Assembly: GCF_023051145.1 (NCBI RefSeq)
Contig: NZ_JALKFS010000005.1
Location: 4,233,733-4,297,732 of the forward strand
Length of the DNA stretch: 64,000 bases
Direction: 5' to 3'
Origin: Williamsia sp. DF01-3
Lineage (GTDB): Bacteria > Actinomycetota > Actinomycetes > Mycobacteriales > Mycobacteriaceae
Positions 1 through 64,000 of this stretch are shown one piece after another (the stretch's first letter is position 1; each line of letters begins with the position of its first letter). The notes below the pieces were generated by a model, which worked only from the letters and a program-made list of their open reading frames with translations, made no database searches and was not told where the DNA came from. Position numbers and translations under genes: made by a program.

Positions 1-1
1 G

Positions 2-3000
2 TTCTTCAGCCACATCGACTTCGGATCGGTCAGCGGTGAAGTGCACCTGCTGTCCACCGGGCCTGTCGAAGATCTGTCGTTCAACGTCTACGAGAACTTC
101 GGCAATCAGCACATCATGCTCGACCTCGAAGCAAATCCCAATCGGTACTCGCCCGACGAGGTCCATGATCACCACCGGCGTATCGAGGCACTGCTCACCG
201 ACATCGTCCGCGGCGACCTCGACCGCACCATTGCGCAGGTCAGCACCGTACCCGCCGACGAGCGCAGACAGCTTCTGCACGTCTGGAACGACACCTACCG
301 GGAGTTGCCGGCGCAGACGCTGACGGAGCTTCTGGATGCGGCCGCCGAACACCACGCCGATCAACCCGCCCTTCAGGCGGCCGAGACCGGCGCGCACCCA
401 CTCACGTACGCAGAGCTGGCACGGCATACGAACCGCCTTGCACGACGTCTCATCGCGGAGGGTGCGGGGCCTGAGTCGGTGGTGGCGGTGACGTTGCCCC
501 GCAGCGTCGAACAGGTGGTCGCCATCCATGCGGTCATCAAATCCGGTGCCGCGTATCTACCGATCAACCCGGACGACCCTGCCGACCGCATCGAGCACAT
601 CCTGGGCACAGCCGCTCCGTCGATCGTGCTGGTCGCCGCCGATCAGCAGGCTCCCGAGACCACCGCGACCGTTCTCCACGTCGGCCTCGACGACACCTCG
701 GACGTCGACCACCGGGCGATCACCGACGCCGACCGCCGCGCACCCTTGCGACCGGAGCACCCCGCGTACGTGATCTTCACCTCGGGTTCAACCGGTAAAC
801 CCAAGGGCGTCACCGTCAGTCATCGAGCGATCACAAACCGGCTGCAGTGGATGCAGCACGAATATCACATCGACCAGAACGACCGTGTCATCCAGAAGAC
901 CCCGGCCACCTTCGACGTATCGGTGTGGGAGTTCTTCTGGCCTCTGGTGGCCGGCGCGCATCTCATCGTGCCCACCCCTGACGGACATCGGGATCCGTGG
1001 TACCTGCGCGACGTCATGTCGGCACATGCCGTGACGGTCGCTCACTTCGTTCCTTCGATGCTCGCGGCCTTCGTCTCCGCGTTCGAGTCCGATCCGCAGA
1101 CCGCAGACGGTCGCGATGGGCTCGACAACCTGCGGCTGGTCTTCACCAGTGGCGAGGCCCTCGCCACGGCGACTGCTGTGCGGTTCCGCAGCGTCAGCAA
1201 TGCTCCGGTCAACAATCTCTACGGTCCCACCGAAGCCGCCGTCGACGTCACCTTCGAGAACGACAGCGCCTCGAGCACCGGCGCCTCCGTACCGATCGGT
1301 CGCCCGGTGTGGAACACCGCGGTGTATGTACTCGACCAGCAGCTTCGCCCCCAGCCTGTCGGCGCAGTCGGCGAACTGTACTTGGCCGGAACCCAACTGG
1401 CCCGTGGATACGTCGGACGCCCGGACCTGACGGCCGATCGGTTCGTGGCCGATCCCCATCAGCCGGGTCGACGGATGTACCGCACGGGCGACCTCGTCCG
1501 GTGGCGTGCAGACGGCACTCTCGACTACATCGGGCGCAGCGACTTCCAGGTGAAGATCCGCGGTCAGCGCATCGAACTCGGCGAGGTCCAGGCAGCGCTG
1601 ACCTCCGCCGGAGGCGTCGGCGAGGCCGTGGTGGTCGTCCGCGTGGATCCGGGAACAGGCGATCCCATGCTCGTCGGCTACATCACGCCGTCGGGCGGAG
1701 CATCCCCCGACACGGTCGACATCCGCCGCGCACTCCGAAGGACATTGCCCGAGTTCATGATCCCGTCGGTGATCGTGGAACTCGACCAGATCCCCACCAC
1801 GTCGAACGGCAAGCTCGACAGCCGAGCGTTGCCGGATCCAGTGTTCATCCCCACCCAGGACGCGACGGTCGCCCCTCGCGACGACCTCGAACTCGCACTG
1901 TGCCAATTGTTCTCGGGCATACTCGGACGAGAGACCGTCAGCGCCGAGGCATCATTCTTCGATCTCGGGGGCAATTCACTGCTCGCCACCAAGATCGTCG
2001 CCCGGTTGACCGCGCTGGCCGGCCGACGTATCGGCATCAAGACCCTGTTCGCGGCACCCACCCCTGCGGATCTGGCCGAGGCGTTGCGGGACATGGGCGT
2101 CGACGAGTCACTGATCCGACCCGATCGCGCCGTCACCACCATCAAGGCGGTCACCACCGATCACACCCGGATCCCGCTGTCGGCGGCCCAGCAGCGGGTG
2201 TGGTTCATCAACCGGTCAGATCCGGAGTCGGGCGCCTACAACATCCCGTTCCGCCTGACGCTTCGTGGCACGCTCGACCACGACGCACTGGCACAGGCAC
2301 TGGTCGATGTAGCCGAACGTCAGCAGGTGCTGCGGACGGTGTTCCCACTCGACGACGACGGACCGTTCCAGCGCGTTCTGCCGGTGGACGAGGTGGACCT
2401 CGACCTCGCCGAGACCGACGTCAGCCGATCGGACGTCGAACGCGTGAGCCGTGAGCTGGCTGGTGAGGGCTTCGACCTCGGTCAGCAGGTCCCGATCCGT
2501 GCGCGACTGCTGCGCATGTCCGACACCGAACACGTGCTGGTTGTCGTCCTGCACCACATCGCGGCCGACGGCCTCTCACTTGCCCCGCTCGCGGGCGACC
2601 TGTCGATCGCTTACACCGCCCGCTCGGCCGGTCACCGACCCGACTGGCAGCCGCTACCGGTGCAGTACAGCGACTTCAGCATCTGGCAGGCCGAGCAGCT
2701 GGCCGATGACAACAGCCCCGATTCCATTGCGGCGCAACTACGTTACTGGTCGCTCACGCTCGCCGACATGCCGGCGCAGACCGATCTCCCGACAGACCGG
2801 CCGCGGCCGGCGAGCCCCACGATGCGTGCCGGTGGCCACACCGTCGAACTCGATGCCGACGTGCATCGCGGACTGCTCACTGCCGCGCAGGCGCCGGGCG
2901 AGCAGACGCTCTTCACCGTTGTCCACGCGTTGATCGCGACGTTGCTGCGCCGGATGGCCAACGACGACGACGTCGCGGTGGGCACACCGGTGGGTGGTCG

Positions 3001-4198
3001 CGGCGACGACGCACTCGACCAACTGGTCGGCATGTTCGTCAACACCGTCGTACTGCGCGCATCGATCAGCAAGTCGGACAGCTTCGACGATCTCGTATCC
3101 CGCCTGCAGGCCATCACGGTCGATGCACTGGCACACGCCGACGCCCCGTTCGAACAAGTGGTGCAGGCCGTCAATCCCGACCGGTCGAACCCAGCACATC
3201 CGCTGTTCCAGGTGAGTATTGCTCTCAACGAGAACACCGACATCTCCCTGGAACTGCCGGGTCTCACCGTGTCGGCTGCACCGATCAGCGCCGGGGTCAT
3301 CAAGTTCGACCTCCAGTTCACCGTCACCGAGCAGTACACGGCGGACGGCGAGCCGGCCGGCCTTGATGTCGAGATCGACTACGCCGCAGAACTGTTCGAC
3401 CACGCGACGATCCGCACACTGGGCAAACGACTGCAGCAGGTCGCCCGCGGCGTGCTCGCCGACCCCACCCGGCCGATCGGCGACATCAACATTCTCGGTC
3501 GCGCGGAGGAGATGGCGCTTGTACCGGCCACCGGTCCCACCCCACGCCGCGCGCGGGTGCTGCCGGACATCCTCGCCGAGGCGGTCTCGGTCAATCCCGA
3601 CGCGGTCGCGGTCCGCGAAGCCGGCCGCGAACTCACCTATCTCGAACTCGACACCCGCTCGGACGCCCTCGCGCACCTCCTCATCGCGGAGGGCATCGGC
3701 CCGGAAGACTTCGTGGCCATCGCGGTCCCGCGTTCGCTCGAATGGATCATCGCGCTGTGGGCCACCGCCAAGACCGGCGCTGCCTGGGTGCCGGTGGATC
3801 CGCGGTATCCGGCCGAGCGCATCGACCACATCCTGGCTGATTCGGGGGCGAAACTGTGCCTCACCGTGCGGAACTCGCCGGTGGCGCCCCCTGGTACCCC
3901 CGCGATCGCAGTCGACCACCCCGAACTGCTCGAGCAACTGCGTACAACTCCGGACAACCCGGTCCGGTCACACGACCGGGTCGGCCCACTGACACTGGAC
4001 AACCCTGCGTATCTCATCTACACCTCCGGGACCACCGGTGTGCCGAAGGGTGTGGTGGTCAGCCATCACGGCCTGGTCGACTTCACGTCCGAACAGGTGC
4101 AGCGGTTCGGTGTCGAGACCGACAGCGTCACACTGCACTTTGCTTCGCCGAGCTTCGACGCCTCCGTCCTCGAGGTCCTCATGGCGGTCGGCGGAGCC
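2..4198 (+). CDS. Non-ribosomal peptide synthetase 1, N-terminal part in window (partial 5')
   Basis: The frame is open from base 2, so the gene begins outside the window. Domains in order: C-terminal piece of a condensation domain (to about base 300), adenylation A1 (about 320-1835), carrier T1 with LGGNSL (about 1890-2100), condensation C2 with HHIAADG (about 2160-3510), and the first half of A2 (from about 3555). Reading the GrsA pocket positions in A1 gives DVWHFSLVDK, the serine code of EntF, so A1 very probably loads L-Ser. No epimerase follows T1. The reading frame stops at 4199-4201 in the middle of A2 through an apparent one-base deletion; A2 continues in another frame without loss. 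Assembly-line enzyme in the cytosol, working with MbtH and the exporter downstream. Confidence 0.95.
4197..4198 (+). other. Frameshift in NRPS1 adenylation domain A2
   Basis: The frame ending in VGGA-stop and the next frame beginning LTMVIAPP join exactly as a paralogous A domain (AVSAGATMVIAP at A3) if one base is added to the CC at this site (reading GCC CTG ACC). No residues are missing on either side. Either a consensus error or a real inactivating deletion. Confidence 0.85.
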
Positions 4199-7100
4199 TG
4201 ACCATGGTGATCGCTCCGCCACATGTTCTCGGCGGCAACGAACTCCAGGACGTGCTCGCCGACCAGTCGGTCACGCACGCGTTCGTCACGCCGTCGGTGC
4301 TGGCAACCATGGAATCGGACGCCCTGCCTGCCCTGTCCACGGTGATCGTCGGTGGCGAGCATCCCAACCCCGAGGTCATCTCTCGATGGGCCCGTGGTCG
4401 TCGGTTGTTCAACGCGTACGGCCCCACCGAAGCCACCGTCGCTGCCACCATCACCGACCCGATCGCACCCGATGAGACCCTGAGCATCGGCGGGCCGGTG
4501 CGAGGCATGGATCTGCTGGTTCTGGACGAACGGCTTCAGCCGGTACCGACCGGCGCCGTCGGCGAGCTGTACCTCGCCGGCGGACACCTGGCGCGCGGAT
4601 ATCACCGTCGGGTACGGCGCACGTCGGAGTCGTTCCTGGCCAACCCATTCGGGCGCGACGGCGACCGCATGTACCGCACCGGCGACCTCGTGCGCTGGAC
4701 ATCGGCCGGTGAGCTGGAGTTCCTCGGGCGTGCCGACAGCCAGGTCAAGGTGCGTGGATTCCGGATCGAGCTCGGTGAGATCGATGCCGCCCTCATTCGT
4801 GATGACCTGGTGGCCGAGGCCGTCACGGTCGCCCGGCCGGGCCGCGACGGCACCACGGAATTGGTGTCGTACGTCAGCCCGGTGACCGCCCACACCTTGC
4901 AGGCCGATTCGCTGCGAGAACGGTTGTCAGCTCAACTCCCGGGTCATATGGTGCCGCGCTCCATCATGGTGATCGATCGGCTGCCGGTGACCCCCAGCGG
5001 GAAGATCGACTACCGGGCGCTTCCCGAACCGTCGCGTTCCGCGGACAGCCCGACCGACAACGGCGGCGGACCGCGCGGCCTCCGCGAGCAGCAGATCGCC
5101 GCCATGTTCGCGCAGGTGACCGGCCGCGATGCCGCCACCATCGGCCGCAGCGAAGACTTCTTCGAGATGGGCGGCAACTCGCTGATGGCCACTCAGGTGG
5201 TGGCGCGTCTCGAAGCCCTGCTGGGACGCCGCGTCCCGGTCCGTACCCTCTTCGACAACCCCACCATCGCGCGACTCGCACGGGCCTGTGCAGCAGAGCC
5301 CGGCGACGACGCGGCCGCACCTCTGCCCGAACTCGTGGCCCGTGAACGCCCGGCGTTCGGGCGTGACTCCGTTCCCGCGCTCGCCGCCTCACGACTCTGG
5401 TTCCTCAATCGACTCGAACCCGAATCCGGCGCGTATAACATCGCCTTCGCCGTCACCTTGCGTGGCGCCCTGAATGTGGCAGCGCTCGAACTCGCACTCA
5501 CCGACGTGGTCGCCCGCCATGAACCCCTGCGCACGATCTATCCCGAGGACGACGGCAGGCCACAGGTCGAGGTGCTCGAAGCCCCGCGGTTCGAGTTGCC
5601 GGTCGCCGAATCGGCAGGCGATCAGTTGGCCGAGCGGCAAACAGCATTGGGCGTCGAAGGATTCGATCTGCGCACCTCGCCGCCGATCAGGGCCGAACTC
5701 GTCCGCACGGATGTCGACACCCACGTGCTGACGATGGTGATCCATCACATCGCCGCCGATGGCTGGTCGCTGCGTCCCCTCGCAACCGATCTCGCGGTCG
5801 CATACGAAGCGCGGTGCGCGGGACGAACACCCGACCTGGCCCCGCTGCCCGTTCGTTTCCGTGACTTCGCCGAGTGGCAGCGGGCTGCACTCGGGGACGA
5901 CCAGGATCCGAGCAGCCGGATCAGCGGTTTGCTGACCTGGTGGCGCGACACCCTGTCAGGGGTGAGCCGGGAGTCGATTCTCGCTCACACCGAAACCGGC
6001 GAACACGGCAGTGGAACGGTCGACTTCGAGGTAGCTCCTGAGGTCCTGGACGGACTGTCCAGCGTCGCCCGCTCGCGTGACGCAAGCCTGTTCATGGTGA
6101 TGCACAGCGCGTTTGCCGCGCTACTCCACCGCCTGAGCACCCACTCCGACGTCCATCTCGAGGGCGCCGATTCCGATGTGGTGATCGGTAGCCCGGTCGC
6201 CGGACGCGACCACCCCGATCTCGCCGACCTGGTCGGCATGTTCGTGAACACCGTTGTGCTGCGCACGCCGGTGACGTCCGGTGCGCAATTCACCGAGCTC
6301 ATCGACCGCGTTCGCGACTCCGACATCGACGCGTTCTCACATGCCGACGTTCCCTATGACCAACTGGCCACCGCTGTCGCGGACGACCGCCGCCAGCAGG
6401 ATCCCCTCGTCCGGGTCGCCCTGGCGTTTGCCGACGAATCCGGCCCTGCCCTCCAGCTCGGCGACCTGATCGCCGACGTCACAGAGATCGACACCGCGGG
6501 AACGCGTTTCGATCTGGAGCTCCGGGTCACCGGGCACATGATGCGGCTGACCTACGCGCGGGACAAATACCCCGCAGCCGTCATCGAAGCCATGGCGCAG
6601 CGCTTCGTCCGCGTCCTCGAGAGCGTCGTCGCAGACCCCGAGATCACCATCGGCGACCTCGATGTGCTGACCGAAAACGAGTGGCCCGAGGGTGTCGCCG
6701 CGGGAACCGACGAGGCGGGCAATGCATGGTCGGACCAGCAGACCCTGCTGCCCGATCTGCTCGCCGATGCCGTGAGCCGCAACCCGGACGCGCCCGCGCT
6801 CGTCTTCGACGCGGGCCAATGGCCGGCCTCCGAAGCCGGTTCGGGCACGCTGACCGACGACGGTCGCCAGGTGCTCACCTACCGGGAACTCGACGAATGG
6901 TCGAACCGTTGGGCCCGTTACCTTCTCAGCCTGGAGATCGGACCCGAGGACATCGTTCCCATCGCCCTGCAGCGGGGTGCCACCTCGGTGGCCGCGATGT
7001 GGGCGATCACCAAGACCGGCGCAGCTTTCTTGCCGGTGGACCCGGGTTATCCGGCTGAACGCATCGAACACATGGTCACCGACAGCAAAGCCGTCGTGGG

Positions 7101-10100
7101 CCTGACCGATCAGGCGACCGCGCATGATCTTCCCGTCGGTGTCCGGTGGATCAGCCTGGACGGCCAGCTCGGTGCAGCCGTGGACACGATGAGTGGTCGT
7201 CGACTCACCCGTCACAGGTGGGCCCAACCGGACAACATCGCGTACGTGATCTACACGTCGGGCTCCACGGGAGTGCCCAAGGGCGTGGCGGTCACCCACC
7301 GTGGTCTGGCACCGCTGGCGGCCGAACAACGTGAGCGGTACGGGGTCGACAGCGATTCGCGCACCCTGCATTTCGCGTCCCCGAGCTTCGATGCATCGAT
7401 GCTCGAACTGCTGCTGGCCGTCTCGGCCGGTGCCACCATGGTCATCGCCCCACGAATCTATGGCGGGTCCGAACTCGAGCAGTTCCTGCGGTCGCAGCGC
7501 ATCACCCACGCGTTCATCACACCCGCGGCCCTCGCCACCGTTCCGAGCGCAGATCTGCCTGATCTCCGCACACTGGCGGTGGGCGGCGAGGCATGCGGTC
7601 CCGACCTCGTCCGTGCCTGGGCCCCCGGACGCACGTTCCTCAATGCCTACGGTCCCACCGAGACCACTGTCGTGTCCGTGATGGCCACGATCAACGGTGA
7701 CGACAGCCGGCCTCTGCCGAGCGGACCCATTCCGATCGGCACGCCCGTACGTGGTGAGGGCGCAGTGGTTCTCGATGCCGCACTGCGGCCGGTGCCGGCG
7801 GGTGTGCCCGGCGAGCTGTATCTCAGCGGGGCGGGTCTCGCACGTGGATACGTTCGGCGTGCGGGTCTGACGGCCACGCGGTTCGTCGCGAACCCCTACG
7901 GCGAGCCGGGCGGATTGCTCTACCGCACAGGCGATGTGGTGACGGTGAACCCAGACGGCGTGATGACCTACCTCTCACGCAGTGACAACCAGGTCAAGCT
8001 CCGTGGGTTCCGGATCGAGCTCGGTGAGATCAACACCGCACTCACCGCACGACCCGACATCCGCTTCGCGGTGACGGTGGTGCGCGGGCGCGGGGAGGGT
8101 GCCACGCTGGCGAGTTATGTCGTCCCCGTCGACGGCGAGGTGGATCTCGACGACGTGAGGCGCCACCTGCAGGCCCGACTACCGCGCCATCAGGTGCCTG
8201 CTTCGATCACTCCGATCGACTCGATCCCGTTGACCCCCAACGGCAAACTGAACAGCGCTGCCCTCCCAGAGCCCGTGGTCGGCGGGACCGACACCGAGCG
8301 TCGCCCCGTGGCGGGCGATGCCCAGGAGGCCCTTGCCACGTTGTTCGCCGAGGTGCTCGGCGTACCGGCCGACCAGATCGGGGCAGACGACGACTTCTTC
8401 GAACTCGGCGGTACCTCGCTGACCGCCACCCAGTTGATCAGCCGGATCAACCGGGCATTGGGTACCGAACTGCCGGTGAGGGTTGTCTTCGACCATCCGA
8501 CGGTCTCCGACCTCGCCGGGTTTGCCGCAACCGGAGGCGTGGCTGCGGACCGAGGTGCGCGAGCGACGCTGAGCCACCGCGACCACGCCACGTCGGCACC
8601 GCTGTCACTGGCGCAGCGGCGCCTGTGGTTCCTCTCCCGCACCGATCCGGAGTCGGCGGCGTACAACGTGCCCTTCGCGGTGGAGTTCCACGGCGAATTG
8701 TCCGTCGACGCACTGCATTCGGCGTTGGTCGACCTGGTCGAGCGGCACGAGAGTCTGCGGACGCTGTTCCCCGAGGTCGACGGGGAGGCCACCCAGGTCC
8801 CCGAGCCCGACGCCGCGAAGGTGATCGGTCACCGGTTGCTGGTGGAGAATCACGACACCGCAGACCTGGAAAGCCTGGTCTTGACCACCGCTGCACAGGG
8901 TTTCGACCTGTCGAATAAGCCGCCCATCCGCGTCCGGTTGCTGCGTACCGGGCCCCTGAGCCACACCCTGGTGGTGGTGCTCCACCACATCGCCGCGGAC
9001 GGATGGTCGTTGCCGACGCTGCTCGGTGATCTGATGCTCGCCTACCGCGCGCGCAGCTCGGGCGAGGCACCGCAGTTCGATCCGTTGCCTGTCAGCTACA
9101 TCGACCACACCCTGTGGCAACACACCACCGTGGGTTCACCCGACGATCCCGGCAGCGCTGCGGCCCGGCAGATCGACTACTGGCGAGGTGTACTCGCCGA
9201 TGCCCCGGTCGATTCCACGATCCCTTCGCAGGGAGAGACAACCGCCGGTCTCGATGCCGCCGCCGCACACAGTGGCGGACACACGGTGCTGACCATCGAC
9301 GATGATCTGCGCGGCGCCATCGCGGAACTCGCACGCCGAGAAGGTGTCAGCCCATTCATGCTGATGCACGCCGCGCTCGCGGTTCTGATGTACCGCATGG
9401 GTTCGGGGTCCGATGTGCTGATCGGCACCCCCGTGGCCGGCCGGTTCGAGCCCGAATTGCAAAGGGTCGTGGGCATGTTCGTGAACACCCTCGCTCTGCG
9501 CAGCACACTCGATCCAGCGGCGTCGTTCATCGAGCTGTTGTCGTCGATACGCGAAAGCGATCTCGAAGCACTCGCGCACGTCGACGTACCGTTCGACGAC
9601 GTCGTCAGCGCCGTCAATCCTCAGCGGGTGCCCGGACGTCATCCCCTCTTCCAGGTCGCTCTGTCGGTTCACGACTGGTCCGAGACCAGCCTCGGCGGCA
9701 ACCTCGATGCCGGCGCCGGACTTCTGGCCCAGGTCACCGAGGTCGACACGGAGTCGGTGAAGTTCGACCTGCAGTTCACCGTCACCGGCATCAACCCCGG
9801 CGCCGAAGGTCAGGCGCGGATCAAGATGACCTACGCACGGGCGCGCTATGACCAGCGGACCGCCGAGGCAATCTCGGCGCGATTGATCCGTGTTCTCCGG
9901 GCGGTCACCGACTCGCCGACGATGCCCGTCGGCGACACACCCGTCACCGATTTCGTCGAGGAGGCCACCCTGGCCCCGGTGCGTGGTCTGCCCGCCCCGA
10001 AGCCGAGGTCACTGGTGGAGCTGTTCACCGCGGCGGTCAACGACAATCCCGACGGCACCGCGCTGATCGACGCGCACACGAGTGTGAGCTACCGGCAGGT

Positions 10101-12609
10101 CGACACCCGATCGAACAAACTGGCCAGGCTGTTGCTACGTCGCGGACTTGGCCCGGATTCGTTGGTGGCCATGGCGATTCCGCGGTCGGTGGACGCGATC
10201 ATCGCGACCATCGCCATCAGCAAGACCGGCGCGGCATTCCTGCCGGTTGATCCCACATACCCGGCAGGCCGCATCGAGCACATGCTCGCCGACAGCCGGG
10301 TGCGCGTGGGTATCACCATCGAGCAGTACGCCCAATCGATGCCACCTGCGGTGGACTGGTTTGTTCTCGACGACTCCGCGGTGCAGGGGGCGACCGTCTC
10401 GATGTCTGCACTGCCCCTCACCCCGGCCGAGGTCGGGCACGGTACGCGGCACGATCAGCTGGCGTACATCATCTACACCTCCGGTTCCACCGGGAGGCCC
10501 AAGGGTGTGATGGTGCCCCATCGAGGTCTGGCGGCCGTGCACGACGAGCTGAAGGCGAAGATGTCGCCCGAATCGGCCTCGCGGGTACTGCATTTCGCAT
10601 CGCCGAGTTTCGACGCGTCGATCCTCGAGATGTTGCTGGCCATCTCGGGGCGCTCCGCGCTGGTGGTCAGTCCGACCGATGTCTTCGGTGGCGATCAGCT
10701 TGCCGACTTCCTCGAGCTCGGCGCGGTCACCCACGCCTTCATCACGCCCGCGGCACTGGCCAGTCTGGATCACCGGCGGGTCCGCGGACTGCGCACCATC
10801 GCGGTGGGTGGCGAGGCATTCGGCAGCGATCTGGTCCGCCGGTGGTCCGCTGACCGGTTGATGCTGAATGTGTACGGCCCCACCGAGACCACCATCATCA
10901 CCACCAGCAGTGAACCGATGGCGCCTGACACCCCGATCACGATCGGGGCGCCCAACCGCGGCGTCCGGGCGCTTGTGCTCGACTCCCGCCTGCACCCCAC
11001 CCCGGTGGGGGTGGCCGGTGAGCTCTATCTCATCGGAGATCAGGTGACCCGCGGCTATTTCGGGCGCCCCGATCTCACATCGGCACGCTTCGTTGCCAAT
11101 CCGACCGGTGTCGGTGGCGAGCGGATGTACCGCACCGGTGACGTGGTGCGCTGGACGGCAACTCGCACACTGCAGTACGTCGGCCGCAGTGACGATCAGG
11201 TTCAGGTGCGCGGGTTCCGCGTCGAGCTCGGCGAGATCGACGCCGTCTTGTCCGGCCTCGAGCAGGTACAGCATTCGGTGACCATCGTGGACAACGGTGA
11301 GGAAGCGGGCCATTCCGCCCGGCTGCTCAGTTATGTGGTGGCCCATGACGGTGCGGACGTCGACACCGCCGCTCTCCGCGACAAGCTGGCCCACAAGTTG
11401 CCTCGTCACATGGTGCCGTCGGCGATCACGGTCATCGACGCGATGCCCCTGACACCGGTGGGCAAGCTCGACAAGAACGCGCTTCCCAAACCGGAGTTCT
11501 CGTCCGAGCCCGGACGCGAACCGGCACCGGGAACGGAAACCATTGTGGCTCAGGCCTTCGCCAAGGCCCTAGACGTCGAATCGGTCAGCGCTGTCGACGG
11601 GTTCTTCGATCTCGGCGGCAACTCGCTCCTGGCCACCAAGGTGATCGCGACACTGCGCGACGAGGCCGGTATCGCGGTTCCGGTCGGCTGGATGTTCAGT
11701 GACTCGTCCCCGGAGGAGCTCGCGGCACGGATCGACGAGCAGGGCGCCGACGGCGATCCCGCTGACACCGGGTCCGCGCCGGGTATCGACCCGGCGCTGG
11801 CTCCGCTGATCGGCCTGCGGGCGCAGGGAACCCGGGCTCCGCTCTTCGCGGTGCACCCGGCGCTCGGTGTCGCGTGGAGCTACACCGCACTGCTGCCGCA
11901 TCTCGATTCCGACCGGCCGCTCTACGGGCTGCAGAACCCGGCGCTGTCGGGCGGTCCCCGACTTCGGTCGGTGCCCGACCTTGCCGCGTACTACCTACAG
12001 CAGGTCCAGGCCGTGCAACCCGAGGGCCCGTATCACCTGATCGGCTGGTCGCTGGGCGGTTCCATCGCACATGAGATGGCGGTGCAACTACGGGAGCAAG
12101 GCCACCAGGTCGAGACGCTGATGCTGCTCGATTCGTACGTGATCCCCGGCCGTCCCGAGCTCGATGTGACACCGTCGGTCGGAGAGTTGCTGACGGAGTT
12201 CGGCTTCGGAGACGGTGAGCTGGCCGGTGATGCGGGCGGCGACATCGGCATCGACGAGGCGACCGAGATCATCCGCGCCTCCGAGGGCCCGTTGGCGCAT
12301 CTGTCGGTATCGGATCTCGAGTCGTTGTACGACGCTTACGTCGCTGCGACTGCGGTGGCCCGCGAGTGGACACCGCGGGTGTACGACGGCGCAGCCTTGT
12401 TCGTCACAGCGTCGGAGGATCCGCCACCCGGACGGCCCGCTGTCGATGACTGGCGTCACCACGTCACCGGGGACATCGGGCACACCGTCGCCCACTGCCG
12501 GCACAGCCAGCTGCTCGACGGCGATCACGTCCATCCAGTCGCCGGGGCACTCGGCGATCACCTTGCAACACTTGATGAAAGGACCAATGATGATCAATCC
12601 ATTCGATGA
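4199..12609 (+). CDS. Non-ribosomal peptide synthetase 1, C-terminal part: A2(rest)-T-C-A-T-C-A-T-TE
   Basis: Continuation of NRPS1 after the frameshift. Domains: rest of A2 (to about 5025), T2 (5080-5290, MGGNSL), C3 (5365-6690, HHIAADG), A3 (6740-8265), T3 (8320-8530, LGGTSL), C4 (8595-9960, HHIAADG), A4 (10000-11490), T4 (11540-11745, LGGNSL) and a type I thioesterase (11810-12600) with GWSLGGS. Pocket codes read by eye: A2 DALFIGAVAK, A3 DALFAGAVVK, A4 DALFAGVIIK; they resemble each other and look hydrophobic, but I cannot assign a residue. No epimerase domain is present, so the residues should stay L unless a dual C domain is present. The TE releases the finished peptide. The last 23 bases overlap mbtH. 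Confidence 0.95.
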
Positions 12610-12850
12610 CGAGCGGGGCACCTTCCGCGTCCTGGTCAATCACGAGGGCCAGCATTCGCTGTGGCCCGATTTTGCCCCCGTCCCGGGCGGGTGGACCTCG
12701 CAGCACGGGCCGTCCGGACGCGAGGAATGCCTGCAGTTCGTGGAACAGAACTGGCGCGACATCGCGCCGGCGAGCTTGACGCGATCCATGCCCGAACGCA
12801 AGGCCGTCGCCGCTTCGGCTCGCGACGGCGAGTGGTGGATCAATGGGTGA
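12587..12850 (+). CDS. mbtH: MbtH-like NRPS chaperone
   Basis: 87 residues, the usual family size. It has the family signature: N-terminal NPFDDE, central SLWP, and Trp/Pro residues through PVPGGW. MbtH proteins bind adenylation domains and are needed for solubility or activity of many of them. The start is the first of two adjacent ATGs (12587 and 12590), preceded by GAAAGGA, and lies inside the end of the NRPS gene; the stop overlaps the next start by 8 bases. This packing implies co-translation with NRPS1 and the exporter. Confidence 0.95.
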   Translation: MMINPFDDERGTFRVLVNHEGQHSLWPDFAPVPGGWTSQHGPSGREECLQFVEQNWRDIAPASLTRSMPERKAVAASARDGEWWING

Positions 12851-13910
12851 GGAAACGCAGACGCATCTCGAAGACCCTGTGAACGGGGTCGACGGTGGCG
12901 CGCCGGAGAACACGGTGGACGACGGGTCCGAGTTCGCCATCGAGGTATCCGGTCTGTTCAAGACATTCGGGAGCCGTTTCGGGCGCGGCGCATCCCATCA
13001 GGCACTCGGCGGTGTGGATCTGAAGGTGCGTCGTGGAACGGTGCACGCACTGCTCGGGCCCAACGGCGCGGGCAAGACCACCACCGTGCGCATCATCTCC
13101 ACCTTGCTCAAGCCGGACGCCGGTTCGGTCCACGTTCTCGGTATCGATGCGCTCGCGCATCCGGCGCAGGTGCGCCGCAGCATCGGCGTGTCCGGTCAGT
13201 ACGCGGCCGTCGACGGCAACCTCACCGGCTGGGAGAACCTCCGGATGGTCGCGCGTCTCTACGGGATGACCAGGCGCGCCGCCGGCACCCGTGCCGACGA
13301 ACTGATCAACGACTTCAGGCTCGAGACCGCGCGCGACCGCCCGGCGCGCACCTACTCCGGTGGCATGCGTCGCCGTCTCGACCTGGCCGGCGCGCTGATC
13401 GCGCAGCCCGGTGTGGTGATCCTGGACGAGCCGACCACCGGACTCGACCCGCGGGGGCGACGCGAGATGTGGGCTCTGATCAATCAGCTCGTACGCGGCG
13501 GCACCACGGTGCTACTGACGACCCAGTACCTGGAAGAGGCCGACGCACTGGCCGACACCATCACCGTCATCGATCGCGGTGAAGTGGTCGCCTTGGGCTC
13601 GGCCGCCGAGCTCAAGGCGGCGAGCCAGTCGACGGTGCTGACCGTGGAGGTCGGGCTCGACATCGACCGGGATCTGGTGCACCGCGTCCTGTCTCAGCAC
13701 GGATCTTCCGAACCGCACGGAACGGCACACTCCACCGAGTGGCAGGTTGCCGTCAGTGACGGGACCGCCAGCGCCGCGACGATCATCCAGGCCCTGTCCG
13801 ACGTCGGAGTGACGGTGCACGACTTCTCCGTGGAAGCACCGACGCTCGACGACGTGTTCCTTTCCCTCACGTCCAATCCCACGCCCGATCCCGAGGAGAA
13901 CGCCGCATGA
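12843..13910 (+). CDS. ABC transporter ATP-binding protein, DrrA family
   Basis: 355 residues. Walker A GPNGAGKTT at 72-80, signature YSGGM at 171-175, Walker B VVILDEP at 191-197, and a Q-loop in GVSGQY. The C-terminal extension of about 130 residues after the nucleotide-binding core is typical of DrrA-type drug and lipid exporters, and about 35 extra residues precede the core. It pairs with the permease whose start overlaps its stop by 4 bases (ATGA). In this operon it most likely energises export of the NRPS peptide or an intermediate across the cytoplasmic membrane. Confidence 0.93.
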   Translation: MGEETQTHLEDPVNGVDGGAPENTVDDGSEFAIEVSGLFKTFGSRFGRGASHQALGGVDLKVRRGTVHALLGPNGAGKTTTVRIISTLLKPDAGSVHVLGIDALAHPAQVRRSIGVSGQYAAVDGNLTGWENLRMVARLYGMTRRAAGTRADELINDFRLETARDRPARTYSGGMRRRLDLAGALIAQPGVVILDEPTTGLDPRGRREMWALINQLVRGGTTVLLTTQYLEEADALADTITVIDRGEVVALGSAAELKAASQSTVLTVEVGLDIDRDLVHRVLSQHGSSEPHGTAHSTEWQVAVSDGTASAATIIQALSDVGVTVHDFSVEAPTLDDVFLSLTSNPTPDPEENAA

Positions 13911-14778
13911 CCGCGACCACCGAGGCCCGATCCGCCAGGACCGGCGCACCGCGTGCCGCCTCCTCGAAATCCACACCGACGATGTCCGGTGGCGGACTCT
14001 TCTCCGACAGCTCGGTGATGGCCGGACGCAACCTGCTCACCATCCGCCGCGTTCCGACCCTGCTGGTCTCCGCAACCGTTCAGCCGTTCATGTTCGTGTT
14101 CCTCTTCGCGTACGTCTTCGGCGCGACGTTGGGCGGTGCGTCATATCGTGAGTTCCTGATGGCCGGCATCTTCACGCAGACAGTCGTTTTCAACTCGGCC
14201 TTCACGACCGTCGGGCTGGCAGGCGATCTGCAATCGGGCTTGGTCGATCGGTTAAGGACCCTGCCCATGTGGTCGCTGGCGGTAGTCCTCGGCCGAACGC
14301 TTTCCGATCTCGTGGTCAGCATCGTCAGTGTTGCGGTGATGGCCATCACCGGACTGGTCATCGGGTGGCGAATCCGCGGCAGCTTCGCCGACGCTCTACT
14401 CGCGCTCGGTTTGATCCTCCTGCTCGCCTTCGCCATGTCATGGGTGGGCGCCTTCACCGGATTGATGGCCCGCAACGTCGAGGTGGCGCAGAGCGTCGGC
14501 TTCGTGTGGATGTTCCCGGCGACGTTCCTGTCGAGTGCGTTCATCTCGGCTCAGAGCCTGCCCGGACCACTCAAGGCGATCGCCGAATGGAACCCGATCA
14601 CCGCAGTGGCCACGGCAGCTCGTGATCTGCTCGGCAACTCCGCTCCCCGGACTTCCCGCAGGCCACCGGATGGGTTGCCGATCACGCCGTCGCGTACTCG
14701 CTCATCACCTCGCTGGCGATCCTGCTGGTGTTCGTCCCGCTGTCGCTGTGGCGCTATCGGACCGTCGCCAGCCGCTGA
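13907..14778 (+). CDS. ABC transporter permease, DrrB family (frameshifted near the 3' end)
   Basis: ABC-2 type permease, about 290 residues once one base is restored. A hydrophilic N-terminus of about 35 residues is followed by about six membrane segments; the hallmark sequences FLMAGIFTQ and GLVDRLRTLPM belong to the DrrB/DrrC family. The original frame runs past 14645 into Arg-rich nonsense and would end at 14935. Adding one C in the run 14645-14648 gives the expected last helix (SLITSLAILLVFVPLSLWRYR) and a stop at 14776-14778. It forms the membrane channel for the ATPase encoded just upstream. Confidence 0.85.
14645..14648 (+). other. Frameshift in exporter permease gene
   Basis: Four-C run. 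One extra C would join NSAP to PDFPQATGWV and restore the last transmembrane helix and a sensible stop at 14778. As written, the product has about 90 unrelated residues after this point. Confidence 0.85.
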
Positions 14779-14791
14779 CCACAACCGACTG

Positions 14792-15925
14792 TCAGTAGTC
14801 CGCCTCCGCGGCCAGGATCTCCGCCAGGAACGCGTCCGGCCCTGGCTGATCGAGCCGGCGGCGGGCGAATACTCGCACCCGGTCCCTGGTTTCGCGTGTC
14901 TCCTCGACGGAGACCCCGACCGTGACCGACGTTGATGACCAGTCGTGGGACCATGCCCGGTCGTCGTCCATCGGCTCACCGTCGGTGTCCACCAGCGGGA
15001 CACTCGCCCGGCCGTCGGATCCCAGGACCGCCGAGCCGCTGACACCGTCGGCGCGCACCGACACATCGATGCCCGCCGGGTTGGCGCCCGGCACCACCGC
15101 CGCCGCGACGATCACGGCGGCAGCCGGGTCGGCTCGCACGTACCAGTCGACGGTGTCCTCGGCAGCATCGAAGATTCCCGCAGGCACACCACCCCAGCGA
15201 ATCGTGTCGGTGCCGGCGGCGATCGCATCGCTTCGAGGCGCCGAACCACTTCCCGCTGCCAGGGCGTAATCATCCTGACGTCCCGATGGCGGCGTATCGA
15301 GTGCGTCCATGTGCGCAGTGAGTGCCGAGAGCTCAGCCCACTCTGACCGGTGAACCGGATCGCCGATCCCCACCTCCTCCACCAGGTCCACGCATCGACG
15401 CACCATCTCGACCACACGTGGATCGCCCGAACGCACATGTTCGGTGAGCGCTGCGGCGTGTGGCGAGAGCAGTTCGGCGACACCAGAATCGATGGTGTCG
15501 TCGGTGAAGAAGATCTCCGCGGCGGAGGTGAGAATCGCGATCTCCGCGTCGAGCAGAGGCAGGTCGAGAGCGGTGATGCCATCGCCGACACCGGCAGGCC
15601 ACCATCTGCGCAGCCAATGCCCCAAGGCGAGTCGTCTGGGGATCTCGACGGCCTCTGTATCCACGTCGATGCCGTCGAGTTCGATCGCCACCGCGGAGTC
15701 AGTCGGGCCCTCGGTGACCGCCGCGACCGCGACATGGCCGCGTTCACCGACCACCCGCCACAGCCAGTCGGCACGGGATGCATCGGTGAACTCGATCTGC
15801 GGCGAGTTCGGCTCATCGAGCGTCCATGACATCACCGCGCCGCTCACCTCGAGCACCGTCACCAGGGGTAGTGCACGCTCCACATTGCCGGTGGTCCAGA
15901 GCCCCGACTCGACTCCGATTTTCAT
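14792..15925 (-). CDS. Uncharacterised protein downstream of the CHAT region
   Basis: 377 residues from ATG at 15925; the open frame extends further upstream, but that part overlaps the preceding gene. I do not recognise a family. It is acidic, has no signal peptide or membrane segment, and shows mixed alpha/beta character. The start lies only 10 bases after the stop of the 445-residue gene, so the two are probably co-transcribed. It ends tail-to-tail with the exporter gene, 13 bases away. Its nearness to the CHAT-TPR pair suggests, but does not show, a shared system. Confidence 0.75.
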   Translation of the reverse strand: MKIGVESGLWTTGNVERALPLVTVLEVSGAVMSWTLDEPNSPQIEFTDASRADWLWRVVGERGHVAVAAVTEGPTDSAVAIELDGIDVDTEAVEIPRRLALGHWLRRWWPAGVGDGITALDLPLLDAEIAILTSAAEIFFTDDTIDSGVAELLSPHAAALTEHVRSGDPRVVEMVRRCVDLVEEVGIGDPVHRSEWAELSALTAHMDALDTPPSGRQDDYALAAGSGSAPRSDAIAAGTDTIRWGGVPAGIFDAAEDTVDWYVRADPAAAVIVAAAVVPGANPAGIDVSVRADGVSGSAVLGSDGRASVPLVDTDGEPMDDDRAWSHDWSSTSVTVGVSVEETRETRDRVRVFARRRLDQPGPDAFLAEILAAEADY

Positions 15926-15935
15926 GACACGACTC

Positions 15936-17273
15936 TCACGGGGCCACCTCGATCTCGGACCCGCGCACGTTCGCCAGCATGGCCTTGATCCGCTGGCGCT
16001 GGTCCAGACTCGCCGACCGGGCGACCCCATCGAGCAGTGATCGGATGTCCTCGACATCGTCGCAGGACTCCTGCCAGACATCGCGACCGTGCAGCCGGGC
16101 CCACAGCCGGCCGAGATACGGGCGACGAAACGCGCGTAGGTCGTCGACCACCCGCTGCTGACGCGGATGAACCGGGGCGCCGGCGGCAAGGCACCGGCGG
16201 GCGTGCAGCACGTAGGCCTCCTTGCGCAGCCGGGCCTGGATCAGCGCCGCCAATCCGTATCGGGCGCTGTGTTTTTCGTCCAGCGGCATCAATTCCACAG
16301 CCACCTCGATGCCGGCGAGAAGAGTTGCCTGGATGTCCTCTGCGAGCAGACCCCAGGGGGAACACGCCCGGTCCACCTCCTCGGCACACAACAGCGGGAT
16401 GTCGGGGAGTTCCTCGCGGTCGAGCGCTCGACGCAGTGTGGCGCGGACACGGTCGACCACGGCCCGGTCGAGCGGCCGCTCGCCGGAGGACCTCTCCGTC
16501 AGATGCGGACGTCGTTGCGGCTCAGTAGATGTCAGACCGAGGTCGGTCAGCCGCCAGGGCAACGCCGCAGGATCGACCCGAGCGCCCGCCCCCAGGTTGA
16601 ACGGTGTGTCATCGGCGACCAGGGCCGTCCACACCCGTTGCCGTGCCGCCCGCGCCCGATGGTCGCCCGTCTCCGCCAGTACGGTGCTCAATCCCGCCAG
16701 GAACGGCCCCGTGATCGCCCCACCGGGACGCACGTCGCGCCAGCTCCTCTCCAGTTGTCGAGTGAGGGTCGAGATGGTCTGGGACGCAGCCAGATGCTTG
16801 TCCAGAGCTGCGGTCGCGGTACGGTCCCGATCCGAGTGAATGTCCCGTAGGACGGCATCGGCGACAGCCTCCGCGTCCCCCGTCGGTGCGCCGCGGGTGA
16901 CGGCCAGCTCGTACGAGACCGGGAAATAGAGTTCCTGCACGTTACCGGTGGTGATGCGCAGCCGCCTGCGACTCTTCTTGAGCACCTCGAACCACTGTGC
17001 GGTGCAGAGCAATTGCTCGCCGTGCGCGATGATCACGTCATGTAGGTCGCGCGCCACGTCGGGGGCGAGGATCGCCGCCGAGAACTGAGGATTCGCACGA
17101 AGCCGCAGGACCAGCGGATCGAGAATACGTTTGACGGTCCGGCGCAGCGGGTCACCGTCGGTGCCGCTGAGCACCTCCACACCGGGACCGAGCCCGCGCC
17201 AGGCCTCGTCGATGACCGCCCGACGTGGGCGGGCGAGGGCGACCTCCGTCGCCACGTCATACCCGGTAGTCAC
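15936..17273 (-). CDS. Uncharacterised protein, first gene of a two-gene unit
   Basis: 445 residues, soluble, Arg-rich and mostly alpha-helical by eye, with a basic stretch KKSRRRLR near residue 100. No catalytic motif is recognised. The GTG at 17273 is taken as the start; a second in-frame GTG lies seven codons on and no strong ribosome site decides between them. It is divergent from the 17297 gene with only 23 bases between starts, so the two promoters must overlap or the messages are nearly leaderless. It is followed by the 377-residue gene. Confidence 0.75.
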   Translation of the reverse strand: MTTGYDVATEVALARPRRAVIDEAWRGLGPGVEVLSGTDGDPLRRTVKRILDPLVLRLRANPQFSAAILAPDVARDLHDVIIAHGEQLLCTAQWFEVLKKSRRRLRITTGNVQELYFPVSYELAVTRGAPTGDAEAVADAVLRDIHSDRDRTATAALDKHLAASQTISTLTRQLERSWRDVRPGGAITGPFLAGLSTVLAETGDHRARAARQRVWTALVADDTPFNLGAGARVDPAALPWRLTDLGLTSTEPQRRPHLTERSSGERPLDRAVVDRVRATLRRALDREELPDIPLLCAEEVDRACSPWGLLAEDIQATLLAGIEVAVELMPLDEKHSARYGLAALIQARLRKEAYVLHARRCLAAGAPVHPRQQRVVDDLRAFRRPYLGRLWARLHGRDVWQESCDDVEDIRSLLDGVARSASLDQRQRIKAMLANVRGSEIEVAP

Positions 17274-17296
17274 CAGGTGATGCTAGACGAGGCACT

Positions 17297-18205
17297 GTGC
17301 GCTCGACCAGAGCCGCGTGGCTCGATAAGTTGGGTTCGGTAGCCGGCACCTGCAGTGAGTCTTGTTCCATGAAACAAGCACCCCACCCCGTTACTGGTCC
17401 GATCTCAACTCCCGCAATGGCGACCTTGGCGTCGTGCGCGACGATCGCGCTGATCGTGACCGTTGCATTCCTCCTGCCGAGCGCCACGGTGTTCTTGGTC
17501 GGGGCCGTTTCGCTCGCCGGCGCGGCTCTGGTGTCGGTCGGCGAGATGCGACCGTCGTCCCGCATGAGCCTTCGCTCCCACCACGAGCCGAACTCCATGC
17601 CTGTGGACGAACCGGGTATCGGTATCGCAACAGTCCATGCCGTCCAGGAAACGCCACCGGTCGGTGACAGGGCTTCGGTTGACGACAAGGCCTGGGTTGA
17701 CAGGGCCGCGGCCCCCACGATCATCGTCGACGTCGAAACGGTGTCCGGACAGCACTTTCGGGGACATCTGAATCATCACGCGTTCGATGCCGAGGGCTCA
17801 CGCGCCACCCTGTGGCCGGGTGTGGTGCTCGCCGTTCGTTTCGACCCGGAGCGACCGACCGAAGTCATCCTGGCCGACGACATGACCGCAGCGCGAGCGG
17901 CATTCGACACCATGCTGATCCGTAAGGGATTGACCACGGCGGACAAACTCGACCTCATCCGGCGGGGCGTCAAGTCACGTGCGGTGGTGACGGCGATGAA
18001 GCCGACCGGCCGGGTGTGCGAGGACTACCGTCAGGTCGAGCTCGACGTGATCGTCAACCGTCCCGAAGGTGGCCAGTTCCCCGCACACGAGGTGACGTTC
18101 ATCCCGGCTACATCCGTGGCGAAGGTCGAACCCGGCAGCATCATCGACACCTACTACCGCTCCACTGATTACTCCCATGTCGCGGTCTGCGTCCCACGCA
18201 GTTGA
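17297..18205 (+). CDS. Uncharacterised membrane-anchored protein
   Basis: 302 residues from a GTG with GACGAGG about 7 bases upstream; an in-frame ATG at 17369 is the alternative. About residues 40-80 form one long or two short hydrophobic segments, followed by a variable linker and a C-terminal soluble domain (about 140-302) rich in beta strands. The C-terminal pattern (EDYRQVELDV, then PGSIIDTYYR and VAVCVP) recalls small actinobacterial proteins of unknown function; I cannot name the family. It is convergent with the CHAT gene (18 bases between stops) and divergent from the 445-residue gene, so it sits inside the CHAT region as a separate unit. Confidence 0.75.
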   Translation: MRSTRAAWLDKLGSVAGTCSESCSMKQAPHPVTGPISTPAMATLASCATIALIVTVAFLLPSATVFLVGAVSLAGAALVSVGEMRPSSRMSLRSHHEPNSMPVDEPGIGIATVHAVQETPPVGDRASVDDKAWVDRAAAPTIIVDVETVSGQHFRGHLNHHAFDAEGSRATLWPGVVLAVRFDPERPTEVILADDMTAARAAFDTMLIRKGLTTADKLDLIRRGVKSRAVVTAMKPTGRVCEDYRQVELDVIVNRPEGGQFPAHEVTFIPATSVAKVEPGSIIDTYYRSTDYSHVAVCVPRS

Positions 18206-18223
18206 GCCGGCACAGCACCGACC

Positions 18224-19590
18224 TCACGCTCCGCGATCGGGCACTGCGAAGGTGACCAGGGATGCCCAGAACACCGGGTGCGCAGTGACATCCCCCGATC
18301 GCCAGCGTCTCATCTGCGCACGCTGCCACCGGCCGAGTACCACCACCGGGTCATCGCTCTCGTGGGCGCTGTCCACAGCTGCGATCAACTCCCCCATGGG
18401 ATCGATGGCGGTATCGCCTTCGGCGAGGCTTCGATATCCGGCTGTTGTCGACAGCGACCACAACGTCGCCGTCACCAGCTCCGATCCGGCCAGGATCATG
18501 GCCGCGACCAAACCGTTCGGCTCGTCGAAGCGGTGATCGGTGCCAGATGCGCACGCCACCAAGGCCACTCGCGGCGGCATCGGCCAGCGCCCGGTATCGG
18601 CGAGGATGTCGGCGGCCGTCCACGGTCGATGACTGCCCACCGGATCCGCCAGCCCGGGGTGCAGAGCTGTACACGACAGGTGCAACGCCGAACGCTCGGC
18701 GTAGCCCACCTCGCTCGAGGCTGCACTGGCATGACCGACGAACAGCATCCTGCTCGGCTTGTCCTGCAACACAACCGACAACCAGTTCCGGTCCGTGTCG
18801 CGGCGCCTGAACAACTCCACCGTGTCCGAAACCGGCGGATACACGGTATGGCGCGCCAGTGCGCCGGCGAAGTGTTCTGACACCAGCTGTCCGGCGACGG
18901 TCTGCCCAACACCGAACCCAGAGGCGAGGAAGGTGTCTGCCCGGGCACGCGGGGATCGAGGATGAGAACCGGAGGTGAGGTGCGGCGCTCCTCCCAGCGC
19001 GCCGGGCTTCTCTGGGCGTTGACGATGTTCGCCGGGGGCGACATCACGAGATCCACCAGTTCCATCAACCGATAACCCTCGGTGTACGCGGTGAGATCGT
19101 CTGCCTTCCAGGGCAGTCGCGCGAGTACCTCCCCGGTGGCCAACACAGCCCCGGCCTTGGCGCGCACCAACTGGTCGGCGGTGGGATATACCGATGGCAA
19201 CGCGAGCAGGGCGAACGGGATCTGTGCCAGCCGCGCGGTGGGAGTGAGATGTAGAACCGGGCGAACGGCCGCCACACATTCGAGCAAAAGAGACCATGCC
19301 TGTTGTGAGAGCAACAGCAGCCCGAGATGGTACGACGCACGCAACTCGGTCGACGGATCGGCAAATGGGCCCGACAGGAGTGACCGCTGAAGGGCATCCA
19401 CCATCGTCTCGCCGTCGCGCGGCGAGGGCAGTGCATCGGCCACCTGCTCGATCGCGGCCACCACAAACGGCTCCTCCACCACCCAGGTGACGGTGCGTGC
19501 GGGCTCGCCCACCACCCGCAGGCTGGCGTATGTCGCAACTCCCACGTCGGCAAACCGCAGGATCAATTCTGTTGGTGGCGAGGTGGTCAT
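18224..19590 (-). CDS. CHAT-domain (caspase-like) protease, frameshifted
   Basis: About 455 residues after correcting one base at 18940-18945. The C-terminal half has the CHAT signature: catalytic His in LFVGHASAAS and catalytic Cys in VALVACASGTD, preceded by LASGFGVGQ. The N-terminal half (about 215 residues) is a helical region of the kind found before CHAT peptidases. The ATG at 19590 overlaps the stop of the TPR gene (ATGA), so the pair should be translationally coupled. CHAT proteases in bacteria cut partner proteins, often in suicide or defence responses; the substrate here is unknown. Confidence 0.85.
18940..18945 (-). other. Frameshift in CHAT protease gene
   Basis: CCCGGG tract. 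The frame giving ILDPRVPG and the frame giving DTFLASGFGVGQ join cleanly if one G or C is added here. Without it the protein loses its whole catalytic half. Confidence 0.85.
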
Positions 19591-21401
19591 CTCCACGTGG
19601 GCCACATCGGCTCGTCACTCGTGACCTTGCGTCCGTAGCGTTCGGCAGCCAGCCGTCGATACTCCGCCAGGATCGCGCCGGCACCGCGGTCCATCTGCAA
19701 CGGGGGCAACGGACCCAGCCGGGTCAGACCGCCGGTGACCGCAGTGGTCGTGGCCCCGGCAGCCACCGCACGGTTCTCGTCGATGCCGGCATCGGAATCG
19801 GCGACGGAGTGCAACGGTGTGGCCCCCGTCGCGGTCAGTGCCCACTCGCCGCCGACAGCATCGGACACTCTCGGGTCGAGGCCGAATGTTCCCCGTGCAC
19901 TGACGTATTCGATCATCTCGGCGACCAATGAGGTGTTGTCCCATTCCCACGCCACAGCGAAGGCACCGGCCATCACCGGGGCCGAGACCGACCGGGCCCA
20001 GCGCGAACGAGCCTCGGCGTCGGGCATCGAATGCCGCACACTGTCGACCGCAAGCGCCGCGGGTATCTTCAGCGCAGCGGCCTTTTCGAACTTGGGCTGG
20101 GCCGAGAGATGGCCGTCCGACCCGTCGGCCGCCGTGGTGATGCCCTCCGACATCGCAACCCGCGCCTCCACCGAATTCCAGTCGGCGAACGGATCACCGA
20201 TGCCGTCGAAACCCATGTCGGCGAGCGCCTCTGCTCGCCATATCGATCCCATGAGGTCATCGAGGCGGGCGTGGTGCAGCCAGGTCGCATGAGTGGTCGC
20301 GTCCAGGAGCATCCGGGCCTGCCCGACCATCTCCCGGGCGCGGTCGAATTGTCCACGGAACACCGGTATCCAGCTGCGCTGCATCATGATCCGGTGACGA
20401 TGCAGGGGTATACCCAGTTCGTCCCAGTGCCGCTGCGCCTGTTCCCAGCAGTGGTCGGCTGCCTGCAGTTCGCCCGCAGCCATCCGGGTGAGCCCCAGGT
20501 ACAACCAGCATCTGGAGACGTCATGCGCGACCGCATACGTGGCCAACACCGGGTACGCCGCCTGAGCCAGGCGTTCGGTGTCCGCATGGTCGGACCGAGC
20601 CCAGGCGAGAGCCGCACGTTCGAGTTCGCTGCGCGCCGATGCCAGAGGCCAGCCGCGTTGCGACGCAAGCGCACCCGCACGACGAAGATGCGAGCCGGCC
20701 TGCTCGAGCCGTCCGGTCTGCACACAGAATCTGCCGTAGCCGATCCCAGCGTCCACCTGAAGCCGGTCGGCACCTACCGAGCCCGGCCGGCTCCAGGCAT
20801 CGGACGGCGGGGGCGGGCCGAGTTCCGACGCGGCTCGTCGCACGATGAGCAACTCTTCGAGACCGAGTTCCCACAGGCGCGCGGCAGCCACGTGCTCGTC
20901 GACATCGCCGAGCGCGGTCGCGCACAGGATGCGTGCGTGTGTGACATGAAACCCGTGGTCGGGGTCGGGGTCCGAATCGGGCTCCCCCACTGCCTCGTCG
21001 GTCAGATGCGCAAGCCGCCGCGCCGCTTGGTCGTGGTCACCGCGAGCTGATGCCAGGCCGATGTCGAGGACATCCGCACGCCCGGTGTAGCGGCGGACCA
21101 TCCGGGTGATGTCGTCGGATGACATCGTCACCTGCGCCGCGGCTTCGGGCATCTTCCCGGCGAGGATCTCCGAATAGATACCGACGCAATCGCGAATCCT
21201 GCGGACACATTCCACGACCCCGTCGTGAGCGCCGCGGGTCAGGTAGATCGCTCCGAGCTGGGCGAACACCTCGAGCATCAGGTCGTCTCGGTCGAGCTGT
21301 TCGATCTTCGGCATCAGCGACAACAACAGATCGCGGGCGGCAGCGTGGTCGTCGGCACAGGCGAGGTCGCGCGCACGCTCGAGATCACCGGCCACCGACA
21401 T
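19587..21401 (-). CDS. TPR-like helical repeat protein paired with CHAT protease
   Basis: 604 residues from ATG at 21401. It is rich in helical repeats with Ala/Leu spacing (for example repeats around LERARDLACADDHAAARDLLL and ARLAEAAYPV-like segments), typical of TPR or SMAR repeats; no signal peptide. An upstream GTG at 21482 was not chosen because it falls inside the terminator hairpin of lpqH. The stop overlaps the CHAT start by 4 bases. By analogy with other TPR-CHAT pairs it probably senses a signal or holds the substrate and controls the protease; this role is inferred. Confidence 0.8.
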   Translation of the reverse strand: MSVAGDLERARDLACADDHAAARDLLLSLMPKIEQLDRDDLMLEVFAQLGAIYLTRGAHDGVVECVRRIRDCVGIYSEILAGKMPEAAAQVTMSSDDITRMVRRYTGRADVLDIGLASARGDHDQAARRLAHLTDEAVGEPDSDPDPDHGFHVTHARILCATALGDVDEHVAAARLWELGLEELLIVRRAASELGPPPPSDAWSRPGSVGADRLQVDAGIGYGRFCVQTGRLEQAGSHLRRAGALASQRGWPLASARSELERAALAWARSDHADTERLAQAAYPVLATYAVAHDVSRCWLYLGLTRMAAGELQAADHCWEQAQRHWDELGIPLHRHRIMMQRSWIPVFRGQFDRAREMVGQARMLLDATTHATWLHHARLDDLMGSIWRAEALADMGFDGIGDPFADWNSVEARVAMSEGITTAADGSDGHLSAQPKFEKAAALKIPAALAVDSVRHSMPDAEARSRWARSVSAPVMAGAFAVAWEWDNTSLVAEMIEYVSARGTFGLDPRVSDAVGGEWALTATGATPLHSVADSDAGIDENRAVAAGATTTAVTGGLTRLGPLPPLQMDRGAGAILAEYRRLAAERYGRKVTSDEPMWPTWR

Positions 21402-21462
21402 GGCTGCATCATATTGATCGCGGACCAGCGGGCAACCGCATACACGGGCACCACACACGAAA

Positions 21463-21491
21463 GCGGCGGACGTGCGATGCACGTCCGCCGC
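21463..21491 (-). terminator. Terminator of lpqH
   Basis: Perfect 13-base-pair stem (21463-21475 with 21479-21491) with a 3-base loop, 18 bases after the lpqH stop. On the minus strand it is followed by TTTCGTGTGTGG, a weak T tract. Confidence 0.8.
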
Positions 21492-21508
21492 ATTCTCACC
21501 GGTTCAGA

Positions 21509-22018
21509 TCAGTTGCAGCTCACCTTGATGCTGAACTCCTTTTTGATCATTCCGGCCGTGGGATTCTTCATGTCAGCGCCTTCGGCCTCACCGGTGATGG
21601 TGTAGGTGTCACCGTCTACCGAGACCTCCGCCGAACCGACCGACATCCCCATCCCGTTGGTTACGGCCAGTGCGTTGCCGTCGACCACCAGTCCCAGCGA
21701 CTCGACCTTCGGGGTGGCCTCGTCCGTCATCACGATGCCGAGGCCCTGCTGGCCACCGGTGGAGCCGCTGCCGACGTTGATCTTGCCGCCCTGCTTCACG
21801 CAGCTCACAGAGTTGAGGTCCACGCCGGCGAGATCCTTGCCCTCCACCTTGACCTCGGTGTCGCCGCCCGTGGAAACCTCTGTTCCGTTCGACTGGCTGG
21901 TTGCGACCGGGTTGGCCGCGGGGCTGCTGTCTGCGTTGTTGCTGCTGTCGTCCGAGCAGGCCATCAGCAGGGTTGCGCTGGCGATCAGTCCGAGGGTGGC
22001 TGTGAGGACTCGTTTCAT
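21509..22018 (-). CDS. LpqH-family (19 kDa antigen) lipoprotein
   Basis: 169 residues. N-terminal signal peptide with lipobox LMAC, so Cys21 should be acylated and the protein anchored to the outer face of the cytoplasmic membrane or deeper in the mycolate envelope. A Ser/Asn/Thr-rich linker follows, then a beta-rich domain with the conserved disulfide pattern (one Cys near residue 73, one at the extreme C-terminus). These features fit the mycobacterial 19 kDa lipoprotein family. Strong ribosome site AAAGGGAAG before the ATG. It is transcribed alone, with its own terminator. Confidence 0.9.
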   Translation of the reverse strand: MKRVLTATLGLIASATLLMACSDDSSNNADSSPAANPVATSQSNGTEVSTGGDTEVKVEGKDLAGVDLNSVSCVKQGGKINVGSGSTGGQQGLGIVMTDEATPKVESLGLVVDGNALAVTNGMGMSVGSAEVSVDGDTYTITGEAEGADMKNPTAGMIKKEFSIKVSCN

Positions 22019-22209
22019 TGGTCTTCCCTTTCGTTGTGCGGCGCCTTCGGTGTGGCTCCGGCATGGGATAACTAAAACCCGACCGAGCGGCTACCGATCC
22101 CAATTTTCGCCGCTTGTCCACCATTCGCCGACGCGATCGAATCCCCCATGACGATCGAAAAGCCCCCGCTGACGTCGCACATCCCGTGTCCAGCACGCTG
22201 ACGCGAAGA

Positions 22210-22235
22210 CGCCCCCGGCAGTGTCGCCGGGGGCG
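22210..22235 (-). terminator. Terminator of the FMN reductase operon
   Basis: 10-base-pair GC stem (22210-22219 with 22226-22235), 6-base loop, about 40 bases after the stop of the reductase gene. The T tract is poor (TCTTCGCGT on the minus strand). Confidence 0.75.
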
Positions 22236-22275
22236 CTGATGCCCGTGAAAGTGTGTCCGTGGGCCGATCCCGCGT

Positions 22276-22902
22276 TCAGTTCGGTTGGTGGAAGGACTCC
22301 CCCAGCAGCCGAGCGAAGTTGGCGATTCCGGCTTCGTCATCGTCAACCGGCGATGGCGTCGTACGGGTGCCGCCCAACAGCGCCACCAGTTCTCCGGCGG
22401 CACGATCCACCCGGTCGGCAAGCGTGGCGGTGTCCCCGGAGGTACCCGCCCAATCCTCGGACGCGGCATATACGCCAGTCGGGACCACCACAGCGCGCAG
22501 ATACGAGAACATCGGCCGCACAGCGTGATCGAGCACCATCGAGTGTCGCGGGCTACCACCGGTGGCAGCGATGAGCACCGGCTTACCGGCAAAACTGTCC
22601 TTGTCGATGATGTCGAAGAACGACTTGAACAATCCGCTGTAGGACGCGTTGAACACCGGTGTTGCAGCGACGACGGCATCGGCTTCGACAACAGCCCTCA
22701 CCGCGGGATCCGCAGCACCCACCGGGAATCCGGCGATCATGCTCCGGGCGATGTCCACCGCGATCTCCCGCAGGTCGACCGTCTCGACGACAACCGAATC
22801 ACGTTGCGCCTGAACCGAAGCAGCGAGCCGGTCCGCGAGTAGCCGAGTCGACGACGGTTCACCGACACCGGCACTCACGACCACCACACGAGTCGGGTTC
22901 AT
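22276..22902 (-). CDS. NAD(P)H-dependent FMN reductase, CE1759 family
   Basis: 208 residues with a flavodoxin-like fold: N-terminal strand RVVVVSAGVGEPSSTRLL, then ADAVVAATPVFNASYSGLFKS, the flavin-binding loop of the NADPH-dependent FMN reductase superfamily, and AATGGSPRHS. The start overlaps the stop of the upstream luciferase-like gene (ATGA). This pairing of a reductase with a luciferase-like monooxygenase is a recognised two-gene unit first noted in Corynebacterium efficiens (CE1758/CE1759). The reductase should supply reduced FMN to its partner. Natural substrate unknown. Confidence 0.9.
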   Translation of the reverse strand: MNPTRVVVVSAGVGEPSSTRLLADRLAASVQAQRDSVVVETVDLREIAVDIARSMIAGFPVGAADPAVRAVVEADAVVAATPVFNASYSGLFKSFFDIIDKDSFAGKPVLIAATGGSPRHSMVLDHAVRPMFSYLRAVVVPTGVYAASEDWAGTSGDTATLADRVDRAAGELVALLGGTRTTPSPVDDDEAGIANFARLLGESFHQPN

Positions 22903-24017
22903 CGGCTGATCGCCTCCGCCTCGATTGTGTCACCCTCGGTGACCGCAGCGCTTCGTGCGGCTACCAGCGATGCGTGGGTGGGCGCGTCCGGAACGTCCGA
23001 AGGGCGCCCCTCGGCGAATCCCGCTCGCAGTTGCGGCAGTACCTCCCCGAGTTGATCGAGTTGTTCAAGAACGGTTTTCAGCGGCAGTCCTGCATGGTCG
23101 ACCAGGAACAGCTGGCGTTGGTAGTCGCCGAAGTGCTCACGGAAGCTCAGCGTCTTGTCCACGAACTGCTGTGGGCTGCCGACGGTGAGCGGCGTGTCCG
23201 CGGTGAACTCTTCGAGCGAGGGGCCGTGACCGTAGACCGGCGCGTTGTCGAAGTACGGCCGGAACTCGTTGACCGCATCCTGCGACTTGGGGCGGATGAA
23301 GAACTGCCCGCCGAGTCCCACGACGGCCTGGGACGCGGTGCCGTGACCGTAGTGCTCGTAGCGCTCACGGTAGAAACCGATCAGCTGCTGGAAGTGCTCC
23401 TTGGGCCAGAAGATGTGGTTGGCGAAGAAGCCGTCTCCGTAATAAGCGGCCTGCTCGGCGATCTCCGGGCTACGGATCGACCCGTGCCAGACGAATGGCG
23501 CGACGCCGTCGAGCGGTCGCGGCGTGGAGGTGAACGAGGTGAGCGGCGTACGGAACTTGCCCTGCCAGTCCACCACCTCTTCGGTCCAGAGTCGGTGCAG
23601 CAGATGGTAATTCTCGATTGCGAGCGGGATGCCCTGCCGGATGTCCTTGCCGAACCACGGATAGACCGGACCCGTGTTGCCGCGGCCCAGCATCAGATCG
23701 ACACGGCCGTCGGCCAGGTGCTGCAACATCGCGAAGTCCTCGGCGATCTTCACCGGGTCGTTGGTGGTGATCAGTGTGGTCGACGTCGACAGCTGCAGAG
23801 TCTTGGTCTGGGCTGCGATGTAACCGAGCATCGTCGTGGGAGACGAGGGCACAAACGGCTTGTTGTGGTGCTCACCGGTGGCGAAAACGTCGAGCCCGAC
23901 GTCTTCTGCCTTCTTGGCGATGGCGACCATCGCCTTGATCCGGTCGTTCTCGGTGGGTTCCACACCGGTGGTGGGGTCGACGGTGACATCGCCGACGGTG
24001 AAGATTCCGAACTGCAT
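22899..24017 (-). CDS. Luciferase-like (LLM class) flavin-dependent oxidoreductase, CE1758 family
   Basis: 372 residues from ATG at 24017, preceded by GAGGAGGT, which settles the start against the longer open frame. It has the TIM-barrel luciferase-like sequence features: N-terminal FGIFTVGD, FATGEHH near residue 50, LGRGNTGPVYPWFGK around 110, and the C-terminal region typical of the CE1758 subgroup. It uses reduced FMN and oxygen to oxidise an unknown substrate, with the coupled FMN reductase. Transcription is probably controlled by the TetR-like operator just upstream; no TetR gene is next to it. Confidence 0.92.
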   Translation of the reverse strand: MQFGIFTVGDVTVDPTTGVEPTENDRIKAMVAIAKKAEDVGLDVFATGEHHNKPFVPSSPTTMLGYIAAQTKTLQLSTSTTLITTNDPVKIAEDFAMLQHLADGRVDLMLGRGNTGPVYPWFGKDIRQGIPLAIENYHLLHRLWTEEVVDWQGKFRTPLTSFTSTPRPLDGVAPFVWHGSIRSPEIAEQAAYYGDGFFANHIFWPKEHFQQLIGFYRERYEHYGHGTASQAVVGLGGQFFIRPKSQDAVNEFRPYFDNAPVYGHGPSLEEFTADTPLTVGSPQQFVDKTLSFREHFGDYQRQLFLVDHAGLPLKTVLEQLDQLGEVLPQLRAGFAEGRPSDVPDAPTHASLVAARSAAVTEGDTIEAEAISR

Positions 24018-24045
24018 GGCTACCTCCTCGGTAGAAGCTACGATC

Positions 24046-24067
24046 ATAATAACCGGACCGTGGTCCG
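24046..24067 (-). promoter_or_regulatory. Promoter -10 and TetR-type operator of the LLM/FMN reductase operon
   Basis: Palindrome CGGACC-GT-GGTCCG at 24054-24067, the classic shape of a TetR-family operator. Directly downstream on the minus strand is TATTAT (24051-24046), a good -10 box, about 30 bases before the start codon. A bound repressor would cover the -35/-10 spacer. Confidence 0.7.
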
Positions 24068-24105
24068 AATTATTTCGTCGCGCCGACGAGGCTGTCGAGC
24101 GGTTG

Positions 24106-24396
24106 TCACAGAACGACCGGGACCCAGAAGCCGAAGAACCAGAAGCCCCAACCACGCTTGTACCGGTCGTAGCCTGGGGTGACCTCCTGCCCGCGGAAGG
24201 TGAATGTCGCAAGATCCGGGCGTTTGACCGCGCCCGGGGACGATGAGGTCGTCCGGGTGGGGCCCTCCTGCGTCGTTGTTGATGATGTCGCCGCCGGCGC
24301 TGCAGTCGCCTCGGCCACTGCCCCACCGACTCCCAGCGAAGCCAGGCCGATTGCCCCCGTTGCGACCGTCCGCGTGAACGCCTTCTTGACCTGCAT
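24106..24396 (-). CDS. Small exported protein with an aromatic C-terminus
   Basis: 96 residues from ATG at 24396, preceded by GGGAGG; a longer open frame upstream lacks support. Residues 1-33 look like a Sec signal peptide (KK, hydrophobic core, AxA). A Ser/Thr-rich linker follows, and the last 20 residues are dominated by Trp, Phe, Gly and Tyr (YDRYKRGWGFWFFGFW). I do not recognise the family. The tail could insert in the membrane or bind envelope glycans or lipids. It is divergent from the C39-like peptidase gene, 196 bases apart. Confidence 0.75.
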   Translation of the reverse strand: MQVKKAFTRTVATGAIGLASLGVGGAVAEATAAPAATSSTTTQEGPTRTTSSSPGAVKRPDLATFTFRGQEVTPGYDRYKRGWGFWFFGFWVPVVL

Positions 24397-24592
24397 GTTG
24401 TCCTCCCTTTCTGAAGCCCGACCTGGTTCTGCCGAGGCCGACTCCTCACAAGGTAGAAACGCGAACTCGTAGAACTCTGGCACCTGGCTGTGAGCTTCCT
24501 GGACGCCCGACGTTCCGGGTTCGCTCATCACGGGAACATTCGAGCCCTGACGCCGATCCAATCGACATCGGATCTGATCGAAGGGAACAGCC

Positions 24593-25444
24593 ATGGGTGA
24601 AGGCGATGCCGAATACAGCGCGCAGGGCAGCTCGACAGCGTCGGCGTCCGACGACACCGGCACACTCGATGAACTCGAGTCGGTGCTGACAGAACTGTGG
24701 CCCGATCAGGATGCGGCTCCGCCGGACGAGCCCGCGGAACCGTCTGACGGGGTCGGCGGCGGCGACGCGGACGAATACTCCGAACACTGGTTCCAGCAAG
24801 CCGTGAACGGCACCTGCGTGCCGGCGAGTGTCGCCCAGATCGTTGCGGAATACAGCGGCGAAGACATCCAGAGCGAAGAAGCCTTTGTCGAGATGGCCCA
24901 GGACAACGGCTACTTCCTCGACGGCGAGATCGAGAACGGCATGCCCATCTACGCTGCGGCGGACCTGCTCGAACAGAACGGGATCCCGGCCACCGTCGAG
25001 ACCGGCACGATGGACGACCTCGCGACCGCCTTGGAGGAAGGGCGCGGCGTCATGCTGTACGTCGACTCCGGGGAGTACTGGGATCCGGAGCAGGAGGAGC
25101 GCGACGAAGCCATGGGTCGCGACCAGGGAGGCGATCACTGTGTGGTGATCAGCGAGATCGACACCGACAAAGGTGTGGTCTACCTCAGCGACCCAGGGCA
25201 TCCCGACGGCGACCGCATGGAAGTCCCACTCGACGAATTCGAGGAGGCATGGGGCGAAGCCGACAACACGATGATCGTGTGCGACGAACCCTCACCCAAT
25301 GCCGGTGTGTCCGAGGACGACCCCACACGGGATCCGCTTCTCGACGACCTCGATGCCGACGAGACACCTGGGCTCTCCAACGTCATCGACTGGCTCACCG
25401 ATCGCCCGTGGAACCTGCTGCCGGTGGTGATCGGCGGCAAGTAG
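24593..25444 (+). CDS. C39-like cysteine peptidase domain protein
   Basis: 283 residues from ATG at 24593 with AAGGGA upstream. After an acidic, low-complexity N-terminus (about 60 residues, no signal peptide) comes a papain-like fold of the Peptidase_C39_2 type: Cys75 in NGTCVPAS, His182 in GGDHCVV and Asp200 in LSDPGHP. The protein is strikingly acidic throughout. Such domains cut peptides, often at double-Gly leaders, but stand-alone actinobacterial versions are mostly uncharacterised. No ABC transporter is fused or adjacent. The N-terminal part may be a regulatory or targeting segment. Confidence 0.85.
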   Translation: MGEGDAEYSAQGSSTASASDDTGTLDELESVLTELWPDQDAAPPDEPAEPSDGVGGGDADEYSEHWFQQAVNGTCVPASVAQIVAEYSGEDIQSEEAFVEMAQDNGYFLDGEIENGMPIYAAADLLEQNGIPATVETGTMDDLATALEEGRGVMLYVDSGEYWDPEQEERDEAMGRDQGGDHCVVISEIDTDKGVVYLSDPGHPDGDRMEVPLDEFEEAWGEADNTMIVCDEPSPNAGVSEDDPTRDPLLDDLDADETPGLSNVIDWLTDRPWNLLPVVIGGK

Positions 25445-25460
25445 CCCACGCCCGCCACCA

Positions 25461-25525
25461 ACAACGTCCCCGTCGACATGTACGGAGGGCACTACTCCCC
25501 CGGCACACGGTCACGGGGACGTTGT
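25461..25525 (+). repeat. Long-range inverted repeat after the C39 gene
   Basis: Perfect 13-base arms (25461-25473 ACAACGTCCCCGT; 25513-25525) around a 39-base interior that can itself form a small GGAG/CTCC hairpin. It lies 16 bases after the C39 stop and just before the S10 terminator; it may end C39 transcription or act as a processing site. Confidence 0.6.
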
Positions 25526-25540
25526 CGGTGCACAGCAACC

Positions 25541-25576
25541 AAAGCGGCCCGCCCCAACAAAGGGACGGGCCGCTTT
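25541..25576 (-). terminator. Terminator of the S10 operon (possibly bidirectional)
   Basis: 11-base-pair stem AAAGCGGCCCG/CGGGCCGCTTT with A-rich and T-rich ends, 16 bases after the rpsQ stop, between convergent genes. It separates the S10 operon from whatever follows; the spc operon does not start here, as in mycobacteria. Confidence 0.85.
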
Positions 25577-25592
25577 CGTGAAACTGGTTGGC

Positions 25593-25886
25593 TTACTTGG
25601 CCTTCTCGAGGACCTCGACCAGACGCCAGCGCTTGGTGGCACTGGTCGGGCGGGTCTCCATCAGGCGAACGCGGTCGCCGATGCCGGCGGTCTCGTTCTC
25701 GTCGTGAGCCTTGACCTTGCTGGTGGTGCGGATGATCTTGCCGTAAAGCGGGTGCATCACACGATCTTCCAGCTCGACCACGATGGTCTTCTGCATCTTG
25801 TCCGAGACGACGTACCCGATCCGCTCTTTGCGGCGTGCACGCTCCTCGGTGGTGGACGTTTCAGTCACTTTTTGGTCCTCGCTCAT
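25593..25886 (-). CDS. rpsQ: 30S ribosomal protein S17
   Basis: 97 residues; conserved S17 core from [17 protein letters not shown] to [10 protein letters not shown]. Binds the 5' domain of 16S rRNA early in assembly. Last gene of the S10 operon; its start overlaps the rpmC stop by 4 bases. An extra 16 or so N-terminal residues rich in Glu/Thr are usual in actinobacteria. Confidence 0.98.
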
Positions 25887-26125
25887 GCGTCGTCACCGCT
25901 CTCGGCTTCGGGTCCTGAGGCCAGGCCGAGCTCGCGCTCCCGCATGACGGTGTACACGCGCGCGATCTCGCGACGCACGGTACGCAGCCGGCGGTTGTTG
26001 TCGAGCTGACCGGTGGCCATCTGGAACCGAAGGTTGAACAGCTCTTCCTTCGACTCACGCAAACGTTCGACCAGTTCTTCGTCACTGAGCTCGCGGAGCT
26101 CGGCGGCGGCGATTCCGACAGACAT
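25883..26125 (-). CDS. rpmC: 50S ribosomal protein L29
   Basis: 80 residues with the L29 helical hairpin: [14 protein letters not shown], then [11 protein letters not shown] and [14 protein letters not shown]. Sits near the polypeptide exit tunnel. Overlaps rpsQ by 4 bases and shares one base with the rplP stop. Confidence 0.98.
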
Positions 26126-26541
26126 CAGAACTGCTCCTCCCTGGTCACGATGCGGGTCTTGATCGGGAGCTTGTGCTGCGCGCGACGCAGGGCCTCGCGA
26201 GCGGTCTCCTCATTGGGGTAGCTCATCTCGAACAGCACGCGACCCGGCTTGACCGGCGCGACCCACCACTCGGGCGAACCCTTACCGGAACCCATGCGGG
26301 TCTCGGCAGGCTTCTTCGTCAACGGGCGGTCGGGGAAGATGTTGATCCACACCTTGCCGCCACGCTTGATGTGCCGGTTGATTGCGATACGAGCTGACTC
26401 GATCTGACGGTTGGTGATGTACGCGCTCTCCAGTGCCTGGATGCCGTAGTCACCGAACGTCACCTTGGTGCCGCCCTTGGCCTGACCTTTCAGGCTGGGG
26501 TGGTGCTGCTTGCGGTGTTTGACCCGACGAGGGATCAACAT
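26125..26541 (-). CDS. rplP: 50S ribosomal protein L16
   Basis: 138 residues, standard length. Begins [15 protein letters not shown] and carries [11 protein letters not shown] near the end, both diagnostic of L16. Contacts 23S rRNA close to the A-site tRNA. Confidence 0.98.
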
Positions 26542-26544
26542 GCC

Positions 26545-27785
<1,241 letters not shown>

Positions 27786-28067
27786 CTACCGACGCTTCGC
27801 TTTCCGGTCGTCTTTGATGTGTCCCTTGAAGGTGCGCGTCGGCGCGAACTCGCCGAGCTTGTGACCGACCATGGACTCCGAGACGAACACCGGCACATGC
27901 TTGCGGCCGTCGTGGACGGCGAAGGTGTGACCGATGAAGTCCGGAATGATGGTGGACCGACGGGACCAGGTCTTGATGACCTGCTTGGTGCCCTTTTCGT
28001 TCTGAACGTCGACCTTGCTCAACAGGTGGTCGTCGACGAAGGGGCCCTTCTTGAGGCTGCGTGGCAT
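27786..28067 (-). CDS. rpsS: 30S ribosomal protein S19
   Basis: 93 residues; begins [16 protein letters not shown] and contains [17 protein letters not shown], diagnostic of S19. Located in the 30S head near the A-site tRNA. It abuts rplV without a gap. Confidence 0.98.
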
Positions 28068-28084
28068 TCTCTAACTCCCTCCTG

Positions 28085-28921
28085 TTATCGCTTGTTCTTG
28101 CCGGTGCGCCGGCGACGGACGATCAGCTTGTCGCTGGCCTTGTTCTTGCGGGTACGGCCCTCGGGCTTACCCCACGGGCTGACCGGGTGGCGACCACCGG
28201 AGGTCTTGCCCTCGCCGCCACCGTGCGGGTGGTCGACCGGGTTCATCACGACACCACGGACGGTCGGGCGCTTGCCCTTCCAACGCATACGGCCGGCCTT
28301 GCCCCAGTTGATGTTGCTCTGCTCGGCGTTGCCGACCTCGCCGACGGTGGCGCGGCAGCGCACGTCGACACGACGGATTTCACCGGAAGGCATACGCAGC
28401 GTGGCGTAGGGGCCTTCCTTACCGAGCAACTGGATCGAGGCACCGGCGCTACGAGCCATCTTGGCGCCGCCACCGGGACGCAGCTCCACAGCGTGGATCT
28501 GGGTACCGGTCGGGATGTTGCGCATCGGGAGGTTGTTGCCCGGCTTGATGTCGGCGGTCGGACCGCTTTCCACCACGTCGTGCTGCTTGAGTCCCTTGGG
28601 CGCGATGATGTACCGCTTCTCACCGTCGACGTAGTGCAGCAACGCGATCCGCGCAGTGCGGTTCGGGTCGTACTCGATGTGAGCGACCTTGGCGTTGATG
28701 CCGTCCTTGTCGTGGCGACGGAAGTCGATCAGACGGTAGGCACGCTTGTGGCCACCACCCTTGTGACGGGTTGTGATGCGGCCGTGGGCGTTTCGTCCAC
28801 CGCGACCATGCAGCGGACGAACCAGCGACTTCTCCGGGGTGTCACGAGTGACTTCGGAGAAGTCCGCGCCGGAAGCGCCACGACGACCGGGGGTCGTCGG
28901 CTTGTACTTACGAATAGCCAT
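28085..28921 (-). CDS. rplB: 50S ribosomal protein L2
   Basis: 278 residues, typical. Contains [14 protein letters not shown], the conserved peptidyl-transferase loop with its essential His, and the N-terminal [19 protein letters not shown]. Needed for subunit association and peptide-bond formation. Confidence 0.98.
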
Positions 28922-28964
28922 GAGTCTTCTTGTCCTCTACTTCTTCGGTGGAGTCCGAGCGGCG

Positions 28965-29270
28965 TCAGCCGACCGGGCCTCCGAAGATCTCGATGGGCTT
29001 GCTGTCTGCGGTCAGTGTCACGATCGCGCGCTTGGTGTCCTTGCGCTTGCCGTAGCCGAAGCGGGTGCGCTTGCGCTTGCCCTGACGGTTGGCGGTGTTC
29101 ACGCTCGAGACCTGCACGCCGAAGATCTCTTCGATGGCGATCTTGATCTGGGTCTTGTTCGACTCCGGATGCACGAAGAACGTGTACACGTTGTCCTCGA
29201 TCAGTCCGTAGGACTTCTCGGAGATGACCGGCGCCAGGATGATGTCGCGGGGGTTTGCCTGAACTGTCAT
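28965..29270 (-). CDS. rplW: 50S ribosomal protein L23
   Basis: 101 residues; contains [13 protein letters not shown] and the RNA-binding loop segment [15 protein letters not shown]. Docking site for trigger factor and signal recognition particle at the exit tunnel. About 43 bases separate it from rplB. Confidence 0.98.
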
Positions 29271-29275
29271 GTTTC

Positions 29276-29947
29276 TCAGGCCTCCTTCTCATCTTTTTTG
29301 GCGCCGTCGATGAAGACGCCGAGTGCCTCACGGCTGAACACGACCTCGTCGGCATCGAGCACGTCGTAGGTGTTCAGCTGGTCGGGTGCGATGGGCAGAA
29401 CGTGCTGCAGGTTCTGCACGCTCTTCCATGCGGCGACGTCTTCACGTCCGACGACCAGCAGGAACTTACGACGATCGGACAGCTCTTCGAGGAACTGACG
29501 AGCCGACTTGGTGGACGGGGCCTGCCCGGAAACCAGTTCGGTGATCACGTGGATGCGGTCGTTGCGGGCCCGGTCGGAGAGGGCACCGCGCAGGGCGGCT
29601 GCCTTCATCTTCTTGGGGGTGCGCTGGCTGTAGTCGCGCGGCTGTGGGCCGTGGACGGTGCCACCACCGGTGAACTGCGGGGCGCGGGTCGAGCCCTGGC
29701 GGGCGCGACCGGTTCCCTTCTGGCGGTACGGCTTTGCGCCGCCACCGCGGACCTGGGCCCGCGTCTTGGTGGCGTGGGTGCCCTGGCGTGCGGCACCCTG
29801 CTGCGCGATGACGACCTGGTGCATCAGCGAGATGTTCGCCGGTGCGTCGAAGATCTCGGCAGGCAGCTCGACGGTTCCGTCGGTCTTGCCGCCGAAGCTC
29901 TTCACGTCGACCGTGCGGGTCTGCTGCTTCTCAGTGTTGACGCTCAC
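29276..29947 (-). CDS. rplD: 50S ribosomal protein L4
   Basis: 223 residues; the tunnel-extension segment [20 protein letters not shown] is the L4 signature. In enterobacteria L4 also represses its own S10 operon through the mRNA leader; whether that applies here is unknown, but the leader region upstream of rpsJ is structured. Confidence 0.98.
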
Positions 29948-29950
29948 TGG

Positions 29951-30601
29951 CTATGCACCACCCTTCATTGCGTCGCGAACGATGACAACCGCGCCCTTGC
30001 GACCGGGGATTGCTCCCTTGATCAGCAGGAGGCCCGATTCGGCGTCCACCTTGTGGACCTTCAGGTTCTGCGTGGTGACCTTGTCGTTGCCCATCCGTCC
30101 GGCCATCCGCATGCCCTTGAACACGCGACCGGGGGTGGCGCAGCCACCGATGGAACCGGGAGCGCGGTGCACGCGGTGCACGCCGTGGCTGGCGCCCAGG
30201 CCCTTGAAGCCGTGGCGCTTCATGACACCGGCGAAGCCCTTGCCCTTGGAGGTCCCGGTCACGTCGACCAGTGCTCCGTCGGCGAAGATCTCGGCGGTCA
30301 GTTCCTGTCCGACGGTGTAGTCGGACACGTCGTGGACGCGGATCTCGGTCAGGTGCCTGCGCGGGGTGACCCCGGCCTTGGCGAACTGACCGGCGACAGG
30401 CTTGGTGACCTTGCGCGGGTCGATGGCACCGTAGGCGAGCTGCACGGCGGTGTAACCGTCGGTCTCTTCGGTGCGGATCTGGGTGACCACGTTGGGTCCG
30501 GCCTTGACGACGGTCACCGGGATCACCCGGTTGTCTTCGTCGAAGACCTGGGTCATCCCGAGCTTCGTGCCCAGGATTCCCTTCACATTTCTTTGAGTCA
30601 T
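29951..30601 (-). CDS. rplC: 50S ribosomal protein L3
   Basis: 216 residues from ATG at 30601 ([16 protein letters not shown], the conserved L3 start) with GGCGGGAA upstream. A GTG at 30622 overlapping the rpsJ stop would add seven residues and is a weaker choice. Contains the L3 loop [15 protein letters not shown] near the peptidyl-transferase centre. Confidence 0.96.
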
Positions 30602-30618
30602 CTGATGATTCCCGCCAC

Positions 30619-30924
30619 TCACTGGATGTTGACGTCGACGCTCGCCGGCAGATCGATGCGCATCAAGGCGTCAACGGTCTTCGGCGTCGGGTCGAGGATG
30701 TCGATCAGTCGCTTGTGTGTACGCATCTCGAAATGCTCGCGCGAGTCCTTGTACTTGTGCGGCGAGCGGATGACGCAATACACGTTCTTTTCGGTGGGCA
30801 ACGGCACAGGGCCGACCACACGTGCACCCGTACGGGTCACGGTCTCCACGATCTTGCGCGCCGACGCGTCGATCGCCTCATGGTCGTAGGCCTTGAGCCG
30901 GATGCGGATCTTTTGTCCCGCCAC
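30619..30924 (-). CDS. rpsJ: 30S ribosomal protein S10
   Basis: 101 residues, the exact family length, from GTG at 30924 ([19 protein letters not shown]) with GGAAGAGGA upstream; a longer frame to 30966 was rejected. First gene of the operon. S10 also acts as NusE in transcription antitermination. Contains VGPVPLPT and THKRLIDI, both conserved. Confidence 0.98.
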
Positions 30925-31481
30925 GCTGTGTCCTCTTCCGTCAATTTCGGCTGCACAGATGAACACCTCGAACGACGCAACTGTGTAGTCGCATCCCCGT
31001 GACCAGAACCTTGCGGTGGTGATCGACGCTGTTCATCTGTCGTTGTTCAGTGCCTGCTTCCGCAGGCCCGTCCGGTCCACGCAGTCGGGCGTGTCGCAAT
31101 CGCTACACATACCTCTGCGCATGCGCAGAACCCGTGGTGCCGGTGTGCGTCCAGGTGGACGCGGGTCGTACTTGCTTGTTGTGCACCACAACGGAAGCTC
31201 GAACCAGTTCGTGACCGCTTAGTTCGTCCGGTGATGCTCTCTGATCGACGGGGGCCTGCCACCTGGTCTGGACGTTCGCACGCTCAGACGACAGACATAC
31301 AGGGCCGCGCTGCCGATCAAGGCAACCCGACAAGTATGCAATAGATCCGGCCCAGGTCCAAATTGCCCCGGCCCAGGTCACGACCCTGCCGTCACGACCG
31401 CGCATTCTCCGCACAAAACCTTCGCAGACTCTTCACAACATCTGCGCAGGGTGCGGACATCGGAGCACTACCGTCGCAGTC
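30925..31481 (-). promoter_or_regulatory. Structured upstream/leader region of the S10 operon (no gene)
   Basis: About 550 bases without a supported gene between rpsJ and the divergent response-regulator gene. It holds an 11-base inverted repeat 30955-30965/31030-31040 (ACAGATGAACA and its complement, 64 bases apart), a hairpin GCCTGC-TTCC-GCAGGC at 31052-31067, a perfect 16-base palindrome at 31114-31129 and an inverted repeat GTTGTG-CAC-CACAAC at 31178-31192. I could not fix a promoter for either direction. The structures closest to rpsJ probably lie in its mRNA leader. Confidence 0.5.
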
Positions 31482-32225
31482 ATGACCCCACACCCGCAGA
31501 CGCCATCGGTGCTGGTCGTCGACGACGAGCCACTGATCCGTCAGTCGATCGCGGACCGCCTTGGCGCGGAGGGCTTCGCGGTGATCACGGCCGACACGGG
31601 GCCTGCTGCGATCGACGCTCATCGCAGCACCGATCCGGATGCGGTGATCCTCGATCTGATGCTTCCGGGGATGGACGGCCTCGAGGTCTGCCGGCGCATC
31701 CAGGCACATTCGGCGACCCCGGTACTGATGCTCACCGCCCGCTCCGGCGAGACCGACCTCGTCATCGGACTGGGAGTGGGCGCCGACGACTACCTGGCCA
31801 AGCCGTTCTCGATGCGCGAGCTCGTGGCGCGCACCCGCGCCCTGCTCCGACGTGCCGAACGCTACGGCCCGTTCACCGACTCTGCCGCCGAGCCCGCGGC
31901 GGCAGATCCGGCCGACGAGGTGAGAGACGGTCTGCGCATCGATGAGGCCGCCCGGCAGGTGACGGTCGAAGGGCAAGAGGTACATCTCACCCGCACCGAG
32001 TTCGACCTCCTGGCGTTCCTGCTCCGCCACCCCGGCGCCGTGCTCAGTCGTGAACAGTTGCTCGACGCGGTCTGGCACTGGCCCGCCGCCGGAGAGACCC
32101 GCACGGTCGACAGCCACATCCGTTCCCTCCGCAAGAAGGTGGGTTCGTCTCGGATACGGACCGTGCACGGCATCGGCTACGCGCTCGAGGTCCGCGCGGT
32201 GTCGGGAACCGAGGGATCGCCGTGA
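31482..32225 (+). CDS. Two-component response regulator, OmpR/PhoB family
   Basis: 247 residues. Receiver domain (about 8-125) with acidic pair DD at 14-15, phospho-acceptor Asp58 in ILDLMLPG and Lys107 in YLAKPFS. DNA-binding winged helix in the C-terminal 100 residues (LTRTEFDLLAFLLRHPG, then TVDSHIRSLRKKV). Its stop overlaps the histidine kinase start (GTGA). The linker between domains is Ala/Pro-rich. Input signal and targets unknown; the DUF4173-like gene downstream may be one target. Confidence 0.95.
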   Translation: MTPHPQTPSVLVVDDEPLIRQSIADRLGAEGFAVITADTGPAAIDAHRSTDPDAVILDLMLPGMDGLEVCRRIQAHSATPVLMLTARSGETDLVIGLGVGADDYLAKPFSMRELVARTRALLRRAERYGPFTDSAAEPAAADPADEVRDGLRIDEAARQVTVEGQEVHLTRTEFDLLAFLLRHPGAVLSREQLLDAVWHWPAAGETRTVDSHIRSLRKKVGSSRIRTVHGIGYALEVRAVSGTEGSP

Positions 32226-33214
32226 TGCTGCCCCGGCCGCTGGACCCGCTGCACTCGTTCAAGTTCAAGACCGCGGTTGTGGTCGGTTGCGCACTGTTCA
32301 CCTCGAGCGTGTCCTTCTGGATCACCGCGCAGTGGCAGTTCCGGTACGCCTTGCTGATGGCACTGCTCGTCGCGATTGTCGTCACGTTTGTGCTCGCCCA
32401 CGGGATGACGTCTCCGCTGCGCGAGATGACGGGGGCGGTGCGCCGGATGTCCCGCGGCGACTACACCGCCCGCGTCCGAGCGACGTCTCGCGACGAGATC
32501 GGCACGCTGGCAACGGCTTTCAATCAGATGGCCGATGACCTCGCCGGGGAGGACCGCTATCGCCGCGAGGTCATCGGAAATGTCGCCCACGAGTTGCGGA
32601 CACCGGTCGCCGCACTGCACGCAGTGCTGGAGAACATGGTCGACGGCGTGCGAACGCCGGACCAGGAGACCCTCGAACTGGCGCTCTCGCAGACGGACCG
32701 GCTGGGACGGCTGATCACCGAGTTGCTGGACCTGTCCCGGATCGAAGGCGGGGTCGCCCAGCTCGACCACCAGCGCATCGATCTCACATGCTTCGCCGAG
32801 ACCGCCGTCGCCGAATGCCGGCTCCGCTCACCGGGCGACGTCTCGTTTGCGATCGACGTAGCGGCCGGCCTCCACGTTCACGCCGACGAGGGCCGTCTGC
32901 ACCAGGTGCTCGCCAATCTCCTCGACAACGCGGCCCGCCACTCCCCGCCCGGCGGCGTCGTGGAGGTCAGTGCCTGGCCGGAGGGCGAGGTGATTGTCAT
33001 CGACGTGGCCGACCAGGGCCCGGGTATCGCGCCCGCCGAGCGACTGCGCATCTTCGAGCGGTTCAGTCGAGGCGGATCACGCGACGGCGGAACAGGTCTG
33101 GGTCTGGCCATCGCCCAGTGGGTGATCACACTGCACGCCGGCGACATCGGTGTGGTCGACGACCCTGAGGGATGCCGGATCCGGATCCGCCTACCGCTCG
33201 TGCCCGCCGACTGA
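32222..33214 (+). CDS. Sensor histidine kinase
   Basis: 330 residues. Two membrane helices (about 17-37 and 42-60) with almost no extracytoplasmic loop, then HAMP (60-112), dimerisation domain with His123 in AHELRTP, and an ATPase domain with N box LLDNAARHS, G boxes DQGPGIA and GTGLGLAIA. The tiny external loop suggests sensing within the membrane rather than of a soluble ligand. Starts GTG at 32222 overlapping the regulator stop; an ATG follows as second codon. Confidence 0.95.
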   Translation: MMLPRPLDPLHSFKFKTAVVVGCALFTSSVSFWITAQWQFRYALLMALLVAIVVTFVLAHGMTSPLREMTGAVRRMSRGDYTARVRATSRDEIGTLATAFNQMADDLAGEDRYRREVIGNVAHELRTPVAALHAVLENMVDGVRTPDQETLELALSQTDRLGRLITELLDLSRIEGGVAQLDHQRIDLTCFAETAVAECRLRSPGDVSFAIDVAAGLHVHADEGRLHQVLANLLDNAARHSPPGGVVEVSAWPEGEVIVIDVADQGPGIAPAERLRIFERFSRGGSRDGGTGLGLAIAQWVITLHAGDIGVVDDPEGCRIRIRLPLVPAD

Positions 33215-33292
33215 CGACTGCTGGAACGCGCACACCATCGCCGCAGATCGCGGCACCATTTTGATCCATCGTCTCCGAGAGGTGCTACACCC

Positions 33293-34813
33293 ATGCCCAA
33301 AACCGACAGTTCGGATACTCCGCAGGCTTACCAATCGGTGGTGCTGACCAAGGAACCGGTCAAGGTCCGCCGGGTCACCCTCTCCACGTCGTTGCCTGGG
33401 GCCGCGCCCGCGAAAGTCGTTGGGGCAGTTGCCGTCACCACGGTACTGGCGATGGCGTTGGTGCCGACCGACGCGATCGGGATCGGCATCGCATTGACCG
33501 GCGTCGCGGTGCTGGCAGCCGTCTTCACCGCGTCGCCCGAGCGGCCCACCGTGCCCGAGCTGATCACCGCCGCCGGCATCGTTGCACTACTACTCGTCTC
33601 GGGATGGCGCAGCGCCGGATGGCTGGCCGCAGTCTGCACGGCCATCGCGATCCTGGCCACGGGGACGCTCGTTGTCGGCGCCCGGACCATTCGCGAGATG
33701 GCCGCAGCCGTCGTCGCGCCGATCGTCGCGGTCGTCCCGACCGCCGCGTGGTTGGGGCGCGGTATCGCCGATGGCGCACGGGACCGTCCGGTGAAGAACC
33801 TGGGGGCCATACTCCAGGTCGCAGTGGTGACAGTGGTGCTCCTGGTGGTGTTCGGCGCCCTGTTCGCCGGCGCCGACGCGACGTTCGAGTCGTTGTTGAG
33901 CACGGTGTTGCCGGACGTCGGCGACACCGAGGTGGGCCCCAGCGTTGTCCTCGGTCTTGTCATCGGAGGAGTCACCGCGATCGGGATCTACCTGCGCTAC
34001 GCCCGGCCACGCCTGACTGACCGGTCGCCGCGCACGTCGACCGAACCGTGGATGTGGGCAGTTCCCACCGGCACCGTGCTCGTCTTGTACATCGCCTTCC
34101 TGATCACCCAGGCGCGGGCGATGTTCGGCGGTGACGACTACGTGCAGGAGACGGCGGGACTGACCTACGCGGACTACGCGCGCACCGGATTCTGGCAACT
34201 CTTCGCCGTCACGGCACTGACCATCCTGGTGGTGTCGATCGCCTGGCAACGCGCGGACCGCAGCACGTCCGCCGGGCGGGTACTGACGCGGACGATCCTC
34301 GGCGGACTCTGCATCGCGGCGCTTGCCGTCGTGGCTTCGGCGTTGCACCGGATGGACCTCTACATGGACACCTTCGGCGCCACCCGGCTGCGCGTCGGTG
34401 TGATGGCGACAGAGCTGTGGCTCGGAGCCGTCCTCGTCGCCCTGATCATTGCCGGCGCCGGCCTCGGCACCCGCCAATTGCCAAGAGCTCTAGGGTTTCT
34501 CACCATGGTCGCCGCATTGTCGTTCGCGGCCTACAACCCGGACGAACGGATCGCCCAGGCCAACGTCGACCGCTTCGAGCGAACCGGAAAGGTCGATCTG
34601 ATCTATCTGACGAACCTGTCCCCCGACGCCACCGAAGCGCTGCTGGGGCTGCCCGTCGACCTTCAGGAGTGCGTCCTGCGTGGCATCGGGCGCGACCTTG
34701 CGGACGAACACGGACCCACGGCATTCAATGTGGGACGCCACCAGGCACGCGAAGCACTCGAAGGCCGCGAGTCAGGTTCTGCCGCTGCCCCGGTCAGCTG
34801 CGCGCCGCGCTAA
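33293..34813 (+). CDS. Multi-spanning membrane protein, DUF4173/DUF4153-like
   Basis: 506 residues with about ten or more hydrophobic helices between residues 40 and 420 and a soluble C-terminus. The stretch TYADYARTGFWQL, then MDLYMDTFGATRLRV and later NPDERIAQANVDRFERTGKVDLIYLTNLS, matches the conserved core of the DUF4173 family as I remember it. Function of the family is unknown. It lies 78 bases after the kinase gene with GAGAGGTG before its start, and so probably belongs with the two-component system, a common arrangement in actinobacteria. Confidence 0.85.
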   Translation: MPKTDSSDTPQAYQSVVLTKEPVKVRRVTLSTSLPGAAPAKVVGAVAVTTVLAMALVPTDAIGIGIALTGVAVLAAVFTASPERPTVPELITAAGIVALLLVSGWRSAGWLAAVCTAIAILATGTLVVGARTIREMAAAVVAPIVAVVPTAAWLGRGIADGARDRPVKNLGAILQVAVVTVVLLVVFGALFAGADATFESLLSTVLPDVGDTEVGPSVVLGLVIGGVTAIGIYLRYARPRLTDRSPRTSTEPWMWAVPTGTVLVLYIAFLITQARAMFGGDDYVQETAGLTYADYARTGFWQLFAVTALTILVVSIAWQRADRSTSAGRVLTRTILGGLCIAALAVVASALHRMDLYMDTFGATRLRVGVMATELWLGAVLVALIIAGAGLGTRQLPRALGFLTMVAALSFAAYNPDERIAQANVDRFERTGKVDLIYLTNLSPDATEALLGLPVDLQECVLRGIGRDLADEHGPTAFNVGRHQAREALEGRESGSAAAPVSCAPR

Positions 34814-34829
34814 CTTACTCGCCGGTAAG
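34814..34829 (+). promoter_or_regulatory. TetR-like operator before the hotdog gene
   Basis: CTTAC-TCGCCG-GTAAG, a 16-base inverted repeat between the stop of the membrane-protein gene (34813) and the start at 34838. It resembles operators of lipid-related TetR repressors in actinobacteria (TTAC...GTAA). No regulator is encoded next to it. Confidence 0.45.
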
Positions 34830-34837
34830 ATGCCGTC

Positions 34838-35332
34838 ATGACATCTTCCGTCCAGCCCCCTCGAAGCAGCCCCACCCACCGTTTCCGTCAGAAGCTCCCC
34901 GCAGGCCGGCTGGGCTCGGTGCTGTTCTCGATCGGGATGTGTGTGCGGGTCCCCTACTTCGCGACCATCGTCCCGTTCGTGAAGACGATGGAGCCCGGCA
35001 GATGCGAGGTCGTCGCGCCGAAGTGGTTCGGCGTCCACAACCACCTCGGCACGTTCCACGCCATCGCGGCGTGCAATCTCGCCGAGGTCGCGATGGGAAT
35101 GCTGATGGAGGCCACCGTGCCCAGCACGCACCGCTGGATCCCGAAAGGGATGGAGAGTCGCTACCTCGCCAAGGCCACCACCGGTCTGCATGCGGTCGCG
35201 ACGCTGTCCGAGCCGGTCGACTTCGCGGCATTGACCGAGGGATGCGAGGTGCCGGTGGACATCTCGATCACCGACCGCGACGGCGTCGAAGTGGTCCACT
35301 GCACCATCACCACCTGGGTGACGCCGTCATGA
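34838..35332 (+). CDS. Hotdog-fold protein, DUF4442 / PaaI-like thioesterase
   Basis: 164 residues. The pattern of the DUF4442 hotdog family is visible: RVPYFATIVPFVKTMEPGRCEV, then NHLGTFHAIAACNLAEVAMG with the acidic residue on the central helix, then KGMESRYLAKATTGL. Family members are thought to be acyl-CoA thioesterases or acyl-binding proteins. No ribosome site is obvious, only 24 bases separate it from the gene before, and an operator-like repeat fills that gap, so it may have its own regulated, nearly leaderless promoter. Confidence 0.85.
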   Translation: MTSSVQPPRSSPTHRFRQKLPAGRLGSVLFSIGMCVRVPYFATIVPFVKTMEPGRCEVVAPKWFGVHNHLGTFHAIAACNLAEVAMGMLMEATVPSTHRWIPKGMESRYLAKATTGLHAVATLSEPVDFAALTEGCEVPVDISITDRDGVEVVHCTITTWVTPS

Positions 35333-35388
35333 ACCTCGGGTGACCACTTCTGGCGTTCCTTCGCCGTGCCGACTGCCGATATTGGTCT

Positions 35389-35400
35389 TAGGCTTCTCAA
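35389..35400 (+). promoter_or_regulatory. Possible leaderless promoter of the GCS2-ATP-grasp operon
   Basis: TAGGCT at 35389-35394 fits an actinobacterial -10 (TAnnnT) and would start transcription at or next to the ATG at 35401. No clear ribosome site precedes that ATG. The -35 is not recognisable. Confidence 0.4.
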
Positions 35401-38052
35401 ATGAACGGTCAGCCGCGGAATATCGGGGTGGAAGAGGAGTTCCACCTCGTCGACCTCCGCACCCGCCGGTTGACTCCACGGGCACCTGAACTGCTCGAGG
35501 CCCTGCCGCATACGGGTGGCTATGTGGAGGAATTGCAACGCTGTGTCATCGAGGTGAACAGTGCTGTGTTCAGCAGGCTTTCGTCGTTACGTGATGATCT
35601 GCGTGAGCATCGTGCGGTCTTGGCGGACACGGCCCGCGAACTCGGGATCGGGGTGGTGGCCGCGGGCGCCATGCCTCTGGCGGTCCCCACCGAACTACAG
35701 GTCACCGAGACCCCGCGCTACCGCCAGATGCTGGCCGACTACCAACTCCTCGCCCGGGAACAGCTCATCTGCGGAACCCAGGTCCACGTCGATGTCGCTG
35801 ATCGCGACCAGGCGGTCCAGGTTGCGTGGCGACTGTCGCCTCACGTGCCGACCTTGCTGGCGCTGTCCGCGAGTTCACCGTTCTGGGCCGACGGTACCGA
35901 CACCGGCTATGCCAGCTCACGCACACTTGTCTGGCAACGTTGGCCCACCACGGGCCCATTTCTCCGTCTCGATTCCGCCGCTCACTATGACGCCGAGATC
36001 CAACGCCTGATCGACACCGGAGTCATCACCGACCCGGGAATGGTCTATTACGACGTGCGGCCCTCGGCGAGGCAGCCGACACTCGAACTCCGGGTCTGCG
36101 ACAGCTGTCCCTCCGTCGACACCGTCGCGCTCGTCGCCGGCCTGTTCCGGGCATTGGTGCAGCACGAGATCACGGCCATGGCCCACGGCGAACCCGGCGT
36201 CGAGGTGTCGCCCACGATCTATCGGGCGGCGTTGTGGCAGGCTGCGCGGTCGGGCTTGGAGGCAGACCTCGTCGACATGGTCGCCGCCAAACCGCGTCCG
36301 GCCGAGGACATGGTGCGCGAACTGGCGTCGATGCTGCAGCCGGAACTGGAGTCCTGCGGCGACTGGGAGACGGTCACCGAGCTCATCGATCAGGCGATCG
36401 GTGTCGGCAGTTCGTCGGCCAGGCAACGACGTGCGCTGCGGCGGCGTGGACATCTGTCGGACGTGGTGGACAGTCTGATCACCGAGACCGCCGGCGCTGC
36501 CCCACCCCCGCCGACAGTCGCCGACCCCGCCAACCCGATGCTCCACAGCTACAACACACGGCACGACAATCCACAACACGACAATCCACAACCCGACCTC
36601 TACGACGAGGTGTTCGACGCCGACGGCCGGGTACGGGGCGCATACCGCGGGGTCATCGACACTCTGACCACCCTGGGCCCGGTCACCCTGCGCAACCGGC
36701 AACATCACATGGAGAGCGAGCAGAGCGCGGGCGGGATGACCTTCCGGGTCAGCGGCCAGGACCGGGCACAGATCTTCTCCCTCGACGCGGTGCCGCGGAT
36801 CATCGAGGCCGATACCTGGGGGCGGGTGTCGAAGGGGCTGCGCCAGCGCGCCCTCGCCCTCAACGCCTTCCTCCTGGACGTCTACGGCGACCAGCAGATC
36901 ATCTCCGAAGGCGTCATCCCGCCTGAGATCCTGGACCGGGCCCCTGGGTACCGAAGCGCAGGCAATGCCCCACGGTGGCAACGGGTTCGGACCCACATCT
37001 GCGGGACCGATCTGGTGTCGACCGGACCGGGCGAGTTCTGTGTCCTGGAGGACAACCTGCGGGTGCCCTCGGGCGTCGCCTACGCGATCACCAACCGCGC
37101 TCTGATGACCCGGTTCCTCGGCGAGATCAGGTGTCACGACGAGATCCTGCCGGTCGACACCATGCCGCAGATGATCGCCGAGACGCTGGACGCCGCGCGT
37201 CCACCACGCGGCGATCCGAACGGCGCGATCGTGGTCCTGAGCGTCGGGTGGGAGGACTCGGCGTGGTTCGAGCACACGATGATCGCCGAACGCGCCGGGC
37301 TGGCCGTGGTGGACGCCGGCGACCTACGTGGTGACGGTAACCGGATCGTGGCGCGGATCCACGGCAAGGACGTGCCGCTCAGCGTCATCTACGCCCGCAT
37401 GGACGAGGACATGCTGCTCTCGTCGACAGGATCCGATGGTGCACCTCTGCGGCACCCGTTCCTCCGGGCGCTCGGAGCCGGAACGCTCGCGATCGCCAAC
37501 GCGCTCGGCAACGGGATCGCCGACGACAAGGCCGTGTACGCATTCGTCCCAGCGATGATCCGGTATTACCTGGGCGAGGAGCCGGCGATCGACCAGATCC
37601 CCACCTGGCTGTGTGCCGAGCGCGATCAGCGCGACCACGTGCTCTCCCGCCTGGACGAGATGGTCGTGAAACCGATCGACGGCCTCGGCGGCTCAGGGGT
37701 GATGATCGGACCCGAGGCCACCGAACAGGAGCTGGCCGAGCGGCGCAAAGACCTGATCGGGCACCCGGAAAGGTTTGTCGCACAAGACGTTGTCCGGCTG
37801 TCCACCCACCCGACGTTCGACGGTCAGGGGCTCTACCCGCACCACGTGGACCTACGTGCGTTCGTTCATCTACGGGCCGACGGGGAGGGCAACGTCTCGG
37901 CTCACATGGCGCCGGCGGCCCTCACCAGGGTCGCCCCCTCGGGCAGCATGATCGTCAACTCTTCCCGTGGCGGAGGCGGCAAGGACACGTGGATTCTCAC
38001 CGGAGAGTCGCGGGACCATGGCTGCCCGCAGACCCCAACGGAAAGGCGGTAG
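35401..38052 (+). CDS. Fusion of a GCS2-type carboxylate-amine ligase and a circularly permuted type 2 ATP-grasp enzyme
   Basis: 883 residues. Residues about 5-365 are a glutamate-cysteine ligase family 2 (YbdK-like) domain: IGVEEEFHLVD, GTQVHVDVADRDQAV and the late motif LELRVCDSCPSVDTVALV. A linker (about 366-400) contains a duplicated HDNPQ repeat. Residues about 400-870 are a circularly permuted ATP-grasp domain (YDEVFDADGRVRGAYRG, VGWEDSAWFEH, VVKPIDGLGGSGVMIG). Both halves form amide bonds from carboxylates using ATP, so the protein may make a dipeptide in two steps or ligate two groups. Three bases separate its stop from the AsnO-like gene. It most likely supplies the acid that the next enzyme amidates. 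Confidence 0.9.
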   Translation: MNGQPRNIGVEEEFHLVDLRTRRLTPRAPELLEALPHTGGYVEELQRCVIEVNSAVFSRLSSLRDDLREHRAVLADTARELGIGVVAAGAMPLAVPTELQVTETPRYRQMLADYQLLAREQLICGTQVHVDVADRDQAVQVAWRLSPHVPTLLALSASSPFWADGTDTGYASSRTLVWQRWPTTGPFLRLDSAAHYDAEIQRLIDTGVITDPGMVYYDVRPSARQPTLELRVCDSCPSVDTVALVAGLFRALVQHEITAMAHGEPGVEVSPTIYRAALWQAARSGLEADLVDMVAAKPRPAEDMVRELASMLQPELESCGDWETVTELIDQAIGVGSSSARQRRALRRRGHLSDVVDSLITETAGAAPPPPTVADPANPMLHSYNTRHDNPQHDNPQPDLYDEVFDADGRVRGAYRGVIDTLTTLGPVTLRNRQHHMESEQSAGGMTFRVSGQDRAQIFSLDAVPRIIEADTWGRVSKGLRQRALALNAFLLDVYGDQQIISEGVIPPEILDRAPGYRSAGNAPRWQRVRTHICGTDLVSTGPGEFCVLEDNLRVPSGVAYAITNRALMTRFLGEIRCHDEILPVDTMPQMIAETLDAARPPRGDPNGAIVVLSVGWEDSAWFEHTMIAERAGLAVVDAGDLRGDGNRIVARIHGKDVPLSVIYARMDEDMLLSSTGSDGAPLRHPFLRALGAGTLAIANALGNGIADDKAVYAFVPAMIRYYLGEEPAIDQIPTWLCAERDQRDHVLSRLDEMVVKPIDGLGGSGVMIGPEATEQELAERRKDLIGHPERFVAQDVVRLSTHPTFDGQGLYPHHVDLRAFVHLRADGEGNVSAHMAPAALTRVAPSGSMIVNSSRGGGGKDTWILTGESRDHGCPQTPTERR
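36562..36591 (+). repeat. 15-base in-frame tandem duplication in the fusion linker
   Basis: Two exact copies of CACGACAATCCACAA, encoding HDNPQ twice, exactly between the two enzyme domains. Length variation here would change only the linker. Confidence 0.85.
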
Positions 38053-38055
38053 CGA

Positions 38056-39861
38056 ATGTGCGGCATCAGCGGGGAGATCACCTGGGGCGGTGAGCGGCCC
38101 GATCTCGCGGCCGTCGCAGCCATGACCGAGACGATGACCGCTCGCGGACCCGACGGCGAGGGTGCCTACCTCCACCGCAACGTGGCCCTCGGGCACCGGC
38201 GACTGGAGATCATCGATCTGTCCGGCCGAGGTGCACAACCCATGGTCGACACCGCTCTGGGTCTGTCGCTGGTGTTCAACGGCTGCATCTACAACTATCG
38301 CGAGCTGCGCGATGAACTCGCGGGCCACGGCTACTCCTTCTTCTCGACCGCCGACAGTGAGGTGATCCTCAAGGCGTTCCACCGCTGGGGCGCCGACTGC
38401 GTCCAGCATTTCAAGGGCATGTTCGCGTTCGCGATCGTCAACACCGACACCGGTGAACTGACGCTGGCCCGCGATCGCCTCGGCATCAAACCCCTGTACA
38501 TCAGCGAGACGGCGTCGCGGCTGCGCTTCGCATCGTCCATCCCGGCACTGCTGCGCGCCGGTGGCGTCGACACCTCGATCGATCGCGTCGCGTTGCACCA
38601 CTACTTCACGTTCCATTCGGTGGTGCCCGCGCCGCACACCATGTATGCCGGTGTCCGCAAGTTGCCGCCCGCCACGGTCCGCACCATCACAGCCGACGGC
38701 ACATCCACCGAAAAGCGTTACTGGGAGCCGGTTTTCGAGCCTCATCCCGATCGCCTGAATTGGGACGAGGCGCAATGGGGCGAAGCCCTGATCGACTCCC
38801 TGCGGGTGGCGGTACGCCGGCGGATGGTCGCCGACGTCCCGGTCGGCGTGCTGCTCTCGGGCGGTATCGACTCGTCCCTGGTCGTCGCGCTGCTCGCCGA
38901 GCAGGGACAACGCGACCTCGCGACGTTCAGCATCGGATTCGACTCGGCCGGTGGCGAATCCGGTGACGAGTACGAGTACTCCGACCTCATCGCGAGCACG
39001 TTCAGAACCGACCACCACAAGATCCACATCGGCACCGACCGTCTGCTCCCCGCCATTCCAGGCACCGTCGCGGCGATGAGCGAGCCGATGGTCAGCCACG
39101 ATTGCGTGGCGTTTTATCTGTTGTCCCAGGAGGTCAGCAAGTCGATCAAGGTGGTGCAGTCCGGACAGGGCGCCGACGAGATCCTCGGCGGCTACGACTG
39201 GTATCCGCCCCTGGAGAACACTCCGCGCGAGGATGTCACGAAGGCATACGCCTCGGTGTTCTTCGACCGTTCACACCACGAGCTGAACACGTTGTTGCGC
39301 AGCGACTATCGCCTGGACCACGACCCCAGTTGGCAGTTCGCCTCCGAGCACCAGAACGCGCCGGGTGCCGCCACCGCCGTCGACGCGGCCCTGCGACTCG
39401 ACACCACCGTGATGCTGGTCGACGACCCCGTCAAACGCGTCGACTCGATGACCATGGCATGGGGTCTGGAAGGTCGCGTCCCTTTCCTCGATCACGAGTT
39501 CGTCGAGCTCGCGGCCACGTGCCCACCGGGGCTCAAACTGGCGCACGGCGGCAAAGGGGTGCTCAAGGAGGCCAGCCGCACCCTGTTGCCTGCTGAGGTC
39601 ATCGACCGCACGAAGGGCTATTTCCCCGTCCCCGGCATCCGCCACCTGGACGGTGGAGTCCTCGACCTGGTCACCGACACCTTGCGCGCCGAGTCGGCGC
39701 ATCGCCGCGCGTTGTACGAAGACGACGCCATCGCCGCACTGCTGGCCACCCCGAATCGGACTCGCACCACCCTGGGCTCGAACGCGCTGTGGCAGGTCGC
39801 CATGCTGGAGATGTGGCTACAGAGCATGGAGTCGATGACAGGCACGCCGGGGTCGAGGTGA
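38056..39861 (+). CDS. Asparagine synthase-like amidotransferase, resembling AsnO (N-acetylglutaminylglutamine amidotransferase)
   Basis: 601 residues. Class II glutaminase with Cys2 (MCGISGEI) and FNGCIYNYREL; synthase domain with PP-loop SGGIDSS near residue 271 and later GQGADEILGGYDWYP and LEGRVPFLDHEFVE. The ADSEVILKAFHRWG and GVRKLPPATV stretches resemble AsnO of the proteobacterial N-acetylglutaminylglutamine amide (osmolyte) pathway more than housekeeping AsnB. It should move ammonia from Gln to an adenylated carboxylate, perhaps of a glutamine dipeptide made by the upstream fusion enzyme. Its TGA overlaps the GTG of the peptidase gene. Confidence 0.85.
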   Translation: MCGISGEITWGGERPDLAAVAAMTETMTARGPDGEGAYLHRNVALGHRRLEIIDLSGRGAQPMVDTALGLSLVFNGCIYNYRELRDELAGHGYSFFSTADSEVILKAFHRWGADCVQHFKGMFAFAIVNTDTGELTLARDRLGIKPLYISETASRLRFASSIPALLRAGGVDTSIDRVALHHYFTFHSVVPAPHTMYAGVRKLPPATVRTITADGTSTEKRYWEPVFEPHPDRLNWDEAQWGEALIDSLRVAVRRRMVADVPVGVLLSGGIDSSLVVALLAEQGQRDLATFSIGFDSAGGESGDEYEYSDLIASTFRTDHHKIHIGTDRLLPAIPGTVAAMSEPMVSHDCVAFYLLSQEVSKSIKVVQSGQGADEILGGYDWYPPLENTPREDVTKAYASVFFDRSHHELNTLLRSDYRLDHDPSWQFASEHQNAPGAATAVDAALRLDTTVMLVDDPVKRVDSMTMAWGLEGRVPFLDHEFVELAATCPPGLKLAHGGKGVLKEASRTLLPAEVIDRTKGYFPVPGIRHLDGGVLDLVTDTLRAESAHRRALYEDDAIAALLATPNRTRTTLGSNALWQVAMLEMWLQSMESMTGTPGSR

Positions 39862-41873
39862 CACCGGCGGTCACAGGCAGCTCTGCGCAGCGTACGTCGG
39901 GCTCGACGACCTCGGACGACACCCGTCAGCGCCACAGCTACGGTGCGTCGGTGTCGCCGGGAGGAAAGGCGCTCGCCTACATCCTGGACGATGGCACCGG
40001 GTACCCGCGGGCAGTGCAGCGATCTCTCAGCAGGGCGGGCGCCGGACCGCTGCGGATGGTCGATCTGCCGTGCACCGGGCCGGTACGCAAACTGATCCAC
40101 TCCGCGGACGGGCACTGGCTGGCGTGTGAGGTCGCGCCCGGAGGCGGCGAACACCATCAGGTGTGGGTGGTGACCACCGACCCCCACGACACCGCCGCCC
40201 ACCGGGTGGCGGCCGCCGACGACTACGCGACGGTCGAGCTGATCGGGTGGGACGTGAACCGGGTGCAGCTCACCGCGACCGAGGCCGACGGAACCGCCCA
40301 CGCTCTCATCGCCGATCCCCAGTCGCAGTACGTCATCGACCTCGATGCCCGGGTGGGTGGGCACTTGGTCGATTCGTGGAAGGACGCCGCCCTGCTGCGG
40401 GTGGGACCACGTGGATATCGCGACATGTTGTTGCTGCGCAGGGACAATCGGCGTTCGGCGCAGTCCGATCCGCACGCCACGACCATCACCCCGCTGCTCC
40501 CCAACGACACCGGGGCGACGACCGACCAGGGTGTGATCCTCGACCAGGGCTACCAGCACTCGTCCCTGCTCTTCCCCGGCCTCGGCCTGCCGAAGCTCCA
40601 CAAAGACCTCGACAGCGTGCAGGCGCTGGTGCGCAGCGACTTCGACGCCAAGTTCCCCCGACTGCTCGGTATCGAATCCGCGCGGGAGGGTATCCGGTTC
40701 GCGGTCATCGCCGAGCGGCCGGACTGCGGTTTGGACGAATTCGCGCTCAGCTACGACCAGAGCACCCTGGCCATCCTGTGGAACAACAAGGGGCGCAGCG
40801 AGTTACAGGTGATGACACTGCCCGACCGCACGCTGCACCCACCGATCGAGTTGCCCGGTGCGGTTGTCGGTGAATTGTCGATCAGTACAACGGGTTCCCT
40901 GATCGCGATGACCGTGCAGGGTCCCGACCTCCCTCCCGAGGTGGGTCTGGTGAACTGGCGTGAGGCGCACTGGACTCCCCTTGACCACCCGGATGCCATC
41001 AGCCACAGCACCACGGATCGCCGCGGCACAAACCAGCCCGACCACGTCGAGTTCTTCGCCCGCGACGGGATGCCGTTGTCGGGCTGGCTCTATCACCCGG
41101 ACGACTCGGCGTCCCGGGCCGCTCGTGAGCGGCGGGCGGGCCAGGGTGGAGGCTCCGGCGCACAACCGGCACTCATCTACTTCCACGGCGGACCCGAAGC
41201 CCAGGCCCGGCCCGACCACAGCTTCCTGTTCCCCGCCCTGCTCGAGGCAGGCATCACCGTCCTCGCGGCGAACGTGCGCGGCTCGGGAGGTTCCGGCCGG
41301 CTGTTCGCCCACGCCGACGACCGGTACGGCAGATATGCCGGGATCAACGACGCCGCGGACTGCGCGGCTTTCCTCGTCCGCGAAGGTTATGCCGATCCCG
41401 ACCGGATCGCTTGCGCAGGAAGGTCGTACGGCGGATACCTGACGTTGGCATGTCTGACCTTCCACGCCGAGACGTTCGCGGCCGGCGTGGCGATCTGCGG
41501 GATGAGCGATCTTCAGTCGTTCTACGAGAACACCGAACCATGGATCGCAGTGGCCGCGTACACGAAGTACGGACATCCCGACGCCGACCGGGAACTGTTG
41601 CGCGACCTGTCGCCCATCCATCGCATCTCCGAGCTACGTGCGCCGCTGCTGGTGATCCACGGCCGACACGACACCAACGTCCCGGTCAGTGAATCCGAGC
41701 AGGTCGTCGAGTCCGCTCGCGCACACGGGCAGAAAGCCGATCTGATCCTCTTCCCCGACGAGGGGCACGAAATCGTGAAACGGGACAATCAGCGTGTGCT
41801 CACCGAGGCCCTGCGAGACTGGGTGCTCGACGCATTCGCCACACCCGGCTCACCCGGCACCGGTAGCCGATAG
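39858..41873 (+). CDS. S9 family (prolyl oligopeptidase-like) serine peptidase
   Basis: 671 residues from GTG at 39858, chosen because it overlaps the preceding stop (GTGA); an ATG at 39789 would overlap by 73 bases. N-terminal part (to about 400) is beta-propeller-like; the C-terminal alpha/beta-hydrolase domain has HGGPEAQ (oxyanion region), nucleophile Ser in GRSYGGY near residue 520, Asp in HGRHDTNVP and His in DEGHEI. No signal peptide, so it acts in the cytosol on short peptides. Placed after two peptide-making enzymes, it may trim or recycle the product; in proteobacterial NAGGN operons a peptidase of another family holds the same place. Confidence 0.88.
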   Translation: MTPAVTGSSAQRTSGSTTSDDTRQRHSYGASVSPGGKALAYILDDGTGYPRAVQRSLSRAGAGPLRMVDLPCTGPVRKLIHSADGHWLACEVAPGGGEHHQVWVVTTDPHDTAAHRVAAADDYATVELIGWDVNRVQLTATEADGTAHALIADPQSQYVIDLDARVGGHLVDSWKDAALLRVGPRGYRDMLLLRRDNRRSAQSDPHATTITPLLPNDTGATTDQGVILDQGYQHSSLLFPGLGLPKLHKDLDSVQALVRSDFDAKFPRLLGIESAREGIRFAVIAERPDCGLDEFALSYDQSTLAILWNNKGRSELQVMTLPDRTLHPPIELPGAVVGELSISTTGSLIAMTVQGPDLPPEVGLVNWREAHWTPLDHPDAISHSTTDRRGTNQPDHVEFFARDGMPLSGWLYHPDDSASRAARERRAGQGGGSGAQPALIYFHGGPEAQARPDHSFLFPALLEAGITVLAANVRGSGGSGRLFAHADDRYGRYAGINDAADCAAFLVREGYADPDRIACAGRSYGGYLTLACLTFHAETFAAGVAICGMSDLQSFYENTEPWIAVAAYTKYGHPDADRELLRDLSPIHRISELRAPLLVIHGRHDTNVPVSESEQVVESARAHGQKADLILFPDEGHEIVKRDNQRVLTEALRDWVLDAFATPGSPGTGSR

Positions 41874-41896
41874 CCACCCCCATCACAGAGGAAACC

Positions 41897-42622
41897 GTGT
41901 CCACACACCAGTCGCAGCCACCGTTGGTCTCGTACCTGAGCGGCGAGCGCTCGGGGTCGGCGCAGGCGAGCGTGCTGGGCGATCTGCGGCGGGTGATCCT
42001 CGACGGCAGCGCGGCTCCGGGTACCGCCATCCCGGTCGGTGAGGTGGCAGATCTCTTCGGTATCAGCGCGATCCCGGTGCGTGAGGCGCTCAAGACCTTG
42101 ATCGGCGAAGGCCTGGTGGGCCATCAGACCGGCGGGGGTTACTTCGTCGCGCAGCTCACCCTCACCGAGTTGAAAGAGATCTACTTCGTCCGGGGCGTCC
42201 TCGAGCAGGCCGCCTTGAGCCGAGCATGCGAGCTGGCCACCGACGACGACCTGGACCGCGCGCGCAGAGAGCACGAGGCACTGCAGGAAGCGACCATCGC
42301 CGGCGACAGGCGCGCGTACCACGTGCATTCGCGTCTGTTCCATCGCGCACTCGCCGCGCCGTGCGGCATGCTTCGCCTGCTCAACATGTTCGACTCCACA
42401 TGGGACATCACCGAACCGTTCCAGGTGATGCAGCGGGCGACCGGGCCCACCCAGCTGCAACTGCACAGCGACCACGAGAAGATGATCGACGCCATGGCCA
42501 GGCGTGACGCCGGCGACTTGATCTCGATCGCACAGGCCCACCATCGCCGGCTCGAATCGGTGATCATCGAGACCGCCGCCGAGCTGAACGTGGCTCGTGA
42601 GGATCAGCCACCGGTTCGCTGA
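41897..42622 (+). CDS. GntR-family regulator, FCD subgroup
   Basis: 241 residues from GTG with AGAGGAAA upstream. N-terminal winged helix (about 25-90, ending IPVREALKTLIGEGLVGHQTGGGYFV) and a helical FCD ligand-binding domain (about 95-230) with the metal-site pattern of Asp and His residues (FHRAL, HSDHEKMIDAM, AQAHHRRL). It lies 165 bases before the NCS1 permease gene and probably regulates it and the racemase, most likely in response to a small carboxylate or hydantoin-related compound. Confidence 0.9.
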   Translation: MSTHQSQPPLVSYLSGERSGSAQASVLGDLRRVILDGSAAPGTAIPVGEVADLFGISAIPVREALKTLIGEGLVGHQTGGGYFVAQLTLTELKEIYFVRGVLEQAALSRACELATDDDLDRARREHEALQEATIAGDRRAYHVHSRLFHRALAAPCGMLRLLNMFDSTWDITEPFQVMQRATGPTQLQLHSDHEKMIDAMARRDAGDLISIAQAHHRRLESVIIETAAELNVAREDQPPVR

Positions 42623-42637
42623 TTCGCCCGCAATTCG

Positions 42638-42656
42638 CGCTCTACCAGAGCGTTTC
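42638..42656 (+). terminator. Terminator after the GntR gene
   Basis: Stem CGCTCT-ACC-AGAGCG at 42638-42652 followed by TTTCT, 16 bases after the stop. Confidence 0.6.
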
Positions 42657-42796
42657 TGGTCGGTGCTCGCAGAATATATCGCATTCCCTGGCGTTGACCC
42701 GGCCGATTTGTCACGTACGTAATCAGGGTGCAACACAGCGAACTTAGGTTTTTCTCAGCCGCAAAGGAACTCCGAAACAACTCGAGGATGCCGCCC

Positions 42797-44359
42797 ATGA
42801 CAAACGTCAAGACTCCAGGTTCTGAACCCGAGATACCGACCAATCACAACAATGCAGCGGGCGAGAGCGTCATCAAGCTCGGTTACGACCAGCGCCTCAC
42901 CAACGAGGATCTCGCGCCACTGCGACACCAGACGTGGACCTGGTACAACATCTTCGCGTTCTGGATGTCCGATGTTCACAGCGTCGGCGGATATGTCTTC
43001 GCGGGCAGCCTCTTTGCGCTGGGCATCGCCGCCTGGCAGGTCTTGGTCGCCCTGGTGATCGGCATCGTGATCGTCAACCTGCTCTGCAATCTGGTCGCGA
43101 AACCGTCCCAGCAGGCGGGTGTGCCCTATCCGGTGACGACCCGCGTTGCCTTCGGTGTCCGCGGCGCCAACATCCCGGCCATCATCCGCGGTCTGATCGC
43201 AGTGGCCTGGTACGGGATCCAGACCTATCTCGCCTCGGTGGCGTTCGGTCTCCTTGCTCTCAAGTTCTGGCCGTCACTCGAGAAGTACAGCGAGAGTGGC
43301 GACATGGCCTTCCTCGGTCTGTCACCACTCGGCTGGGCCGGCTTCATGCTGATGTGGGTCCTGCAGGCGATCGTCTTCTGGAACGGCATGGAGACCATCC
43401 GCAAGTTCATCGACTTCTGCGGGCCCGCGGTTTACGTGGTCATGGTCATTCTCGCCGGCTACCTCATCTGGAAAGCCGGCTGGGACAACGTCAGTTTTGA
43501 TCTGTCGGTCGGCCCCAGCAAAACCGGCTGGGCATCGATCACCGCTCTGATCAGTGCCATCGCCCTTGTGGTGTCGTACTTCTCGGGCCCGATGCTCAAC
43601 TTCGGCGACTTCTCCCGCTACGGCAAGTCCTACAGCGAGGTCAAGAAGGGCAACTTCTGGGGACTGCCGGTCAACTTCTTGTTCTTCTCGATCCTGGTGG
43701 TGTGCACGGTGTCCGCGGGCGCCACGGTGATCGGTACGGACGAGGCGGGCAACATCATCACCGATCCGGTGCACATCGTCGACAAGATCGACAACACCAC
43801 TGCTGCCGTCCTGGGTGTCCTGACATTCGCCATCGCGACCATCGGGATCAACATCGTCGCCAACTTCGTCTCCCCCGCATTCGACTTCTCGAATGTGGCA
43901 CCGACCAAGATCACCTGGCGCGCAGGCGGAATGATCGCAGCGGTCGGTTCCATCCTCATCACCCCGTGGAACCTGTACAACAATCCCGACGCCATCCACT
44001 ACACACTCGACACGCTGGGTGCGGTCATCGGGCCGCTGTTCGGGATCCTGATCGCCGACTTCTACCTCATCAAGAAGCAGAAGATCGAGGTCGACGACCT
44101 GTTCACGATGAACGAGAACTCCATGTACTACTTCCGCGGCGGCGTGAACCCGGTTGCGGTGGTGGCGACCATCGTCGCGGCGCTGGTCCCCATCGGAGTG
44201 GTCATCTGGGGCACCAGCTACCAGGCCAGCTTCACCTGGTTCATCGGTGCGGCAATCGGATTCGTCATCTACATGCTGGGTATGAAGCTGCTTCCCACCG
44301 AGCTGATCTATGGCACCCGGACCCGAGCTGCCGAGCCGTCTGAGGCGTCGGCCATCTGA
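42797..44359 (+). CDS. NCS1-family nucleobase/hydantoin:cation symporter
   Basis: About 520 residues from ATG at 42797 (GAGG about 9 bases upstream; ATGs at 42788 and 42728 are alternatives). Twelve membrane segments and the NCS1 signatures NEDLAPLRHQTWTWYNIFAFWMSDVHSVGGY near the N-terminus and GPMLNFGDFSRY mid-protein. Family members carry uracil, allantoin, cytosine or hydantoins with sodium or protons. Next to a hydantoin racemase, hydantoins (as for Mhp1) or allantoin are the likeliest cargo. The preceding gap (42657-42796) has TTGACC and the palindrome ACGTACGT at 42713-42720, a possible GntR site. Confidence 0.92.
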   Translation: MTNVKTPGSEPEIPTNHNNAAGESVIKLGYDQRLTNEDLAPLRHQTWTWYNIFAFWMSDVHSVGGYVFAGSLFALGIAAWQVLVALVIGIVIVNLLCNLVAKPSQQAGVPYPVTTRVAFGVRGANIPAIIRGLIAVAWYGIQTYLASVAFGLLALKFWPSLEKYSESGDMAFLGLSPLGWAGFMLMWVLQAIVFWNGMETIRKFIDFCGPAVYVVMVILAGYLIWKAGWDNVSFDLSVGPSKTGWASITALISAIALVVSYFSGPMLNFGDFSRYGKSYSEVKKGNFWGLPVNFLFFSILVVCTVSAGATVIGTDEAGNIITDPVHIVDKIDNTTAAVLGVLTFAIATIGINIVANFVSPAFDFSNVAPTKITWRAGGMIAAVGSILITPWNLYNNPDAIHYTLDTLGAVIGPLFGILIADFYLIKKQKIEVDDLFTMNENSMYYFRGGVNPVAVVATIVAALVPIGVVIWGTSYQASFTWFIGAAIGFVIYMLGMKLLPTELIYGTRTRAAEPSEASAI

Positions 44360-44390
44360 CCGGATCAACCCGATCCATATCTTCGATCGC

Positions 44391-44422
44391 GGGTGGCCGG
44401 CTGCGTCCGCAGCCGGTCACCC
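44391..44422 (+). terminator. Strong hairpin between permease and racemase genes
   Basis: 15-base-pair stem with one G-U pair (44391-44405 with 44408-44422) and a 2-base loop, 32 bases after the permease stop. It has no T tract; it may reduce read-through into the racemase gene. Confidence 0.6.
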
Positions 44423-44459
44423 GGGCCGTTCTCGTGCCGGGACAGGAATACTGGTTGTC

Positions 44460-45206
44460 GTGCGTATCAGCGTCATAAATCCCAATACCACCGTGTCGAT
44501 GACCGAGCAGATCGCGGCCGCGGCGCGGTCGGTGGCGGCGCCGGGAACCGAGATCGTCGGCGTCACCTCCTCGATGGGGCCCGCTTCAATCGAGTCGCAC
44601 TACGACGAGGCCTTGTCCGTTCCAGGCGTGATCGAAGCAATTGTCCGCAGTGAGCGCAGCGAGCATCCCGCCGACGCCTACGTGCTGGCCTGCTTCGGCG
44701 ACCCTGGACTCGATGCAGCCCGCGAAGTGGCCTCGGTTCCTGTGGTCGGAATCGCCGAAGCCGCGATGCACACCGCGTCCTTGCTCGGCCGCACCTTCTC
44801 GGTGGTCACCACGCTCGGCAGAACGATCGGTCGCGCCGAAGAGCTCGCCGAACGGTATGGACTGACGGGCCGCTGCCGCGGCATCCACGCGTGCGAGATC
44901 CCGGTGCTCGAACTCGAGACCAATCCGGACACCGCAGGCATCCTGGTGGAGGCGTGCCGTTCGGCCGCCGAGGCGGACGGCAGCGACGCGATCGTCCTGG
45001 GTTGTGCCGGTATGGCCGATCTTGCACAGGTCATCAGCGCCAAGATCGGCATTCCTGTGGTCGACGGAGTCGCCGCGGGCACCTTACTGGTCCAGTCGTT
45101 GGTCACCATGGGTCTGCGACCCCGGAACACAGGCGAACTCGCACCGCCGATCCCGAAGGTCTACCGCGGCCTGCTCGAGCCTTTCGGGCGAGGTGCGATC
45201 AGCTGA
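44460..45206 (+). CDS. Hydantoin racemase / Asp-Glu racemase superfamily
   Basis: 248 residues from GTG at 44460, the family length. Begins RISVINPNTT, a hydantoin racemase signature; paired catalytic cysteines Cys78 (LACFGDPG) and Cys182 (LGCAGMADL). Interconverts the two forms of 5-substituted hydantoins (or allantoin) by proton shuffling at the chiral carbon. No hydantoinase or carbamoylase lies in the window, so downstream steps must be encoded elsewhere. The upstream extended frame to 44310 is rejected. Its end overlaps the convergent gene at 45199 by 8 bases. Confidence 0.88.
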   Translation: MRISVINPNTTVSMTEQIAAAARSVAAPGTEIVGVTSSMGPASIESHYDEALSVPGVIEAIVRSERSEHPADAYVLACFGDPGLDAAREVASVPVVGIAEAAMHTASLLGRTFSVVTTLGRTIGRAEELAERYGLTGRCRGIHACEIPVLELETNPDTAGILVEACRSAAEADGSDAIVLGCAGMADLAQVISAKIGIPVVDGVAAGTLLVQSLVTMGLRPRNTGELAPPIPKVYRGLLEPFGRGAIS

Positions 45207-45777
45207 CCGACGGCGTGAGGTCCGTGTCGACGATGCGCGAGAGCAATGCGGTGACCACACCTGCCATCTCATAGGGATCGTCGATCACGCCGAGGTCGGG
45301 AAGCGTGTGCATCACGGCCGCGTACACCGCTGCGTTGTCGTCGAGACCGAGCTCAGCGGTCAGTATGCGATATTCATCGATGATCATCTGGAGGCGGCCG
45401 TAGGTGACACGGCTTCCACCGTATTGCGCGGCCACTCGATCAGGCACGCTCGCCGCGGTCTTCGTGATGACGGAGAGTGCGCGAACACCCGCTTCCGCCG
45501 GACGTTCGGACGCCGAAATCGTATCGCTCACGAGGATCTCCGCTTTCGCTCTTCTCTCGCCGGTGGCGAGGTGGATTAAGGGTGCCATACGTACAGAAAT
45601 GTCGGATGGGCCGTTGATTGCGCGGGCACCTTGTCTATTTATGACGTTGATCACTGCAGGTGACAGAGTTGCGGCTGAAATTCGCGACGATCGAAATAAG
45701 TGAGCGTCACGGTCAATTTCGCGCTTTGCTTTTTGTTTGCATTCGCGAATGAACAGGCGCCGCCGCCGGTTTGACAT
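45199..45777 (-). CDS. Uncharacterised protein with an adenylation-domain-like segment
   Basis: 192 residues from ATG at 45777, supported by AGGAG 7 bases upstream. The N-terminus is basic (MSNRRRRLFIRECKQKAKRE). Residues about 130-165 (VITKTAASVPDRVAAQYGGSRVTYGRLQ) look like the first strands of an NRPS or acyl-CoA synthetase adenylation domain, but the domain is not completed; the protein ends about 60 residues later. It may be a remnant or a small regulatory protein. The upstream part of the gene is poorer in GC than its surroundings, which suggests a different origin. It overlaps the racemase end and is divergent from a glycosyltransferase, 16 bases apart. Confidence 0.6.
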   Translation of the reverse strand: MSNRRRRLFIRECKQKAKREIDRDAHLFRSSRISAATLSPAVINVINRQGARAINGPSDISVRMAPLIHLATGERRAKAEILVSDTISASERPAEAGVRALSVITKTAASVPDRVAAQYGGSRVTYGRLQMIIDEYRILTAELGLDDNAAVYAAVMHTLPDLGVIDDPYEMAGVVTALLSRIVDTDLTPSVS

Positions 45778-45793
45778 GTAATACTCCTGATTC
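45771..45793. promoter_or_regulatory. Overlapping divergent start signals
   Basis: TAATAC at 45779-45784 could be a -10 for a leaderless message starting at the glycosyltransferase ATG (45794), which has no ribosome site. The same bases include the AGGAG site of the minus-strand gene (45784-45788). The perfect TTGACA at 45771 has no fitting -10. Confidence 0.35.
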
Positions 45794-46660
45794 ATGACCT
45801 CCCCCACCTTGTCGCTGGTCATCCCTGCGTACAACGAAGCCGATTCGATCGGTTGGCTACTCGAGTCCCTGATGACCGAATTGGACCAGCTCGACGAGAT
45901 CATCGTCGTCGATAACAACTCCACAGATGAGACGCCGCAGATCGTTGCCGGGTTCACCGACCGCATCGCCCAATTGCGTGTCGTCACAGAGAAGCGGCCA
46001 GGCGTCATCGCCGCGCGTAATGCAGGTTTCGACAGCGCGACCGGCGACATCATCGGAAGAATCGACGCCGACGCCAGAGCGAAACCCGGTTGGGCCCGCG
46101 CGGTCCGCGAGTTCTTCGCGAATGCCGACGAGACAATCGGTGCGGGCACCGGCTTCTTCGACCAATACGACATGCCTCTGCAATGGGTGCACAGGAAGTT
46201 GCTGACGGTCGCGCTGAAATCGGCCGACAAGAAGGGCGGCGACCTTCCGTCGCTGTTCGGCGCGAACATGGCGATCCGTCGGACAACCTGGGAGCAGATC
46301 CGCCCGATCCTGCTCGACCAGAACGGCATCTTCGACGACCTCGACATCACGTTGTGCGTGACCGAGGTCGGCCAGCGAAGCGTGTTCATCCCAGGCATGG
46401 ACATCAGCGCCTCGGGACGCCGCATGCTCTCGAGCGTGGAGGTGTACCGCAAGTTCACCGACTACATGCCCGCCACCTATGAGGCGCGCGGCATGCACGA
46501 GCAAGCTCGCAGGTCGGTGGCCAACGTCCGGACAATGCGCGTGCTGCATCGAATCTTCTGGCTGCCATCACGTGCGTGGGACCCGGTCAAAGGCCGCTAC
46601 TCGCTGCGACAGCTGGTCTCCAAACACAAGACGCGGGTGCTTCCGTACGCGTCGTCCTGA
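45794..46660 (+). CDS. Family 2 glycosyltransferase
   Basis: 288 residues. GT-A fold: SLVIPAYNEADSI at the N-terminus, VVDNNSTDET, then the metal-binding GRIDADARAKPGW, and GANMAIRR followed by FDDLDITL. No membrane segment, so it acts at the inner membrane face on a nucleotide sugar. It is clearly paralogous to the glycosyltransferase at 48799-49653 (shared QYDMPLQ, GANMAIRR, SGRRML). With the pyruvyl transferase and the NRPS nearby it may decorate an envelope glycan or glycopeptide. Confidence 0.9.
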   Translation: MTSPTLSLVIPAYNEADSIGWLLESLMTELDQLDEIIVVDNNSTDETPQIVAGFTDRIAQLRVVTEKRPGVIAARNAGFDSATGDIIGRIDADARAKPGWARAVREFFANADETIGAGTGFFDQYDMPLQWVHRKLLTVALKSADKKGGDLPSLFGANMAIRRTTWEQIRPILLDQNGIFDDLDITLCVTEVGQRSVFIPGMDISASGRRMLSSVEVYRKFTDYMPATYEARGMHEQARRSVANVRTMRVLHRIFWLPSRAWDPVKGRYSLRQLVSKHKTRVLPYASS

Positions 46661-46666
46661 CCACGT

Positions 46667-46708
46667 CCCCGCGATTGGTGACGCCCCGGCGATTGGTGGC
46701 ACCCCGGC
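46667..46708 (+). repeat. Short tandem repeat upstream of the lipase gene
   Basis: Two imperfect 17/18-base copies of CCCCGGCGATTGGTGgC (46667-46683, 46684-46701) and the start of a third. Role unknown; it lies just upstream of the operator-like repeat. Confidence 0.65.
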
Positions 46709-46718
46709 ATCATCCCGT

Positions 46719-46745
46719 AAACTCTCAAGAAGAAGTTGAGAGTTT
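46719..46745 (+). promoter_or_regulatory. Operator-like perfect inverted repeat before the lipase gene
   Basis: AAACTCTCAA, 7 bases, TTGAGAGTTT: perfect 10-base arms, AT-rich in a GC-rich setting, 22 bases before the start codon. It is more like a repressor site than a terminator, as no T tract follows. Confidence 0.6.
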
Positions 46746-46767
46746 GTGAACGGATGAGGGGCAAGGT

Positions 46768-47712
46768 TTGCTGCGAACGCTGGATCGACGATTGCTCACG
46801 GGACGAACCGCCCTGGTATGCATGGCGGTGATGTGCCTGGGACTGACCCCGCTCGCGGCGCCTGCGACGGCCGCACCTGCACCGACAACATCCGACGAAT
46901 CACCCGAGGGCGCCAACGACTGGTCCTGTGTCCCCAGCCCGGCACATCCCCGCCCGGTTGTCCTGGTCCACGGAACGTGGGCTGACATGGACACGACGTG
47001 GAAGACGCTTTCTCCCGCGCTCAAGGCCGAGGGATACTGCGTCTTCGCTCTCAACTACGGAACGAGAGCGCCCGGCACCCTTCAGAACCTCCTCGATCTC
47101 GTCGGCGGCGACACCATCGAGCGGTCGGCCCGCAGCCTCGGCGAATTCGTGTCCCGCGTACGCACCGCGACCAAAGCACCGCAGGTCGATGTGGTCGGGC
47201 ACTCCCAAGGCGCGCTTGTCGCGCGGTCGTACCTGAAGTCAGGCGGTGGCTCGGATGCCGTTCGTCCTGAGCGCAACATCGTCCGCACCCTGGTCAGCCT
47301 TGCCGGCACCAACCAAGGAACAAGCTTCAACATCAACCAGCAGCTCGGTGCGATCGCCGAGATGCTCGGGATCCCCGTGGTCACGCTTGCCGCCGCAACG
47401 GTGGGGCCCTCGTACATCGAGCAGATGGCGGGCTCGCCGTTCCTTCGCGAACTGGCCGCCGGCGGGGACACCCGTCCCGGGGTCGACTACGTGGCGGTCG
47501 GTACCAAACAGGACACGATGGTGACGCCACCGGAGCACTCGTTCCTCAAGCCGGTTTCGGGCGCGACCGTGAAGAACGTGTGGGTGCAGGACGGTTGCGA
47601 GAACGCTGAGGCCAACCACATGGAGGTCACCAGCAGCCCACGTTCGGTGTGGATCACCCTCGGTGCCCTCGACCCGGGATATGCGCGGACACATCCGGCA
47701 CCGTGCCCCTGA
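46768..47712 (+). CDS. Secreted lipase/esterase (class 2 lipase family)
   Basis: 314 residues from TTG at 46768, supported by GAGGGG 7 bases upstream. Signal peptide to about residue 36 (hydrophobic core, then ATAAPA). Alpha/beta-hydrolase with VVLVHGTWAD, nucleophile Ser146 in VVGHSQGAL and a late His in EANHMEV. It fits the lipase class 2 group common in actinobacteria, which split extracellular acylglycerols or esters. Likely controlled through the inverted repeat just upstream. Confidence 0.9.
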   Translation: MLRTLDRRLLTGRTALVCMAVMCLGLTPLAAPATAAPAPTTSDESPEGANDWSCVPSPAHPRPVVLVHGTWADMDTTWKTLSPALKAEGYCVFALNYGTRAPGTLQNLLDLVGGDTIERSARSLGEFVSRVRTATKAPQVDVVGHSQGALVARSYLKSGGGSDAVRPERNIVRTLVSLAGTNQGTSFNINQQLGAIAEMLGIPVVTLAAATVGPSYIEQMAGSPFLRELAAGGDTRPGVDYVAVGTKQDTMVTPPEHSFLKPVSGATVKNVWVQDGCENAEANHMEVTSSPRSVWITLGALDPGYARTHPAPCP

Positions 47713-47744
47713 CGCCAGAATGATGACTCGGGCCGGGAGAGATT

Positions 47745-48737
47745 TCAGAGCAGGGTTGTGACGATCCGCGCAGCCTCATCGAAGTCGCGGGCGAGATGGG
47801 TGCCGGGAGCAGAGCCGAGATAATCCCGGTAGATGGCCGAGATCTTCTTGTTGGCGTTGTCCACCATCACCACCGGCTTGTCGAGCAGAACCGAGAAGAC
47901 CGCTGCGTGGAGCCGATCGGTCACCACCACCTTGCCCTCGGACAGGATGTCCACCGCGTTGCGGATGATCAGGTCGCACTGGTAGTCGAACGCCCACCGG
48001 GCGTACGGGTAGGCCCGCACCCGGACCCGCGGCACCTTGTGGATCGCCGAATTGACCAGGCTGACCGGCCACCACTTGAAGTTGTCCGCCACCGACGCAT
48101 GCCACTCGGTACGCGGCACGCCCGGAAACGCCCGGCCGACATCGTCTTTCTCGTGCATCGATTCTTGATCCCGGCGTTTGAGCATCACCACGTCGCGAAT
48201 CGGTTCGCTTACCGGTGGCAGTGGTCCGGCTCCGAATGCCAGGTCCGGACAGTAGACCACCCGATTGTCGGGAAACAATTCGCGGGTCGTTTCGCAGCCC
48301 GCCCTGTCGCGGATCATCAGTGTCAGATCCGGGTGCCGGGAGTATACGGCCTGCGCACGCTCCAACGCAGACTTGTCGAGAAAGTCGATCGTCTGCGGCA
48401 TCTGGATGATTTTTCGGTCCGGATTCTCCTCGATCACCCGTTCACGAAAAAGCTGAAATCGGTCATATCGATCGCCGAAATTTCCACCACCCTGCAACAA
48501 CAGCGGGCCCGTCGGCAGTCGACGCGAAAGGGCGGCCCGGTCGTAGGTATGCGTCGCACAGACATACGCGGGATCGATCCCCAACCGATCGAGGTACGCC
48601 AGTTGTCCGCGATAAATGAGGAGGTCACCGGAATTGAAGTGGTTGGGGTAGTCCAGAACGGCCACCCGATCACCCGGGATCTCCGCCCGCAAGATGTCAG
48701 CGGTCTCCTGTTCGATCTGGTCTACAGCTGTCGTCAC
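47745..48737 (-). CDS. Polysaccharide pyruvyl transferase family protein
   Basis: 330 residues from GTG at 48737. Characteristic features: DYPNHFNSGDLLIYRG, GPLLLQGGGNFGD, RDRAGCETTRELFP and late VVTDRLHAAVFSVLLDKPVVMVDN. The family transfers pyruvate from phosphoenolpyruvate to sugar hydroxyls, or has related roles in envelope glycans. Downstream of, and on the same strand as, the second GT2 gene (62 bases gap), so the two probably form an operon. Confidence 0.9.
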   Translation of the reverse strand: MTTAVDQIEQETADILRAEIPGDRVAVLDYPNHFNSGDLLIYRGQLAYLDRLGIDPAYVCATHTYDRAALSRRLPTGPLLLQGGGNFGDRYDRFQLFRERVIEENPDRKIIQMPQTIDFLDKSALERAQAVYSRHPDLTLMIRDRAGCETTRELFPDNRVVYCPDLAFGAGPLPPVSEPIRDVVMLKRRDQESMHEKDDVGRAFPGVPRTEWHASVADNFKWWPVSLVNSAIHKVPRVRVRAYPYARWAFDYQCDLIIRNAVDILSEGKVVVTDRLHAAVFSVLLDKPVVMVDNANKKISAIYRDYLGSAPGTHLARDFDEAARIVTTLL

Positions 48738-48798
48738 GCGTACATCCTTCTGTCAGGGGCCTGCCCCATCGGGCGGCGCCCGGGTGGACGGTTCGGTG

Positions 48799-49653
48799 TC
48801 AGGCGATCGGCCGGTCTTCTCGATCGGCGAACAGTCGTCTGATGCTGTGCTTTCGCGCCATCGGATCGTACGTACGGGTGGGTACCCAGAACACGAGATA
48901 CATCGTCCGCGCGATCCACACATTGATCCACGACGCCCGCGCTCGTGACCGGTCGCCGTGCAGCTCCCAGGTGCGGGGAACGCCCCGGGTGAACTGCCAG
49001 TACAACTTTCGGCTCGTCAGCATCCGCCGACCGGACACCTGCACCCGCATGCCCTCGATCACGGCGATCTTCCGACCCACAGCGCGCAACGCGATCGAGA
49101 TGTCCAGATCCTCCCAGATCCCCGGCTCGTCATGGGTCAGCGACTCGATCTCCTCCCAGACTTCGCGCCGAATCGCCATGTTGGCCCCGTACACGCCAGG
49201 AGATTGCTTGATCTCGTCGCTCTCCCCTTTTCGCGACGTGGTCGCAATCCGCATCAGAGCGCGGTGTACGCCTTGGAGCGGCATGTCGTACTGGGTGAAG
49301 GGGCCCACGGCCGCGCCGAACTCGGGGCCCGCGGACGAGAAAAACGAGTCGATCGCTGCGGCCCACCCCGGCTGCACGATCGTGTCTGCATCGATCCGTG
49401 CGATGACGTCACTCGCGGCCGATGTCAGGCCGCGGTTGCGAGCTGGCACGATTCCCTGACGACTCTCGTCGAGCAGACGTATCTTCTGGACGGTCGCTTG
49501 GTGAGCGGCGACTATGTCGGCCGTTTTATCGGCCGAATTGTTATTGACCACAACTATCTCTGCAATGTCGTCGATTTGTTCGACGAGATTGTCGAGACAC
49601 CGACCGATCGAAACTTCTTCGTTGAATGCTGGTATGACCACTGAAATGGACAC
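48799..49653 (-). CDS. Family 2 glycosyltransferase (paralogue of the 45794 enzyme)
   Basis: 284 residues from GTG at 49653 with GGGGGAG just upstream; an open frame to 49707 is not needed. Same GT-A motifs as its paralogue: ISVVIPAFNEE, VVNNNSADKT, ARIDADTIVQPGW, GANMAIRR, EDLDISI, SGRRMLTS. The conserved QYDMPLQ stretch points to similar acceptors. It precedes the pyruvyl transferase gene on the same strand, so its product sugar may be the one pyruvylated. Confidence 0.9.
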   Translation of the reverse strand: MSISVVIPAFNEEVSIGRCLDNLVEQIDDIAEIVVVNNNSADKTADIVAAHQATVQKIRLLDESRQGIVPARNRGLTSAASDVIARIDADTIVQPGWAAAIDSFFSSAGPEFGAAVGPFTQYDMPLQGVHRALMRIATTSRKGESDEIKQSPGVYGANMAIRREVWEEIESLTHDEPGIWEDLDISIALRAVGRKIAVIEGMRVQVSGRRMLTSRKLYWQFTRGVPRTWELHGDRSRARASWINVWIARTMYLVFWVPTRTYDPMARKHSIRRLFADREDRPIA

Positions 49654-49856
49654 AGCTCCCCCTCGCCTCGACGACCTCAATAGACAATTGGCTGCACAAT
49701 GCTCCACATGCTATGCATCACATGAAATATCGGCGCGCAAACAAATGCGCGTCGGGACTCACTTTACGAGATTAGTGGACGCGGGTGTAATTGCCCCGCA
49801 TTTCGCCTGCCGCTCGTTATGAACGCGCGAATATCGACTCGGTCGCTGCAGATCAA
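49654..49856. other. Intergenic stretch with reduced GC
   Basis: About 200 bases upstream of the GT2 gene with no credible gene. It is clearly poorer in GC than the flanks, like the 45600-45790 stretch at the other end of the glycosyltransferase block. It probably holds the promoter of the GT2/pyruvyl transferase operon, but I could not fix boxes. Confidence 0.4.
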
Positions 49857-50036
49857 GCGCGCGCGAGTTTCGCGAGCGGGGCTCGAGCTTCGCTCGCGGT
49901 ACCGGCACACGCTCGGCCTACAGATAGAGCGCGCGCGAGTTTCGCGAGCGGGCATCAAGCTTCGCTCGCCGGACCGGCACACGCTCGGCCTACCGGCCGA
50001 GCCAGACCGAGTTTCACGAGCCGGCCTCGAAGCGCC
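49857..50036. repeat. 72-base tandem repeats with hairpin cores after NRPS2
   Basis: Two near-identical units (49857-49928, 49929-50000) plus a decayed third in register (50001-50036) that runs up to the NRPS2 stop. Each full unit holds an inverted repeat GCGAGCG...CGCTCGC with a 12-base interior; the interiors differ, the arms do not. At 49983-50002 an 8-base stem (GCTCGGCC/GGCCGAGC, loop TACC) may terminate NRPS2. Confidence 0.85.
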
Positions 50037-50046
50037 GCCGCCTGGC

Positions 50047-53000
50047 TCAGCGCCCGGCCAGGCTCCGCAGAGCGAACAGCCAGTGCTGCATCAACTCGTC
50101 GAGGTCCTCGGGGTCGACGGCATCTGCGATATACGTCACGAAGGCGCGCACGACCGGCCCATCCGGTGTGTCGGTGGCCATCGACTGGATGTCGATCTCG
50201 GCCTGGGCCGGCATCCTGTTCCCTCGTGCCATCACATCGCTGTCGGTGCCGCCCAACTGCGGCCCACGCACGTCCGGGAACCACGGCGCTGCCGCGATCT
50301 CGTCGGCGATGTCGCCGCCCGGGACGGTCCCGATGTAGTTGAAGACGATCTGCGGCTCGGGCAGCGCGGCCAGAGTTGCAGTCGATTCCGGGTCGAGATA
50401 GCGCAGCATGCCGTAACCGATGCCCCGGTCCGGGTTCGCCGCCATCGCCTCGCTGGTCCGGTTCAACACCTCGCGGGCGATGTCGGGCCGTTCGAACAGC
50501 GCGGCCATGTCGATGCCGGACAGGTCGATCCTCGCGGGGAACATCGACGTGAACCAGCCGACCGTCCGGGACAGGTCAGCACCGGGCACCACGTCTTCCT
50601 GACGTCCGTGGCCCTCGAGGGTCAGCAGTGCGCTGGGCACCTCGATGCCGCGGTCCCGCCGCCAACCGACCAACGCAGCAGACAAACCGGCAACCAGCTG
50701 GTCGGCCATTGTCGTCCCGTCGCCGGTGGCGCTCATCAGTGGCTCGACGATGTCGGCCGGGATCTCGACGGAGGTCCTGGTGAGCAGGTCGGTCCGGTCG
50801 CGATCGAGGTCGAGTCGGCGACTGCCCAGATCCGGGTCGTCGCCGTCGAGGATCGACGTCCAGTACTCGAGCTCGCCTCGCCGGTCCGCGACCCGCGCAT
50901 GCTGGCCGGCAGTCCAGTCCCGCCATGTTGTCCCCGCGTCGGGAAGGTCAACGGGAGCGCCTGCCGAGATCTGCGAGCCCGCGGTGGCGATGTCCGCCAC
51001 CAGGATTCGCCACGACACCGCATCCACCACGAGGTGGTGCGCAACGATCAGCAGTCTGCCGGCCACACCCGGTCCCGCATCGAGCCACGCGAGCCGCAGC
51101 ATGACGCCGTCCTCAGGAGCAAGCCTGTCCATCTCCTCGAACAGCGCCTCGCGCAGGGCATCCTGGTATCCAGGCGCACCCGGGCGGCTGTCGTCCGCCA
51201 GATTCACGCGGCGCAGCAACGGGTGCACGTCCACAGATCCGGGTGCACCGATGCGCAGCGCCTCGGCGTCGCGATCGAGCCGGGACCGCAGGATGTCGTG
51301 GGTGTCGATGACCGCGCCCATGGTGGCCGCGATCTGGTCTGCCGTGACGTCGGCAGGAAGGTTCACCACCATCGGCATCACGAACCTGCGGGTGTCTCCG
51401 CCGCGTTCGATCATGCGCGCTGCGGCGGGACTGAGCGGGGCCAGCGTCGGGTCACCTGGCGCAGCAAGGGGTTCGGCACTCTCGGCTGCCGTCTCATCCG
51501 TGTCGGACGCGGCACCAGCGCGATCCACCGCAGCAGCGAGCGCGACGATCGTGCGGTGCTCCAGCACATCCCGGGCGGTGAAGTGCACTCCGGCCGACCG
51601 GGCGCGGCTGACGAGCTGCATCGCGAGGATGCTGTCGCCGCCGAGTTCGAAGAACGAGTCGTCGGCACCCACAGACTCGGCACCCACCAGCTCGCCGACG
51701 ATGCGGCAGAGCACCTCCTCGGTCGGGGTCGACGGTGCCCGGCCCGCAGCCAGAGTGGCCTCGGGTAGTGGCAGTTCACGTCGTGCGATCTTGCCCGACC
51801 GGCTGCGAGGGAACTCCTCCAGCGGAACGATCACCTCGGGCACCATGTACGGCGCGAGTGTGCGTGCCGCGTGCGCACGGACCGCCTGTGGATCCGCGTC
51901 GTGTCCGGTGACGTAACCGACCAGACGCTGCCGTCCGCCGTCCTCGTGCATCACCACGGCGGCCTGGGCCACCGAGTCATGCTGTGCCAGAGCAGATTCG
52001 ATCTCTTCGAGCTCGATGCGCAGACCGCGGACCTTCACCTGAAAGTCGACCCGGCCGAGGTACTGGAGTGTGCCGTCCGCGAGGCGCCGTACCCGGTCGC
52101 CGGTGCGGTACATCAGCGACCCGGCAGGGCCGAACACACTCGGGACAAAACGTTCGGCAGTCAGGTCAGGACGCCCGAGGTACCCGCGTGCCAGCTGGTC
52201 ACCGGCCAGGTACAGCTCACCCACCGCACCCACCGCGCAGGGCCGGAGCCACCGGTCGAGGACAAAGCTGCGGGTGTTCCAGACAGGCCGGCCGATCGGC
52301 GCCGCATCGGCACGGGTTGCGTGCCCGTTCAGGTCCGTCCCCGGTACGGCGACGACCTGCGAGGTGGCATCGACGGTGACCTCGGTGGGCCCGTAGAGGT
52401 TCACCACCTGCGCGCCGGCGATGTCGGCCACACGTTGGGCAAGCGACACCGGGAGGGCCTCGCCACCACTGAACACTGTGCGCAATGAGTTCAGCGATCC
52501 GGGTTCTGCCGACTCCGCGAACACGGCCAGCACCGACGGCACGAACTGCACCACGGTCACGTCGTGCTGCTGTACCAGCGACACCAATTCATCGGCTTCG
52601 CGATGTGCCTGCGGACCCGCGATCACGGTGGTGGCACCGACGATGGTGGGCGCGAACATCTCCCAGACCGAGGCGTCGAAGGTGAACGGCGTCTTGAGCA
52701 GGACCACGTCCTGCGCCCCGAATCCGTGTTCGGAAGCCATCCACTGGAGCTGGTTGACCAATGCCCGCTGGGAGATCTGAACACCCTTGGGCCTGCCGGT
52801 GGATCCGGAGGTGAACAAGACGTACGCCAGTGAACGTGGACGCACCCTGCCCCTGCGTTCGCCGGGACGTATCGGGCTGTCGTCGATGGACTGCAGATCC
52901 GGCACGGTCGGGTCCAGGCAGTTGACGCCGGGCAGCGCCGAACGCAGTCGTCCGAGCTGTGCCGAATCAGCCACCACGCAGGTGACGTCGGCGTCCGAGA

Positions 53001-54852
53001 CGATCGTACGCAACCGGTCGTCGGGCGCCTCCAGGTCGAGCGGCAGGTACGCTCCGCCCGCCTTGAGGATCCCGTAGACGGTCGCGACCTGTTCGAGGCT
53101 TCGCGACATGGCGACGGCCACAACGGCATCGGGCCCGACGCCCCGGGCGATGAGCGCCCGCGCCCGTTTGTTGCCCAGAGCGTCGAATTGCGCGTACGTC
53201 AGCGTCCGCTCGCCTTCGATGAACGCGACGGCGTCGGGAGTTGCCGCCACCTGCTCGGCGAACAGTTCCATGGCGGTGCGGTCGGTGATCTCTTTGCCGG
53301 TGGCGTTCCAGGTGTCCAGTTGCGCGTGCAGTTCGTCGGCGTCGAGCAGGTCGAGTTCACGAACCGGCGTCAGACTTGCCTGCGCGAACGTGTCCAGGAC
53401 CCTGACCAGTCGATCGGCCAGCACCTGTGCGCGGTCGTCCGGCACCAGGGACGGCAGGTACTTCAACTTGAGCGACAGATCTGGATCCGCCTGTGCCAGA
53501 AGCGTTGCCGGGTAGTGCGACGCGTCGTTGATCTGTGCGCCCGCGATCGACATGCCGTCGATGTCCGACTGCGCGTCGAGCTTGCCGCGGTCCACCGGGT
53601 ACGACTCGAAGACGGTGAGCGTGTCGAACAGGATCGGCAGCCCCGCAGAACGCTGGATCGTGGGCAGCCCGACATGGTGCGCGTCGAGGAGGCCTGCCTG
53701 TTCGGACTGGATCCGTTCGAGGAGCCCGAGGACGGTCTCCCGCTCGTCGAGCCTGATCCGCACGGGGATGGTGTTGATGAACAGTCCGAGTATCGACTCG
53801 ACGCCCGGGATCTCGGGCGGTCGGCCCGAGACCGTGGCACCGAACACGACGTCGTCACTGCCCAGGGTGCGTGCCAGCACCAGACCCCATGCGGCCTGCA
53901 CCAGGGTGTTCATCGTGATGCCGCGGTCTCGCGAGAGATCCGCGAGCCCTTCAGCGGTCCGATGACCGAGGTCCAGCCCCAACTCGATGGGGATCTGATC
54001 TCCGGCGCTCTCAACGGCCGGCTCATCGACCAGCAGAGTCGCCGAGTCGAGGCCGTCGAGGGCGTGTTGCCACGATCCGACGGCCGTGGCCATGTTGCGC
54101 CGGTCCAGCCAGGCCAGGAAGTCGCGGTACGAGCGGTTGCGGGGCAGGTACGAGTCGTCGCCGCCGGTGGCGTACAGCGTGAACAGCTGTTCCATCAGAA
54201 GCGGTCCGGACCACCCGTCCAGCAGGATGTGGTGGTTGGTGAGCGACATCCGGTAACGAGGGGTCCCGTCGGCATCCGGGGCGATGCGCAGGAGCAGCGC
54301 GCGCATCAGCGGCGGAGCGGCCATGTCGAACCGGTCGCTGCGGTGAGCCCTGAGCAGCCGGTCGACCTCGTGGTCGGCGGCAGCGCTGTCGGTCCGGTAA
54401 TTGTCGGTGAGATCGATGAACTCCCAGGCGATGTCGACGCCACCGGCGATCACCTGGACAACCGAGCCATCGCCGATGTGCCGGAATCCTGCGCGCAGGT
54501 TGGGGTTTCGTCGCACGAGAGTAGCCATCGCCGCACGAAGGCGCTGTTCGTCGACGGCCCCGCGCAGCTCGAGGACAACCTGTGCGGTGTAGACGTCCGT
54601 GACGTGCTGACCGGCGACCTCGGCGTGGAAGAGCATGCCGATCTGCAGCGGCGAGAGCGGCCAGATGTCGTGCACGACGGGGTAATCGCGCTCGAGTTCC
54701 TCGATCTCGCGCTGGCTGATCCGGACCAGCGGGACGTCGGACGGGGTCAGTCCGCCGGCCCTTCCACTGCGCTCGTGGGTGGCGAGCGCGGTCGCCGCAG
54801 ACACCCAGAGTTCGGCGAGTTCCTGCACATCGTCGTGGCCGAGGATCTCCCC
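50047..54852 (-). CDS. Non-ribosomal peptide synthetase 2, C-terminal part: C-A(Gln)-T-E
   Basis: Last segment of NRPS2 after the third frameshift. Domains in coding order: condensation C8 (about 54750-53370; LSPLQIGMLFH, NHHILLDG), which follows an epimerase and so should be of the D-acceptor type; adenylation A8 (53280-51770) with pocket code DAWQFGLVDK, a glutamine code; carrier T8 (51730-51520, LGGDSI); epimerase E2 (51450-50050) with HHLVVDAVSW, where the usual Gly after Asp is Ala. The protein ends directly after E2 with no thioesterase, so the chain ending in D-Gln must pass to another synthetase. Stop 50047-50049. Confidence 0.95.
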   Translation of the reverse strand, partial: GEILGHDDVQELAELWVSAATALATHERSGRAGGLTPSDVPLVRISQREIEELERDYPVVHDIWPLSPLQIGMLFHAEVAGQHVTDVYTAQVVLELRGAVDEQRLRAAMATLVRRNPNLRAGFRHIGDGSVVQVIAGGVDIAWEFIDLTDNYRTDSAAADHEVDRLLRAHRSDRFDMAAPPLMRALLLRIAPDADGTPRYRMSLTNHHILLDGWSGPLLMEQLFTLYATGGDDSYLPRNRSYRDFLAWLDRRNMATAVGSWQHALDGLDSATLLVDEPAVESAGDQIPIELGLDLGHRTAEGLADLSRDRGITMNTLVQAAWGLVLARTLGSDDVVFGATVSGRPPEIPGVESILGLFINTIPVRIRLDERETVLGLLERIQSEQAGLLDAHHVGLPTIQRSAGLPILFDTLTVFESYPVDRGKLDAQSDIDGMSIAGAQINDASHYPATLLAQADPDLSLKLKYLPSLVPDDRAQVLADRLVRVLDTFAQASLTPVRELDLLDADELHAQLDTWNATGKEITDRTAMELFAEQVAATPDAVAFIEGERTLTYAQFDALGNKRARALIARGVGPDAVVAVAMSRSLEQVATVYGILKAGGAYLPLDLEAPDDRLRTIVSDADVTCVVADSAQLGRLRSALPGVNCLDPTVPDLQSIDDSPIRPGERRGRVRPRSLAYVLFTSGSTGRPKGVQISQRALVNQLQWMASEHGFGAQDVVLLKTPFTFDASVWEMFAPTIVGATTVIAGPQAHREADELVSLVQQHDVTVVQFVPSVLAVFAESAEPGSLNSLRTVFSGGEALPVSLAQRVADIAGAQVVNLYGPTEVTVDATSQVVAVPGTDLNGHATRADAAPIGRPVWNTRSFVLDRWLRPCAVGAVGELYLAGDQLARGYLGRPDLTAERFVPSVFGPAGSLMYRTGDRVRRLADGTLQYLGRVDFQVKVRGLRIELEEIESALAQHDSVAQAAVVMHEDGGRQRLVGYVTGHDADPQAVRAHAARTLAPYMVPEVIVPLEEFPRSRSGKIARRELPLPEATLAAGRAPSTPTEEVLCRIVGELVGAESVGADDSFFELGGDSILAMQLVSRARSAGVHFTARDVLEHRTIVALAAAVDRAGAASDTDETAAESAEPLAAPGDPTLAPLSPAAARMIERGGDTRRFVMPMVVNLPADVTADQIAATMGAVIDTHDILRSRLDRDAEALRIGAPGSVDVHPLLRRVNLADDSRPGAPGYQDALREALFEEMDRLAPEDGVMLRLAWLDAGPGVAGRLLIVAHHLVVDAVSWRILVADIATAGSQISAGAPVDLPDAGTTWRDWTAGQHARVADRRGELEYWTSILDGDDPDLGSRRLDLDRDRTDLLTRTSVEIPADIVEPLMSATGDGTTMADQLVAGLSAALVGWRRDRGIEVPSALLTLEGHGRQEDVVPGADLSRTVGWFTSMFPARIDLSGIDMAALFERPDIAREVLNRTSEAMAANPDRGIGYGMLRYLDPESTATLAALPEPQIVFNYIGTVPGGDIADEIAAAPWFPDVRGPQLGGTDSDVMARGNRMPAQAEIDIQSMATDTPDGPVVRAFVTYIADAVDPEDLDELMQHWLFALRSLAGR
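54849..54852 (-). other. Frameshift in epimerase E1 of NRPS2 (second in this domain)
   Basis: Four-C run on the plus strand. One extra G on the coding strand joins SFGYAG to EILGHDDVQELAELW. Confidence 0.85.
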
Positions 54853-55365
54853 GCGTAACCGAAGGAGGCCGACAGCCGGGCACCGTCGGCGTGGTCGGTG
54901 GTGACCGCGTTGATGCTCAGGACCGCGGGCACCACCATGCCTGGATCCTGTGCGCCCGCAACCGATCCCCCACCATCGGTGGCTCGCTGCCACCCGTTGG
55001 CGTCTGCGACCGGGTCCGTGTCGTCCTGCCCGGCGCTGATGCGGCCGAGGTAGTTGAAACCGATCTGGGCACCCTCGTAGCCCGCGAGCGCGGGAACCGA
55101 ACGCGCGCCACCGTGAGCGAGGACGCCGAATCCGATGCCGTTGCCGGGCACCGCGAGCAGTTGCTCCTTGACGGCCTTGAAAGCCGAGCCCGCAGCAGGG
55201 CCACCGGCGAACGCGTCGCCCTGGTCGATGCCGGTGAGGTCGAGGGCCACCGGGTACAGACTGGTGAACCAGCCGACCGTCCGAGACAGGTCGGCTCCAC
55301 CGACGGCCTCTTCTTCGCGCCCATGGCCTTCCAGATCGATGAGCAGCGTGTCCGAGTGGACCCCC
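54849..55365 (-). CDS. NRPS2 fragment: middle of epimerase domain E1
   Basis: About 170 residues in their own frame between two frameshifts. They carry the C-terminal epimerase motifs: LLIDLEGHGREEE, DLSRTVGWFTSLYPV, GIGFGVLAHGG and IGFNYLGR. These continue without gap from the upstream segment and into the downstream one when one base is added at each end. On its own it is not a gene. Confidence 0.85.
55361..55365 (-). other. Frameshift in epimerase E1 of NRPS2 (first in this domain)
   Basis: Five-C run on the plus strand. One extra G on the coding strand joins QWRARRG to VHSDTLLID. Confidence 0.85.
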
Positions 55366-57481
55366 GACGCGCGCGCCATTGCCGCACAGCCAAAGCGAGT
55401 GCCGTCAGCAGCGCATCGTTGACACCGCCCCGGTAGGCGGAGGTGACGCCGGTCAGCATCGACTCGGTCACGTCGTTCGGGAACTCGACGTCCAGGCGTT
55501 CGACCGTGGACGCCGTGTCGCGGTCGGGATCGATCCGGCGATCACCCAGCGCGGGATCGTCGGTGGCGACAACGGCAGACCAGTGGTCGATCTCGTCATC
55601 GCGGTGTGTGGCGGTCTCGGTGAGCGCAGTTGCCCACGCACGCAACGAGGTTCCCACAGCAGGCAGGTCCGGAGTGCCGCCGTTCTCGCTCTGCCCCCAG
55701 GCGATGGCGAGGTCGGGCAGCAAGATCCGCCACGACACGCCGTCCACCACCAGGTGGTGGACGAGCACGTACAGCCGTCCGGTGGCGGTGGGGTCGACGG
55801 GATCGAACCAGACCACCTGCATCATGACGCCTGCGGCCGGGTCGAGGCGGTCGACCGCCGCCGCGGTGGTGGCTGCGACCATCGCCTTGAACTCCGGCGT
55901 CCCGGGGGTCTCGGAGAACTCCACGCGGGTCAGCACCGTGGCCGGATCGATGGTGCCGGCCGGCGGAATGACCAGTCCGGACGATTCCGGGTTCGTGTCG
56001 TCGACGTCCAGTCGCGCGCGCAGGGCATCGTGGCGGTCCAGGACGGCACCGACAGCCGAGAGCAGTCGCTCATGGCCTGGATCGGCAGGCAGGGTCAGGA
56101 AGCTCGCCTGGGAGAACTGCTTGTAGTGACGGCGGGTGTCGACGAGCCACCGCATGATAGGGGTCAGCGGTACGGGACCGACTGCGCCACCGGGCAGTTC
56201 GGCCAGCATGCGGACCTCGGCGTCGGCGGCGAGCTTGGCCACCTCGGCCAGCTCCGCCACGGTGCGCCGATCGAAGACGTCGCGCGGTGTCAGCACGATG
56301 CCGGCGGCGCGGGCCCTGGACACGAGCTGGATGGAGACGATGCTGTCACCGCCCAGGGCGAAGAAGGAGTCGTCGACACCGATCCGCTCCACACCGAGTA
56401 CCTCGGTGAAGAGCTCGGCCAGCCGCTGCTCCATCGGAGTGCTCGGGGCCCGGTAGGCGCCGGAGTTGCCGTCGAACACCGGCTCTGGCAATGCGCGTCG
56501 ATCGAGCTTGCCGGCGGGGGTCAGCGGCACCGAGTCGAGCACCGTGATCGATGAAGGGACCATGTGCGAGGGCAACCGCTCACCCAGCCGGGCGCTGATC
56601 TCGGTCGCCTGGACACTCCGGCCGGGCCGTGGGTACACGTAGGCGACCAGCACGGTCTGGCCGGTGTGTGGATGCGTGTGCCCGATGGTGATGGCGAAGT
56701 CGATGTCGGGATGCTCGCCGAGGGCGGAGTCGATCTCGCCCAGTTCGATGCGGAAGCCGCGGACCTTCACCTGGTAGTCGGTTCGGCCGAGGAACTCCAG
56801 TTCCAGGCGCTCGTCAGCGGTCCGCTTCCACCGGACGACATCGCCGGTGCGGTACATCCGCGAACCGGGTTCGCCGAACGGGTCGGCCACAAACCGTTGA
56901 GCTGTCAGGTCGAACCTGCCGAGGTATCCGCGCGCGACGGCGGACCCGGACACGTAGAGCTCACCGGCGACACCCGGCGGCACGGGCTGCAGACGTGAAT
57001 CCGCCACCAGCGCACGGACACCGGTGATCGGGCCACCGATCGTGACCGGCCGGGACGGGTCCATGGCGTCCGTGGACGTCGACCAGATGGTCGCCTCCGA
57101 CGGGCCGTAGAGGTTGAACATCGCACGGTCCGGAGCCCAGCGCCGCACCAATTCAGGCGGGCACACATCGCCGGCGACAGCGATCATCTCGACACCGCCG
57201 AGACCGTCCGGGGGCACGGTGGCCAGCGCGGCGGGTGTCACGAAGGCGTGGGAGACCCGCTGCTCGGCGAGCAGCCTTGCCAGGTCCTCGCCACCGAAGA
57301 TCGATGCCGGAGCGATCACCTGTGTGGATGCGGCGTTGATCGCCATCATGATCTCGAAGATGGATGCGTCGAAGCTCGGGGACGCGAAGTGCAGAACCCG
57401 TGACGACGAGGTCAGCGAGAACCGGGGGCCCATCTCGGCCAACAGGTTGGCCAGACCCCGATGGGTGACACCGACGCCCTT

Positions 57482-57484
<3 letters not shown>
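55361..57484 (-). CDS. NRPS2 fragment: A7(rest)-T-E1(first half)
   Basis: About 700 residues between two frameshifts. Rest of adenylation A7 (to about 56475; pocket code DAFFAALIWK, not assignable by eye; core motif reads YGPSE rather than YGPTE), carrier T7 (56440-56200, LGGDSI, the form seen before epimerases) and the first half of E1 (from about 56190) with HHLVVDGVSWR intact. The residue loaded by A7 is therefore probably converted to the D form. Confidence 0.9.

Positions 57485-64000
<6,516 letters not shown>

Follow-up and report, generated by a model that had tools for sequence, protein, structure and literature searches.

The three adjacent genes at positions 35401-41873 of the window (the whole stretch of 64,000 nucleotides from Williamsia sp. 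DF01-3 that was analysed) raise the question of whether AsnO, an amidotransferase of the pathway to the osmolyte N-acetylglutaminylglutamine amide (NAGGN), has been joined to a different ligase and peptidase, and what such a set would make. In the known pathway, according to the passage of PMC8070244 that cites Sagot 2010, AsnO moves the amide nitrogen of glutamine to the second glutamine of N-acetyl-Gln-Gln. The window operon shares with this pathway (asnO-ngg of S. meliloti and PA3459-PA3461 of P. aeruginosa) the same AsnO equivalog and the same three-gene logic of ligase, amidotransferase and peptidase; however, the known set consists of AsnO (TIGR03104), Ngg (TIGR03103) and an M42 peptidase, whereas the window has a fusion protein for Ngg and an S9 peptidase for M42. 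We consider the operon to be, with good probability, an actinobacterial variant of the compatible-solute pathway to NAGGN, with another ligase and peptidase. The three-gene set is a real and conserved variant of that pathway, unreported as far as the literature was searched, and its proposed mechanism is plausible.

Ligase fusion, amidotransferase and peptidase of the operon

The first-pass annotation had described a tight three-gene operon, and all three open reading frames were found on the forward strand, with a gap of +3 between the fusion and AsnO and an overlap of 4 between AsnO and the S9 peptidase. The overlap depends on the GTG codon at 39858, which was chosen as the S9 start among those at 39789, 39813, 39858 and 39951.

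The first gene (35401..38052) encodes an 883-aa fusion of a GCS2 domain and a circularly permuted (CP) ATP-grasp domain (PF04107 and PF14403), a predicted ATP-dependent peptide (amide) ligase and the only ligase within the operon. The GCS2 domain (35425..36258; aa 9-286) scored 188.5 bits against PF04107, and the CP-ATP-grasp domain (36793..37935; aa 465-845) scored 383 bits against CP_ATPgrasp_2 (PF14403), covering positions 1-374 of the 374 in that profile. The PDB relatives of the fusion were YbdK (1r8g/1tt4) and the CP-ATP-grasp protein 3n6x, the latter with a 324-bit match across the whole domain; the score against the EgtA (ergothioneine) profile TIGR03444 was 33.7 bits, below the cut-off of 370.8. 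The GCS2 fold usually couples the gamma-carboxylate of glutamate to an amine. The residues conserved in the family (E11-E13, E44, E51, R71, H129, R174, R220, E229 and R231) are present, and we take them to have catalytic roles. In family and conserved residues, which fused and single GCS2s both retain, the operon GCS2s resemble the YbdK-type carboxylate-amine ligases; however, they form their own clade, are mostly fused to CP-ATP-grasp, are linked to AsnO and carry the clade-specific residues N53, S158 and P221, which differ from those of generic GCS2s and adjoin the conserved residues.

The second gene (38056..39861) encodes AsnO, a NAGGN-type glutamine-dependent amidotransferase of 601 aa with the Pfam domains Asn_synthase and GATase_7. 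Among the NCBIfam models, it scored 928 bits against the trio_amidotrans equivalog TIGR03104 (cut-off 570) and 427 bits against the generic asparagine synthase, and it was 59.2% identical to AsnO of S. meliloti 1021 over 98%. An ordinary AsnB identity was ruled out by the 274 bits that AsnB, the other Asn_synthase protein of this genome, obtained against TIGR03104 and by a tree with an AsnB outgroup; the grouping with AsnB that the first-pass annotation had asked about was thus checked by score and by tree, and the two proteins were separate in both. TIGR03104 was matched over cut-off in 36 of 101 relatives, and the listed scores were bimodal (at least 897 bits or at most 363 bits); the one intermediate score, 500 bits, came from a piece of an AsnO split across two contigs. 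From the equivalog match, we infer that the substrate of the window AsnO is a peptide acid ending in glutamine, whose carboxylate it converts to the amide. In class II amidotransferases, Cys2 is the N-terminal glutaminase nucleophile once Met1 is removed; in the window AsnO, this putative nucleophile is encoded at 38059..38061, and C2 was invariant. No Ngg exceeded the TIGR03103 cut-off in the window's genome (best score 35.6 bits against 569), and none was found at E 1e-60. Similarly, a search with the Azospirillum M42 peptidase gave no match within 17 kb around the operon, where the S9 gene stands in its place.

The third gene (39858..41873, GTG start) encodes an S9-family serine peptidase of 671 aa (PF00326, 158.8 bits), a predicted product hydrolase. 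The catalytic Ser, Asp and His motifs GRSYGG, HGRHD and DEGHE were read in an acylaminoacyl-peptidase-like catalytic domain, and the near PDB sequences, for the catalytic domain only, included aminoacyl and acyl-peptide hydrolases. Such relatives would suit, without proving, an N-blocked peptide as the substrate.

We propose that the fusion would use glutamate or glutamine and ATP to form a dipeptide-like acid, that AsnO would convert its C-terminal carboxylate to an amide with glutamine as the nitrogen donor, and that the S9 peptidase would hydrolyse the product and so tune the pool size. Gene order, gene families, the clade structure and the exclusion of Ngg at the locus were observed directly; the reactions, the osmolyte role and the role of the peptidase are deduced from sequence. 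In the window, the operon adjoins a GntR gene, an NCS1-type permease gene and a hydantoin-racemase-like gene.

Distribution of the gene set and its relation to Ngg

AsnO was present at E 1e-150 in 106 of 394 class genomes, with three best candidates scored per genome, and 105 of the 106 had a single match. From these 106 genomes, 83 regions across families were extracted with wide flanks; plasmid records and 80 named genome contigs, the best 80 of 580, supplied additional loci, and the locus counts are therefore no census. The 161 loci that were counted are those with enough flanking DNA, the minimum length being 7 kb in the first set and 9 kb in the named set; six Frankiaceae loci (L198-L203) were left out. 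The 161 were not deduplicated by species (three of the best 80 named AsnOs out of 580 were identical to others in the set), and they include weak rows, among them one at a contig end (L071) and one with only 2.1 kb upstream (L221).

Ngg, the GNAT/ATP-grasp protein, was found at 49 of the 161 loci, and none of these 49 carried GCS2 or CP-ATP-grasp. Among the 112 loci without Ngg, 98 carried GCS2 and/or CP-ATP-grasp: 65 both, 25 GCS2 only and 8 CP-ATP-grasp only, one of the last being a 120-aa fragment (L124). The peptidases were distributed in a similar manner; S9 occurred at 98 of 112 non-Ngg loci, compared with an S9-like gene at 1 of 49 Ngg loci, whereas same-strand M42 occurred at 24 of 49 Ngg loci and at 0 of 112 non-Ngg loci. 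Plasmids of Azospirillum and Shinella were annotated with the known AsnO-Ngg-M42 set. In the short locus L126, outside the 161, an M42-like gene lies on the opposite strand, and the 5.9 kb read contains no Ngg.

In a neighbour survey of 154 AsnO loci, the S9 cluster was present at 93, at position +1 and on the AsnO strand in 90 of these, and the GCS2/ATP-grasp cluster was likewise present at 93, with 84 members at -1. Among the 25 largest clusters, no further partner recurred across families at non-Ngg loci. A chance neighbourhood of the three genes is ruled out by these conserved positions and by the counts over 161 loci; the survey of co-occurrence suggested earlier has thus found the fusion, AsnO and S9 together widely. 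The proposal of a NAGGN-type pathway with another ligase and peptidase held up, the set being a conserved unit in a genome with no Ngg over cut-off.

Both types of set occurred inside one genus or family, namely Mycobacterium, Micromonospora and Geodermatophilaceae. At the genome level, Ngg was present in 8 of 8 Ngg-type genomes and in 1 of 57 others (G096), as well as elsewhere in 3 of 12 further non-Ngg genomes that were picked for oddity. Two AsnOs over cut-off were found in Micromonospora noduli (G486) and in one Kocuria (G479). That is, the exclusion between Ngg and the new ligases holds at the locus and is not absolute at the genome level.

The fusion was also matched (E 1e-120) in 44 class genomes, although the match in G243 was GCS2 alone. 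AsnO was present in 36 of the 44, so that the fusion occurred in 36 of 106 genomes with AsnO compared with 8 of 288 without it. These eight genomes gave no TIGR03104 match even at E 1e-60, indicating that amidation is not always part of the use of the fusion; in four of them (family f43), S9 directly follows the fusion. Nine readable fusions distant from AsnO fell inside the operon clades (the L290 fusion was not among them), and therefore AsnO has probably been lost or moved in such genomes. In two Planobispora genomes (G396 and G456, the same as G483 and G484 by their identical coordinates), the fusion and AsnO were on different contigs.

An arginine switch in AsnO and the history of the ligases

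We compared the alignment columns of 41 Ngg-type AsnOs with those of 65 of the 68 others, L069, L070 and L145 being left out. While 199 columns shared one residue in 95% or more of each type, only 7 separated the types at 80/80. Of these seven, column 570 was strictly partitioned (L/I in the Ngg type and R in the others) and column 574 nearly so (R 38, N 2 and G 1 compared with G 65). These residues define a class-diagnostic arginine switch, which in the window AsnO (R570/G574) is encoded at 39763..39777; NAGGN-type AsnOs have L/I at 570 and mostly R at 574. In 186 sequences, with classes E and X tallied apart, residue 570 was L or I in all 64 Ngg-type AsnOs and residue 574 was R in 57, N in 5, G in 1 and a gap in 1, whereas R570/G574 was found in 113 of 117 non-Ngg AsnOs. 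The exceptions were L145 (Y/G), L206 (R/D), L275 (H/G) and L263, which is gapped in the 186-row alignment and reads RTTLG in the locus reading. In class E, position 570 holds A, Q or E and position 574 holds G. Two Kocuria AsnOs (L240 and L243) stand alone with H570/R574; Ngg was expected elsewhere in their genomes, and none was found when it was looked for. The motif shift from LTPLRG to RTTLG lies just before the last helix of the AsnO model (pLDDT 88.9). In an alignment with AsnB, K520 of AsnO corresponds to the catalytic residue K449.

Quick trees with SH-aLRT support only were built. The 110-row tree contained 109 AsnOs and an AsnB outgroup, with identical sequences and the partial or short L071, L072, L139 and L126 dropped, and in it the 68 non-Ngg AsnOs formed one clade (support 94) with the Ngg-type AsnOs around it. 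In the tree of 186 AsnOs, 119 rows without Ngg formed a clade (support 96), L069, L070 and L145 fell outside, and the branch separating all Ngg-type AsnOs from the remaining rows was weak (39). Because the R/G rows are largely one clade, the arginine switch most likely arose once and was then maintained by constraint, as opposed to having evolved several times by convergence. Given the weak dividing branch and the rows outside, a displacement that happened once is the most economical interpretation, though not a proven one.

The operon GCS2s grouped in their own clade (98), distinct from the generic paralogues except for one of G115 that fell inside; the GCS2s of L069, L070 and the second copies of L118 and L216 were outside. 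The operon CP-ATP-grasps, in contrast to generic CP-ATP-grasp proteins, likewise formed a distinct operon-specific clade (99), in which the single-domain ones made up one sub-clade (99), and the generic paralogues outside it included two from the window's own genome. As for the genomes with GCS2 only, 9 of the 10 tested had no CP-ATP-grasp at E 1e-3, and the CP-ATP-grasp of the tenth (G283) grouped with generic ones. Conversely, the CP-ATP-grasp-only genomes G096, G087 and G090 had only distant GCS2s (34-41%), and a fourth, G078, had no GCS2 match at E 1e-3.

Since some lineages carry GCS2 alone and others CP-ATP-grasp alone, the ligase and peptidase of the NAGGN pathway appear to have been displaced around AsnO and later reshuffled. 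In the simplest case, AsnO would have been retained while the fusion-type ligase and S9 took over from Ngg and M42 a single time, in the ancestor of a large actinobacterial AsnO clade; several lineages would later have reduced the ligase to one of its two domains, GCS2 or CP-ATP-grasp. Because some loci carry only one of these domains and others neither, no single ligase is obligatory. The first-pass annotation had stated that two ligase domains replace the acetyltransferase one. A different ligase was indeed found; however, Ngg is itself a two-domain protein (GNAT and another ATP-grasp), and related operons run on one of the two new domains alone.

Candidate products and published systems

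The first-pass annotation was right about the alternative ligase and peptidase, while on its non-acetylated or gamma-linked product the evidence points both ways: NAGGN itself and a non-acetylated, possibly gamma-glutamyl, amide are about equally likely. The operon would accordingly represent either one compound made in two ways or an undescribed relative of NAGGN. In both cases, it would be a second widespread way to an AsnO-dependent osmolyte, found in genera that matter in soil, for plants and in industry, among them Streptomyces, Frankia, Micromonospora and Pseudonocardia, and a natural test of how the specificity of an amidotransferase follows the upstream ligase.

NAGGN could be made by the fusion from a substrate N-acetylated elsewhere (N-acetylglutamate or N-acetylglutamine, with a link to arginine metabolism, would be examples) or after a first step by a stand-alone acetyltransferase; we give this slightly less than an even chance. 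Four genomes are consistent with it, namely G096, Modestobacter G490 and G491 and Ca. Mycobacterium methanotrophicum G481, which carry Ngg over cut-off, whose one AsnO over cut-off belongs to the non-Ngg clade, and which have no AsnO beside Ngg (1.5 kb flanks read; 6 kb for G096). In G481, the best CP-ATP-grasp and GCS2 were 41% and 32% identical, like generic paralogues (by identity, without a tree); therefore, Ngg looks like its sole dedicated ligase, and the AsnO-S9 pair seems to work with Ngg. However, the AsnO of G481 has D, not G, at 574, where R570/G574 is otherwise nearly fixed, and NAGG in the four genomes might remain unamidated.

A stand-alone GNAT near Frankiaceae operons also favours this route. 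It was found at 10 of 92 loci, all of Frankiaceae group f32 (16 f32 loci examined) and nine of them with the GNAT on the AsnO strand, and at three of the 80 named loci (best 80 of 580), again all Frankiaceae, where L219 is on the same contig as L203; in several Frankiaceae loci, the GNAT follows the S9 peptidase. However, the GNAT was not a conserved neighbour outside Frankiaceae, and Frankia L228 has none in 12 kb. A hidden acetyltransferase as a general part of the set was rejected, as the linked GNAT is confined to Frankiaceae and the Frankiaceae GNAT had no match in the window's genome, in a search run without a positive control.

The Frankia 'asnO-ngg' cluster, in the relevant passages of PMC5563000, has an AsnO more than 60% identical, a 'putative Ngg' less than 15% identical and a dipeptidase between them; the loci read here suggest that this 'putative Ngg' is the stand-alone GNAT. 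All of our loci that are named as Frankia or likely to be so have the non-Ngg type of set; in them, the ligase is probably the fusion encoded upstream of asnO, and this fusion goes unmentioned in those passages.

A non-acetylated amide, for example gamma-glutamyl-glutamine amide, made by GCS2 and/or CP-ATP-grasp together with AsnO, is likewise a serious candidate that falls somewhat short of even. A gamma-glutamyl cap would replace the acetyl group, and R570 would bind its alpha-carboxylate. This fits an operon without an acetyltransferase domain, the sufficiency of GCS2 alone in loci of Streptomyces and Streptosporangiaceae, the retention of the family residues in fused and single GCS2s along with the clade-specific N53, S158 and P221, and an AsnO residue switch (R570/G574) that tracks the ligase type. 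However, CP-ATP-grasp-only loci keep the same R/G AsnO, though G078 is without a GCS2 match, and the four genomes with Ngg elsewhere have AsnO of the non-Ngg clade only. The small number of AsnO columns that part the types (7 at 80/80) agrees better with NAGGN, and that only two are strictly or nearly strictly partitioned weighs against a different product.

Taking the switch and the ligases together, we tentatively put forward that actinobacteria make dipeptide osmolytes of an undescribed family, amidated at the C terminus and non-acetylated (gamma-glutamyl), for which GCS2 and/or CP-ATP-grasp would make the acid, an AsnO retuned by the shift of Arg from 574 to 570 would amidate it and S9 would recycle it. 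If this were true, NAGGN would be one member of a modular class with AsnO as the fixed core and interchangeable ligases. Similarity searches with Ngg are predicted to miss these loci, and an annotation of the product as NAGGN that is based solely on AsnO may be mistaken.

No description of a set of GCS2/CP-ATP-grasp, AsnO and S9 was found in the open literature among the matches listed. The fusion may already be listed in the amidoligase survey that Iyer and colleagues published in 2009. FRAAL1888 is, by its locus number, presumably unlikely to be the AsnO gene of the ACN14a-sized genome. Its response to PEG was therefore set aside as evidence, although it is called NAGGN-related in PMC5768760. 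The osmotic compound described in PMC10513789 is an anthranilate derivative and was ruled out as an unrelated one. NAGGN was identified by NMR from Micromonospora provocatoris, with asnO and ngg named (PMC8146288); because Micromonospora has both set types, this result leaves the product of the fusion type unsettled.

An amidated signalling, storage or nitrogen-reserve peptide, and not an osmolyte, is an unlikely product. The GntR, NCS1-type permease and hydantoin-racemase-like genes beside the window operon speak for it, whereas the mostly single AsnO per genome and the alternation of set types within one genus or family speak against it. Moreover, the permease and racemase clustered in the window operon's family only, where neighbour clustering recovered the arrangement with GntR in about seven loci.

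Gene neighbourhood of the operon

The operon in the window is preceded by a gene encoding a DUF4442 protein (34838-35332) and followed by genes encoding a GntR regulator, an NCS1-type permease and a hydantoin-racemase-like protein (41897-45206); within the same family, about 7-8 loci in the neighbour survey had kept this flanking arrangement. Among the loci examined, a GNAT acetyltransferase was encoded by a separate gene near the operon only in Frankiaceae (L198-L203, L121, L122, L128 and L129). An operon of the GCS2/CP-ATP-grasp-AsnO-S9 type was also present in a metagenome bin named Nevskia, a proteobacterium (L204). The nearest relatives of its GCS2 in the GCS2 tree were Mycobacterium copies, and the contig was probably mis-binned.

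Loci with partial gene sets

The S9 gene directly followed the GCS2/CP-ATP-grasp fusion in L284-L287 (genomes G144, G176, G190 and G161), and AsnO was not found when these whole genomes were searched with TIGR03104 at E 1e-60. We regard these loci as a two-gene form, the product of which, as predicted from sequence, should be non-amidated. In three other loci (L294, L298 and L299), Ngg, the synthetase of the known NAGGN pathway, had no AsnO beside it in the flanking DNA read, and the sole AsnO of each genome was located elsewhere. These orphan Ngg genes lay near genes that we recognised by eye as trehalose-6-phosphate synthase-like, accompanied in L294 by a trehalose-6-phosphate phosphatase-like gene identified in the same way.

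AsnO of Kocuria and Micromonospora

The Kocuria AsnOs L240 and L243, which carried H570/R574 and were encoded by genes standing alone, were nested inside the non-Ngg clade. Searches of their genomes yielded neither Ngg nor the fusion, for which the best matches showed ≤41% identity. The Kocuria genome G479 contained a second AsnO above the cut-off.

Class E (A, Q or E570 with G574) constituted a second AsnO lineage, found in L069 and L070 from one genus of family f15; at both loci, a GCS2 gene was present on the strand opposite to AsnO, and no S9 gene was found. Over most of its length, the Micromonospora foliorum AsnO (L216) matched the fusion-type AsnO of M. noduli at 93-100%, and in its C-terminal part it matched L069, of class E, at 88%. 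Judged by its sequence, this AsnO appears to be a recombinant, which could be genuine or an assembly join.

What the first reader, a model, noticed from the sequence alone, without database searches (positions are those of the whole stretch)
35401..41873. Operon like an osmolyte (NAGGN) pathway, but with a different ligase and peptidase
An AsnO-like amidotransferase is flanked by a GCS2/ATP-grasp fusion and an S9 peptidase, with gaps of +3 and -4 bases. In proteobacteria AsnO works with an acetyltransferase/ATP-grasp ligase and an M42 peptidase to make N-acetylglutaminylglutamine amide. Here two ligase domains replace the acetyltransferase one, so the product may be a non-acetylated or gamma-linked amidated dipeptide. 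I know of no described product for this set.
Basis: partly seen in the sequence, partly recalled or inferred. Interest (0 to 1): 0.75.

Follow-up and report, generated by a model that had tools for sequence, protein, structure and literature searches.

The report
Peptide-amide operon resembling NAGGN pathway
An actinobacterium carries a three-gene operon that looks built to join glutamate to other amino acids, cap the product with an amide and later break it down; it resembles a known salt-protection pathway but uses different joining enzymes, and its product is unknown.

Summary
In detail: a GCS2 + circularly permuted ATP-grasp fusion (35401-38052), an AsnO (38056-39861) and an S9 peptidase (39858-41873), with a 3-base gap and a 4-base overlap, in a Williamsia genome. 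The AsnO is NAGGN-type (TIGR03104, 928 bits, cut-off 570.1). The genome has no Ngg or trio-M42 match over cut-off. The set recurs: of 251 family genomes, 57 carry AsnO; 15 beside Ngg, 31 beside a close orthologue of this GCS2 (23 fused, 8 short), 1 split by a contig end, 10 with neither; none has both Ngg and this GCS2. Catalytic-motif residues of AsnO are the same with either partner, so the amidation step is probably unchanged while the joining enzyme differs. Best reading: glutathione-style assembly of a gamma-glutamyl peptide, C-terminal amidation by AsnO, turnover by the peptidase. Product and role are unproven. Against a simple linear pathway: those 10 genomes keep AsnO and S9 without the ligase, and the host already has ectoine synthase. 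New variant of a known pathway type; in this sample most AsnO carriers have no Ngg.

The parts
35401..38052 (+). GCS2 (YbdK-like carboxylate-amine ligase) fused to circularly permuted ATP-grasp type 2; proposed to make a gamma-glutamyl dipeptide and extend it
   Evidence: Pfam PF04107, PF14403, PF04174; PDB sequence relatives 1r8g (residues 4-340) and 3n6x (399-866); AlphaFold model pLDDT 74.5, pTM 0.72; Foldseek 3n6x TMt 0.82, 1r8g TMt 0.81, glutathione synthetases TMt about 0.5-0.6
38056..39861 (+). AsnO-type glutamine-dependent amidotransferase; proposed to amidate the C-terminal carboxylate of the peptide
   Evidence: TIGR03104 928 bits, cut-off 570.1; tree; column comparison with Ngg-linked AsnO
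39858..41873 (+). S9 family peptidase, no obvious signal peptide by eye (no predictor run); proposed to hydrolyse the peptide amide or its parent peptide
   Evidence: PF00326 158.8 bits; best PDB chain 5l8s amino acyl peptidase; GRSYGGY, HGRHD and DEGHE read in the sequence as catalytic Ser/Asp/His (motif meaning recalled)
34838..35332 (+). DUF4442 protein ending 68 bases upstream; possibly co-transcribed; among the loci examined it was seen near the operon only in Williamsia and genus code g5
   Evidence: PF14539 183 bits; loci

Best explanation
The operon makes and recycles a small cytoplasmic gamma-glutamyl peptide amide by a glutathione-style route. Step 1 (inferred from family): the GCS2 domain activates the gamma-carboxyl of glutamate with ATP and joins it to an amino acid. 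Step 2 (inferred from fold): the circularly permuted ATP-grasp domain adds a further residue to that dipeptide, as glutathione synthetase does; lineages without this domain would stop at the dipeptide. Step 3 (supported by homology): AsnO moves the amide nitrogen of glutamine onto the C-terminal carboxylate with ATP. Because the catalytic motifs are the same as in Ngg-linked AsnO, the acceptor probably ends in glutamine, as in NAGGN; gamma-Glu-Gln-NH2 (GCS2-only lineages) and gamma-Glu-Gln-Gln-NH2 (fusion lineages) are the specific guesses, held at about 0.2. Step 4 (inferred): the S9 peptidase breaks it down. The gamma-glutamyl group would do the N-capping job that acetyl does in NAGGN. No step has been shown by experiment here.
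For: AsnO 928 bits to TIGR03104, 59% identical to the AsnO next to Ngg on S. meliloti pSymB. 186 of 601 AsnO columns hold the same residue at 95% or more in both Ngg-linked (32 rows) and GCS2-linked (40 rows) sets; 4 positions separate the sets at 85% or more, none in the motifs inspected; Cys2, RGPD, Arg49, SGGxDS and SGQGADE are invariant in both. Of the 14 non-Ngg AsnO genomes of the phylum sample, 12 have a GCS2 next to AsnO, in fused, separate or sole form; G298 and G076 do not. In 251 family genomes, 32 of 44 close GCS2 orthologues (384 bits or more) are in AsnO genomes (hypergeometric 1.7e-15, not corrected for kinship) and none with Ngg. By eye the GCS2 and AsnO trees share their main groups. 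Foldseek hits of the fusion include YbdK, 3n6x, glutathione synthetases and plant glutamate-cysteine ligase; the table gives no ranges, so which half matches the last two kinds is inferred.
Against: No product has been measured. 10 of 57 AsnO genomes keep AsnO and S9 with no Ngg and no close GCS2 orthologue, so AsnO may have another substrate or a ligase in trans. Some Streptomyces and Yinghuangia stretches have GCS2 or the fusion without AsnO; two family genomes have the fusion alone (L200, L213); fusions with S9 but no AsnO in the stretch exist. G076 has CP-ATP-grasp and AsnO but no GCS2 beside them. Specificities in both ligase families are poorly known (recalled). The model is moderate (118 of 883 residues under pLDDT 50).
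Confidence: 0.5

Rival explanations
1. AsnO (and S9) act on a substrate not made by the fused ligase; the ligase is an optional neighbour serving a related pathway.
For: 10 of 57 family AsnO genomes have DUF4442, AsnO and S9 with the ligase gene absent beside them; Streptomyces NBC_01276 plasmid has AsnO and a peptidase without GCS2 in the stretch.
Against: 32 of 44 close GCS2 orthologues in the family are in AsnO genomes, 31 adjacent and 1 split by a contig end; by eye the GCS2 and AsnO trees share their main groups.
Confidence: 0.17
2. The operon makes a glutathione-amide-like thiol: gamma-Glu-Cys, then a third residue, then amidation.
For: GCS-type and glutathione-synthetase-like fold matches; the fusion scores 361 bits against NF010041 'glutamate--cysteine ligase', cut-off 332; glutathione amide is reported from purple sulfur bacteria (passages of PMC8877833).
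Against: AsnO motifs match Ngg-linked AsnO, whose acceptor ends in glutamine (passages of PMC8070244); actinobacteria normally use mycothiol (recalled); PMC4213376 did not detect glutathione amide in A. vinosum, against an earlier report (passages); none of the neighbours scanned is a disulfide reductase.
Confidence: 0.12
3. It makes NAGGN itself, with an acetyltransferase acting in trans or with the fusion replacing Ngg exactly.
For: AsnO identity; such genes carry the NAGGN amidotransferase name in Streptomyces records that also have GCS2.
Against: No TIGR03103 match over cut-off and no TIGR03106 match in this genome; neither fused domain is an acetyltransferase.
Confidence: 0.08
4. The ligases add residues to a protein or longer peptide (tagging), as proposed in print for other CP-ATP-grasp systems (recalled).
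For: Weak Foldseek matches of the model include the Pup ligase PafA and Dop (part of the model matched not shown).
Against: No carrier peptide or target gene was recognised among the 8 proteins scanned; GCS2-only versions still pair with AsnO; AsnO acts on a dipeptide in the known pathway (passages of PMC8070244).
Confidence: 0.08

Closest known systems
NAGGN osmolyte pathway (asnO-ngg, often with an M42 peptidase; S. meliloti, P. aeruginosa PA3459-PA3461)
   Same: AsnO 59% identical to the S. meliloti protein with the same catalytic motifs; AsnO beside an amide-bond-forming ligase and a peptidase
   Different: Ngg (GNAT + ATP-grasp) is replaced by GCS2 + circularly permuted ATP-grasp, M42 by S9; no acetyltransferase domain; no measured product
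Glutathione biosynthesis (GshA/GshB, bifunctional GshF)
   Same: gamma-glutamyl ligase followed by a glutathione-synthetase-like ligase, fused in one chain
   Different: the parts are GCS2 and CP-ATP-grasp type 2 rather than those of GshF (recalled); followed by an amidotransferase; cysteine use unknown
Glutathione amide of purple sulfur bacteria (passages of PMC8877833)
   Same: would also be a C-terminally amidated gamma-glutamyl peptide
   Different: a thiol in another phylum; no evidence of cysteine use here
YbdK carboxylate-amine ligase (1r8g)
   Same: fold and sequence relative of the N-terminal domain
   Different: single domain; only weak gamma-glutamylcysteine ligase activity is known (recalled)
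Casuarina Frankia asnO cluster (PMC5563000, passages)
   Same: AsnO over 60% identical to others, a peptidase, and a 'Ngg' under 15% identical to other Ngg; possibly the same variant, described there as NAGGN
   Different: those sequences were not examined here

Membership tests
AsnO / TIGR03104 | score over curated cut-off | tested here: met
   928 bits, cut-off 570.1
AsnO / TIGR03104 | groups with AsnO encoded next to Ngg rather than with AsnB-like proteins | tested here: met
   78 AsnO rows against 2 AsnB-like outgroup rows, SH-aLRT 100, quick tree without bootstrap
AsnO / TIGR03104 | Cys2 nucleophile, PP-loop SGGxDS, AsnO motif SGQGADE | tested here: met
   invariant in 32 Ngg-linked and 40 GCS2-linked rows; roles of the motifs recalled
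NAGGN pathway | Ngg (TIGR03103) present | tested here: not met
   own genome best 35.6 bits, cut-off 569
NAGGN pathway | M42 peptidase (TIGR03106) present | tested here: not met
   no match in own genome at E 0.001; some Ngg genomes (G361, G392) have none over cut-off either
NAGGN pathway | product is N-acetylglutaminylglutamine amide, induced by salt | not testable with these tools
   needs metabolite analysis
Glutathione / GshF-like plan | GCS-type domain and glutathione-synthetase-like ATP-grasp in one chain | tested here: met
   Pfam, Foldseek; an analogy of plan, not a shared family with GshF
Glutathione / GshF-like plan | uses cysteine and glycine | not testable with these tools
   no assay
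Ordinary asparagine synthetase AsnB | best match AsnB rather than AsnO | tested here: not met
   TIGR03104 928 bits versus TIGR01536 427.1 and PRK09431 279.3

The most novel reading that the evidence does not exclude
A widespread, undescribed actinobacterial pathway that makes gamma-glutamyl peptide amides by combining a GCS2 ligase, often a glutathione-synthetase-like ATP-grasp, and a NAGGN-type AsnO, with interchangeable hydrolases (S9, DUF1028); its product would be a new kind of compatible solute, nitrogen store or thiol, and many genes now annotated as NAGGN amidotransferase belong to it.
Probability: 0.45. Interest if true: 0.7.

Novelty: new variant of a known kind. Interest (0 to 1): 0.52.

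Why it matters
It separates the amidation step from the bond-forming step of a known osmolyte pathway and shows that AsnO lives with several different bond-forming enzymes in actinobacteria. It predicts an unknown class of peptide amides in well-studied groups such as Streptomyces. It also shows that an 'N-acetylglutaminylglutamine amidotransferase' annotation alone does not imply NAGGN: in the sampled family only 15 of 57 AsnO carriers have Ngg, and in the phylum sample 32 of 46.

Tried and rejected
Ectoine profile: a test whether AsnO complements missing ectoine synthesis was uninformative, because ectoine synthase is in 215 of 251 genomes. Promoter and terminator scan: 0 promoter-like sites (shuffled mean 0.6) and 3 terminator-like sites (mean 2.0), so no regulation is claimed. 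Grouping neighbours by ORF length was confused by antisense frames in GC-rich DNA and replaced by tblastn with named queries; those tables hide AsnO matches under 400 bits and other matches of 60 bits or less, so partial AsnO at contig ends can be missed. Micromonospora 'ABAGG' osmolyte (PMC10513789, passages) is an anthranilic acid derivative and unrelated. Ordinary AsnB rejected. NAGGN as the product rejected as most likely, for lack of Ngg. Rows left out of the AsnO tree: near copies L133, L137 and L145, fragmented L174, partial L078, L079 and L080; no class D row passed the length filter of the GCS2 tree. A second structural alignment with residue ranges (pdb_via) was not available.

Literature: no paper describing this gene set was seen in the listings (20 of 106 shown; 20 of 489; 20 of 44; 20 of 72; 12 of 33). 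Passages only were read of PMC8070244, PMC8146288, PMC5563000, PMC5768760, PMC11537254, PMC10513789, PMC4213376 and PMC8877833. Two likely key papers (Sagot 2010 PNAS; Iyer 2009 Mol BioSyst) are not held; Iyer 2009 may already mention this neighbourhood (recalled, unread), so first description is not claimed.

Full report
WHAT IS THERE. The window lies in a Williamsia genome: two named W. muralis loci match the fusion protein at 97 and 98% (best segment). Three genes run on the plus strand: an 883-aa fusion of GCS2 (residues 9-286) and circularly permuted ATP-grasp type 2 (465-845), a 601-aa AsnO, and a 671-aa S9 peptidase. A DUF4442 gene ends 68 bases upstream; a GntR/FCD regulator, NCS1 permease and Asp/Glu/hydantoin racemase follow.

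THE AMIDOTRANSFERASE. It scores 928 bits against TIGR03104 (cut-off 570.1), against 427 for general asparagine synthase. It is 59% identical to the AsnO of S. meliloti pSymB, which lies beside Ngg; AsnO and Ngg of S. meliloti make NAGGN according to passages of PMC8070244. In a quick tree of 78 AsnO and 2 AsnB-like rows (SH-aLRT only), Ngg-linked AsnO form several groups. One group of 42 rows (support 93, not starred) holds 40 GCS2-linked rows and 2 AsnO-S9 rows without ligase; the 3 class D rows form another. Comparing 32 Ngg-linked with 40 GCS2-linked rows, 186 of 601 columns hold the same residue at 95% or more in both sets, and 4 positions (278, 528, 570, 574) separate them at 85% or more; none is in the catalytic motifs inspected. 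I infer the same reaction and a similar acceptor end.

THE PARTNERS. In 396 genomes of the phylum, 46 have AsnO over cut-off, the own genome included. I fetched the neighbourhoods of the other 45. Of 46: 32 have Ngg next to AsnO (one of them, G344, across split contigs), 4 the window-type fusion with S9 (own included), 4 GCS2 and S9 without CP-ATP-grasp, 4 a separate CP-ATP-grasp (class D), 1 AsnO-S9 without ligase (G298), 1 a diverged GCS2 (G121). Of the 4 class D genomes, 3 also have a diverged GCS2 gene upstream (G130 and G237, G379); G076 does not. Three have a similar downstream gene, identified as DUF1028 by Pfam in the one scanned (L061); the fourth contig ends inside AsnO.

NAMED RELATIVES. 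Of 44 named loci found with the fusion as query, 17 have GCS2, CP-ATP-grasp, AsnO and S9 (labelled Williamsia, Mycobacterium, Aldersonia, Kineosphaera, and one each Kitasatospora and Nevskia, both probably mislabelled), 8 have GCS2, AsnO and S9 without CP-ATP-grasp (7 Streptomyces, 1 Kitasatospora), 6 have the fusion or part of it without AsnO (L143 and L151 are cut by short contigs; L153 has S9), 5 only GCS2 and 8 only CP-ATP-grasp. Annotated Streptomyces fungicidicus plasmid DNA shows glutamate--cysteine ligase, N-acetylglutaminylglutamine amidotransferase and alpha/beta fold hydrolase in a row.

FAMILY COUNT. In 251 family genomes: AsnO in 57, Ngg in 15 (all beside AsnO, one genus code), a close orthologue of the window GCS2 (384 bits or more) in 44. 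Of the 57: 15 beside Ngg, 23 beside a fusion-length GCS2 frame, 8 beside a short GCS2 frame (in 4 of these 8 I read the neighbourhood and found no CP-ATP-grasp: L182, L183, L184, L190), 1 split by a contig end (adjacency seen), 10 with neither. No genome has both Ngg and the GCS2 orthologue. Of the 12 orthologues without AsnO, two are fusions standing alone (L200, L213) and ten have frames of 742-848 aa; four of those ten were translated (L185, L187, L188, L189) and look like GCS2-M20 fusions, confirmed by Pfam for L185. The association of GCS2 with AsnO is strong (hypergeometric 1.7e-15) but the test ignores kinship.

HISTORY. Four GCS2-only members of the family nest inside fusion members in the AsnO tree, so the ATP-grasp domain was probably lost there. 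In a tree of 39 CP-ATP-grasp domains, class D and the fusions lie on one side of a branch (99) from 8 others; the outgroup was small and chosen by similarity to the window.

THE FUSION. Its invariant residues among 15 sequences include ones shared with YbdK and 3n6x in the alignments, so both domains look intact. The AlphaFold model (pLDDT 74.5, pTM 0.72) matches 3n6x (TMt 0.82), YbdK (0.81), glutathione synthetases (about 0.5-0.6) and plant glutamate-cysteine ligase (about 0.5). The table gives no residue ranges and the aligner that would was unavailable; I infer that the ATP-grasp half gives the glutathione synthetase matches. This suggests the order of glutathione synthesis: gamma-glutamyl bond, then a second ligation, here followed by amidation.

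AGAINST. In all 10 no-ligase family genomes (one genus code, g5) DUF4442, AsnO and S9 remain and the ligase gene is missing beside them (L064, the other nine, L202-L210; L205 has an unread gap of about 1.5 kb between DUF4442 and AsnO). Three other g5 genomes keep the fusion (L197, L211, L212). AsnO there has either another substrate or a ligase in trans. This is unexplained. The host has ectoine synthase, so an osmolyte role is not required. No product is known.

VERDICT. The finding is a new variant of the NAGGN type of pathway, with a different bond-forming enzyme. The specific product is a guess that needs biochemistry.

Noticed in passing
window 41897-45206: GntR/FCD regulator, NCS1 permease and Asp/Glu/hydantoin racemase follow the operon; one or more of them lie beside it in the Williamsia loci and in all 13 genus g5 loci examined, but gave no match in the Mycobacterium or Aldersonia loci, so probably a separate pathway.
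   Followed up: partly
L185 7913-10297; L187, L188, L189: Orthologues of the window GCS2 in one chain with an M20 peptidase/amidohydrolase: ligase and hydrolase in one protein (four translated; Pfam run on L185 only).
   Followed up: partly
L191-L194: Tandem GCS2-CP-ATP-grasp fusion genes (in L194 the first copy shows no GCS2 match) followed by S9, no AsnO in the stretch; genus code g240, probably Dietzia from its place near L153 in the trees.
   Followed up: partly
L064, L202-L210: DUF4442-AsnO-S9 loci where the ligase fusion gene is absent though three genomes of the same genus code keep it.
   Followed up: partly
L133; L145: A record labelled Kitasatospora arboriphila matches the Williamsia operon at 97%, and a 'Nevskia' MAG contig gives the same matches as a Mycobacterium MAG contig (L146): likely mislabelled or misbinned.
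   Followed up: no
window 31482-34813: Response regulator-like and histidine kinase-like genes and a DUF4153 protein upstream of the operon; the first two judged by eye, DUF4153 by Pfam.
   Followed up: no
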